Of a stretch of 42,360 nucleotides of DNA, positions 1 to 42,360 are shown in pieces. The stretch is from positions 1 to 42,360 of IMG/VR virus record IMGVR_UViG_3300034407_003109; one strand, given 5' to 3'. The position numbers and the translations under genes were made by a program. The notes under the pieces are model-generated. The model searched no databases. It was not told the DNA's origin and saw only the letters and a list, made by a program, of their open reading frames with translations. Each line of letters opens with the position of its first letter. The first letter of the stretch is position 1. Source of the DNA: a virus.

Positions 1-547
1 TATCATCATAATCCCCTTTCGTAGTTTCTTTAACTTGAACTGTGTCTCTAACAATTTTAGAAGTATCTTTTTCTGTTAACTCTTCTGCAGAAACAGATCT
101 AATTTTCAATGCCTTTCTTAAAGCACGAGCCTCTGATCTAGTTGCAGCCGTTGCTACTGAAAATGCTACATATTTATTATCGGTGTTGCCTTCCCAGCAA
201 TCCGCTACATCTGAATACGTATTACCGTTTTCAAATTTTATCTTCCAGATAACAGTTGCTCTACCGGGAACATTATCACTTTGAGGTGGAAAAACCTGTG
301 TAGGTCCGCTTTCAACAATTGGACCCATGACCAATTCTGCGACTCGTCTTAGTCCAGCCGCTAAAGGTCTCCCATCAATCAGCTCATCTTCCTGAAAGTA
401 CCCCATCACATAATCATTCCATTCTGGTGATGTGGGGTCTGGTGCAGATTCTAAAGCTTGATCTTGCATTTCACTATCCTCTTCCATTGTTGCTATTCCC
501 AATTCTTCAAACAAATCTGTATCATAACTATCCTTTTTCTTTACCAT
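1..547 (-). CDS. Partial hypothetical protein, possibly a recombination/annealing factor
   Basis: The gene starts at ATG 547 and runs off the left edge, leaving about 182 visible residues. The first 45 residues are acidic and low in complexity. The middle has a predicted beta-rich part (around GRATVIWKIKFENG), followed by a helix with the pattern ATAATRSEARALRKAL near residue 145. That alternating Thr/Arg/Ala/Leu helix recalls the end of the core in Rad52/Sak-type annealing proteins and related phage DNA-repair proteins, but the resemblance is weak and the C-terminus is missing. A GAGG element just upstream can serve as ribosome binding site. It lies downstream of the HTH-nuclease gene, two bases after its stop. 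The gene is real; the function is a guess. Confidence 0.5.
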   Translation of the reverse strand, partial: MVKKKDSYDTDLFEELGIATMEEDSEMQDQALESAPDPTSPEWNDYVMGYFQEDELIDGRPLAAGLRRVAELVMGPIVESGPTQVFPPQSDNVPGRATVIWKIKFENGNTYSDVADCWEGNTDNKYVAFSVATAATRSEARALRKALKIRSVSAEELTEKDTSKIVRDTVQVKETTKGDYDD

Positions 548-549
548 AT

Positions 550-1317
550 TTATACCTCAATCTCTATTAAACGTTTTGACTTTGGTGGAAACTTTGCCTT
601 TATCTTAGCTAAGTGTGATAAAATATTCTCTAGCATATCATCCTTTCTCTTTAACGAAAGAGCGTTAACAGCTTTTATTCTAATCACTACAAATCCGCGA
701 CTCAATAGTACCCCTTCTTTTTTTGAATCAAATTCGATTTGTTTGTTCAAATTCTCCACACCCCAAATTGGGTAAAAATGAGAAGGACCATCGACCTCTA
801 TTATAACTTTAAGTTCAGGTATGTAAAGGTCAATTTCCATTTTTTGAGTAGGAATTAAATTTTTATTGTGGAAATCAACTCTGTAACCCTCTGACTCTAA
901 TGTGTCTAAAATAACCCGTTCTAATTTAGATCCTTCCTTAGCAGCCTTACGTATAGCCTCAAAGGCTAACTGATTCATCTTGTGACGCTGCTCATCGCTC
1001 ATCGACTCCCAATTTTCCTTAGCGATTTGTGTTCTTCTTTTCTTTTCTTTCTCGCTCATTTTATCCCAAAAATCCATCATACCTCCGCTAATCTTCATAC
1101 GATCAGATTTAGATCTGACCTTGCCAGCAGTAGGGTGTTTAGCGGACCCGGTTTTTAAAGCATTCTTTTGTGCCTCACTACTGTCTCTTAATTGCTTTCC
1201 CTGTTTTTGTAACAACCGCCGAATTTTATTTGGATATGTATCTAGTTGTTTAGCTATGCTTCCAGGACTCATACCCTTTTCATACATCTCAATCATCTTG
1301 GATTCTAATTCATTCAT
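550..1317 (-). CDS. HTH plus Vsr-like endonuclease, candidate homing endonuclease
   Basis: A 255-residue protein. Residues 5-40 look like a helix-turn-helix (MSPGSIAKQL then KIRRLLQKQG). Residues 55-120 are basic and carry a NUMOD3-like stretch (GKVRSKSDRMKIS) typical of DNA-binding arms of homing enzymes. The C-terminal half (130-225) resembles the Vsr/DUF559 nuclease fold: E161-x-D163, then a strand ending E174-V-D176-G with H180, and a late strand FVVIRIK. This layout fits the Vsr-like or EDxHD homing endonuclease group, although a free-standing repair nuclease is possible. ATG 1317 is preceded by AGAAGGAA. It overlaps the upstream hypothetical gene by 8 bases and sits at the low-coordinate edge of the glycan block. 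Confidence 0.68.
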   Translation of the reverse strand: MNELESKMIEMYEKGMSPGSIAKQLDTYPNKIRRLLQKQGKQLRDSSEAQKNALKTGSAKHPTAGKVRSKSDRMKISGGMMDFWDKMSEKEKKRRTQIAKENWESMSDEQRHKMNQLAFEAIRKAAKEGSKLERVILDTLESEGYRVDFHNKNLIPTQKMEIDLYIPELKVIIEVDGPSHFYPIWGVENLNKQIEFDSKKEGVLLSRGFVVIRIKAVNALSLKRKDDMLENILSHLAKIKAKFPPKSKRLIEIEV

Positions 1318-1765
1318 CTTTTATTCCTTCTAAAATACTTTTTATACTGAAGTCTTCAAATTGAATGACTGGGTCTTGACCAGTAATTCGCTTGAACTCT
1401 TTTGTGTCTGTATCGTTCATAGTAACAACCTTTACTTTTTCAGAAACCATTAGTAATTTAAAGAAATCATTGTTTGCATCTGCTCTGTATACATGGAAAA
1501 GATCAAATTTGTTAACGATTCCCATAGCTAATAAGGAGCCGTCTAAAGAAGTTGACAATAGATTCCCAGTAAACGACCAAATCTCTGAGGCATTCATCAT
1601 ACTAAACTTAGGTGTCACTGGATTAAAAGCTAAATCATTAAAAAACACAGTAGCATCTCGGACATCGCCATTTTGTACTGCTGTATTTAACGAATTGAAA
1701 ATATTCATATTGATATCTTCTTCGCTAACGATTGGTATATAAAATCCGATATTTCTACTGTTCAT
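1310..1765 (-). CDS. Hypothetical protein
   Basis: A 151-residue protein that I do not recognise. It has no membrane segment, signal peptide or cysteine cluster. It appears mixed alpha/beta with a hydrophobic central strand (FFKLLMVSEKVKVVTM). The start ATG 1765 follows a GAGG element. It overlaps the end of the fcl-like gene upstream by 11 bases and the nuclease start downstream by 8, so it is expressed from the same transcript. It is the last gene of the glycan block and could belong to either the block or the nuclease side. Confidence 0.55.
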   Translation of the reverse strand: MNSRNIGFYIPIVSEEDINMNIFNSLNTAVQNGDVRDATVFFNDLAFNPVTPKFSMMNASEIWSFTGNLLSTSLDGSLLAMGIVNKFDLFHVYRADANNDFFKLLMVSEKVKVVTMNDTDTKEFKRITGQDPVIQFEDFSIKSILEGIKDE

Positions 1766-2717
1766 TACATTTTACCTCGCTATTACAACACTCAGTGTTG
1801 ATATTGTAGTTTTTTACGAACCAATTAATTGTTTTTTTTAATCCGCTATCTAATCCGATATTAGATTCAAAATTTAGTCTATCTTTTGCTCTTGTTGTGT
1901 CTAAACATCTTCTAGGTTGACCATTTGGTTTAAAGTCATCCCAAACAATGTCACCTTTGAATTCTATTATGTCGCATATTTTTGTAACAAGGTCACGAAT
2001 AGTGATTTCTGAACCAGTACCAATATTGATTGGCTCAGGACCAGGATCGTTTTCGATAGCTTGCACCACCGCTTCCGCAAGATCTTCAACATATAGAAAC
2101 TCACGAGAAGCTGATCCATCACCCCACACCACCAGTTCTGTGTTATATTTCTTAGCACGAAGTACTTTAAGGATGAGTGCTGGAATAACATGACTAGTGG
2201 AAGTATTGAAGTGGTCATGTGGCCCATACATATTGACTGGAATTAAGTTGACAGCATTTAATCCAAACTGTTCATGGTATGTTTCGACCATTTTCATTAT
2301 AGTCTTTTTGGCAATTCCATATGGAGCATTGGTCTCTTCAGGATACCCCGACCATAAATCCTCTTCTTTAAATGGAACAGGGGTAAACTTTGGATAAGCA
2401 CAAACCGTGCCGAGCATAACCAATTTACAACGGTATTCTAATGCTTGCTCTACTGCATTTAGACCCATAGCTAGATTATTCTTAATCATTAAACCTGGGT
2501 TTTCCGCATTAAAGCCAATACCACCAACAAAGCCTGCAGCATGAACTAAAACATTTGGTCTATGCTTATACATAACCTTAGAAAATTCATAGACAGAAGT
2601 TAAATTGCCATCCTTTTGTCCAACAGCAGTGACATTGTTTTCTCCATACGTTCTAGATAAGGATTCTGTTAAGTTCTTACCAACAAAACCTGTACCACCA
2701 GCAATTAAAATTCTCAA
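1755..2717 (-). CDS. fcl: GDP-L-fucose synthase-like epimerase/reductase
   Basis: An extended short-chain dehydrogenase of 320 residues, close to the usual length for GDP-4-keto-6-deoxymannose 3,5-epimerase-4-reductase. It shows the NAD(P) motif GGTGFVG at 7-13, the family pattern HAAGFVGGI, the Y133-x3-K137 pair, and the epimerase residues C106 (in LGTVCAYP) and H176 (in STSHVIPAL), matching Cys109 and His179 of the E. coli enzyme. WGDGSASREFLYVEDLA and NGQPRR are also family signatures. The expected product is GDP-L-fucose, or GDP-colitose if it acts after the ColD-like enzyme at 14646-15785. The only possible start is TTG 2717, because a stop lies two codons upstream; AAGGA stands 8 bases before it. 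No GDP-mannose dehydratase is seen in the window. Confidence 0.85.
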   Translation of the reverse strand: MRILIAGGTGFVGKNLTESLSRTYGENNVTAVGQKDGNLTSVYEFSKVMYKHRPNVLVHAAGFVGGIGFNAENPGLMIKNNLAMGLNAVEQALEYRCKLVMLGTVCAYPKFTPVPFKEEDLWSGYPEETNAPYGIAKKTIMKMVETYHEQFGLNAVNLIPVNMYGPHDHFNTSTSHVIPALILKVLRAKKYNTELVVWGDGSASREFLYVEDLAEAVVQAIENDPGPEPINIGTGSEITIRDLVTKICDIIEFKGDIVWDDFKPNGQPRRCLDTTRAKDRLNFESNIGLDSGLKKTINWFVKNYNINTECCNSEVKCNEQ

Positions 2718-3268
2718 TTTTCATATCCTTTATTGTCAAAATCTAAAGAATCATCTTCAAAATCATCTGAATAAAAAGCGGGAGCAGCTCCTCCAACAAT
2801 AGTAAACGGTACATTTGATAATCTAGCACTTTGAGTTGACACAAAATGTATATCGTTTTCTTCAGAAGGACATGTCTCGACAACGGAGATAACTTCAGAT
2901 GTATTACTGTATACTATCACATGAGGGGTCTTATTGTCAAGACAAGTAAAGTGCTCATATTTATTTTGATGGATCGTTGACAATGCACCACCTTCGCTTT
3001 CTTCAATAATAACAGTATCAGCAGATTGAGCTTTTACTAGATCGCTAATCTTATCAATATCTTCTTTTGTTGCATTGTTGACACAAACAATGACATCAAC
3101 AGCCCCATGCATTATTGCATTTGTTACAGATGTTTGAAAATAGGCCGATGGACAATTATTAATTATCTGTTCAGTCTCTTCATCGTGCCCAAACATCATT
3201 ACATTTATAAAAGATTTGCCGCCGTATGCTATCAGCGTTTCTTCAACAACATCATGAAGCTTGCTCAT
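2714..3268 (-). CDS. Hypothetical protein with acidic tail
   Basis: A 184-residue protein, not recognised. It appears alpha/beta with repeated hydrophobic strands (VDVIVCVNN, ADTVIIEES, PHVIVYSN), as in a Rossmann-like or nucleotide-binding fold, but no glycine-rich loop or catalytic motif is visible. The last 25 residues are acidic (DDFEDDSLDFDN). It overlaps the start of the fcl-like gene by a TTGA and the end of the cupin gene by an ATGA. Its place suggests a role in the glycan pathway or in its control; nothing in the sequence says which. Confidence 0.5.
   Translation of the reverse strand: MSKLHDVVEETLIAYGGKSFINVMMFGHDEETEQIINNCPSAYFQTSVTNAIMHGAVDVIVCVNNATKEDIDKISDLVKAQSADTVIIEESEGGALSTIHQNKYEHFTCLDNKTPHVIVYSNTSEVISVVETCPSEENDIHFVSTQSARLSNVPFTIVGGAAPAFYSDDFEDDSLDFDNKGYEN
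2715..2730 (-). promoter_or_regulatory. TTG start with Shine-Dalgarno and TTGA overlap
   Basis: On the minus strand AAGGA (2726-2730) is followed after 8 bases by TTG at 2717-2715, which shares bases with the TGA stop of the upstream gene (2716-2714). An in-frame TGA at 2723-2721 excludes any earlier start, and the Rossmann fold must begin here. The fcl-like gene is therefore very likely read from TTG by coupled termination and reinitiation. Confidence 0.8.
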
Positions 3269-3675
3269 CCTTCGTTCTCCCTCAATGTAAAAGTAGTATC
3301 TAATAATCGCAAAAACGAATCAAAATCTTCTATATAATCTTTCTTATCGTATGGAGTAGAACATATAGACATAAGCATGTCATCTCCTGTTAAATACACC
3401 TGTGAATCCCAAACTAACTTATCTACAAATACAGACTGATTTGGGTGTAACATTATTGATTCTAATCTTGTGCCATCGTGTAGTTTTACAAGTATTCTAC
3501 CTTTGACACATATCAAAACTTGTTGTGTTTCAAAATGAGCATGTCTGCCACGCTCTTCGCCTTTTGGAATGTCACAGACATAAAAAAATCTCTTGGGAAC
3601 AAAGGGTAATTTATCAAATTCAATAGGAACCAACATACCTTCTGGGTCTTCAAACGCTTTCCAATTTGTTAACAT
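3265..3675 (-). CDS. FdtA/WxcM-like sugar 3,4-ketoisomerase (cupin)
   Basis: A 136-residue RmlC-like cupin. KRFFYVCDIPKGEERGRHAH places H45 and H47 at the position of the catalytic histidine pair of dTDP-4-keto-6-deoxyglucose 3,4-ketoisomerases (FdtA, QdtA, TylM3-like, WxcM C-terminal domain). CVKGRILVKLHDG is the next cupin strand pair. The family makes a 3-keto sugar that a DegT aminotransferase then aminates, and such an aminotransferase lies immediately upstream (3650-4573), a pairing seen in Fdt and Qdt loci. ATG 3675 is preferred over a TTG two codons earlier because AAAGG precedes it. The exact substrate is inferred. Confidence 0.8.
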   Translation of the reverse strand: MLTNWKAFEDPEGMLVPIEFDKLPFVPKRFFYVCDIPKGEERGRHAHFETQQVLICVKGRILVKLHDGTRLESIMLHPNQSVFVDKLVWDSQVYLTGDDMLMSICSTPYDKKDYIEDFDSFLRLLDTTFTLRENEG

Positions 3676-4573
3676 ATTCAATTACCTTTCTAATATCTTG
3701 CATAGATAACTTTTCATGAAAAGGAATGCTTACGGTTGTTTTAGACTCTTTGTCGGAATTAGTCAAGTCATTAAAATCGCAATGGCTACGTACCGTGTCA
3801 GTAGCAAAATGTGACATATGATGACAAGCCTCATAGTGTATGCCACATATAATACCATGCTTTTTCATTTCGTCAACAAAATTCTTGTTGTTTCTTACGT
3901 TTATGCGGTATAAATGTCTGCTGGTATTCTCATAGCCCAACTCCTTATTATAAGTCTCACTGATGTAATCAAGGGCTTCATTTTTCTCATCCAGTTTATT
4001 TAAATTCTGATCAGCAAGATACATTTGTATAGAACTAGAATGACATTTAAACCCAGGCATGATGTGATTTCCATCTGTATCACGTCCATTCATAGTCATC
4101 GACCTAAACCAATCTATGGTTTCTTTAGAGTCTGATACAACCATGCCACCATCACAACTACCGACAGGTTTTGTTGGATAAAAACTATATATCACAATAT
4201 AATCTTCCATGTCGGAGCATTGATTTCTTGTGACTTCTTGTGCAGAATCTATAACATTAGTATGGAAGGGATAGGAGTGCCCAACCCACGAAATATCATC
4301 CGTAAAATTTATCGCCGTATTAGTGTTAACTAAAATATTAGGAACAACTGGAGGCATTATGCTAGGAATTGAAACAACATTTGGTTTATTATATTCTAGA
4401 CGCAGCAGTGATAGCATCAATAGGCTGGATGAACTATTTGCAGAACATGCATATTTTCCACCCACATATTCAGCAAACCTTGCTTCAAATTCATTTACGA
4501 TACTATCATGTAATAAATTTGAAAACCTAGATGTGTCTATCTTGTAGTGATTTATATTGACTAGATTAATCAT
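3650..4573 (-). CDS. DegT/DnrJ/EryC1-family sugar aminotransferase
   Basis: A 307-residue PLP-dependent aminotransferase, shorter than the usual 360-400 of the family. The PLP lysine is K135 in FYPTKPVGSCDGG, and the cofactor-binding aspartate is D109 in VIDSAQE. SANSSSSLLMLSLL matches the phosphate-binding loop region. It is paired with a FdtA-like ketoisomerase just downstream, so a 3-amino-3,6-dideoxyhexose is a reasonable product (FdtB/QdtB role). The N-terminal 20 residues are atypical and part of the C-terminal small domain is reduced. It overlaps the upstream glycosyltransferase stop by ATGA. Confidence 0.82.
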   Translation of the reverse strand: MINLVNINHYKIDTSRFSNLLHDSIVNEFEARFAEYVGGKYACSANSSSSLLMLSLLRLEYNKPNVVSIPSIMPPVVPNILVNTNTAINFTDDISWVGHSYPFHTNVIDSAQEVTRNQCSDMEDYIVIYSFYPTKPVGSCDGGMVVSDSKETIDWFRSMTMNGRDTDGNHIMPGFKCHSSSIQMYLADQNLNKLDEKNEALDYISETYNKELGYENTSRHLYRINVRNNKNFVDEMKKHGIICGIHYEACHHMSHFATDTVRSHCDFNDLTNSDKESKTTVSIPFHEKLSMQDIRKVIEYVNKLESV

Positions 4574-5496
4574 AACACCTCACCCACTAACTTGTCGTAT
4601 TTTAAAGACATCTCTATCGCTTCTAACACCTTGTCTTCTTTGTTGATATCAATTGTGCTATGGTCGCAAATGTCACCTAATAGAAATTCAGCAAAGTCTC
4701 TTTTAGCTTCTGCTAGCGGAACGCCATCTTTCTTATTCATACCATTAGCTATAGTACTGACATACAGACCCAAAGTCTCATCAATATGCGGCGATTTAAA
4801 CCAACCTTTATATCCAAACCAATCCGATCTGCCCATCACTAAACTGTCTCCATGTATATGATAAACCAATGGACAGTTAAAATCTCTATGATTCTTTCCA
4901 TATATTAACCGGAAGCTAGCATCAATAGTAAATGTTAGCATTAAATCTTCTGTACCCGACTTAAACAATAATTCATATAACTTTTGGACAATGTTTGTCC
5001 TAGTCACATCTTGCCAAGCGGCATCTTTTCCTACCAAGTCTAATGATACTCTGTCAAGAATCTTATCATTAACAATAGAATCTTTGCTTGTATGGTAGTT
5101 ATCATTCGTTCCTCTCTCCAATAACGCACCTCTAAAACTCACGTATTCCTCATTATTAGTGAGGAACTCCACTGCGGTGCATAAGCCATCTAAAGATACA
5201 ATATCGTCATTATCTATAAGCACTGTAAAAGGAGTGTCCACCATACAGGATGCTCTATACAGCTTGTGCATAAAATCGTGTACTGTTTTGTCTTCACCAA
5301 AATCAATATATGATATGTCTAAATTAGGATACTGCTCATTAGAACACAAATCGCTTTTGTCTTGACCGCTACCATCTGCTAATAGTATTTTAAATGGGAT
5401 ATTATCTGAAGACATATTGTCAAGTATTCTTTTGGTGGCATAATCCCTACCCTTAAGAGGTATTATTATTGTAAGTTTATCCTTTATCTCATTCAT
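4570..5496 (-). CDS. GT-A glycosyltransferase, TIGR00180-like
   Basis: A 308-residue protein starting with a GT-A type strand (KLTIIIPLKGR), then ILLADGSG and a DxD-like metal site, D95-N-D97-D98 (TVLIDNDD). This resembles the family often labelled TIGR00180, found in marine bacteria and phages, where donor and acceptor are unknown. It is probably cytoplasmic, with no membrane segment. The next gene downstream in transcription is the FdtB-like aminotransferase, and the gene just upstream encodes a second member of the same family (5493-6284), joined by an ATGA overlap, which points to an old tandem duplication. Confidence 0.72.
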   Translation of the reverse strand: MNEIKDKLTIIIPLKGRDYATKRILDNMSSDNIPFKILLADGSGQDKSDLCSNEQYPNLDISYIDFGEDKTVHDFMHKLYRASCMVDTPFTVLIDNDDIVSLDGLCTAVEFLTNNEEYVSFRGALLERGTNDNYHTSKDSIVNDKILDRVSLDLVGKDAAWQDVTRTNIVQKLYELLFKSGTEDLMLTFTIDASFRLIYGKNHRDFNCPLVYHIHGDSLVMGRSDWFGYKGWFKSPHIDETLGLYVSTIANGMNKKDGVPLAEAKRDFAEFLLGDICDHSTIDINKEDKVLEAIEMSLKYDKLVGEVL

Positions 5497-6284
5497 GATG
5501 GAACTCCAGCCGCCACTCTTCTAACAAAATCTTCTGACCATTCATTATCATACCCTTTGCTGACGCAGAAGTCAATTAGAGGTTTCAGATTGTCACCAAG
5601 TAATATTTCTTTCCACATCGTATCCTTTCTAAGTTTTTCTGGATAATTACTATGCAACGTGTTCATTAGTCTTTCGCTTCTCCTGTCGCCATAAGGAATT
5701 GGCAAAGCTTTATAGTTGCCGTCAAAACAAGCTAAAAACATCCATATTTTATCATACCACCGCACTGGCCAAAGTATTTCATTTTCAAACTCAAAGCTAT
5801 AATTTTTCTTCAAAACATCAGTCTTGACGACCGAATGATTAGGTGCCTTCCACTGTTCATTCAGACACATTTCAATTCTTTTTATAGGATCGTCTGAATA
5901 AAAATTTGACTCAATGAAATAAGCAGTTTGTTGTTCGTACTTATTGTGCCACATTCCATCTATAAAACTGTAGTCTGGATTATCTTCTAAAAAGTTAACA
6001 CATTCATGTATAGCTTCTTTAAAAATAATATCATCATCAGCTAGTTCTAGTACAAATGGAGTCTTAATATCCGATAGAATATCAACCATCTTTTTATAAT
6101 ATAACTCACCCGGAGAATGGATTACTTTTACATGAGGTTGCTCTGCGACTTGACAAACATTTGTCGAAGAATCTGCAACTATGATATCACAAGGAAGGTC
6201 CGAATAATAGTCTAAAAGAGATCCTATAAATTGTTGCCTTTCATGCACTGTTATGATCAGAGTGAATTTATCTCTTAAGCTCAT
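5493..6284 (-). CDS. GT-A glycosyltransferase, TIGR00180-like (second copy)
   Basis: A 263-residue protein with the same plan as its neighbour at 4570-5496: FTLIITVHER, DIIVADSS and a metal-site stretch LADDD (D83-D85). The two are clearly diverged, so they likely add different sugars. There is no membrane helix. It starts at ATG 6284, overlapping the methyltransferase stop by ATGA, and the ribosome binding site is weak (ATAGGC), so reinitiation probably drives it. Donor and acceptor cannot be told from sequence. Confidence 0.7.
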   Translation of the reverse strand: MSLRDKFTLIITVHERQQFIGSLLDYYSDLPCDIIVADSSTNVCQVAEQPHVKVIHSPGELYYKKMVDILSDIKTPFVLELADDDIIFKEAIHECVNFLEDNPDYSFIDGMWHNKYEQQTAYFIESNFYSDDPIKRIEMCLNEQWKAPNHSVVKTDVLKKNYSFEFENEILWPVRWYDKIWMFLACFDGNYKALPIPYGDRRSERLMNTLHSNYPEKLRKDTMWKEILLGDNLKPLIDFCVSKGYDNEWSEDFVRRVAAGVPS

Positions 6285-6883
6285 ATTTTTTTGCCTATCA
6301 TCTTTATGATGTCCGCATCACCTCGTGGCCAATCATAGCTCGACTCATGCACAACTTCAAAACCTAAATGCTCAAAGATTTTCCTAAGTTTACCTACCGT
6401 GTAACAATTTTTGTGATATTGGCCTTCTCCATTTTGACTACCAAAAATACATGCAGTAGAATAACCCCACCTGTTACTAAATGAATATTCATAGGTGCCA
6501 AACCAATGATTTTCATCAATAGCTTGGTCGTCGTCTCTGTACCAATCTTTCCAATCATCTTCAGCTTCAAGCCATTGCTTAACAAGAGTCTCAAAATTTG
6601 GGACGGAGATGTTTAATAGACCACCAGTCTTTAAAACTCTTTTAGATTCCTCAAAGATCAATTGCTCCTGTTTGAAATTTAAATGTTCAAAAACGCAATC
6701 TGCTCTTACTTCATCTACAGAACCAGCTTCTACAGGAAGATTGAATATATCCCACTGTTCTATAACAATGTCATCGGAAAATTCTCTATTAGGATATCTA
6801 ACCCTAAGATCTTCAAGGGTATCCATATCTACATTAGTATAATCCTTAAGCGGTGTAGAACCACAACCTAAATTAATTTTCAT
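6281..6883 (-). CDS. Class I SAM-dependent methyltransferase
   Basis: A 200-residue protein with the SAM motif NLGCGSTPL at its start, the acidic strand end NVDMD, and a post-II region VDEVRADCVFEHL, followed by the typical EESKRVLKTGGLLNISVPNFE. This is a Methyltransf_11-like enzyme, near the minimal length for the fold. In a glycan block it may methylate a sugar hydroxyl or amine. The substrate is not visible. It overlaps the RmlD-like gene by 11 bases and ends by ATGA into the glycosyltransferase. Confidence 0.75.
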   Translation of the reverse strand: MKINLGCGSTPLKDYTNVDMDTLEDLRVRYPNREFSDDIVIEQWDIFNLPVEAGSVDEVRADCVFEHLNFKQEQLIFEESKRVLKTGGLLNISVPNFETLVKQWLEAEDDWKDWYRDDDQAIDENHWFGTYEYSFSNRWGYSTACIFGSQNGEGQYHKNCYTVGKLRKIFEHLGFEVVHESSYDWPRGDADIIKMIGKKI

Positions 6884-7589
6884 TTAAAACCCCTTGTAAT
6901 TTGTTTAAGTTCATACTGCTATCAATTGCCATGTTAACATCTAGTATGTCTTTTCTGTATATCTTTTTTACTTCTGGTCTTTCGTCTTTTATAAAATCAT
7001 AAGAATTAGTTGATTCTCCACCTAAATTGATTATACCTTGCTGACTCAAAAGTTGCAAGCAAATATTAGCGGCCTCATCAATATACATTAGGCTTTTTTG
7101 AGAATCAACCAATGCCTTTTCATGAACAAATGGTCTTTCTGTCATGCATGTTCTCAGTATCAATGAATTTTCATACAACTGTACGGCACACTCTCCTCCC
7201 AGTTTCGACCATGCATATAAATTCACAGGTAGCAATGCGTCAGTTTCTTTATAATTACCTTCCGTTCCGGGGTAGACATAATCGGTTGAAATATATACTA
7301 ACTTGATATTTCTTTCCATGCAAGACAAGCAAATATTACTTGTGCCTATAATGTTTACTTCAATACTAATTTCTGGGTGCTCTAAGTGCTTTACCATCGG
7401 CCTAGTTAGAGCCGCAGGATGCAAGAAGATATCCGGATTAAATTCATCAACAACTTTATTTACACTGTCTAAATTCGTTATATCCATTTCTTGCTTATCG
7501 GGTGCCAAGATTTCATACGCTGTGTTTTGTTTGATAATTTCACTAGCGAATCTGCCAGATCCGCCCGATATTAATAGTTTTTTATGCAT
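6873..7589 (-). CDS. RmlD-like NDP-sugar reductase
   Basis: A 238-residue extended SDR similar to dTDP-4-dehydrorhamnose reductase: KLLISGGSGRFA at the nucleotide site, a DITN motif, FLHPAALTRP, YISTDYVYPG, and the pair Y125-x3-K129 in LYAWSKLGGE. It is about 50 residues shorter than typical RmlD, with the substrate-binding C-terminus reduced. The last glycine of the usual GxxGxxG is replaced by alanine (GGSGRFA). It most likely reduces a 4-keto-6-deoxy sugar nucleotide. No complete RmlA-RmlB-RmlC-RmlD set is present. Confidence 0.72.
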   Translation of the reverse strand: MHKKLLISGGSGRFASEIIKQNTAYEILAPDKQEMDITNLDSVNKVVDEFNPDIFLHPAALTRPMVKHLEHPEISIEVNIIGTSNICLSCMERNIKLVYISTDYVYPGTEGNYKETDALLPVNLYAWSKLGGECAVQLYENSLILRTCMTERPFVHEKALVDSQKSLMYIDEAANICLQLLSQQGIINLGGESTNSYDFIKDERPEVKKIYRKDILDVNMAIDSSMNLNKLQGVLNEN

Positions 7590-8485
7590 CTTAGCATCCC
7601 TACTGTAGAAGATATCTCTTTATGTAAAGAATCTTGAGGTGCAAATCCTAACGACAGAAGTTTGTCAACATTGACCTTGTATGAATATTGATTTATCAGA
7701 GGAGTGTCAACCATATTTAAATCAATAGGAGTCACGCTTTTAATATAATCAATTATTTCAGAAAGCTTGAAGTTATCTGTTATTACATTATATGTTTGGT
7801 TCTTTATGTCACTATTTGCGAATAAATTAATAGCTCTAATACAATCGTTTATTCCAAGATATGGTCTATATTGTTCATAATTCTGTTCCCAAACCGTTAA
7901 AGGTTCACGCAACGCAGCCTGATAGCAAAATTTATTTATAGCAGTATGAAATCTCATACCCGGACTACATCCAAATATAGTTCCGAACCTAAGAATTATA
8001 TGGTTAATGTCTTTTGTGCTCAGATATCTCTCTATTTCTATCTTAGATTCAGCATAAGGACTTTGTGGATTTAAATAATCATCATTGTCTTCTGTCACTA
8101 GTTCAGACGCAACTCCATAAACACTAGTGGACGAAGGAAAAATAAAAGTACCATTTGTTATATCAGTACACTTGTCTATAAACTCTTTTGTGTATTGTAT
8201 GTTTACATCTTCTAAATCTTTATTACCAAAGCTTTTAGAGGCATTTGTGATAGCTGCCAAATGTATAATTATATCTGATTTTTCTATGATATCTTCTGGA
8301 GTGTCAACAAATGAAGATTCTATAAAATTAATAGGTTTAGCTAGGTCAAATAACGAGCAGTACCTTTGAGTATGAAAATCGTCTACCACCGTCACGTTAT
8401 AATTATTTGTTAATTCTCGTATTAGCTTAGAGCCTATGTGCCCAAGACCTCCGGTAATTAAAACATTCTTCATATTCTTTTCCAT
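7571..8485 (-). CDS. NAD-dependent sugar epimerase/dehydratase (extended SDR)
   Basis: A 304-residue extended SDR: LITGGLGHIGSK (GxxGxxG), VVDDF, HLAAITN, SSTSVYG, and the catalytic pair Y144-x3-K148 in SPYAESKIE. RFGTIFGCSPGMRFH and NVITDNFKLSEI are typical of the substrate domain. The reaction (epimerase, dehydratase or reductase) cannot be fixed. ATG 8485 is preceded by AAGGA about 10 bases away; a second ATG at 8473 with GGAAAAG is nearly as good. The gene overlaps the end of the oxygenase gene by about 50 bases. Confidence 0.75.
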   Translation of the reverse strand: MEKNMKNVLITGGLGHIGSKLIRELTNNYNVTVVDDFHTQRYCSLFDLAKPINFIESSFVDTPEDIIEKSDIIIHLAAITNASKSFGNKDLEDVNIQYTKEFIDKCTDITNGTFIFPSSTSVYGVASELVTEDNDDYLNPQSPYAESKIEIERYLSTKDINHIILRFGTIFGCSPGMRFHTAINKFCYQAALREPLTVWEQNYEQYRPYLGINDCIRAINLFANSDIKNQTYNVITDNFKLSEIIDYIKSVTPIDLNMVDTPLINQYSYKVNVDKLLSLGFAPQDSLHKEISSTVGMLRCIKNY

Positions 8486-9362
8486 TAAACATATATCCTT
8501 CTAGAACTTTCTCCGGATCTTTTTTAAAGTTGTCATAACTAATAGAAACTACCCTATCTTCAATAATTTTAGATTGAATAGCAAAAGCTAATAATTGCCA
8601 TCTTCCTTCTGGTGTAGACCAGTCGATATCATCATTACTAGTGGGTTTTTCTACTCCATGAAAAACTGTAGGAATCCAACAAACAGCATCACCAGTTTTA
8701 ACTTTAGCCTCAACGTTGACCCTTTGCTCATTTTTATCTAAACAATAAAATCCGCCTGAGTCAAAGTCTCTTCCTAGTTCAGTAAGGTTAATTCCTATAT
8801 TAGTCTTTTGCCATCTAGACACATCGCAGTGTGTAGTTATTTCACCTGTATTAATTGGATAGTGTAATAATTGTACTCTGTCTATAATTTTGTCTTTAGG
8901 AAGATTATTCTTAATACCCTCCGTACCGATACCATTAAAAATCTTTACGATATCCCAAAGTCTATCTATGGTAGAAAAAATTCCTAACTCATCTTCATTC
9001 CATCTATAGAAAAAATAAGCATGACCAACTTCATCATAACCATCTTTTACTTGACCCCCATGTGATTTACAATGGAAGTTAGGTATTGGAGAAGTTTCTG
9101 AGAAATCTTGAACTGGGGTGTCTTGACCGTATTTGTGTGCAACATCTTTTATTCTGCTAGTTTCTTCTAGGCTTAATACATTCTTTATAATAAGAAGGTC
9201 TCCAGCCAACAGATCCAGTATCAGATCAGAAGTTTTTGATTCATCGTTAAGTACACAAGATTGTATTTCGGAAAATTCTATCTCTCTAATATCTCTTAAG
9301 TATGTGGGGAAATAATTATGTCTTAAGAAGTTTTCCCAAACTTGATCGTATTTTATATGCAT
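8427..9362 (-). CDS. 2-oxoglutarate/Fe(II)-type oxygenase
   Basis: A 311-residue protein with a double-stranded beta-helix oxygenase core. The iron site is H178-C-D180 in THCDVSRW and H235 in PTVFHGV; R254 in GRWQLLAF is placed to bind 2-oxoglutarate. The strand LLHYPINTGEI before the HxD and FDSGGFYCLD after it also fit the fold. It would hydroxylate a small molecule, sugar or lipid-linked intermediate; the substrate is unknown. It is unusual inside a sugar locus, although a second oxygenase is encoded at 10960-11640. Confidence 0.72.
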   Translation of the reverse strand: MHIKYDQVWENFLRHNYFPTYLRDIREIEFSEIQSCVLNDESKTSDLILDLLAGDLLIIKNVLSLEETSRIKDVAHKYGQDTPVQDFSETSPIPNFHCKSHGGQVKDGYDEVGHAYFFYRWNEDELGIFSTIDRLWDIVKIFNGIGTEGIKNNLPKDKIIDRVQLLHYPINTGEITTHCDVSRWQKTNIGINLTELGRDFDSGGFYCLDKNEQRVNVEAKVKTGDAVCWIPTVFHGVEKPTSNDDIDWSTPEGRWQLLAFAIQSKIIEDRVVSISYDNFKKDPEKVLEGYMFNGKEYEECFNYRRSWAHRL

Positions 9363-9385
9363 GGCTCATGCTCTCCCTATATAAT

Positions 9386-9790
9386 TCATTTATTCTCTGC
9401 TTCCCAAGATTCTCCAAAATCTCCTACCTGTGCCCTAATTTCATCTTCAGGGTTGTATTTCTCTGTCAAATAATACATAAGTATAGAGTTTGGCTCTAGT
9501 GCTTTATATCCATGGTATATTGGAGGTGGAATCTTTAATACTCTTGGGTTCTTATCTGATAGATATTCCCATTCAACATGTCCATCTGGATATGCGAGTC
9601 CTACCTTAAAAGAACCTTTAATACAGTACCAATAATCTGTTTGAATGTTATGTCTGTGCCAAGCAACAATATGTTGTGTAGAATTGACATATGAGATATT
9701 TAATTGCCCATTTATGTCATCGAAAATATTTAATAGACGTTGTGCTCTGTCGTCTTCATGAAATTGAATGTCTTCAAAAGATGATGTCAT
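9386..9790 (-). CDS. RmlC-like cupin, putative sugar epimerase
   Basis: A 134-residue small cupin similar to dTDP-4-dehydrorhamnose 3,5-epimerase-like proteins. HIVAWHRHNIQTDYWYCIKG carries the family histidine and the first jelly-roll strands, and LKIPPPIYHGYKAL with ILMYYLTEKYNPEDE match the second half. It is shorter than RmlC (about 180 residues). ATG 9790 is chosen because it starts one base after the upstream stop; an earlier TTG at 9799 would add three residues. It may act after the C-methyltransferase encoded upstream, as in branched-chain deoxysugar routes. Confidence 0.75.
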   Translation of the reverse strand: MTSSFEDIQFHEDDRAQRLLNIFDDINGQLNISYVNSTQHIVAWHRHNIQTDYWYCIKGSFKVGLAYPDGHVEWEYLSDKNPRVLKIPPPIYHGYKALEPNSILMYYLTEKYNPEDEIRAQVGDFGESWEAENK

Positions 9791-9791
9791 A

Positions 9792-10967
9792 TCATACAAA
9801 TCTTACATAGGGAATATGAGTAAAGAATCTACCCGTAAAGTTCGTTTCTTGCTTTTTGATTTCTTCCGCAAAATTCCAAGCTCCGAGGAATGCAAAGTCT
9901 ACACTATTATCAAAACCCTTCTCAGGAGATATAATTGGGATATGAGTTCCTGGTGAATATCTATCTTGTTTTTCTGGCGTTGTATCTGTTATATATTCTA
10001 TCAGATCAGGACCAATTCCGCAATAATTAAATACAGTTGTAGACTTAGAGGTGGCACCATAACTAATAACTTTCTTGTTTTTGTTTTTAAATTTGTCCAG
10101 CATGGCTAGTAGTTCTTGTTTTGATTGAGAAACATTATATGCAAACTCATTAAAAATAGATATATTGTCTAAGCCCATACTTTTTTCAAAATGTAAGTTC
10201 GCGGCTACGCTTTCATGTTGTTCGTTATTTAAGCCCTTTTTAGCATAGATTCTATTAGAGCCGCCATGTACATTAACATGTTCCACCTGAACAATGCTCA
10301 TATTGTTTCGGTTGAGAATTTTCTCAAGTGCTATGACTGAAAATATATGTGGATGCTCATCATAGATCTGATCATAAGAATTCGTAGAAATCATATTTAC
10401 TGCTGAAGGGTCTTCAAAAACAAATAAGCCATGATCTGTAAGAATGTTACTTACAGCACTAAATGCTTCATCAAGATCTGGTATGTGGCACATACAATTA
10501 GCGGCAAACACCAAGTCCATGGCATATTGATCTTGTAAAATCTTATTAGATGTCTCCATATTCCAAAACTCAGGATATGTTTTATACCCCAAGTTGTTAG
10601 TTTCTTCTGCAAAGTTCCCACATGGCTCTACTGCGAATGTACTATATTGACACCAATTCTTCAGAAAGACACCGTCATTGCTACCGATTTCTAATACTTT
10701 AGGGTCGTTATCTAAATCTATTTTAAGAGAATCACTAAGTTTCTTGAAGTGTTCCCTCATAGTTTTAGACATAGATCCTCTATATGCATAACTATCGTTA
10801 AACATACGCTCTTTGTCTACATAGTCCATTTGTGTAATGAGACCAGTGTCAATATCATAGCCTACAGACAGATCATAGAAGAATTCGTTTTCAAAATCTT
10901 CCGTGTTATCTAAAAAACCATTAGCTATAGGCTGTCTACCAAGATCTAAAAATTTAATTTTATCCAC
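9792..10967 (-). CDS. NDP-sugar C-methyltransferase lacking the zinc site
   Basis: A 391-residue protein of the TylCIII/TcaB9/EvaC type of sugar C-methyltransferase. It begins within the usual N-terminal domain (FLDLGRQPIANGFL), has the SAM motif VLEIGSNDGVFL at 91-102, the middle stretch FEDPSAVNMI with YDEHPHIFS, and the C-terminal Rossmann part (VISYGATSKSTT). Family members carry four zinc-binding cysteines. Here the first pair is absent because the protein starts after it, and the second pair is replaced (VGYDIDTG). The start is GTG 10967; a stop three codons upstream of the GTG rules out a longer N-terminus. GAGG stands 7 bases before the GTG. Confidence 0.8.
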   Translation of the reverse strand: MDKIKFLDLGRQPIANGFLDNTEDFENEFFYDLSVGYDIDTGLITQMDYVDKERMFNDSYAYRGSMSKTMREHFKKLSDSLKIDLDNDPKVLEIGSNDGVFLKNWCQYSTFAVEPCGNFAEETNNLGYKTYPEFWNMETSNKILQDQYAMDLVFAANCMCHIPDLDEAFSAVSNILTDHGLFVFEDPSAVNMISTNSYDQIYDEHPHIFSVIALEKILNRNNMSIVQVEHVNVHGGSNRIYAKKGLNNEQHESVAANLHFEKSMGLDNISIFNEFAYNVSQSKQELLAMLDKFKNKNKKVISYGATSKSTTVFNYCGIGPDLIEYITDTTPEKQDRYSPGTHIPIISPEKGFDNSVDFAFLGAWNFAEEIKKQETNFTGRFFTHIPYVRFV

Positions 10968-11640
10968 AATGCAACCTCACAATAAGTCTCTCTTTACCTT
11001 CATCGCATTTACCTCCCATATGGAAGGTATCAGTATCGAATACGATTAGGGTGCCTGCAGGAGCCTCTACTGGCTCGCAGGAGTATTGGTCTAATAACTC
11101 TGGATAATCTAGCTCAATTCTATTTCTGACAGAATCGTATTTTCCATTATGCAAATCGTGCCATCCTATTTGTCTTAATTCTGAACCTTTTCCACGACTA
11201 CCAACAGAACAACTAAAGGCTCCAGACGATTTATCGATGTCTGTAAGATATATAAAGAATTTCAATCTCCAGTGTCTATCAAAATGCATCCATCCATTTC
11301 TTGCTAACTCTCCTTCATATTTATAGTCATGTGTTGCAAATACATTCATTCCATATTGATTTGTGCTTCCTGTGTACTGTGCATGTAATTCTTGCATCCA
11401 AGGATTAGTATATACTTGAAAGATAGGTCCGTTTATTGGGTAGGTGAATATACCCTCACCTCTGTAATTTCTTCCAAATTCATAATACCCAGCTTCATTT
11501 GTGCATCTATCCAAAACATCATCATGTAGCTTTTGAAGAATCTCTCCACTTAAGTAATTGTCTATTTTAAACACACCGTCTGACGAAAGGGTATTTATCA
11601 TATCTGGTATTGATGTATCATCTGTTAAAGTCTTTAGCAT
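10960..11640 (-). CDS. Phytanoyl-CoA dioxygenase-like (PhyH) oxygenase
   Basis: A 226-residue PhyH-family protein. The iron ligands are H119-F-D121 in NGWMHFDRHW and H207 in DTDTFHMGG; R218 or R222 near the C-terminus would hold 2-oxoglutarate. APAGTLIVFD is the expected strand before the distal histidine. Bacterial PhyH-like proteins hydroxylate diverse small molecules, and several occur in glycan loci. The protein is short but complete. It overlaps the cytidylyltransferase end by 7 bases and the C-methyltransferase start by 8. Confidence 0.75.
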   Translation of the reverse strand: MLKTLTDDTSIPDMINTLSSDGVFKIDNYLSGEILQKLHDDVLDRCTNEAGYYEFGRNYRGEGIFTYPINGPIFQVYTNPWMQELHAQYTGSTNQYGMNVFATHDYKYEGELARNGWMHFDRHWRLKFFIYLTDIDKSSGAFSCSVGSRGKGSELRQIGWHDLHNGKYDSVRNRIELDYPELLDQYSCEPVEAPAGTLIVFDTDTFHMGGKCDEGKERLIVRLHCG

Positions 11641-12299
11641 ATGATTGACTCCGCATATTTAAGATCTTCAATAGTGTTAATGTCCACAGATCTTTTTGGT
11701 GGAATCATTACACCTTTAATTTTACGACTAAAGAAATTTTTATGTTCCTTTAGATAATTCCACAATCCCATATAAAATCCTCCTGAAGGCTTATAGTATT
11801 TCTTTATAAATTTACTATTTGTTAAACCACATTCTAGGTTGTCAAACACGGGCAGCACATTATCCTCGCTCATTAGACATGCTAATTGTAGAGTTTCTGG
11901 AATCTGAGTCATGCTGACAACTGAGTCACACTGTCTGTCTTGTAGCTTAGTAATACCTTTCTTAATATCATCGGGAGAAATAAATGGGCAGGTTGGTAAA
12001 AAATAAGAAAATGTTTCATATGGTTCTAATTCATCCATCAAATCCATCATCGCGTCTAAAACAGTAGCTGACACAGTCGCATGATGATCTGGTCTTACAT
12101 GTCTCTCTACATCTAAGTCTGCGACCGCATTAAAGATATCGTCACAGTCTGTAGAAACAATAACGTTATCAAAACATTCTGATTCTAAAACTGCATCAGT
12201 AATCCACCTAATTAGCGGCTTACCTTGTAATGGTGCGATATTCTTGTTTTTCAGCCTTGTTGACCCACCTCGTGCGGGTATAACAGCTAGATTTTTCAT
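11634..12299 (-). CDS. neuA: NeuA-type CMP-sugar (acylneuraminate) cytidylyltransferase
   Basis: A 221-residue nucleotidyltransferase. The CTP-binding motif is IPARGGSTRLKNKN at 7-20, followed by LQGKPLIRWITDAV, the strand NVIVSTDCDDI, and YFLPTCPFISPDDI, all typical of CMP-NeuNAc/CMP-legionaminate/CMP-pseudaminate synthetases. The sequence after PAR is NeuA-like rather than KdsB-like. It activates a nine- or eight-carbon ulosonic acid for transfer. The KdsA-like gene lies immediately upstream (ATGA overlap), so the true sugar could be Kdo-related; this cannot be decided from sequence. Confidence 0.85.
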   Translation of the reverse strand: MKNLAVIPARGGSTRLKNKNIAPLQGKPLIRWITDAVLESECFDNVIVSTDCDDIFNAVADLDVERHVRPDHHATVSATVLDAMMDLMDELEPYETFSYFLPTCPFISPDDIKKGITKLQDRQCDSVVSMTQIPETLQLACLMSEDNVLPVFDNLECGLTNSKFIKKYYKPSGGFYMGLWNYLKEHKNFFSRKIKGVMIPPKRSVDINTIEDLKYAESIIC

Positions 12300-13072
12300 G
12301 CAAGCGATCCTACTGATTTTGCCTTCATCATGTAATGTCCAATTTTATCTAATGGCAATAAGCATTCACCATCTGAAACTGATTCTTCTGGTCTAGGATG
12401 CATTTCTGCAAATACACCATCATATCCAAATAGATCAGCAGATACAAAATATCTACCAGCTAATACTGGATCTCCTTGTGTTCCATATACAGCCCTAGAC
12501 CGCTGTGTAGAATGAGTACAGTCAAGGATTACCTTATCATAGTATTGTTTAAGCTCATCAACAATACCAAAGTTGACAAATAAATCATGGTAACCAAAAC
12601 TAGAACCTCTATCAGTAATCCAAGCCTGACAATTTGGATCAGTTTCTTTGATCTTATCTACTGATGCGATGAGATTGTTAGGCCCGAGCCATTGACCCTT
12701 CTTGATATTAACGACTGGGAATAGTTTAGCGGACTCTACAATCAAGTCTGTTTGTCTACATAGAAAAGCTGGAATCTGGATAGCATCCACTAGACCTACT
12801 AAATGTTCTAGTTGCCAACATTCATGTACATCCGTTGTAATTTTAATGTCTGGAAATTTTTCTTTAGACTCTTTCCATACTTCTTTAGCTTCTTCTAAAC
12901 CGGGGCCACGACCACCATGTAGAGATGTTCTGTTAGCTTTATCAAAACTAGCCTTCATGTACCAATTGTCAGTATGGTGCATTTCATGTTTTATTGCATT
13001 TAGACACTCGAAATATAGATCTCTACTCTCTAACGAGCACGGTCCCATTATCCAAACTTTGTCTCGTGTCAT
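12296..13072 (-). CDS. kdsA: 3-deoxy-D-manno-octulosonate 8-phosphate synthase
   Basis: A 258-residue KdsA homologue, which condenses arabinose-5-phosphate with PEP. It contains KASFDKANRTS, GGRGPGLEE, TTDVHE, QIPAFLCRQTDL, NIKKGQWLGPNN and DRGSSFGYHDL. Metal ligands known from the metal-dependent class (Aquifex Cys11, His185, Glu222, Asp233) are all matched here: C12 in GPCSLES, H187 in DCTHSTQ, E223 in FAEMHP and D234. It is therefore predicted to be a metal-dependent enzyme. It is slightly shorter than E. coli KdsA (284). Related PEP-dependent synthases such as NeuB lack these motifs. Confidence 0.9.
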   Translation of the reverse strand: MTRDKVWIMGPCSLESRDLYFECLNAIKHEMHHTDNWYMKASFDKANRTSLHGGRGPGLEEAKEVWKESKEKFPDIKITTDVHECWQLEHLVGLVDAIQIPAFLCRQTDLIVESAKLFPVVNIKKGQWLGPNNLIASVDKIKETDPNCQAWITDRGSSFGYHDLFVNFGIVDELKQYYDKVILDCTHSTQRSRAVYGTQGDPVLAGRYFVSADLFGYDGVFAEMHPRPEESVSDGECLLPLDKIGHYMMKAKSVGSLA

Positions 13073-13959
13073 ACTTCGATCTCCATCAAAAAACTTACAA
13101 TGTTAGTTATGTCAACTACAAAGTCCTCATCCGAATTTGGCCAAGGGTCTCTATTATGTAGACATGTCAAATCCATTATCTTCAAAGATTCTCTCAATGA
13201 CTTATGCCAACCATGCTTCATAAATACATCAAACATTTTAGCTTCTATATTCAATGCGTCAATCCTTTTATCGCCATTTATAAATGCATTCTCTAATTCT
13301 GGAACTAAGTTGCCAACCCCAGAAAGAAAAGAATTTGCACCTGCCGACTCCAAAAATGCGAACCTTCTCATACTACCACCTGCAACAATAATGTCAAGGT
13401 CTTTATTCAGATTTCTGACAAAATTGTAAGATGCTTGCAAATCCGAGTGTTCTTCTTTTATTCCGACCACCAAGCCTAATTCATACATCTTGTTTATTAT
13501 GTCTGCCTGATAGTGCCATAACCCAGAAGTACCGGATCTCATATTATTGGCATGAACATATATACTTTCCCCCGCAGCATTACAGATGCTTTCAATGTAT
13601 TTGATTACGGCATCATAGCTATAAAATCTATCTGGATACAACGCCATAAGTTTAACATCTTCTCCAGCATAAGATTTAGCATTTTTAGCAAAATCACAAG
13701 CTGATCCGGTATTTACAGCAGGAATACCTAGAATTTTTGAACCCTCAAAGGATTCAGAAAGACACCTATTAAAATTGTGTATCTCATCTTGACCCATGAA
13801 ATTAAACTGAGAAGTTCCGGCTGTGCTCATTACACAAGTGGCATTTCTAGATTTTAGATAATTCAGATATTTTGCTGTAGAATCTAACTCTAGAGAACCA
13901 TCTTGATTATAAGACGGAGGGATAGCTACTACCGGTTCATTCCTGCACTGTAAATTCAT
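13069..13959 (-). CDS. DapA/N-acetylneuraminate lyase-family aldolase
   Basis: A 296-residue TIM-barrel aldolase. The Schiff-base lysine is K168 in VVGIKEEHSDL, and the tyrosine of the catalytic relay is Y134 in ESIYVHANN. The usual GTTGE loop is changed to STAGTSQFNF, so the substrate carboxylate site is intact in outline but altered. Members use pyruvate and an aldehyde; with KdsA and a NeuA-type enzyme downstream, a role with a keto-acid sugar is plausible, but dihydrodipicolinate synthase activity is not favoured. It overlaps the kdsA start by ATGA. Confidence 0.78.
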   Translation of the reverse strand: MNLQCRNEPVVAIPPSYNQDGSLELDSTAKYLNYLKSRNATCVMSTAGTSQFNFMGQDEIHNFNRCLSESFEGSKILGIPAVNTGSACDFAKNAKSYAGEDVKLMALYPDRFYSYDAVIKYIESICNAAGESIYVHANNMRSGTSGLWHYQADIINKMYELGLVVGIKEEHSDLQASYNFVRNLNKDLDIIVAGGSMRRFAFLESAGANSFLSGVGNLVPELENAFINGDKRIDALNIEAKMFDVFMKHGWHKSLRESLKIMDLTCLHNRDPWPNSDEDFVVDITNIVSFLMEIEV

Positions 13960-14635
13960 TGTTATAAATCTTTCGTAAAATATCTAGACTAGCTTCTGTT
14001 GGTGTTATAATTGATGAGTCTATTGTTAAATCTTTTGAGTCTTCAATCGTACAAAATGTGGCATCAACTAACTCGGCATTGTGTAATTTTATAATTAGAT
14101 CTATTTCAGAATCTATATTGTGACATTCTCCTGTCCCATTAATATTACAGTATTGTTTGTTTAAAGCATAGTTACTATCAAGAGAATAACCAATTAAGAA
14201 CGGTTTGATATTAGAACTGATAGACTCAGCGATATAGCCAAATCCGCATCTTAACTGTTTTGTTATCGGATGGTGAATGTTATATCTATTTAAAATAGAA
14301 TACATAAGACTAGTATTGTTTTCAGGAAAATATTTAAATTCCACAGAATCTAATTTAAGATATTCAAAAAATCTTATTATATGATCCTCTGACGCACCGA
14401 ATTCTTCTTTGTATATATTCATCCATTCTTCTGGAGTAACTACTTTCCCATTATTAGTTTTGTGTTTATAATACTGGTCAATGTGGCAATTAAGAACTTG
14501 AACAGTTGAATTTTTTGTCCCATAATTATTATTAGGTAATAACATGTTACTACGTATTATGGTTTCAAAACTATCTACAATTTTGTCAAAATTAATATTA
14601 TAATGTTTTCTAGATCCACATATGATCGTATTCAT
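13937..14635 (-). CDS. Possible sialyltransferase-like (CMP-sugar) glycosyltransferase
   Basis: A 232-residue protein. The start, MNTIICGSRKHYN, looks like the nucleotide-binding beginning of Campylobacter CstI/CstII-type (GT42) enzymes, followed by ETIIRSNMLL, comparable to their conserved Arg-x-Asn. A later stretch (QLRCGFGYIAESI, then KPFLIGYSLD) has the right order for the second half of such a fold, and HNIDSEIDLI for the catalytic histidine region. These are pattern resemblances read by eye. Its place directly upstream of an aldolase, KdsA and a CMP-transferase supports a CMP-ulosonate transferase, but a hypothetical protein is equally safe. Confidence 0.45.
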   Translation of the reverse strand: MNTIICGSRKHYNINFDKIVDSFETIIRSNMLLPNNNYGTKNSTVQVLNCHIDQYYKHKTNNGKVVTPEEWMNIYKEEFGASEDHIIRFFEYLKLDSVEFKYFPENNTSLMYSILNRYNIHHPITKQLRCGFGYIAESISSNIKPFLIGYSLDSNYALNKQYCNINGTGECHNIDSEIDLIIKLHNAELVDATFCTIEDSKDLTIDSSIITPTEASLDILRKIYNNEFTVQE

Positions 14636-14645
14636 TTATATGCCT

Positions 14646-15785
14646 TTAAATATACTGCATGACTATTGATGAAACAGTCTTGATTTCTTCTTTTGTTAGA
14701 TTGTGGTTATTAGGTAGGTAGAATCCGTAATCACTCACAGTGTCTGCATTTGGTAACCGTAGCTCTCCGTAGTTCTTAATCCAAAACGGTTGCCGCCCAA
14801 GAGAGCCACAAATAAGAGGTCTTGTTTCTATGTCATTTTCTATAAGTTTACTGACGATTTTAGATCTATTCTTACTTATTACTGGGTAGGCAAAATTTGA
14901 AATAAACTTACTGTTGGTAGATTTTGGCGGATTCCAAAATGGATTATCTATCAACTCTCTATACAGGTTGTAATTATCATTTCGTATTTTCACAATTTCA
15001 TCGGAGGTCTTTAGTTGATTAATACCTAAAAAAGCTTGAAGATCAGTAGACCGAAAGTTAAATCCCATATAATGAAACCGATATAAAGAATCAAATGTAT
15101 CTTCTTTATCTATACGAAACTCTGGATCAACATCTCTTTCCCAGCCATGACTCCTAATAGCCTTCAATATATTGTAGAGATAAGAATCATTAGTTGCAAC
15201 AATACCTCCTTCTATGGTAGATATGTGATGACCGAAGTATGTGGAGAAACATGACATATCTCCTATAGTGCCTAGTTTCTGACCTTGATAAGATGACCCA
15301 AAAGATTCACAAGCATCTTCTAGTAATGTAATATTATACTTCGCACATATATCAACAATTTGATCCATTTCAGGTACAAGACCAAGTACAGATACCAATA
15401 TAGCACATTTTATATTATGTGTCAACGCTAATTCTTCAAAATAAGATAAGTCTAATGACAAATCTTTCATATTGCAGTCGCATAACACAGGAGTTAGCCC
15501 AAGTTGTACAACTGGAGCTAAATCAGTAGCCCATGAAACAGCAGGCACAACTACTGAGTCACCTTTATTAAGAGTGCCTTTTTCCAATAATGCCTGCAAC
15601 ATCATCATTACAGCGGAAGATCCAGAATTTACTGATACACAATGTTTACTGCCTAAGTAACTTGACCACGCTTCTTCGTAGTCAACTGTTAAACGACCTT
15701 GAGTCAACTTAGGATGTGTATGTAGCCAATCAGCTAAGGCATCCATTTCTTCATTATTTATTGTATCTCTGACCAATGGTATCAT
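14646..15785 (-). CDS. ColD/DdhC-like sugar 3-dehydrase (PLP lysine replaced by histidine)
   Basis: A 379-residue DegT-fold enzyme. Where aminotransferases have the PLP lysine it has H186-H187 in YFGHHISTIEGG, the signature and spacing of GDP-4-keto-6-deoxymannose 3-dehydratase (ColD) and the CDP-sugar 3-dehydrase. D157 in LLEDACESFG is the cofactor aspartate. Such enzymes remove the C3 hydroxyl to give 3,6-dideoxysugars. ColD uses glutamate and needs no partner, whereas the CDP type needs a reductase. A GDP-sugar set is supported by the neighbouring perosamine-synthase-like gene and the fcl-like gene. Length is as expected. Confidence 0.85.
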   Translation of the reverse strand: MIPLVRDTINNEEMDALADWLHTHPKLTQGRLTVDYEEAWSSYLGSKHCVSVNSGSSAVMMMLQALLEKGTLNKGDSVVVPAVSWATDLAPVVQLGLTPVLCDCNMKDLSLDLSYFEELALTHNIKCAILVSVLGLVPEMDQIVDICAKYNITLLEDACESFGSSYQGQKLGTIGDMSCFSTYFGHHISTIEGGIVATNDSYLYNILKAIRSHGWERDVDPEFRIDKEDTFDSLYRFHYMGFNFRSTDLQAFLGINQLKTSDEIVKIRNDNYNLYRELIDNPFWNPPKSTNSKFISNFAYPVISKNRSKIVSKLIENDIETRPLICGSLGRQPFWIKNYGELRLPNADTVSDYGFYLPNNHNLTKEEIKTVSSIVMQYI

Positions 15786-15787
15786 GT

Positions 15788-16882
15788 TCAGCCTTCTGCG
15801 AAATATTCGTTAATGGTATTAATAATATAAGTCTGTTCTTCATCTGTCAAGCAATATGCCGAGGGAAGGGATATGCCCATATCAAAAGCCTGATTACTCA
15901 CTGGCAAATTTCTATCGGCAAAATTGATATGTTTATAACATGGCTGCTGGTTTAGTGGATAGAAGAACTCTCTTGTTTGAATGCCTTTTGTTAAAAGGTG
16001 GCTCATTAATTCTGACTTTTTAGATGTTAGAAATGATGTAAACCACCAAACAGGACTACAAAAAATCTTCACTGTTATTCTAGTCAAACTGTTGTGTAGT
16101 TCATTATTGTACCTATCATAAATATGTTTTTTCTTGGCCTTTATTCTATCAAGTTTATTCATCTGAGCAATACCAATAGCGGCTTGCATCTCAGTAAAAG
16201 CAAAATTATAACCTATAGCATCATGCTTGAACCGACCTTTAACTAATCTTCCATGATTTTTAAGCTGATAAACCTTATTGCGTATTTTTGTAGAATCAGT
16301 TAATACAATTCCGCCTTCGCCACATGTGATAGTTTTGTTTCCGTAAAAAGAAAGTATACCACATTCTCCAAAGGTTCCGACATGACGACCTTTCCATTTT
16401 ACTCCCACACCCTGTGCCGCATCTTCAATTACAGCAAGGTTATTTTCTTCAGCAATTTTAGTAATAGCATCCATATCACAGGACTGACCATATAAATGAA
16501 CGGGCATAATAGCCTTAGTTCTATGGCTGATTAATTCCTCTATTAACGAGGTGTCAATACAAAGATTATCAGGGTTGATGTCACAGAGAACTGGTTTAGC
16601 ACCAGCCAACAAGATAGCGTTTGAAGATGCTATAAACGTCATGTCCGGAACAATAACCTCGTCACCCGGACCTATATTGAGTGCCTTTAAGCAACAATAT
16701 AATGACATTGTACCATTAGTTATAGCGATAGCATATTTAGCTCCAGTAAGATCCCGAATCATTTGTTCGAATTCTTCAGTCAGATTATGCTCCGTAACAT
16801 AAGTACTGTCAATCACCCTAGTTAGCTGTTCTAGCTCTTCACTATCTATCCAAGGCTCAATCTGCGGTATAAAGTCCCTCAT
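15788..16882 (-). CDS. DegT aminotransferase, GDP-perosamine synthase-like
   Basis: A 364-residue PLP enzyme. The lysine is K183 in SFYGNKTITCGEGG, and D154 lies in VIEDAAQGVG. The YGNKTITxGEGG form is characteristic of perosamine synthases (Per/RfbE), which aminate C4 of GDP-4-keto-6-deoxymannose. Substrate choice in this family is hard to read, so another 4-amino sugar is possible. It lies two bases before the ColD-like gene. Together they could make a 4-amino and a 3-deoxy sugar from one precursor. Confidence 0.82.
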   Translation of the reverse strand: MRDFIPQIEPWIDSEELEQLTRVIDSTYVTEHNLTEEFEQMIRDLTGAKYAIAITNGTMSLYCCLKALNIGPGDEVIVPDMTFIASSNAILLAGAKPVLCDINPDNLCIDTSLIEELISHRTKAIMPVHLYGQSCDMDAITKIAEENNLAVIEDAAQGVGVKWKGRHVGTFGECGILSFYGNKTITCGEGGIVLTDSTKIRNKVYQLKNHGRLVKGRFKHDAIGYNFAFTEMQAAIGIAQMNKLDRIKAKKKHIYDRYNNELHNSLTRITVKIFCSPVWWFTSFLTSKKSELMSHLLTKGIQTREFFYPLNQQPCYKHINFADRNLPVSNQAFDMGISLPSAYCLTDEEQTYIINTINEYFAEG

Positions 16883-17240
16883 AAGACTTTTGTTCCTTTA
16901 TTACTGATTTAGAAATACTGTTTATCTCATTCTTAACAAGAAATCTCTTGTCATTAAGTATAGCATCTAGGCGAGCGTGTTTAATAAACTCATCACCAAA
17001 AGTTTCATTATCTTCCATCTCCCTGATAACATCTTCAGTATCCCAAAGCTCCGTGTTTATTTCTAATAATTTATCATAAAGCTCTGAAGGAAAATCGTGG
17101 GACTGCATGTCACTTTTTAGAATTTCTAACTCTTGATTTATATAATATAATTTTGTTTCATCTTTGATTCGCTGTCTTTTTATCTCAAGTATTGTAACCT
17201 TATCAACAAGCTCACCTACTGATACTTCAATTTTTGGCAT
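16857..17240 (-). CDS. DUF6165-like helical protein
   Basis: A 127-residue, largely helical protein. The start, IEVSVGELVDKVTILEIKRQRI, is strikingly like a small family (called DUF6165 from memory) that accompanies LPS and capsule genes and also occurs fused to TPR or glycosyltransferase domains. Its function is not known to me. There is no membrane helix or cysteine cluster. It overlaps the aminotransferase start by 26 bases. Confidence 0.6.
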   Translation of the reverse strand: MPKIEVSVGELVDKVTILEIKRQRIKDETKLYYINQELEILKSDMQSHDFPSELYDKLLEINTELWDTEDVIREMEDNETFGDEFIKHARLDAILNDKRFLVKNEINSISKSVIKEQKSYEGLYTAD

Positions 17241-18081
17241 ATTCTAAAATCCTTTTCTTATGAAAATCTACATTAAAGAAATTATCATTCCAAGATATAC
17301 TTTCACTATACAACTGTGACTTATAGGTAGCAAACCAATCACTAACAATAAAATGTGGCAAGGAATAGTACTTGAATAACCTGACCATATTTGGTGTTAT
17401 GACAGGAATTGAATTGACTAACAGTGCTTCATAGTTTCTGTGAGTATCATAACCAGCACCCTCTAAGCATATTGTATATCTGAATTTATTGACCTGTGAC
17501 AAATAGTCTTTAAATGACAGTTTATTCCCTTCAGCATAAACAAATTCTAAAGATTTAAGGTGATCAATGAATCTCTGTCTTTCGGGATTAGTCGATGCGG
17601 TATGAAATGGAAGATAAAACATATCTAACTTGTCTTCCCATCTCGACCTAAACAACTGTTGACTTTTCAAGACTGCTTGATCACCACCATCACGTTCTTT
17701 TTCTTCAAAACCAATTGGTATGGGGATTATTTTGTCATTATCAACAGGAGGCGGATTTGTACAGAACCAGTATTTTAAATTTGTATTGTTTAATATATCA
17801 AGGTAGGATTGATCACCATTACGACCAACTGTGTATGAAGAAATTCCACTAATGAGTGTAAATTTATTTTTTATATTAGGAAGTACATTCTTCTGAAAGA
17901 CTCCGTTGTAGATCTCATCCGTTTTAACGAATATTATGTCATTTTCTTTAACAGTGGATGGGTCTATAGAATCAACATTGTGTAAACGCGAGACCCCAGC
18001 AGACCTATAGAAGTCTTCAGAATGGTCAATAATATGATCTGCCACAGTCGGCATCCAATTGTAGTTGATTAAGTCAGTCAT
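17227..18081 (-). CDS. Exostosin-like putative glycosyltransferase
   Basis: A 284-residue protein. FRYTICLEGAGYDTHRNYEALLVNSIPVI near residue 220 is the nucleotide-sugar-binding motif of exostosin-like GT-B enzymes (GT47-like): a C/G-rich strand, a Tyr/Asp-Thr-His turn and an aliphatic helix. IIPIPIGFEEKERDGG and the basic RSRWEDK segment also fit. No transmembrane segment is seen, unlike animal exostosins. Donor and acceptor are unknown. Confidence 0.65.
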   Translation of the reverse strand: MTDLINYNWMPTVADHIIDHSEDFYRSAGVSRLHNVDSIDPSTVKENDIIFVKTDEIYNGVFQKNVLPNIKNKFTLISGISSYTVGRNGDQSYLDILNNTNLKYWFCTNPPPVDNDKIIPIPIGFEEKERDGGDQAVLKSQQLFRSRWEDKLDMFYLPFHTASTNPERQRFIDHLKSLEFVYAEGNKLSFKDYLSQVNKFRYTICLEGAGYDTHRNYEALLVNSIPVITPNMVRLFKYYSLPHFIVSDWFATYKSQLYSESISWNDNFFNVDFHKKRILEYAKN

Positions 18082-18787
18082 ATTTAATAACCTTCCATGC
18101 GTCCAAGCTGTTTTGGCCTAACGGCTGATTTCTAAAATCGTGATAAAATATTTTATCTTGTTTGGCGTATATATCTATCAGGGTCTTAAAAGAACTCTCC
18201 ATGCAATGAATCTCTTCTGCTTCTTCAATGATCTTAATGAAATGAAAAACATTTTCAGAGATATCATTTTCTACAATATGTAATGATCTATCTATAAAGT
18301 GCTTTCTGTCAAGCTCAAATCCCCTGTCTACATCTTCATGAACAAATATGTAAGGCTCATTATTAGGGTTTAACTTATTAAAAACTCTTTCTTCTTCTTT
18401 TAGATCTCGTTCAAGATAGAAATATTCATGTCTCACATCATAAGGTATATTTACTTGTTCATAGAAAAATTCCCAACAATTCTTGTTTAGTTCTTTCTCA
18501 GCGGCTGGACCTGGATAGTACTGATGCCCAACGGTTAACATATGCTCAGGCTTCTCTGTCTCTATAATTTTTTTTACATCTTCGTATTCATTATCCTTAC
18601 TTATTTCCCAAACCTCAATATCATCGTTGTCTCTATACATATATTCTATCATACTAAAATAATTCGATTTTGAAAATACCGCTATTTTTTCATAAGCAGT
18701 ATTTTTGACGATATATCGAACCATTCCATTGCAATCAAAATGATCGCCTAAACCTAAGTGATGATGGATAAATAACTTACTCAACAT
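18074..18787 (-). CDS. Putative GT-B glycosyltransferase-like protein
   Basis: A 237-residue protein from ATG 18787, chosen because GGTGGAG precedes it, although a TTG four codons earlier is also open. The start SKLFIHHHLGLGDHFDCNG resembles the donor-side beginning of heptosyl- or fucosyltransferase-like GT-B proteins, and EEIHCMESSFKTLIDIYA has the look of the C-terminal sugar-nucleotide motif. I do not know a named family. It lies between two clearer glycosyltransferases. Confidence 0.5.
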   Translation of the reverse strand: MLSKLFIHHHLGLGDHFDCNGMVRYIVKNTAYEKIAVFSKSNYFSMIEYMYRDNDDIEVWEISKDNEYEDVKKIIETEKPEHMLTVGHQYYPGPAAEKELNKNCWEFFYEQVNIPYDVRHEYFYLERDLKEEERVFNKLNPNNEPYIFVHEDVDRGFELDRKHFIDRSLHIVENDISENVFHFIKIIEEAEEIHCMESSFKTLIDIYAKQDKIFYHDFRNQPLGQNSLDAWKVIKYD

Positions 18788-19601
18788 ATTCTCCACCAAA
18801 GGTAACTAATTCTTTTTTAAAATTTTGCTTTATGAATTCAAGATACCCCTTGCTATTTTCTATATCATCATATATAGCAGGGTCAAATTCTATACCGTCT
18901 ATTATATCAATAGGAGTCGGAGTGTCATTAAAGTTTAAATTATTAACAACTGGGTCATATCTTGCATTAATGTAATCATTAGCGTGATTCCAAGTGGCAC
19001 TTTCATAATGTTTATACCACAATTGTTTGAGGGCATAGAATCTTTTGTTGATAGATTGCAAGTGTATAACACCAACCTCTTTGGTCCACACTTTAGGTAA
19101 ATTTATGGCTGGAAGCCTTGGTGTGTGATATTTATAAAGAGACATGTTAAATTTTTCACAGTGTTCCAATGATACAAAAAATGTTCTATAATTGTCTACA
19201 TACATAGGGTCTTGGCGAATAGTATTTAAGTTCCCCACAACATTAAACCAGTACAACTGGAGATCGTGCGACATGCAAATATTGGTTATCTCATCCCAAT
19301 TGGTTAACAAGTTAGTACTAAGTAGCTCATCAGCATCTATAGCAAGAACTAAATCTGCTCCTTGCTCTCTGGAATATTCCAGCATGGTAGATCTATTTCT
19401 TGACTCACTAAACTTTGATTCCTGCCCCTCAAATACCATAGCATGATCTTGGAAGTTTTCCTTAATCACATCTGTAGTATTGTCTGCAGAGTTATCGTTA
19501 TAGAATACCCATTTATCTATAGGGTATTGATTCCAATACTTAAAAATGTGCGGCAGTATAATGCTTTCGTCTTTTACCATTACATTAGCATGAACGATCA
19601 T
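18777..19601 (-). CDS. GT2-like glycosyltransferase
   Basis: A 274-residue GT-A enzyme from ATG 19601, preceded by GGAAG; the 15 codons upstream of it remain open but overlap the neighbour heavily. DESIILPHIFKYW with WVFYNDNSADNT is the donor-binding start of Glyco_tranf_2_4-like enzymes, and LVLAIDADELL holds the D89-A-D91 metal motif. It is likely cytoplasmic. Acceptor unknown. Confidence 0.75.
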   Translation of the reverse strand: MIVHANVMVKDESIILPHIFKYWNQYPIDKWVFYNDNSADNTTDVIKENFQDHAMVFEGQESKFSESRNRSTMLEYSREQGADLVLAIDADELLSTNLLTNWDEITNICMSHDLQLYWFNVVGNLNTIRQDPMYVDNYRTFFVSLEHCEKFNMSLYKYHTPRLPAINLPKVWTKEVGVIHLQSINKRFYALKQLWYKHYESATWNHANDYINARYDPVVNNLNFNDTPTPIDIIDGIEFDPAIYDDIENSKGYLEFIKQNFKKELVTFGGEYVE

Positions 19602-20268
19602 AATCCGCTTCCGTTTTAATGTAGTCGAAAAAATACCCAGAATCATCTAAAATTTTGTCATTACCATCATACGCTTGGCCGACAAAAAACTGTTGATGTC
19701 TAGGTATACGAGGAAAATTATTCAATCGACAATGGTCATGCTCTAGTGCTTTATTTTTAACTAAGGGGTATATTATTTCCTTTAAGAACATTTGATCGAC
19801 TTGCCATTTATCATCCAATTCGCCCTTATCATAATCCCCTATCATATCTTTAATCCCAACCAGCACACTATTCCTACATCCCCACATACCACCCAGTATT
19901 TCTGTTTGATGGTACGGATGATCTCGCATTATATGAAAATCTTTATCGCTGTCAAGCCATTCGTCAACTGCTGCCTTTTCTCGGTATCCCAATCTAGAAT
20001 CCGCATCTCTTGAAAGCATTATATCTGAACTATCTGCTGCATAAAAACGCCAGAACATGCCGTTCCAACCTACTGTTTCCATTAATATACATTCTGACCC
20101 TAAATCTGTCAATTGTTTAATAATATCTGATGACACATCTATTCCACAATAAAACCTACATTTCCAATCTGGATATATTGTTCTAGCTAATTGAGCGTTT
20201 CTAATAGCTCCTATTATATATCTTGAAGACTGTCCCCATAAACTAAAAGCAATAATTTTTTGAGTCAT
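19585..20268 (-). CDS. Putative GT-A glycosyltransferase with DxD motif
   Basis: A 227-residue protein. IAFSLWGQSSRYIIGAIRNA starts the fold, and IMLSRDADSRL at 83-93 contains D88-A-D90. FHIMRDHPYHQTEILGGMWG is a long conserved-looking acceptor region of a family seen in phage and marine bacterial surface loci, for which I know no function. It contains no membrane segment. It lies between two other glycosyltransferase genes and starts at ATG 20268. Confidence 0.6.
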   Translation of the reverse strand: MTQKIIAFSLWGQSSRYIIGAIRNAQLARTIYPDWKCRFYCGIDVSSDIIKQLTDLGSECILMETVGWNGMFWRFYAADSSDIMLSRDADSRLGYREKAAVDEWLDSDKDFHIMRDHPYHQTEILGGMWGCRNSVLVGIKDMIGDYDKGELDDKWQVDQMFLKEIIYPLVKNKALEHDHCRLNNFPRIPRHQQFFVGQAYDGNDKILDDSGYFFDYIKTEADYDRSC

Positions 20269-20277
20269 AATAATTCC

Positions 20278-21039
20278 TTAGTCACTAGTAATTCTATTTT
20301 TGGGGAATCCAAGTTTCTTTCTCTCTTCAAAGACTTGTCCGTCTCTACCAGAATAGAATAGCGTCTTTTGTGCGGACTTATCATAATCTCCAGAATTGGA
20401 ATTACCTTCTTGAGCATAATGCTCATGTTTAATAATCATCTGGTCGATATATGTTACTTTGTTGAGCCTTTTAACTTCTTGTGTAAACTCATCGTCACAA
20501 TATAGACTCTTATAATCAGGATGGTAGATATATCCAAAGTGATCGTACAGTTTCCTTCCTAGAATTGAGAAAGTAATCAGTTCGCCCTTGTCGGCATGTC
20601 CATCGTCAAATGAAACACATCCATCAAGATCTGGGTAATGCTCCATCATAGCTGTTACAATGTAATCATCCCAGTTGTCAACCTGTGGGATCATATCATC
20701 TGAAATAACAATTACAATATCCCAGTTTGTTGACCCTTCCATGATAACATTATTGATATTGGCATTTACAGCACCAATTTTAGTTGTATTTTTTTCAAAG
20801 TATACCGCTCCAGAACAAAAGTTATCGTGCCATTTATCTTGATTGTTCCTAACCTGATTATGAAATGCCTCCTGCATCATATCCTTCATTTCAGGGTTGT
20901 TCATAGTTTCGTCAGCGACATCACAATTGATGTTGAAAAATATACTATGCCGACCACTGGTGGTATTGAGATACTTCTTTAAGCAAGACAAAAACTTTTC
21001 AGGCCGTGCATAGCTAGGAAATTGTGCTAAGATTTTCAT
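20278..21039 (-). CDS. GT2-like glycosyltransferase
   Basis: A 253-residue GT-A-like protein. It begins MKILAQFPSYARPEKF, a donor-domain strand, and has the metal-site stretch VIVISDDMIP with D114-D115. The acceptor half contains YLYCDDE-like and HEHYAQ sequences (CDDEFTQ, KHEHYA), as in several glycosyltransferases of phage surface loci. No membrane helix. Overlaps the stop of 21036-21908 by ATGA. Confidence 0.65.
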   Translation of the reverse strand: MKILAQFPSYARPEKFLSCLKKYLNTTSGRHSIFFNINCDVADETMNNPEMKDMMQEAFHNQVRNNQDKWHDNFCSGAVYFEKNTTKIGAVNANINNVIMEGSTNWDIVIVISDDMIPQVDNWDDYIVTAMMEHYPDLDGCVSFDDGHADKGELITFSILGRKLYDHFGYIYHPDYKSLYCDDEFTQEVKRLNKVTYIDQMIIKHEHYAQEGNSNSGDYDKSAQKTLFYSGRDGQVFEERKKLGFPKNRITSD

Positions 21040-21908
21040 AAAGAATCACCCATCTTTCCAATCTTTTTAGCTAGTTCCTCATCTTTTAATGCTCGCACTA
21101 ATTGTGAGGCTCTGTTAAAACAATTATGTTTAGTTTTTAACTGTTTACGTACAACATCTCCAATATTTACACCTTCTTCCTCAGTGAACAATGATTTGAA
21201 AATATTATCGATTTTCTCATGGTCTTCATTGCTAACCCTTAGAGATATGCTTTTGCTCCGGAATGAAGCCTCATAGAATATTTGAGACATAACAAAATCT
21301 ACACTTCCTACAATATTACAAGTTGTGTACTTATCAAAAAAGCTTACTAAGTCTTTAATACTTAATTGGATATCAAAGCCTTCTGCCTCACCCATAGAGA
21401 TAAGATGGTATGACTGGTGATCATCATTTTTTACGAATCTTGATAACAAGTCTGATTTATGCGTAGCTATATAACATTTTTCAGTATTGAATGTTGGAGG
21501 TGTTAATTTGGGAAGGAAGACATCAAGAGCTGGAAGCATTTCTATTAACTCTCTTTTAGTCTTAATGTTTAAAATTGATTTATGAGTATTTGTAAATAAG
21601 AATGGACATGTTACATTGTTACTACTAAACACTTGTTCGATTTCTTGTATGTTTTGCTCAGTAGCACCAGTAATGTTTAGGACGATAGATATATTTTTAT
21701 TACGACTCAAATATTTCAACATGTCTGACGTAAATCCGGCAAAATGACATATAAATACATCTGGCTTAACTGAGTCAAAAATATCAAATGTACTAATTGA
21801 ATTGTCTGCCCATAGATGAGACGTACCACCAGCTTCCGAAATACATTTTTGTAAATACAGAGGCTCTGTAGATACACTAGAAGAATAATTATAAATTAAA
21901 GAAATCAT
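21036..21908 (-). CDS. Possible GT-B-like protein
   Basis: A 290-residue protein of uncertain kind. Its plan (strand-rich start ISLIYNYSSS, PDVFICHFAG, then a second half with CNIVGSVDFV and a helical C-terminus ending EELAKKIGKMG) recalls GT-B proteins such as CgeB-like or GT4 enzymes. The typical EAxxxGxP donor motif is not present in recognisable form. It joins the NTP-transferase-like gene upstream and a GT2-like gene downstream by ATGA overlaps. Confidence 0.45.
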   Translation of the reverse strand: MISLIYNYSSSVSTEPLYLQKCISEAGGTSHLWADNSISTFDIFDSVKPDVFICHFAGFTSDMLKYLSRNKNISIVLNITGATEQNIQEIEQVFSSNNVTCPFLFTNTHKSILNIKTKRELIEMLPALDVFLPKLTPPTFNTEKCYIATHKSDLLSRFVKNDDHQSYHLISMGEAEGFDIQLSIKDLVSFFDKYTTCNIVGSVDFVMSQIFYEASFRSKSISLRVSNEDHEKIDNIFKSLFTEEEGVNIGDVVRKQLKTKHNCFNRASQLVRALKDEELAKKIGKMGDSL

Positions 21909-22648
21909 ATCTTGACCATCCTTTTCAATGCTTTTATGTTGTTTATTTTCACAATAGGTTTAGCGGTATTTTTTTGTACTTTAATCTGTGTGCTTTTTGA
22001 TAATTCATTAATTGCCTCAAATAGGAAACGATTTTTATACTCCATATTTGATATGATATTAGAAAATTTATTGACTGTTGGAAATCCATTAAGATATATT
22101 ATTTCCGTCCAGTATTCTTGTTTTATGCCTAATGAAAATTGCTCAAAATTTCCATTGTTCTGAATAACTCCTACTTCGAAATTTGAATCATCAGGTTGAT
22201 CTTGTGTTATAACAGTTGAGTGAGAAAAATTCAACCTTGGAAGCTGTGAAGGCAAGAGCAATACTCCCCCTCCCAATATTATAATGTTATCATTTTTTGT
22301 GTTGTTTAGACATAGTCTAGCACTTTCACAACAATTAGAGTTGTAATGTATCTGATTCTCTACCGCTCTAATGTTTATATTAGAAAATTTTTCTCTGATA
22401 AAATTTATTGTTTTTACCGAGTCATAACCAGTACAAAGGATAATCTCAAAATTAATAAAGGTATCTTTTATCGCGTTAATTTGTCTTTCTATTAAAGTTT
22501 TATTATGGATCTTTATTAAGGGTAATGGCCCATAAGATTTCATTCTGTAACCATGATTTTCACCAAGAATAATGATTGTAAAGAAATCATCAATCTTGAT
22601 TTTTTGATTACCCTTTTGGGTGCCTGTTATGAAATTTTTGTTTCTCAT
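21905..22648 (-). CDS. NTP_transferase-like nucleotidyltransferase with altered motif
   Basis: A 247-residue Rossmann-like protein. The region FTIIILGENHGYRMKSYGPLPLIKI has the plan of the NTP-binding loop of sugar nucleotidyltransferases and IspD/MobA proteins (normally AAGxGxR), but the first glycines are changed to GENHG. TLIERQINAI and NIIILGGGVLLLPS follow in the expected order. The N-terminal 20 residues are lysine-rich. It could supply an NDP-sugar or act on a glycan-bound phosphate; the altered loop makes the reaction uncertain. Confidence 0.55.
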   Translation of the reverse strand: MRNKNFITGTQKGNQKIKIDDFFTIIILGENHGYRMKSYGPLPLIKIHNKTLIERQINAIKDTFINFEIILCTGYDSVKTINFIREKFSNINIRAVENQIHYNSNCCESARLCLNNTKNDNIIILGGGVLLLPSQLPRLNFSHSTVITQDQPDDSNFEVGVIQNNGNFEQFSLGIKQEYWTEIIYLNGFPTVNKFSNIISNMEYKNRFLFEAINELSKSTQIKVQKNTAKPIVKINNIKALKRMVKI

Positions 22649-23445
22649 ACATTTTTAATCATGCCAGCTTGTTTTGCTGCAGACTCTATAGATGTTAACA
22701 TTTTACTAAAATCGTTATGATTCAAATATTCATTATTTACAACTGGAAATGCTACACACGAAATTGATTTATGACGATATAAGATTATTTTTTCCATGTC
22801 AATATTAAGAGATGTGTTGATATTTTTAAGCATATCTTTCGGTATTTCAGAGCGGCTATCCATTTGAATCACATGTGACACAAAGCTACATTTAGAAAAT
22901 GCGTTATAGTCCACCATCCTTGGTTCATTAAACTTATTCAATACACATTCTGTTTTTATGCCATGAATATTCATATCATTGGTTATTCCTATGTGATGTT
23001 CAACATTTAGATGTTCACCACCGGGGTGAGGAATGTGGTTAATTATAACAAAAATTTTCTTCTTGTCATAATTGAGGTTCTTAATAGATTCCATTGTCTT
23101 TTCAAGGTTTCTACCTGATACATTTCTATCATAGATAACTATACCAAACAGTGGCTCTATCTCTTTTTCTGCTATTGTCAGCAAGTTGCATTCAAAGTCG
23201 GTTTCCTTCTCTTGTTGTTTTTCTAGCCACTGCTTATCCCTGTATAAGTTACAAAATCTATTTAAGCCGTATACTGTTTTTTCATCGTCTGGCTCTTCCT
23301 TTAATAAACTCAAGGAACCTTCATCTGAAAATTTTCGAATTCTATCAGCAGAACAGCCATACTGGGTAGCCTCTTCGTATTTTGCAAAAACACAATCCTT
23401 ACACGTCATCGCTAACGAATCATTTTCTTTGTGCTGAGATTTCAT
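22645..23445 (-). CDS. Cysteine-cluster domain fused to GT-A-like domain
   Basis: A 266-residue protein from ATG 23445, which is preceded by AGGTGGAG; an in-frame GTG four codons earlier is less likely. The first 70 residues carry C15, C18, C31 and C65 in CKDCVFA, QYGCSADR and NRFCNLYR, a small probable zinc-binding domain I have seen in phage and marine glycosyltransferase-like proteins. From residue 95 the chain resembles a GT-A fold (FGIVIYDRN, KKIFVIINH, VIQMDSRSE), but no clear DxD is present. Confidence 0.5.
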   Translation of the reverse strand: MKSQHKENDSLAMTCKDCVFAKYEEATQYGCSADRIRKFSDEGSLSLLKEEPDDEKTVYGLNRFCNLYRDKQWLEKQQEKETDFECNLLTIAEKEIEPLFGIVIYDRNVSGRNLEKTMESIKNLNYDKKKIFVIINHIPHPGGEHLNVEHHIGITNDMNIHGIKTECVLNKFNEPRMVDYNAFSKCSFVSHVIQMDSRSEIPKDMLKNINTSLNIDMEKIILYRHKSISCVAFPVVNNEYLNHNDFSKMLTSIESAAKQAGMIKNV

Positions 23446-23836
23446 AATGAACTCCACCTATTTGTGTACTTACAATTGTTAAATTTAACTGCTTAATAAT
23501 ATCGACTATTGTTTCTGTGTCATTCATAGAAGATACTGAGCCAATTATATCAGATGATTCATCGGGTGACAGCATACCGTTTATTACATTTAGACTAAAG
23601 ATTCTTAAGTCGGTCCCTCCCACCACCAATGTCCCACCTAAACGTAACTTCTTAACTAACTCGATTATACACTGTTTTGCATCTTTTGCTGAAAATGCAT
23701 CTATTATATTATTTGCCAAGATGTATGTACATTCATTATCCGAGATTTCTTCAAAATCTATCTTACCATTTTTGATGGATATCTGTCTGTAACCAATAAT
23801 GTTTTCCTGATTAGATGTAGTAATCTGTATTTTCAT
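23420..23836 (-). CDS. Small methyltransferase-like protein lacking SAM motif I
   Basis: A 138-residue protein. YILANNIIDAF, then IIELVKKLRLGGTLVVGGTDLRIF, matches the middle and post-IV part of class I methyltransferases, where LRxGGxLVV is common. The N-terminal SAM-binding glycine loop is absent. It is either a degenerate or truncated methyltransferase or a scaffold protein. It overlaps its downstream neighbour by 26 bases, and the upstream GT4 gene by an ATGA. Confidence 0.5.
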   Translation of the reverse strand: MKIQITTSNQENIIGYRQISIKNGKIDFEEISDNECTYILANNIIDAFSAKDAKQCIIELVKKLRLGGTLVVGGTDLRIFSLNVINGMLSPDESSDIIGSVSSMNDTETIVDIIKQLNLTIVSTQIGGVHYEISAQRK

Positions 23837-24819
23837 TTCACAACTCCGTATGCTATATCAAAAGTTTCATTCCAATTATTAATAAATTTCTCTTCAGAGA
23901 AATCATCTAGTATTGTTTGTCTAGCCGCAGCACCTAACTTAGAACGTAGATCTTCATCCTTTAGAAGAGTTTCAATGTACCCTCTTAACTCGTCTTCATC
24001 GTTTGAGATAAAGCCGTTGACCCCATTTTCTATAATATCTGGTATCATACATGTTGCAGTAGATACACACGCACAGCCGCAACTCATAGCCTCTAGGAGG
24101 CAGGTAGGTACTGGACTAACGGTTGAAGTATTTAAAAATACTTGAGACTCTGCATATGCTTGTGACAATTCTTCAATCGATCCTGCTGGTTCAGATAATC
24201 CTTCTGTCTTTCCTAACAGTTTTGTATTCAAACCATCGGTTATTCTTTGCCACCCTTGATAGTTACAACAATAATCACGATTAATAAAATCATTGACAAC
24301 ACTGAGAACATGCGGCTTACTCTCACAATCTATTGGCTTGAACATTTCAGAATCAACCGAATGATGAATTACCCTAGATTGATTTTTGATATTCCATTTG
24401 TTTTTAGAATAATCGGAAATAAAAACATTAACATCGCCAGTCATACTTCTAAATGCCTGCAGTTGATTATCAGGCCAATTAGAGATTGGTAGAGTATGTT
24501 CTAATGAAATTATCGGCAATTTAAATCTTTGATTAATATGTTGACAAGCTTGAAACTGTCCAAATTTACTTTGTGATAATATAAAGTCAAATCCTATGCT
24601 AGCGTTTATTGCATTGTCTGGCATAATATAGTAATTATCTGGAATATCTGCATAGGAATCATCCCACCGTTTACAGTTATCATACCTAAACGAATAGAAA
24701 TTGTGACCAGTTTTAGCCAACTGTTGTTGATATCTCTCATGAGTATCAAATGTTAATATGTTATATTTATCCTTGTTGAGGACAGACTTGTTAATGAACT
24801 GAAGTGTTTGGTGACTCAC
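23833..24819 (-). CDS. GT4 glycosyltransferase
   Basis: A 328-residue GT-B enzyme. The donor motif is CLLEAMSCGCACVST with IIENGVNGFI, and RVIHHSVDSEMF precedes the second domain. The only plausible start is GTG 24819, directly after a TAA, with AAGGAG 7 bases upstream. The N-terminal acceptor domain is short. It overlaps the preceding GT4 gene by 29 bases. Confidence 0.82.
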   Translation of the reverse strand: MSHQTLQFINKSVLNKDKYNILTFDTHERYQQQLAKTGHNFYSFRYDNCKRWDDSYADIPDNYYIMPDNAINASIGFDFILSQSKFGQFQACQHINQRFKLPIISLEHTLPISNWPDNQLQAFRSMTGDVNVFISDYSKNKWNIKNQSRVIHHSVDSEMFKPIDCESKPHVLSVVNDFINRDYCCNYQGWQRITDGLNTKLLGKTEGLSEPAGSIEELSQAYAESQVFLNTSTVSPVPTCLLEAMSCGCACVSTATCMIPDIIENGVNGFISNDEDELRGYIETLLKDEDLRSKLGAAARQTILDDFSEEKFINNWNETFDIAYGVVK

Positions 24820-25969
24820 TTAGGATCTCCTTCATTTTATTTCCAATTGCTTCATAAGAAAATTTCTTCACTTGCTTTAGTCCAGCCAACTTCCAAGTTC
24901 TTTTGGCGGCTAGTGGATCTCTTTTATAAGTTTCATATTTTTCTCTCATAGTTTCTCTAATTTCCATTTCGCACGGCTGGAACCAATATTCTCTACCAGT
25001 AAATATATCTGGAAATGCAGCATCACTACATTTACATACGGAATAAGATCCTCCTACTAGGCTTCCTGAATCATCAGAAAAACAATCTGCTAGATACGAC
25101 GGAAGGAACTCTGCAGGTCCACCATAGTCACTTGCTATTGGGCTGCTTCCAAATCCCATTGCATCAAAAGTAGGAATAGACCAAGCCTCACCATGTGATG
25201 GACAAATGAAACAATCTCCATATTGATGCAAAGAACAAATATTTTCATCAGAAACATCCTCTGTAATTACAACATCCCTACTGTAATCTTCTATCCTTGG
25301 GTACATTCTTAAGGAACGCTTGATCTCAACAAGCTTATGATCCATGATCTGCCTAGTCTCTTCTGAAGACTTACCAAATTTCTTAACCTTCAGGAGTAAT
25401 GCTACCGGTTCCGACTTATCAAATTCACTATGGAAGCATGTAATAATAGAGTCAATATTTTTTCTATCATTAAGATCGCCAATATAATAAAAGGTAAACT
25501 TATTTTCCAATTGTGGTATTGAAAATTCCGGATATTTCTTAGTGTACCTATTATAATCAGAAGGGTGATGCACGACATGTATCGGAACTTCTAAATCATC
25601 ATCATGCCTTAAAGACTTACAAAGATCTTGATTCGGAACCCAAACTTCGTCAACAAGTTTTAAATATTCTGACCATGCAATTTGGCTTAAACTTGTAGAT
25701 TCTGCCTCAAGGAAAGCAATATTACGTTTAAACATATCGCTACCAATTAGATGATGAGGAAGCACATGTTGTATACATATATCACAGCCCTTACTATCCT
25801 TTTGCTCCATTTCTAATATTTTTGGATTTACATTATCTTTATCTCTTGTCAAAGTTACATTCCGAGCAACAACATCTACACCAGCAACATCCAGTGCTAA
25901 CATCTGATTCTCTGCCGCATTTGCCCAACCAGAACTTTCCTTAACATGACTAATATATAACACTTTCAT
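24791..25969 (-). CDS. GT4 glycosyltransferase
   Basis: A 392-residue GT-B enzyme. It starts KVLYISHVKESSGWANAAEN, typical of the GT4 acceptor domain. FTFYYIGDLNDRKNID opens the donor domain, and PSHGEAWSIPTFDAMGFG with IASDYGG is the nucleotide-sugar motif. No membrane segment is seen. It ends inside the start of the next GT4 gene. The three consecutive GT4 genes (23833-27670) likely work in sequence on one glycan. Confidence 0.82.
   Translation of the reverse strand: MKVLYISHVKESSGWANAAENQMLALDVAGVDVVARNVTLTRDKDNVNPKILEMEQKDSKGCDICIQHVLPHHLIGSDMFKRNIAFLEAESTSLSQIAWSEYLKLVDEVWVPNQDLCKSLRHDDDLEVPIHVVHHPSDYNRYTKKYPEFSIPQLENKFTFYYIGDLNDRKNIDSIITCFHSEFDKSEPVALLLKVKKFGKSSEETRQIMDHKLVEIKRSLRMYPRIEDYSRDVVITEDVSDENICSLHQYGDCFICPSHGEAWSIPTFDAMGFGSSPIASDYGGPAEFLPSYLADCFSDDSGSLVGGSYSVCKCSDAAFPDIFTGREYWFQPCEMEIRETMREKYETYKRDPLAAKRTWKLAGLKQVKKFSYEAIGNKMKEILSESPNTSVH
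24827..24832 (-). promoter_or_regulatory. Strong Shine-Dalgarno for a GTG start
   Basis: AAGGAG on the minus strand lies 7 bases before GTG 24819. The codon before the GTG is a stop, so this element fixes the start of the GT4 gene. Confidence 0.75.
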
Positions 25970-25972
25970 GAT

Positions 25973-27670
25973 TTACTTCTTCCCTTTTGATTGATTCTGT
26001 TGAAGTGCTTTTATTCTTTCAATCCTCTTCTGTTCCCATGCATTACGTTTGTTGCACATACCAACCATTTGATCATACGCTATATCAAAATTAAATTCTT
26101 GCCTACCAGAGTTGCCAGTAAACACAGCAGAAGATTCATTGAAATACATTCCACCAGTAGAAGCTGTAGAGGATCTATACATGAGATCTCTAGTCAATCT
26201 AGATTCGAAATAAGAATTTAACTTAGATGAATCACCAAGCACATTACTAATAAGAAATCTTGCTAAATCTCCGTGACCAGCTTGTGCCGATTCGGGTTTT
26301 GGTTGTGGATTATGCATACGTGGTTGCGAACCCCACGTCGCCTCTATAGGAAGAATATCTACACTGTCAAAGTATTTCTCCCACACTCCACCGCTTAAAT
26401 TCCATTGAAAGTGCTTTTCAAAGTTTTTACGTGTGCGGTTACCTTCTTCAATTCGTTCTTGGTCAGACTTGCTAAAGAATTCCGCAAACATTGTAGCGGC
26501 GAGGTCATTGTCAGGCACTGCTCGTAAACATCCCGTTTCTAATTCTTTGTACAAGGCTTTTGGTTTAATCGGATACCCTTCAAGCTTTCTAACTTCGCTT
26601 TCCATTGCAGAGTAATCAGTAGCACAAACCGGTATACCGCAAGCGGCAGCTTCCACAATAGGTAACCCAAATCCTTCAGAATTCGCATATTGAACATAAA
26701 GATCAAACCAATTAATGACTGTAGAAAGGTCTTCATACGATAGGCCGTTTTTAACATTTGATAACGTTGATCCCCATTGACCAGTATAGGGCGACTGTGC
26801 AACAGAACCCTTAAATACAGAAGGAAATGGCTTTTTAGTTTCTGGACAAATATATGTGAACAATACATGAGAAGCAATTTCATATTGTTGCAATAACTCT
26901 GGAATATCCCACCCTAAGTCAGGATAAGAAGTGTGACAGTATAGATAGTAATTCTTATCTTCTTGTTGGTCTAAGAATTTTCTAAATGCTTCGAACAGAT
27001 CAGGATACAATTTTCTACGTTGATTACGCATAACTGTACCAATAATCTTAGCATCTGGATCTATACCATAATTTTGCCTACTAGCTTTTCTTTGTTCTTG
27101 AGTCATTGGTTGATAGGCAGGATGTGCGGATGGTGGAGCCGAGCCAATGTACTTAATTTTTCCACCAGACTGATCAGTTAGTACTTCTCCAGCCCAATCA
27201 GAATATGAAAGACAAGCATCTGTTGTGGAGTATGTAGCTATCCATTGTCTTGCTTGTGGTCTAGCGTCAACTGTGGGCATTAAAGCCCATTTGAAATACG
27301 GTCTAAATGGTGACCGTTCAATATGATCAACCATCCAGAAGTCACGAATGTCACATACAATATCCGGTAAGAAATCCAAACAGACATGTTCAAATAACCA
27401 TTCACCAAATTGATTGTTAGGACTTGAATGATAAGCATCAATCTGTTCTGGCGAAGCCTTTGGTTCACAGCTTTGATTTGGCATCACCCCGTAGTATTTC
27501 CACGGAATATTAGCAGCACGCGAATCATTCATCTCCCCGTAGGAAGCCATTTCTGCTAGATCATATTTGCCGGTTGAGTGTAGGTAATTTAATATCTCAC
27601 GGGTATATGTAGCATAACCGGTATTTAGAAATGTAGCTTCACTGCAAAATAAGATTCTCTTTTTTCTCAT
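25973..27670 (-). CDS. GT4 glycosyltransferase with C-terminal extension
   Basis: A 565-residue protein from ATG 27670, preceded by GAGAGGAAT; an upstream TTG at 27685 is less likely. The GT-B core shows RILFCSEATFLNTGYATYTR at the start, GTVMRNQRRKLYPDLFEAF, and NSEGFGLPIVEAAACGIPV with CATDYSAM at the donor site. About 130 residues after the core (from SVDILPIEATW) have no clear counterpart in ordinary GT4 enzymes. They end in a basic, helical tail. It is the first gene of the glycan block in transcription order, 11 bases after SSB. Confidence 0.8.
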   Translation of the reverse strand: MRKKRILFCSEATFLNTGYATYTREILNYLHSTGKYDLAEMASYGEMNDSRAANIPWKYYGVMPNQSCEPKASPEQIDAYHSSPNNQFGEWLFEHVCLDFLPDIVCDIRDFWMVDHIERSPFRPYFKWALMPTVDARPQARQWIATYSTTDACLSYSDWAGEVLTDQSGGKIKYIGSAPPSAHPAYQPMTQEQRKASRQNYGIDPDAKIIGTVMRNQRRKLYPDLFEAFRKFLDQQEDKNYYLYCHTSYPDLGWDIPELLQQYEIASHVLFTYICPETKKPFPSVFKGSVAQSPYTGQWGSTLSNVKNGLSYEDLSTVINWFDLYVQYANSEGFGLPIVEAAACGIPVCATDYSAMESEVRKLEGYPIKPKALYKELETGCLRAVPDNDLAATMFAEFFSKSDQERIEEGNRTRKNFEKHFQWNLSGGVWEKYFDSVDILPIEATWGSQPRMHNPQPKPESAQAGHGDLARFLISNVLGDSSKLNSYFESRLTRDLMYRSSTASTGGMYFNESSAVFTGNSGRQEFNFDIAYDQMVGMCNKRNAWEQKRIERIKALQQNQSKGKK

Positions 27671-27681
27671 TCCTATTCCTC

Positions 27682-27993
27682 TCAATCATGATCCAAACAT
27701 GGCAAATCAAATTCATTGATTCTGAATATAATCAATTCTTCGTCATCTTTTACATTCTTGGCCGTAGCATTGACGGTAATCTGTGTACCTTCTTCTGCTA
27801 ATGAAGCAATGGTTTCTGCACCAGTATGCCAAGCTTCACAATAAATATACACAGGTGTTTTACTTTTTTCTCCACCGTGCTTGGTTTTACGATAATTATA
27901 AACTACTAATTTAAGATCAAGGTAACTGACTCCATCCACCTTGTCTAGAATTGGTTCTTCAGCTAAATAGCCGGTAAATATACAATTGTTCAT
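27682..27993 (-). CDS. ssb: Single-stranded DNA-binding protein
   Basis: A 103-residue OB-fold protein of the bacterial SSB type. It starts NNCIFTGYLAEEPILD, with strands SYLDLKLVVYN, VYIYCEAWH and EGTQITVNATAKN. It lacks the flexible acidic tail ending in DDIPF of cellular SSB, though the C-terminus ends acidic (CLDHD). It would coat single strands at the phage fork. It lies 9 bases after the polymerase C-half gene. Confidence 0.82.
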   Translation of the reverse strand: MNNCIFTGYLAEEPILDKVDGVSYLDLKLVVYNYRKTKHGGEKSKTPVYIYCEAWHTGAETIASLAEEGTQITVNATAKNVKDDEELIIFRINEFDLPCLDHD

Positions 27994-28002
27994 TTTTCTC
28001 CC

Positions 28003-29562
28003 TTAAATTTCATGTATTTTTTCAATAATAAAAGTATTGTCTTTTTCTACGTTGCCATACAACAAGAGGTTGTTACCTTCGAATAAAATAAAATGATATT
28101 TCTCTCTTGTCTCTGGAAATATAATAACATTATCAAGCGATGCCGTACCGTCCTCAATGGTAAGAAAAGACATTAGCTTACCCTTGTTTTTCCCTTCCTT
28201 CTTAATTTTGTAATCATTGATGCGGTTTATATTGGCAGCAACAATAATATCCTTACCCTTTTTTCCATCTACAATATTTTTACAAGTGGTATTTGAAGAC
28301 GAGATGTCCGAAGCCTCAATCTTTGACAATGAAATTGGACACCCAAGAAACCTAGTTTCCTGCTCTACAATCCATACAGGATCATCCGAGAGATCATAGG
28401 GCGGATCGTTTAATACCTGTATCTCACTTTCAACAGCTTGTTGTCTACTATAGCTATGTGTTCCCCCACCAGTCTTCTTTGTTGGTGCTAAACTTTTAAA
28501 TGATGCAGCCAAGCTTGACCATCGTTTTTCAGGATAATTCTTTTCAACCCATTTTGTTTCACCCTTGGTCAACTCTCTGAAGCTAGCATACTCATGCAAC
28601 GCCTTAGTTCTAGAAACGCCAGTCTTCTTCGTGGAAAAGAAACCTATTGAACACAAAGATTTAAATGCTGTTTTATTAATCTTATCGGACAGATGAATCA
28701 ATATATCCATCCAGCTAAAGTTCTTCGCCGGTTTTTGTAACTTTTCTTCAACATCTCTAATGGCAGCGATGACTTTATCGCCAGTAACACCCGTCAAGGA
28801 CTTGATATCCTTAACGCCAAAGTAAATATCCCCATTGTGAATATTGAATTTACTATCAAAGTTTGTCAGGTCAGGTAATTTGATATTGATATCAAAAATC
28901 CTGGCTTCTGAAACTAATTCATATATTTCTTCGTGGGGATCTTGTTTCTCTGACGCATAAAAAAATGACGCCAGAAAGAATTCTAAAGTATGATTTGCTT
29001 TATACCATGCACTCTGATATGCATTAATTGCATACGAAATTCCATGCGACTTATTAAAAAGATACCTAGCAGATTTTTCAATCCAGCTAAATATCTCATC
29101 AGCAGAATCTTTATCTACTGACCCTACTTTTTCACAACCCGCAATAAATTTTAGGCGGATCTTCTTCATCAAGTCAGACTTTTTCTTACCAATAGCTTTT
29201 CTAAGATCATCTGCTTCCTGTAGGCTAAATCCAGCCAGTTCAGTAGATATAATCATAGCCTGTTCTTGATAGATCAAGATACCCTGTGTATCACTTAGTA
29301 TCTTTTCTAGAGCTTCATGAATATATGTTACATCTTCTCTCTTGTGTTTTCTGTCAACAAAGTGCATAGCCAAACTCGTACCATCCAACATAGCATTTAA
29401 CACACCAGGACGAATGATACTAATCAATGCAGACAGTTCTTCAATACTATGAGGCTCTAGCTTTTTAGACCACGAGCGACCTAACTGACTTTCCAATTGG
29501 AAGATACCCTTGGTAAGTCCGTCTTTGAAGAGTTTCCAAGACTTATCGTCATTGTAATTCAA
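28003..29562 (-). CDS. dnaE: DNA polymerase III alpha, C-terminal half (fingers to OB fold)
   Basis: A 519-residue protein equivalent to E. coli DnaE from just after the third palm aspartate onwards. It contains GIFQLES, SIIRPGVLNAMLDG, DTQGILIYQEQAM, DDLRKAIGKKK and LFNKSHGISYAINAYQ of the fingers, then a helix-hairpin region, and ends in an OB fold (IIVAANINRI, FLTIEDGTASLDNVI). No QxxLF-like clamp motif was seen, and nothing follows the OB fold where cellular DnaE has its tau-binding domain. It starts at TTG 29562, overlapping the DnaQ stop (TTGA), with GGGGA upstream. It must pair with the N-half at 30226-31776. Confidence 0.88.
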   Translation of the reverse strand: MNYNDDKSWKLFKDGLTKGIFQLESQLGRSWSKKLEPHSIEELSALISIIRPGVLNAMLDGTSLAMHFVDRKHKREDVTYIHEALEKILSDTQGILIYQEQAMIISTELAGFSLQEADDLRKAIGKKKSDLMKKIRLKFIAGCEKVGSVDKDSADEIFSWIEKSARYLFNKSHGISYAINAYQSAWYKANHTLEFFLASFFYASEKQDPHEEIYELVSEARIFDINIKLPDLTNFDSKFNIHNGDIYFGVKDIKSLTGVTGDKVIAAIRDVEEKLQKPAKNFSWMDILIHLSDKINKTAFKSLCSIGFFSTKKTGVSRTKALHEYASFRELTKGETKWVEKNYPEKRWSSLAASFKSLAPTKKTGGGTHSYSRQQAVESEIQVLNDPPYDLSDDPVWIVEQETRFLGCPISLSKIEASDISSSNTTCKNIVDGKKGKDIIVAANINRINDYKIKKEGKNKGKLMSFLTIEDGTASLDNVIIFPETREKYHFILFEGNNLLLYGNVEKDNTFIIEKIHEI

Positions 29563-30233
29563 ATGTACAATTCCCCATTTGCAAAAGTTTTATCAATTTT
29601 CAAATTACGATAAACAGCACGATGAGTTTTCATAAACTTAATCATAATGTTAGCAGTATCCTTCACGTCCTGCAAGGCGTCATGGGCATTTTCTGAAGAT
29701 AATCCCATTCTTTCCCGAAGCGAGTCCATACTGATAGATTTTACATCTGGATCTCCTTCTGTCCACATCCATACATTATCCATTACATCAATCTTATAGA
29801 CCTTGGAGAACAATTGCTGCTCTCCCCTTTTTGCATCCCAAGGCCCGAATTCCTTACAGAGACGGTTAATGATCTTCATGTCATACCCGATGATATTAAA
29901 ACCGGCGGGAATAGGAGCAAAGAAAGGAGTTCCTTTCCAGTTATACTTATCAACAAAAGCTGTAAACTTTTTCCAAACGGTTTTCAATTGAGGTGCCTTA
30001 GCAATCTGTTCTCTTGTTTTACCTGTAACCTTCAATGCACCTTCTTCAATTGGTCCGAGGCCAGCAGCAATGGCTTTTTCGTCATCAACTTCTGCACGGA
30101 TCTCACTATTAAATGTACCCTTTAATTTTAAGTTCCTTCCGTCTAATGCAATTGCAGCTATCTGTGTAGGTTGGCAAGTGTTCGCGTCACGACCGCCTGT
30201 TTCAAAGTCAAAGCAAATTATATCCCTATTCAT
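29559..30233 (-). CDS. dnaQ: DnaQ-like 3'-5' exonuclease (DEDDh)
   Basis: A 224-residue proofreading-type exonuclease. Catalytic residues are D9 and E11 in CFDFETGG, D118 in NIIGYDMK, and H184 with D189 in NAHDALQDV. VTGKTREQI is a family motif. It is larger than the E. coli epsilon catalytic core, with no clear clamp or alpha-binding tail. It lies between the two polymerase halves, overlapping the N-half stop by 8 bases and the C-half start by TTGA, so the three are likely made in similar amounts and act as one core. Confidence 0.88.
   Translation of the reverse strand: MNRDIICFDFETGGRDANTCQPTQIAAIALDGRNLKLKGTFNSEIRAEVDDEKAIAAGLGPIEEGALKVTGKTREQIAKAPQLKTVWKKFTAFVDKYNWKGTPFFAPIPAGFNIIGYDMKIINRLCKEFGPWDAKRGEQQLFSKVYKIDVMDNVWMWTEGDPDVKSISMDSLRERMGLSSENAHDALQDVKDTANIMIKFMKTHRAVYRNLKIDKTFANGELYI
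29560..29576 (-). promoter_or_regulatory. TTG start with TTGA overlap at the polymerase C-half
   Basis: GGGGA (29572-29576) is followed after 9 bases by TTG (29562-29560), which overlaps the exonuclease TGA stop. The frame is open about nine codons further upstream, but no ATG or GTG lies there and this TTG coincides with the coupling overlap. Confidence 0.65.
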
Positions 30234-31776
30234 TTATCAATTCCTCTACTTTCATAAATTTATCAAGTGTAGAAAGTCCTAAAACGTCAAATTTAACATG
30301 ACCAAGTGCTTCCAAGTCATCCATTTCTAGTGCGGCTATTTTTTCGCCACCACCTTTTGGATCAACCATGGGGCATACTTCTTCAAGTGGTTCTTTAGAT
30401 ATCACAACTCCAGCAGCATGTTTACCTTGGGTTTTAAATGTACCCTCTAAATCTATAGCTTGCTTGAAGTATTCTGCGTAATCGCCTCGCAATTCGCCTT
30501 CATCATCAATATAACAATAATCACGAAACTTCTCAGGCTCATTAATAAGAGACCATTTAATAATAGATCTCTCATCTTCGTGCATCTCTTGTAGTCCATC
30601 TGAAATGTCAGCCTCATTCCTTAACGGCTTAGTGATTTCATTCATAAGACCAAATCCACAAGCCTCATGAATCCTAAGAACTTCCTTTAAAGCAGATTTA
30701 CCCCTGAGCCTTCCAAAAGTTACCATCTGGCTAACGTTATTGTTCCCATATGTATCCTCAATATAACCAATGATCTCATCTCTTTTGTTGCTTGGTACAT
30801 CCATATCAATATCTGGTAGGGAAATATGATCACCAGTGTTTCTTCCGCTATTATAGAATCTTTCAAATAACAAATCGTACTGTATAGGATCAATCTTTGT
30901 AATTCCAAGCATATATGATATCAAACATCCTGCAGCACTACCTCTGCCGGGACCAGCAATCCATCCATTGTTGGTAACAAAATTAATAATGTCTTGTACA
31001 ATTAGAAAATAACCAAACAATTCTGCTTCATCAATTACATCAAACTCACGTAGAAACCTATGGTGATAACTATCTTTAGCCTCTTGGTCACCAACCTTAC
31101 CTTCTTTTACTAATATCTTTCTCCAACCGTCACGGCATAACTCTTTTAGGTATTCTTTTTCTGATTGACCATTAGGAGTTGGAAAAGTCGGAAGAACCGG
31201 CTTACTTAGAATATCATACTCCTCGCAATTATTATACACAGTTTCTAGAATTTCTGTGTTAAAACTTGCAGACTGTTCAGCATTTGACACAAAGTAATTA
31301 TCTTTTTCAAAGAATGCCTTGTTGTCAAAATCCTCCTTACTATTAAGTATTTTGTTCTGAATCTTAGGAAGAGTTGTCTTCATTCCAGAAGCAAGCATAA
31401 TCCTATGTAACTTAGCGTCTTTTATATCAACATAGTACATTGGATCAATTGAAGATTCACTGACGCGAATCAAGTCAGTCTCATCATGGATATTGTTGTT
31501 TGGATCTGAAACTATTTTAATAAGATCAAACCATCCTTTTTTATTCTTTGCGAACAATGCAAAACCATCAAAAGAACAACCGATTATAGGTTTGACACCA
31601 GCACTCTTACACTCCTGAAAGAATGAAACAGCACCAGACAAAGTCTTATAATCTGCTATACCACAAGCTTTATAGTTATTATCAACACACTTTTTAACCA
31701 GTTCCTTTGGTTTTGAATAACCTTTAAGCAATGAATAATGAGTATAGTTCCACAAAGGATACCAACCGCATTTCAT
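30226..31776 (-). CDS. dnaE: DNA polymerase III alpha, N-terminal half (PHP to palm)
   Basis: A 516-residue protein that stops cleanly with TAG after the palm. Catalytic aspartates are D322 and D324 in LPDIDMDV and D497 in HVKFDVLGL. GPGRGSAAGCLISYML and HAAGVVISKEPLEEV are family blocks. The PHP domain is about 85 residues shorter than in E. coli and its metal ligands are lost: the HxHxxYS start reads WNYTHYS, and the IxDH motif reads IADYK. Proofreading would then rest on the separate exonuclease. No intein N-fragment follows the last residues. ATG 31776 has AAAGGAA upstream. Confidence 0.9.
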   Translation of the reverse strand: MKCGWYPLWNYTHYSLLKGYSKPKELVKKCVDNNYKACGIADYKTLSGAVSFFQECKSAGVKPIIGCSFDGFALFAKNKKGWFDLIKIVSDPNNNIHDETDLIRVSESSIDPMYYVDIKDAKLHRIMLASGMKTTLPKIQNKILNSKEDFDNKAFFEKDNYFVSNAEQSASFNTEILETVYNNCEEYDILSKPVLPTFPTPNGQSEKEYLKELCRDGWRKILVKEGKVGDQEAKDSYHHRFLREFDVIDEAELFGYFLIVQDIINFVTNNGWIAGPGRGSAAGCLISYMLGITKIDPIQYDLLFERFYNSGRNTGDHISLPDIDMDVPSNKRDEIIGYIEDTYGNNNVSQMVTFGRLRGKSALKEVLRIHEACGFGLMNEITKPLRNEADISDGLQEMHEDERSIIKWSLINEPEKFRDYCYIDDEGELRGDYAEYFKQAIDLEGTFKTQGKHAAGVVISKEPLEEVCPMVDPKGGGEKIAALEMDDLEALGHVKFDVLGLSTLDKFMKVEELINE

Positions 31777-31802
31777 AATTACAACTTTCCTTTATCAATA
31801 GA

Positions 31803-32822
31803 TCAACCTGGAGCTTCATAATGTCCGATAGTAAAGTCTTTATGCTTCAAGTCTTGTGAAGCTTTACTAATTCCATGCTTGCCAATATAATCCTCAACAT
31901 ACTGACACATACTTTTACTAGAACCTTCCCAGTTGTTTTTACAGTAGTGGCAAAGTCTAGTACATTTAAAATTAGAACGGTTTTGCGATATAGGTCTTGG
32001 CTTAGTGTTTTTTCTTATCTGTAGAAATCTATTTTTCAACATATCCAGAAATTTAACTTTGTCACTATCATCCCAACACATGCTGTATGGACCACCATCT
32101 TTCACATAGAATATAGACATTATCACATTTTTATACTCTGGATACAAATTTGAGATAGCATAGTAATACAGTAACAGTTGTGGATCTTTACACAATTTGT
32201 CATATGTCTTTTTCTCACCAGTAGCCCAATCTTTTCTTTGACCAGTTTTCCAATCTATGACCTCTATTGTATCATCATCTATCGAAGTAACAAGGTCGAT
32301 TGTTCCTTTAATTGCTAAATTACCAGTAAGTTTTTTACCATCTACTTCGTATTCGTATTTGGCCCAATCTTCTTTTATTTCTATATCAAAATGCGGCTCT
32401 GGATTTAGGATCTGTCTAAGTCGAGGATCAAATTGTCCATTATTATGATCAAGTCCTAGCCATGTCAATCTAGATATCTCTTTGCGATCTGATGGAATCC
32501 ATTTATTAGGAGAATCCTTTCTGTATCCATCATAACTTAAATCCAACAATTCTTCAACAAAATCCTTCTCCATCAAACGATCTTTTTTGACCCTTACCTT
32601 CTTAATAACATCATCTGTTGTTTCCAAGAATTTTCTTCTAGGATTGTTCTGCTGAAAAAGTTTCAGATTCGCCAAGACCTCCATAACCTTATGAACCATT
32701 GTGCCACGCTCTGCCGCCTTGCCAGAATCCGATGGAAGTCCCAGTACATACGTCATGAAGTATTGCATTTGGCAAAATTCATAATTATTGTAGCTAGAAC
32801 TCCTAATGTAGGTTACTAACAT
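31803..32822 (-). CDS. PD-(D/E)XK nuclease with iron-sulfur-type cysteines
   Basis: A 339-residue RecB-family nuclease of the Cas4/AddB group. RGTMVHKVME (H44), G-T-I-D176, and VIDWKTG with D190 and K192 form the active site, and Q215 in PQLLLYY is motif QhxxY. C17 near the N-terminus and C287, C291, C294 and C306 near the C-terminus match the layout of nucleases in which a 4Fe-4S cluster ties the ends together. It probably trims DNA ends in recombination or replication. It lies between dNMP kinase and the polymerase. Confidence 0.8.
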   Translation of the reverse strand: MLVTYIRSSSYNNYEFCQMQYFMTYVLGLPSDSGKAAERGTMVHKVMEVLANLKLFQQNNPRRKFLETTDDVIKKVRVKKDRLMEKDFVEELLDLSYDGYRKDSPNKWIPSDRKEISRLTWLGLDHNNGQFDPRLRQILNPEPHFDIEIKEDWAKYEYEVDGKKLTGNLAIKGTIDLVTSIDDDTIEVIDWKTGQRKDWATGEKKTYDKLCKDPQLLLYYYAISNLYPEYKNVIMSIFYVKDGGPYSMCWDDSDKVKFLDMLKNRFLQIRKNTKPRPISQNRSNFKCTRLCHYCKNNWEGSSKSMCQYVEDYIGKHGISKASQDLKHKDFTIGHYEAPG

Positions 32823-32831
32823 ATACTATCC

Positions 32832-33590
32832 TTATTTTGTGTATGATTTAGTCCTTAACGCCTTGTATAATTTCTCTACACTTTTAGTTAAAGCATTCAG
32901 TGTTTTACCTTTACCTTCATTTATTAGAGTACCATCAAAATTATCGTGATCATAGTTTTCTGGAAGAAGAGTTACCTCACTAGCATGAGTGTCTTCAAAC
33001 ACAGCTCTTTTCATCCAGTACACATGTCCACTGTTGTCTTTTATGGACTGTACTTCATTAGGAAATCTAACATCAGCAATGATGGCTAATTGCGAATCCT
33101 CTTTTATAATTTTATTAATTGTTCCAGAGCACCAAACTGGTTCCCAGATTTTCCGCATAATATCTGTACCAAAATATTGAAGAAACTCACGAGCCGTCAT
33201 ACTGTCAACAAGTTTACTACTCCTCCATGTGGGCATATTACTCCATTTTAAATGTTTAATTTTTTGATTTTTATCTTTATTAGTTCCGTACACATTCTTA
33301 TGGGGAATATTAAACAACTCTGTAGCAATTGTTTTAAGGGGGTCTGCAAAGCTATAGCTCTTGACATAAGGCCACATCTCTTTTTCTGCAAATGTCACAA
33401 ACTCTTCGTCTTTCCTATTAATATCAAATACGCTCCACTCATTTATATCGGGAGTTTTAATCAATAGTTGACCTTCATCGCCTATTGAATAGTCAGATAT
33501 CATACCTCGTTCTTTAAGTACGATTCCATGCAAAATGTTACAGGTGGTACTTTTGCCGCTTTGTTTTAACCCTGCGAGACCGATAATCAT
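32832..33590 (-). CDS. Deoxynucleoside monophosphate kinase
   Basis: A 252-residue P-loop kinase similar to T4 gp1. The P-loop is GLKQSGKST near residue 7. YSFADPLKTIATELF, TAREFLQYFGTD and ADVRFPNEVQSI are typical of phage dNMP kinases. It phosphorylates dNMPs for phage DNA synthesis. It sits two bases after the primase stop. Confidence 0.8.
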   Translation of the reverse strand: MIIGLAGLKQSGKSTTCNILHGIVLKERGMISDYSIGDEGQLLIKTPDINEWSVFDINRKDEEFVTFAEKEMWPYVKSYSFADPLKTIATELFNIPHKNVYGTNKDKNQKIKHLKWSNMPTWRSSKLVDSMTAREFLQYFGTDIMRKIWEPVWCSGTINKIIKEDSQLAIIADVRFPNEVQSIKDNSGHVYWMKRAVFEDTHASEVTLLPENYDHDNFDGTLINEGKGKTLNALTKSVEKLYKALRTKSYTK

Positions 33591-33591
33591 C

Positions 33592-34626
33592 TTAATATAA
33601 TCCCTTTAATTGTTGTAGAATATCAACTTCAATTTTCTCTTTAGACATTTCACCAATATCTTTTTTTGTCATCTTGGGAAATCTTAAATCAAACATGCGG
33701 CTAAGATTTCTCTTTATGTTAACTTTAGATTCTCTTCCAGACTGATCATTGTCTGTTAGAATAACTAAGGTTGTAATTCCGCTTCTTAATAGTTTTGACT
33801 GTTGGTGCCTAGAAATGTCCCTTCCAAATAACCCTATACAATTTTCAACACCAGCCTCATGCAATCTCCAAACATCACCTTGCCCTTCTACAATAAACAA
33901 ACATGATCTGTCAAGACCAGATTTTATAGCTCTATGATGATTATAAAGATGTTGAGATTTTTTAAAACCCTCAGAATAGATATACTTTGGAAGAATGTAA
34001 TCTTTAGTTGACCTAGCTATAAATGCAATTTGTGTACCATCTGACGAATGAACTGGAACAATAGACCTCTGATACATCTTTGATCTTTTGTCATTACAAT
34101 CTTCTATACCAAAATACTTCAGCGTGTCTGAGCGAAAACCTCGTGCCTCAAAATATTTGGAAACTCCAGAAGTCTTTATTCTATCAAAACTACAATATTC
34201 ATCTTCTTCTATTTCCCTATTAAAAATATTAACCATTGCCCGTAATTCAGACTCATGATGCTTTTCTTCCTGTAAAACACATTGATCTGAGTTAATATTA
34301 TATAACTTACAAACAAGAGAAAGAGCATCAGAGAATGAAGCCTTACCTTCTCTTTTTTCTATGACACCCCTAATAAACGCGAACACATCAGTGCCATAAT
34401 GTTCATGACAACCCCTAGTCCAACATCGCCACTGTTTTCTGGCAGTCGAAATAGATAGTCCATTAGGATTATCGCTACCTTCATGGATTGGGCAGCACAT
34501 GAATATATTGTCACCGTCCCTATTGTGTTCTATATCAAAGTAGTTAATGATAATATCAATATTGCGAAATATTATATCACGCACTTTGTTCAGGTCCAGC
34601 TTTTTATTTTCCTTGACCATGCTCAT
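33592..34626 (-). CDS. DnaG-type DNA primase
   Basis: A 344-residue primase with a zinc-binding start (C45-x2-H48 in CCPIHEG; C68 and C73 in WRCWTRGC) and a TOPRIM domain (FIVEGQGD, then ILTDNDQSG). It is smaller than bacterial DnaG (about 580) and lacks a recognisable helicase-binding C-domain. It would make RNA primers for the DnaB-like helicase encoded upstream. It starts at ATG 34626, overlapping the stop of the small membrane protein. Confidence 0.82.
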   Translation of the reverse strand: MSMVKENKKLDLNKVRDIIFRNIDIIINYFDIEHNRDGDNIFMCCPIHEGSDNPNGLSISTARKQWRCWTRGCHEHYGTDVFAFIRGVIEKREGKASFSDALSLVCKLYNINSDQCVLQEEKHHESELRAMVNIFNREIEEDEYCSFDRIKTSGVSKYFEARGFRSDTLKYFGIEDCNDKRSKMYQRSIVPVHSSDGTQIAFIARSTKDYILPKYIYSEGFKKSQHLYNHHRAIKSGLDRSCLFIVEGQGDVWRLHEAGVENCIGLFGRDISRHQQSKLLRSGITTLVILTDNDQSGRESKVNIKRNLSRMFDLRFPKMTKKDIGEMSKEKIEVDILQQLKGLY

Positions 34627-34784
34627 TCTATAAATCTTTTATTGTATTCGTACCACAACAATGCACAATTTGCCAAAGCGTATGAAAACCACATCAAACT
34701 ATGAGGATAATCTTTCTGAATTAGATTTCCCACAAAGGCTGTGACATAACAAAATGTAGCTATGGCTATAGCAATAACTGTCAT
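34623..34784 (-). CDS. Small membrane protein, 53 residues
   Basis: ATG 34784 is preceded by AGAGGAAT at good spacing, and the reading frame ends by ATGA into the primase start. The protein has two hydrophobic segments (about residues 3-22 and 30-46) joined by a short polar loop with KDYPH, and a basic end (EYNKRFIE). It is too short for routine gene callers. Its function is unknown. Its place between helicase and primase is conserved in expression at least, and a role in anchoring or sensing at the membrane is only a guess. Confidence 0.65.
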   Translation of the reverse strand: MTVIAIAIATFCYVTAFVGNLIQKDYPHSLMWFSYALANCALLWYEYNKRFIE

Positions 34785-34786
34785 TA

Positions 34787-36229
34787 TTATTCCTCTTCAA
34801 AAGGAGCGTCGGCACCATCAATAGCACCATCGACACTTTGTGCTACTATCCTATTTTCATCTCTTGTTCTTAGTTCTAATAATCTAGCATACTCTCCACG
34901 CATGTTCATATTGATATAATTACCATCTTCCATACCCGGCCCATGCCTAGATGTAATTGGTACTAATTTTCTATTACCACCTCTCGGACCATCTTCAGCA
35001 ATTTCTTCTGGTGATTTCATTTTAAATATAGAAAAGGATGTACACAACCAAACTAATCTATCAGAGCCACTAACGGTATCAGTTGACTCTTTAGTAATTC
35101 CATCTCTATTAAGTTGGACAAAAGCAAGACAGGGAAAGTCATACTTAACTGCTAAGTTATGCAACTCTGTAATCTGAAATCCTAATGCCTGATACTCCTG
35201 AATATGACCAGAAATAGACCCTGAAGACATTAACTTTAAATAATCATATACAACAAGACAAGGATTAGTACGACCATTCTCATCTTGCCCGACATCCTGA
35301 ATTAACCATCGCTTGATAATATTCATTATCTGTTCGAATGATTTACCAGCCACACTAGCATAGTTATACGGCATCTCTTTAATTTCGTCAACCGCATTTT
35401 GTACATTTAATATCTTTTCTTGATCATCTACAAATTTACCAGTAGAAACATCGTTAATTGGTATACTACTTAGATTAGATATGATCCTATTTAAATGGTC
35501 TTCCTGTGACATTTCTGTGTCCAGCATCAGCACTGGAATTCCCTGCCGAGCGACATAGATAGCTACATTGTCACCAAACACACTCTTGCCAGTCTTAGGC
35601 CGTGCAGAAACTAAATCTACACACTTTGGTCTTAATCCTCCACCTATGGCCGCATCATATCTATCATAACCTGTAGACACACCTACTTGATCACAACGAT
35701 TCTCCATAATGAATTCTAAGTATTCATCAATTCCCTTCCCTAGTTTGTCGGACTTGTTGTTACCATCGTCTTCTCGTAGAAAATCGGTAATGGGATTTTC
35801 CATGAGATTGATAATTTCATCAATGCTCTCGTCACCATTTATATTTTCTACATCTTTAGCTATCGTTGTTGTAAGCTTTTTTATCTTACGGGCAAATTCG
35901 AACTTTTTAATCTGTGCAGCAAAATAACATACATTGTCTTTACTGATCGGAAAATCAAGTAACGAATTAATGTATTCTAATTCTTGTGTTGAATTAACTA
36001 CTTCTGACAGATTTAATTGTTCGGCAGCAGACAGTATTGCTGGAAGATCTATTGTCGCTTCACTCTGCAAAACCTTTGCTGCACACTTGTATAGAACTTG
36101 ATTGTTCTTATGCGTAAAGCTATTGACATCTATTATGTCACATACTTCTACATAGGATTCCATTCCATACGCAAAAAGCCCAGCCAAAACTGCTCGTTCT
36201 GCTCCAATATCTGACAACTTGTGAGTCAT
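34787..36229 (-). CDS. Replicative DNA helicase, DnaB-like
   Basis: A 480-residue helicase of the RecA-fold DnaB family. The N-terminal helical domain (ERAVLAGLFAYG, LPAILSAAE) is followed by STGYDRYDAAIGGG, Walker A ARPKTGKS (209-216), LMLDTEMSQEDH, and Walker B-like CLVVYDYLKLM. QLNRDG and GSDRLVWLCTS follow. The acidic C-terminus ends in EEE. It unwinds DNA ahead of the phage polymerase. Confidence 0.87.
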   Translation of the reverse strand: MTHKLSDIGAERAVLAGLFAYGMESYVEVCDIIDVNSFTHKNNQVLYKCAAKVLQSEATIDLPAILSAAEQLNLSEVVNSTQELEYINSLLDFPISKDNVCYFAAQIKKFEFARKIKKLTTTIAKDVENINGDESIDEIINLMENPITDFLREDDGNNKSDKLGKGIDEYLEFIMENRCDQVGVSTGYDRYDAAIGGGLRPKCVDLVSARPKTGKSVFGDNVAIYVARQGIPVLMLDTEMSQEDHLNRIISNLSSIPINDVSTGKFVDDQEKILNVQNAVDEIKEMPYNYASVAGKSFEQIMNIIKRWLIQDVGQDENGRTNPCLVVYDYLKLMSSGSISGHIQEYQALGFQITELHNLAVKYDFPCLAFVQLNRDGITKESTDTVSGSDRLVWLCTSFSIFKMKSPEEIAEDGPRGGNRKLVPITSRHGPGMEDGNYINMNMRGEYARLLELRTRDENRIVAQSVDGAIDGADAPFEEE

Positions 36230-36232
36230 TAT

Positions 36233-36625
36233 TTATTGCCCAGCACACTTGTTACACCGTTGAAATTCACCATATGCCATTCTTGGATCAATATTAAAAG
36301 ACTTACCACAGACATGACATTCAACGCGAGATTTTTTAGGAGACTTTCTCCTTCTTGTTACAGGTTTGTAATCAGGTGTCTCATTCAAATCGTCCTGATG
36401 TTCACTAAGATCATCAGTCCATGTATTTTTACCGGCTACCACTTTTCTATCTTCCCTCTTTTGTTTGGTTCTAGTGACAGAAAAGTCATCATTGACTTGT
36501 GCTGCCTCTACGGAATCTCCATTGGTTGGAGTAGAAGTACTTTCTGTGCTAGAAAGCAACTGTTTTAATAACACATTCTTTTCTTCGTCGGTCATGTCGC
36601 TGATATTAAAATCATTAACACTCAT
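36233..36625 (-). CDS. Zinc-ribbon protein, hypothetical
   Basis: A 130-residue protein. The first 90 residues are polar and probably disordered, with a basic patch (TRRRKSPKKSR). The end has CHVCGKSF and RCNKCAGQ, a two-CxxC zinc ribbon. Such small DNA-binding proteins are common in phage replication clusters. It lies between helicase and a UvsY-like candidate. No catalytic motif is visible. Confidence 0.6.
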   Translation of the reverse strand: MSVNDFNISDMTDEEKNVLLKQLLSSTESTSTPTNGDSVEAAQVNDDFSVTRTKQKREDRKVVAGKNTWTDDLSEHQDDLNETPDYKPVTRRRKSPKKSRVECHVCGKSFNIDPRMAYGEFQRCNKCAGQ

Positions 36626-37092
36626 TTTCGTTTACCTTTCTCTAATAAACATTCGGCCTTCTTTTTTATATTGAACTCTCTACCTTCGAGAGATCTAATT
36701 CTCGACTCTGCTATATGTTTAAATTCTATCAATTTTTGTGCCACATGATTATCCTTTGTTATCATCGCTACTTTAATTTCTTTAGTTGTATAGAATTTTT
36801 CTACATCCATAAAATCTCTAGCTACGATCTTATTAATAAACTCTTCGCAAAATGATATTACATTCTGCTGCTTGGCTCTTTCTCCGATTAAGTAATCGGC
36901 ATAATTATACAACAGAAACGCATAATTAAAACAATCTTCTTGTGACAAGTCTCTTAATTCTTTACCTGAAAATAATTCAGCTTCTTTTAGTTCCTCATGA
37001 AAATTTAAGGTTCCTAAGTTTTTATTGCTGATATAATCATCAATCCTCTGAAGGAATTCCTTTAGTTTTTCCTCGATATTAGAATTGTTCAA
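36622..37092 (-). CDS. Helical protein, possible UvsY-like recombination mediator
   Basis: A 156-residue, mostly helical, charged protein. The segment from residue 103 (KEIKVAM through RIRSLEGREFNIKK) follows an order reminiscent of T4 UvsY: an acidic/basic helix followed by a serine- or glycine-arginine-phenylalanine turn near the C-terminus. It is near a RecA/UvsX gene, as UvsY often is. The match is by eye and weak. It starts at TTG 37092 with GGAGAG upstream; an in-frame stop seven codons upstream allows no ATG. Confidence 0.4.
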   Translation of the reverse strand: MNNSNIEEKLKEFLQRIDDYISNKNLGTLNFHEELKEAELFSGKELRDLSQEDCFNYAFLLYNYADYLIGERAKQQNVISFCEEFINKIVARDFMDVEKFYTTKEIKVAMITKDNHVAQKLIEFKHIAESRIRSLEGREFNIKKKAECLLEKGKRK

Positions 37093-37501
37093 TTTGTTCT
37101 CTCCAAGTTTCTATATCATCACTATATTTTAAAACGATTAGTGAGATTTCATTTAGCTCACACCAATCTTGCTTCAGGTTATCTCTTTTAATGGATTCTT
37201 TGAATCCCGCAATAGACTTATGAAAGAAAGCAGAATACTCATAGTGTTGCTTACCATGAACCTCAACAGCAACTTTAATATGTGGAATGAAAAAGTCAAG
37301 GAATAATGTGGATTTTAATGCTTTATTCCTGCTTCCAGGAAGCTTTACTTCTTCAAGAATCCAATGGCTACCATAGATGTCGTTCAACAATCCCCTAGCT
37401 GATAAATGAAATTTTGATCTCGGTCTTGGATCATTATTTTTTACAATATATTTATGTAGTTGTAACTTGTAGACCCTATCATTGAGACCTTTAACTTTCA
37501 T
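37079..37501 (-). CDS. Vsr-like endonuclease
   Basis: A 140-residue nuclease. LFLDFFIPHIKVAVEVHGKQHY holds D69, E80 and H82 with H86, the Vsr/DUF559 active-site plan, and SIKRDNLKQDWC (D107) and ISLIVLKY are the last helix and strand. It lies between the RecA/UvsX gene (ATGA overlap) and the UvsY-like candidate, which suggests a recombination or repair role, though a free-standing homing nuclease is possible. It has no extra DNA-binding domain. Confidence 0.65.
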   Translation of the reverse strand: MKVKGLNDRVYKLQLHKYIVKNNDPRPRSKFHLSARGLLNDIYGSHWILEEVKLPGSRNKALKSTLFLDFFIPHIKVAVEVHGKQHYEYSAFFHKSIAGFKESIKRDNLKQDWCELNEISLIVLKYSDDIETWREQIEQF

Positions 37502-38598
37502 ATGAATTTCAGCTTATCTTGTAGGACTTTGCAGAGTGCTGGATATGTACTAAGAAACTCTGATACATTATCAAGACCTTGAACTTTAAAAAACTTTTCT
37601 ATCTCTTCAGGCTTACTAACATCTACATCCTTTTCCTTCAATACTTTTTGTATCTCTTCATTGTCACTATCATCTATAAACGTATTCAAAGTAAACCATG
37701 AGCCAGACTTTTTAATCAGCGATAAATCAGTAGCTACGTTGGCTACTTCTTTAGCCTCGTCTATACCTATACCATATCTTATCCAACTTTCGGTTCTTGT
37801 GTTAGGTATGCCTCCGGCAGCAGAAGTCTTAATCAACCAATTGACTTTTTGGCCAAGATCTTCACCAGCACTAGATTGCCAACGTTCTTTATGGGTTATT
37901 ACCATATTTGTACTAGCTTGATACTGTAACTGATTTCCACTGTCCGATTTCTTTTCAGGACTCCATTTAGAACCACCAGTGTTCGCTATGTTATGAGTAA
38001 TACAAATCATAATTACACGGTTCTGTCTAATATCTGACGCGGTCCTCTTTAAAAATATAGACAACAATCTGGGTAGCTGTGCTCTTACCCTAGATGTCAA
38101 GTCGCCAATCATTTCTTCTTGCGGCAGCATATTAGATATAGAGTCAATGATTATAACAGCACCTTCATCTGACTTTATTACATCTGCTATCATATTCAAA
38201 TATTGTTCAGCAGATTTCATTTCGTCATGAGGACCAATAACATTTACATCATCAACATTTAAACCTTTGATTCCTTCAAGATGCTTTCTCTCTAATCTAC
38301 ATTCAGTATCTACATAATACACTCTCTTGCCCATAGCCTGTGCTTTACTGGCAATATGTAAACAGGTCACGCTCTTACCCGTCTTAGGGTCGCCTGTCAT
38401 CACAACTACTTGACCCTCTGTTAATCCTCCACCCAAAGCATCATCTAGGGCGGGAGAAACACTAACATTCTTAAGGTCTAAAATACTATCTAAAACCTTA
38501 TTGCCTTTAGTAATCATGTCGCCATGAACTTTGTGCAATGAATTACAAATATCATCGCCCTCAAACTTATTTGACTTGCTACTCTTTCTTTTTGCCAT
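37498..38598 (-). CDS. RecA/UvsX-like recombinase
   Basis: A 366-residue strand-exchange ATPase. Walker A is GDPKTGKS at 69-76. YYVDTE (E99) is the catalytic glutamate region, and VIIIDSIS (D152) is Walker B. CITHNIANTGG and the DNA-binding loop region around NQLQYQ follow. It is closer to phage UvsX-type proteins than to cellular RecA. It pairs single strands with duplex DNA in recombination-dependent replication. Confidence 0.85.
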   Translation of the reverse strand: MAKRKSSKSNKFEGDDICNSLHKVHGDMITKGNKVLDSILDLKNVSVSPALDDALGGGLTEGQVVVMTGDPKTGKSVTCLHIASKAQAMGKRVYYVDTECRLERKHLEGIKGLNVDDVNVIGPHDEMKSAEQYLNMIADVIKSDEGAVIIIDSISNMLPQEEMIGDLTSRVRAQLPRLLSIFLKRTASDIRQNRVIMICITHNIANTGGSKWSPEKKSDSGNQLQYQASTNMVITHKERWQSSAGEDLGQKVNWLIKTSAAGGIPNTRTESWIRYGIGIDEAKEVANVATDLSLIKKSGSWFTLNTFIDDSDNEEIQKVLKEKDVDVSKPEEIEKFFKVQGLDNVSEFLSTYPALCKVLQDKLKFI

Positions 38599-39028
38599 TG
38601 AATTTCATATCCCTTAGTTTACTAAGTTTTGATCTTTTGCCAAAAGTAGAAGATCTTGTTTCCGGATTCTCTTTTACATCAAGCTGTTGATTTTTATCGA
38701 GATTCTCTTTTACTATCTTATCATATTTTTTGATAATAGGCAAGGCTCTTCTGTTCTTAAGTGAGAATATCCTCCCAAATTCTGTAGAATTGATAGCTCT
38801 AATAATGCCAGCCTCACTATATGTCTTCAATAGTGCATTTGCCGCATACAACTGTTTTAAATAAGTCCATTTCCAAGGATTTATATTCCAGAACTTATAA
38901 GGTAATGAGCCTTTATTTTTAAATTCTGCATATTTCATACACATGATTTCTGCAATATAAGCTGCACAAGTACAGTGTTCACCAGTAGACTGATGTTTAT
39001 ACTTGCTTTTTTCAGTTCTTTTTCGCAT
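38579..39028 (-). CDS. Hypothetical phage protein
   Basis: A 149-residue protein. The N-terminal region HCTCAAYIAEIMCMKYAE and KFWNINPWKWTYLKQLYAANALLKTY look conserved, as in a small phage protein family of unknown role. The C-terminal 40 residues are basic and rich in Lys, Asn and Ser. It overlaps the RecA/UvsX start by 20 bases. It has no recognised motif. Confidence 0.6.
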   Translation of the reverse strand: MRKRTEKSKYKHQSTGEHCTCAAYIAEIMCMKYAEFKNKGSLPYKFWNINPWKWTYLKQLYAANALLKTYSEAGIIRAINSTEFGRIFSLKNRRALPIIKKYDKIVKENLDKNQQLDVKENPETRSSTFGKRSKLSKLRDMKFNGKKKE

Positions 39029-39419
39029 ATATTAAAGCTTCTTCAAAACAATCTTCAATATTGTCTTCAATTTCTTTATCAACAACCAACTCTGGCACAA
39101 TCCACATCTTCTTATACACTTTGTTTTGTTTCAAAATTCCAGTGGTGAAGTAATTCTTTGTGGTGCCACCAAATTGGCCCATAGCAGAACGTATTAAATA
39201 CACACCTTCTGCGTCTGTCAAGTCTATTTCTACCTCATGCGAACGAAATTGTAAAGTTAATTCTTTTACAAAAAGAGCTTCTTTTTCACACTTCTCTTTG
39301 ATAGAAAGCCATCCGTCATATTTGTCGTAGTAGAACTCTTGACCGTTCGTTAACATAACATTGATCCAAATAGCACTCTTATTGGATCTATATTGTTCAA
39401 GCCAATTAGTCTTTTTCAT
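39012..39419 (-). CDS. Hypothetical phage protein
   Basis: A 135-residue protein with several beta-like segments (AIWINVMLTNG, FVKELTLQFRSHEVEIDL) and a helical C-terminus. No recognised motif or membrane helix. It may be a small structural or regulatory protein. It overlaps the neighbours by 14-17 bases. Confidence 0.55.
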   Translation of the reverse strand: MKKTNWLEQYRSNKSAIWINVMLTNGQEFYYDKYDGWLSIKEKCEKEALFVKELTLQFRSHEVEIDLTDAEGVYLIRSAMGQFGGTTKNYFTTGILKQNKVYKKMWIVPELVVDKEIEDNIEDCFEEALIYAKKN

Positions 39420-39732
39420 TTGTCTTTCCGGTCCCAGTTATACATGCGGCTTGTCTAGACGTAATCTTGCTTTTGGTAGTTTTAGCGTCGTCACTCATCT
39501 GAGAAGCATTCTGCGTCATAACTACAGACCCATTTCTAATACCAAATTGAGAACCAGCAGTAAATGCTTTTTGAGTCTCATCATCTTCTTGTTTTTTACA
39601 CTTGGTAACGTGTCTCTTGACAAGAGTCTTTGCTCTGTCAAGCTCCTTGCACATATCATCAACACTCATTTCCTTGTATTGTTCTTTAATATAAAACTGT
39701 TCTGCTTTTCCAAGCGGTCCCTTTTTAACCAT
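39406..39732 (-). CDS. Hypothetical protein with possible HTH
   Basis: A 108-residue basic protein. Residues 10-45 (KAEQFYIKEQYKEMSVDDMCKEL, then VKRHVTK) could form a helix-turn-helix. The rest is polar and low in complexity with many Thr, Ser and Lys. Function unknown. The neighbour at 39725-40060 is also unknown. Confidence 0.5.
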   Translation of the reverse strand: MVKKGPLGKAEQFYIKEQYKEMSVDDMCKELDRAKTLVKRHVTKCKKQEDDETQKAFTAGSQFGIRNGSVVMTQNASQMSDDAKTTKSKITSRQAACITGTGKTNEKD

Positions 39733-40060
39733 TGATAAATCCCCTTTGTGCTCTGATTATGTAAATATTGTTTTTTGTATGAAGATACATCATATAAAAG
39801 TCGAATACAGCTTTTGAAACCTTCTTCATCTTAACTGTCTCTGTTCTTTTTGATCTAATACGAGACCGTAAAGGGTCACATATCATACCGTCATCTTGCA
39901 TTCTTACATAATGATAGTCGATGTTGCCCTGAAGAAGTACTTTAGCAAAAATGATTTCACTTTCATTTGTGACCTCTTTACCGTCTTTGTTAAACCATAT
40001 AGTATCACGTTGCTCTTGTGGCAACAAGCTCGGATCTTGTATAAAATCAATATCCTTCAT
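39725..40060 (-). CDS. Hypothetical phage protein
   Basis: A 111-residue protein. It has an acidic N-terminus (DIDFIQDPSLLPQEQ), a central IIFAKVLLQG and a basic SRIRSKRTETVKMKKV patch. No family is recognised. It is co-expressed with the FmdB-like gene upstream (ATGA overlap). Confidence 0.5.
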   Translation of the reverse strand: MKDIDFIQDPSLLPQEQRDTIWFNKDGKEVTNESEIIFAKVLLQGNIDYHYVRMQDDGMICDPLRSRIRSKRTETVKMKKVSKAVFDFYMMYLHTKNNIYIIRAQRGFING

Positions 40061-40398
40061 ATTTTACCTTCCATAATATATGTTTGTTTTTGTTTAGCTG
40101 TCATCTTAGATATATCCCTTGTTGTTGCTGGCATGTTCTTATTTACTGATTTTTGTTTGCCTTTGTTTTTAATCGCAATACTATCTTCTATCTGACCCTT
40201 GTTCTTCTTGTAATTACGTTCTGCTAATTGTCCTATCGTTTTAGCATCATTGCATACGACATGAGATCCTCCATACACAATCCTTTCCAATGCATTCTTT
40301 CCACAGTGTGAACATTTACTCAGAGGTTTATCCTTAATGGATTGCTCTACCTCCAGTTCATGTTCGCAATTAGCACATTTATAATGATAAGTAATAAT
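40057..40398 (-). CDS. FmdB-like zinc-ribbon protein with near-cognate ATT start
   Basis: A zinc ribbon begins well before the first conventional start at TTG 40290: KCANCEHE (C8, C11), SIKDKPLSKC then SHCG (C29, C32), and ERIVYGGSH, all matching the FmdB/CxxCG family plan (two knuckles followed by a GG turn). No ATG, GTG or TTG lies upstream of 40290 in this frame; a stop is at 40425. AGGAG (40407-40411) stands 8 bases before ATT 40398, 17 bases after the previous stop. A start at ATT, or ACG 40401, gives about 113 residues. The C-terminal half is basic and rich in Lys. Confidence 0.65.
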   Translation of the reverse strand: MITYHYKCANCEHELEVEQSIKDKPLSKCSHCGKNALERIVYGGSHVVCNDAKTIGQLAERNYKKNKGQIEDSIAIKNKGKQKSVNKNMPATTRDISKMTAKQKQTYIMEGKI

Positions 40399-40406
40399 CG
40401 TATCTT

Positions 40407-40411
40407 CTCCT
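40407..40411 (-). promoter_or_regulatory. Shine-Dalgarno fixing an ATT start
   Basis: AGGAG lies 8 bases upstream of ATT 40398 and 11 upstream of ATT 40395, in the 17-base gap after the previous gene. Together with the downstream zinc-ribbon coding it indicates that translation starts here and not at TTG 40290. Confidence 0.6.
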
Positions 40412-40415
40412 GTTA

Positions 40416-40715
40416 TTATTCGTCAAAATCAAAAAGCGGTTTACCTTCAGTGTCTAAAAACACCTGTATGTCATCATCGACAGATGGTCTTCGATCATAG
40501 GATATTTTTAAAGTTACACCTTTAAACCGTATGACATTGAATTCGGTTTGATCTGAAAAAGCTGATGTACACACTCCGTGTTTTAAAACATCACGAACAG
40601 GAACGCCTTTGACAGAGTCACTAATACTCACAGGTTTTCCAAAGTCTCCAATCCATCCCACTAATCCATCAACGTTTATACTCTTAACTACTGTATTTTG
40701 ATGTGACTTATTCAC
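40416..40715 (-). CDS. Hypothetical protein, GTG start
   Basis: A 99-residue protein, probably beta-rich (FNVIRFKGVTLKISYD), with an acidic end (FDFDE). The start is GTG 40715, preceded by AAGGGGA 5 bases upstream; a stop lies four codons further up. No family recognised. It follows PhoH by 12 bases. Confidence 0.55.
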   Translation of the reverse strand: MNKSHQNTVVKSINVDGLVGWIGDFGKPVSISDSVKGVPVRDVLKHGVCTSAFSDQTEFNVIRFKGVTLKISYDRRPSVDDDIQVFLDTEGKPLFDFDE

Positions 40716-40727
40716 AAAAATCCCCTT

Positions 40728-41390
40728 CTAAGCTGCGTCCTCAAGAGCTGTTAGTATTTTCCCGATAATACTATTACGCTGTATATCGCTATAGTCAAAG
40801 TTAATAGTAGAAACACCTTCTATATTTTGCAATTTGTCTATACATACTGATAACCCACTTCTATTTTTGATGTCTGTTTGGTCTATATCCCCATTAATGA
40901 TAACCTTAGAATTTTCGCCCATCCTAGTTATAAACATTTTTATTTGTTCTATTGTACAGTTTTGTGCCTCGTCAAGTATCATTATTGAATCGTGAAAAGT
41001 AGAGCCACGCATAACCTCTAAGGGCTTATAGCAAATTCTATCATTGTTAGAATAATGACCGTAATATACTTGACCGAGAAAATATTTAAAATGCTCTTGC
41101 ATAGGCATCAAATATGGAGCTATTTTATCCAGTATGCCTCCGGGCAAAGATCCGATGTCCTTACCTGTACAAACAAGAGGTCTTGTTATTATAACCTTGT
41201 CTATGTCGTCTTTATGAAGATCACTTGAAGCTATGCCAGCGGCTATGAATGATTTGCCACTACCGCTTGGCCCAGAACAGAACACTACATCATTTTCTCT
41301 AATTGCTCTAATGTACTCCTTTTGGTTATCTGTTCTTGCTACGAGTGGTTTAATTTTTGGTGTTGTTTTTTTTGTGCGTCTCTTCATCAT
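40728..41390 (-). CDS. phoH: PhoH-like ATPase
   Basis: A 220-residue PhoH-family P-loop ATPase. Walker A is GPSGSGKS at 40-47, VIITRPLV follows, and the Walker B-like ILDEAQN holds D140 and E141; INGDIDQTDI is motif III. The N-terminal 20 residues are basic. Phage phoH genes are common in marine viruses; the substrate is unsettled. ATG 41390 starts a Met-Met. Confidence 0.85.
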   Translation of the reverse strand: MMKRRTKKTTPKIKPLVARTDNQKEYIRAIRENDVVFCSGPSGSGKSFIAAGIASSDLHKDDIDKVIITRPLVCTGKDIGSLPGGILDKIAPYLMPMQEHFKYFLGQVYYGHYSNNDRICYKPLEVMRGSTFHDSIMILDEAQNCTIEQIKMFITRMGENSKVIINGDIDQTDIKNRSGLSVCIDKLQNIEGVSTINFDYSDIQRNSIIGKILTALEDAA

Positions 41391-41416
41391 TGCTTTCTAT
41401 TGGTTGGTAAAACATG

Positions 41417-41923
41417 TTAGGCACCAGATGATCCGAAACCTTTATCTTTCCTTTCTGTCTCTGTTAATTCCGCAGAGTTAACCATTTTAAATTTTGGAAC
41501 TTCTTGAAATAATATTTGTGCAATTCTATCTCCGGCTTCTAATTGTATATTTTCAGTTGAAGTATTAAATAAACATACTTTTATTTCACCTCTATACCCA
41601 GAGTCAATCACTCCTGCTAGTATATCAATACCATTTTTAACAGACAAACCAGATCTAGGCCAAATCAACCCAACAAAAGATGGAGGTATTTCTAAAGATA
41701 TTCCAGTACTAATCGTGCTTCTATCGCCACTTTTAATAATCACTGGATGTGTTGAGTACAAATCCCATCCAGCATCTGAGTCATGAGACTGTGTCGGAAC
41801 ATGTGCATTAGGTGCCAGTGATTTATATTTAATTTGCCAAAACTCCCCCATAGATTTTTCAACCGGTTCAAGAAAAGGAGATTTTTCTTCAATATCTGTT
41901 CTTCCTAGTTCATTAGTTTCCAT
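41417..41923 (-). CDS. dut: dUTPase
   Basis: A 168-residue trimeric-type dUTP pyrophosphatase. The five motifs are visible: DAGWDLYS (50-57), PRSGLSVKNG (89-98), AGVIDSGYRGE (103-113), GDRIAQILF (131-139) and GFGSSG (162-167). About 30 residues before motif I form an N-terminal extension. It keeps uracil out of phage DNA. Its ATG overlaps the DUF1501 stop as TAATG, with AAAGGAA in the DUF1501 end. Confidence 0.9.
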   Translation of the reverse strand: METNELGRTDIEEKSPFLEPVEKSMGEFWQIKYKSLAPNAHVPTQSHDSDAGWDLYSTHPVIIKSGDRSTISTGISLEIPPSFVGLIWPRSGLSVKNGIDILAGVIDSGYRGEIKVCLFNTSTENIQLEAGDRIAQILFQEVPKFKMVNSAELTETERKDKGFGSSGA

Positions 41924-42360
41924 TATATCAATTCCTTTATGGGAGTTCTATGTTCTAAGAGATACTGCGGCCTTCCAGTATTGTCGATAATCGTTTCGGT
42001 TGTTGGATCAATACCTATTGCTTTATACATTGTAGCACAAACTTCTTGGGTATGCACAGGTCTATCTACCGCTTCTTCTCCATATCTGTTGGTTGATCCG
42101 ATCACTTGACCATGTTGCATTCCGCCACCAGCCAGCAACGCACAACTTACTTGACTCCAATGATCTCTACCTGCATCTTTATTGACTTTAGGAGTACGAC
42201 CAAACTCACCCCAAACCACTACGGTTACATCATCTAGTATACCATGTTGATCAAGATCTTCAACCAATGCTGAAACACATTGGTCTAATCTTGAGCCATG
42301 ATGACGCACCAAATCAAAATTAGCACTATGACTATCCCACCGACCATAATTCAATGTTAT
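41923..42360 (-). CDS. DUF1501-family protein, C-terminal part (cut by window edge)
   Basis: Residues from the right edge read [56 protein letters not shown] and [14 protein letters not shown], a very clear match to the DUF1501 C-terminus, with the metal-site His and Asp in WDSH and GRDHW. DUF1501 proteins are of the alkaline phosphatase/sulfatase superfamily and are abundant in Planctomycetes, usually secreted; the upstream signal region lies outside the window. Here the gene overlaps dUTPase, so it is part of the phage transcript. A first codon TTG near 42354 is not the start, since the motif lacks its upstream half. Confidence 0.85.

What the first reader, a model, noticed from the sequence alone, without database searches (positions are those of the whole stretch)
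28003..31776. DNA polymerase III alpha split into two genes with its exonuclease between them
The N-half (30226-31776) ends after the third palm aspartate (D497) and the C-half (28003-29562) starts with the fingers, so the break is at the palm/fingers boundary. A DnaQ-like exonuclease sits exactly between them, overlapping both. Each half keeps its conserved motifs and no intein sequence flanks the break. It suggests a polymerase core rebuilt from three co-translated chains. The known cyanobacterial DnaE split lies elsewhere, at the FNKSH motif, which is whole here.
Basis: partly seen in the sequence, partly recalled or inferred. Interest (0 to 1): 0.88.

Follow-up and report, generated by a model that had tools for sequence, protein, structure and literature searches.

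The report
Phage replicative polymerase in two halves
A large group of uncultivated, mostly marine viruses of bacteria makes its DNA-copying enzyme as two separate proteins, with the gene for a proofreading enzyme lying between them, and the break is old and stable rather than a sequencing error.

Summary
N-half (30226-31776, 516 aa: degenerate PHP, palm, all three catalytic Asp) and C-half (28003-29562, 519 aa: fingers, HhH, OB) are one DnaE-type Pol III alpha, broken at E. coli residues ~575/590, an unconserved loop just inside the fingers. A DEDDh exonuclease (29559-30233) lies between them, overlapping both by 8 and 4 nt. Related IMG/VR contigs keep N-exo-C order in 181 of 181 cases; none has an unsplit gene. 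All three genes are under strong purifying selection (dN/dS 0.01-0.09). In 16 contigs of 95-176 kb this is the only DNA polymerase found, so it is most likely the replicase, assembled non-covalently. The window has no intein or intron, although some relatives carry extra (split) inteins inside the halves, making up to four polymerase pieces. Both junctions are hotspots for endonuclease and other inserted genes. Split phage polymerases are known (T4-like gp43A/B, minimal Pol III of jumbo phages); an isolate, Rossellomorea phage phiT1, is split in the same loop. So this is a new variant of a known kind. Reconstitution and exonuclease membership of the complex are inferred; structure prediction could not be run.

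The parts
30226..31776 (-). N-half of DnaE-type Pol III alpha (516 aa): degenerate PHP, palm, thumb, catalytic D322/D324/D497
   Evidence: Pfam PF07733, PF02811; PDB alignment to E. coli alpha up to ~573; Asp alignment; PHP metal ligands lost
29559..30233 (-). DEDDh DnaQ-like 3'-5' exonuclease (224 aa), D9, E11, D118, H184, D189 invariant in relatives
   Evidence: Pfam RNase_T; PHROG_192 'DNA polymerase exonuclease subunit' 3e-26; alignment A3; motif positions
28003..29562 (-). C-half of Pol III alpha (519 aa, TTG start): fingers, HhH, OB fold; FNKSH intact
   Evidence: Pfam PF17657; aligns to E. coli alpha from residue 592; alignment A2
30226..30233 (-). 8-nt overlap of N-half stop and exonuclease start, GAGG 9 nt before the ATG
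   Evidence: sequence
29559..29562 (-). 4-nt TTGA overlap of exonuclease stop and C-half TTG start, GGGG 9 nt before the TTG
   Evidence: sequence
27682..27993 (-). SSB-like protein directly downstream, next gene of the replication block (found downstream in 72 of 93 first-set contigs)
   Evidence: PF00436
31803..32822 (-). PD-(D/E)XK nuclease upstream in the same block
   Evidence: PF12705
33592..34626 (-). DnaG-like primase of the same replication block
   Evidence: PF13662, PF08275, PF01807
34787..36229 (-). DnaB-like replicative helicase of the same block
   Evidence: PF03796, PF00772

Best explanation
This is the replicase of a large uncultivated, mostly marine phage lineage. The catalytic alpha subunit was permanently split, once and long ago, in the loop joining palm to fingers. 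The two chains are made from one overlapping operon with a DnaQ-like exonuclease between them and re-associate without covalent joining into an active alpha. The exonuclease supplies proofreading because the PHP domain has lost its metal ligands. Shown: the split, its conservation, purifying selection, the absence of another DNA polymerase in the long contigs, the absence of splicing elements at the break. Inferred: non-covalent reassembly, polymerase activity, translational coupling, membership of the exonuclease in the complex, and homing-endonuclease activity as the probable cause of the original break.
For: N-exo-C order in 93/93 and 88/88 distinct contigs, exonuclease identity down to 35%. 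dN/dS 0.03-0.09 (N), 0.01-0.07 (exo), 0.03-0.09 (C). One palm and one finger gene set and no PolA or PolB in 16 contigs of 95-176 kb, with positive controls. All catalytic Asp and finger motifs kept. The PHP ligand motif HxHxH is replaced while the DEDDh residues are invariant. Place in a block with primase, DnaB, UvsX-like, PD-(D/E)XK nuclease and SSB genes. No Rfam intron. Precedent: split T4-like gp43A/B co-purify and are active, split Aeh1 NrdA is active (PMC2988022).
Against: No biochemical data, no structure model (server down), no isolate. No sliding clamp family and no canonical clamp motif detected, so processivity is unexplained. In some relatives other genes separate N from exo (up to 2.8 kb), so tight coupling is not essential. 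Contigs may be incomplete, so another polymerase could have been missed.
Confidence: 0.8

Rival explanations
1. The halves are joined after translation by a split intein, or their mRNAs by a trans-spliced intron, so the mature polymerase is one chain.
For: Some relatives do carry split inteins at other sites: GPGRG^S in the N-half and FNK^SH in the C-half (L085, TIGR01445 35 bits over a cut-off of 24.5).
Against: No intein sequence at the end of N or start of C in the window or in aligned relatives. The break is in an unconserved loop where inteins seldom insert. Overlapping ORFs leave no room for an intron, and Rfam finds none.
Confidence: 0.03
2. The exonuclease is only a neighbour: it acts in another process and does not bind the split polymerase; the polymerase itself is still a two-chain enzyme.
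For: Unrelated genes also sit at the junctions. PB1 phage encodes a similar but separate exonuclease next to an unsplit polymerase. The window exonuclease has only a ~20-aa tail after its catalytic domain.
Against: It is present in the order N-exo-C in all 181 contigs and is adjacent to C in most; PHROG_192 members are called polymerase exonuclease subunits; alpha has no other proofreading domain and its PHP lacks metal ligands.
Confidence: 0.2
3. The halves are remnants or have separate jobs (for example decoys that bind host Pol III), and the phage replicates with the host polymerase.
For: No clamp was found, so some dependence on host replication proteins is likely.
Against: Strong purifying selection on both halves, with all catalytic residues kept, and presence in every relative.
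Confidence: 0.07
4. Sequencing or assembly artefact, or a broken gene.
For: Single metagenomic contig; TTG start of the C-half.
Against: Same break in 181 contigs; 93% identical relatives L002, L003 with the same overlaps; dN/dS about 0.05.
Confidence: 0.01

Closest known systems
Rossellomorea phage phiT1 gp20/gp18 (PV767480)
   Same: Pol III alpha encoded as two genes broken in the same palm/fingers loop: gp20 ends ...QINQGVAV, gp18 starts MFDILDIPLDD; a 49-aa ORF lies between.
   Different: No exonuclease between; keeps the full linker; a single record without close relatives in the collections searched. In the trees it groups with unsplit polymerases, though one joint origin is not excluded (AU p 0.138-0.156).
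Minimal split Pol III alpha of group 2.2 jumbo phages (Iyer et al. 2021, PMC7824862)
   Same: Phage Pol III alpha made as two proteins.
   Different: Reduced to the catalytic core, coded by distant genes, beside a family B polymerase. PHROG families suggest a break between GPGRGS and DxD, inside the palm (my inference). Here the enzyme keeps full architecture, the genes are clustered with an exonuclease and no other polymerase was found.
Split gp43A/gp43B of Aeromonas T4-like phages 25 and 44RR (Petrov 2010, via PMC2988022)
   Same: A replicase split into two chains, with a homing endonuclease or spacer between; the halves of phage 25 co-purify and are active.
   Different: Family B polymerase, an unrelated fold, with its own exonuclease domain (recalled).
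Cyanobacterial split DnaE with trans-splicing intein
   Same: DnaE in two genes; some relatives here break at the same FNK^SH site with split-intein sequence (L085 C1/C2).
   Different: The palm/fingers break has no intein; no ligation expected.
Fractured genes with split inteins and free endonucleases (Dassa 2009, cited in PMC7090010; details recalled)
   Same: Relatives L019, L085 and L087 show an intein N-part, a stop, an ORF resembling a free endonuclease, then the C-part with the downstream half.
   Different: The window's own break carries none of these elements.
Pseudomonas phage PB1 polymerase and exonuclease
   Same: Pol III alpha with a small separate 3'-5' exonuclease gene next to it.
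   Different: Alpha is one chain of 1035 aa and the exonuclease lies upstream of it.

Membership tests
C-family DNA polymerase, DnaE type | Pol-beta-like palm with three catalytic Asp aligned to E. coli D401/D403/D555 | tested here: met
   Alignment; PF07733 and NCBIfam DnaE models
C-family DNA polymerase, DnaE type | PHP, palm/thumb, fingers, HhH, OB in DnaE order, with no exonuclease inserted in PHP (unlike PolC) | tested here: met
   Order holds across the two chains, though HHH_6 and OB are below Pfam cut-offs; PolC models match only marginally
C-family DNA polymerase, DnaE type | Single polypeptide | tested here: not met
   Two genes in 181 of 181 related contigs
C-family DNA polymerase, DnaE type | Template-directed DNA synthesis | not testable with these tools
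   Needs purified proteins
DnaQ/epsilon DEDDh proofreading exonuclease | DEDDh catalytic residues | tested here: met
   D9, E11, D118, H184, D189 invariant
DnaQ/epsilon DEDDh proofreading exonuclease | Binding to alpha | not testable with these tools
   No complex prediction available; only genetic linkage
Cyanobacterial-type split-intein DnaE | Break at FNK^SH flanked by intein halves | tested here: not met
   FNKSH uninterrupted in the window; no intein at the break
Intron-interrupted polymerase gene | Group I/II intron around the inner ORF | tested here: not met
   No Rfam intron; ORFs overlap
Minimal split Pol III of group 2.2 jumbo phages | Core only, distant genes, PolB present | tested here: not met
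   Full domain set, clustered genes, no PolB in 16 long relatives

The most novel reading that the evidence does not exclude
An ancient phage lineage uses an obligate three-chain replicase core (palm chain, fingers chain, exonuclease) as its only DNA polymerase, with the exonuclease physically bridging the two halves of alpha, and in some members further trans-splicing inteins divide alpha into up to four pieces that must be both ligated and docked to work.
Probability: 0.25. Interest if true: 0.8.

Novelty: new variant of a known kind. Interest (0 to 1): 0.6.

Why it matters
It would show that a bacterial-type replicase can work permanently as separate palm and fingers chains across a diverse viral lineage. 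It offers a natural split point for engineering Pol III alpha, and gives a clear case of junctions repeatedly invaded by homing endonucleases around an essential gene. The relatives with split inteins inside the same halves give an internal comparison of two ways to live with a broken gene: ligation at conserved motifs and plain docking in a loop.

Tried and rejected
Structure prediction of both halves (A1, A2) was submitted repeatedly and the jobs failed or the server did not answer, so no fold search was run. No cultured relative: the phage collection has only weak matches for the exonuclease and the polymerase halves stay under 60% identity. Bacteroides phage SJC03 was checked because of its exonuclease; it lies beside terminase and ligase, and no split polymerase was found among the ten neighbouring genes scanned. 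Host: two MAG contigs (SAR202, Flavobacteriales) may be mis-binned, so no host is claimed. Gp23, T4 clamp and beta clamp searches found nothing, but the first two had no positive control. Separate origin of the phiT1 split could not be proven (AU p 0.156 and 0.138). Locus L187 is unsplit but only ~30% identical and lies outside the clade.

Full report
Observation. The N-half carries a PHP fragment and the DNA_pol3_alpha domain, the C-half the finger domain with weak HhH and OB matches, and the middle ORF an RNase_T/DEDDh exonuclease. Against E. coli Pol III alpha the N-half ends near residue 575 and the C-half begins near 590; the three catalytic Asp are D322, D324 and D497. The break therefore lies in an unconserved loop shortly after the palm, with about 14 linker residues absent. 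The overlaps (8 nt and 4 nt) and G-rich Shine-Dalgarno-like sites before both inner starts are visible in the sequence and suggest translational coupling, which was not tested.

Conservation. The window is a 42,360-base IMG/VR virus record. Searches with each part brought in related viral contigs up to 238 kb. In the first set all 93 distinct contigs that contain the three parts have them in the order N-exo-C; in the second, more distant set, 88 of 88. Some of these are near-identical assemblies of the same virus population. Exonuclease identity falls to 35%, so the arrangement is old. No member has one intact gene; the only unsplit match, L187, is about 30% identical and falls outside the clade. 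The polymerase trees put the split lineage together with full support.

Function. Pairwise dN/dS is 0.03-0.09 for N, 0.01-0.07 for the exonuclease and 0.03-0.09 for C. Sixteen contigs of 95-176 kb each have one palm and one finger gene set and no family A or B polymerase (the N-half of one, G010, is itself broken into three matches). The genes sit in a block with DnaG-like primase, DnaB-like helicase, UvsX-like recombinase, PD-(D/E)XK nuclease and SSB. The PHP metal motif seen in phiT1 and others (HLHxH) is PLWNY here, so PHP proofreading is unlikely, whereas the exonuclease keeps all DEDDh residues. The simplest reading is a replicase made of docked chains; this step is inferred.

Junctions. 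In the first set 31 of 93 contigs have 200 nt or more between N and exo and 41 of 93 between exo and C; 34 are compact at both. Inserts include HNH and endonuclease VII-like genes, a NaeI-like nuclease, FkbM methyltransferases and a glycosyltransferase. More distant relatives carry a ~72-aa ORF, a uracil-DNA glycosylase (L161; similar sequences in L135 and L166) or an 816-aa RCC1-like protein between N and exo. In five distant loci inspected the C-half keeps the linker and a short N-terminal extension, with a CGC motif, so the window's clade probably lost the linker later. In a few close pairs the N-half is nearly identical while the C-half is not (L051/L080: 0.09 against 0.57 at four-fold sites), so the parts are exchanged separately.

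Inteins. Several relatives have insertions at conserved motifs inside the halves: GPGRG^S (L085, L101, L106), IRPG (L069, L087) and FNK^SH (L019, L085, L087, L101). In L085 the intein N-parts score over the NCBIfam cut-off and end at a stop; the downstream parts start in another ORF. Alpha is thus in four pieces there, five chains with the exonuclease. The same FNK^SH site is split in cyanobacteria. The palm/fingers break shows no intein in any aligned relative, so it is of another type.

Known cases. A T4-like family B polymerase split in two is active and a split NrdA is active (PMC2988022). A minimal Pol III alpha in two distant genes was reported for jumbo phages with PolB (PMC7824862). 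Rossellomorea phage phiT1 has alpha split in the same loop with a 49-aa ORF between; trees place it with unsplit polymerases, but a joint origin is not rejected (AU p 0.156 and 0.138). I found no paper on the lineage studied here in the open library; papers outside that library were not searchable.

Limits. No structure or complex model could be obtained, no isolate or host is known, and the long contigs may be incomplete.

Noticed in passing
L085 721-7826; also L019, L087, L100, L101, L105, L106: Relatives carry additional split or contiguous inteins inside the polymerase halves at GPGRG^S and FNK^SH; in L085 alpha is coded in four pieces, with a Vsr-like ORF (my reading; no Pfam match) between two of them.
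   Followed up: partly
L069 6673-9030 and L087 6635-8044: Further inteins at the IRPG motif of the fingers; the L069 one has an HNH domain.
   Followed up: partly
L118 (PV767480) 601-3883: Rossellomorea phage phiT1 alpha is split in the same palm/fingers loop, annotated as two 'DNA polymerase III subunit alpha' genes.
   Followed up: partly
L161 3340-3888; similar in L166 and L135: Uracil-DNA glycosylase gene between N-half and exonuclease in distant relatives.
   Followed up: no
L181 1788-4238 and L178 1781-4243: RCC1-repeat-like 816-820 aa protein inserted between the N-half and the exonuclease.
   Followed up: no
window 1755-27685: About 26 kb rich in sugar and cell-surface biosynthesis genes: epimerases, DegT aminotransferases, glycosyltransferases, a C-methyltransferase, a DAHP/KDO-8-P synthase-like and a DHDPS-like gene; unusual load for a phage.
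   Followed up: partly
L036 6672-7193: NaeI-type restriction endonuclease domain alone at the exonuclease/C junction, possibly a homing-type nuclease.
   Followed up: no
L107 (VFHP01000007): A 152 kb contig with this polymerase block is binned in a SAR202 MAG; may hint at a host or be mis-binned.
   Followed up: no
window 37079-37501: HNH/homing endonuclease-like ORF next to the UvsX-like gene.
   Followed up: no
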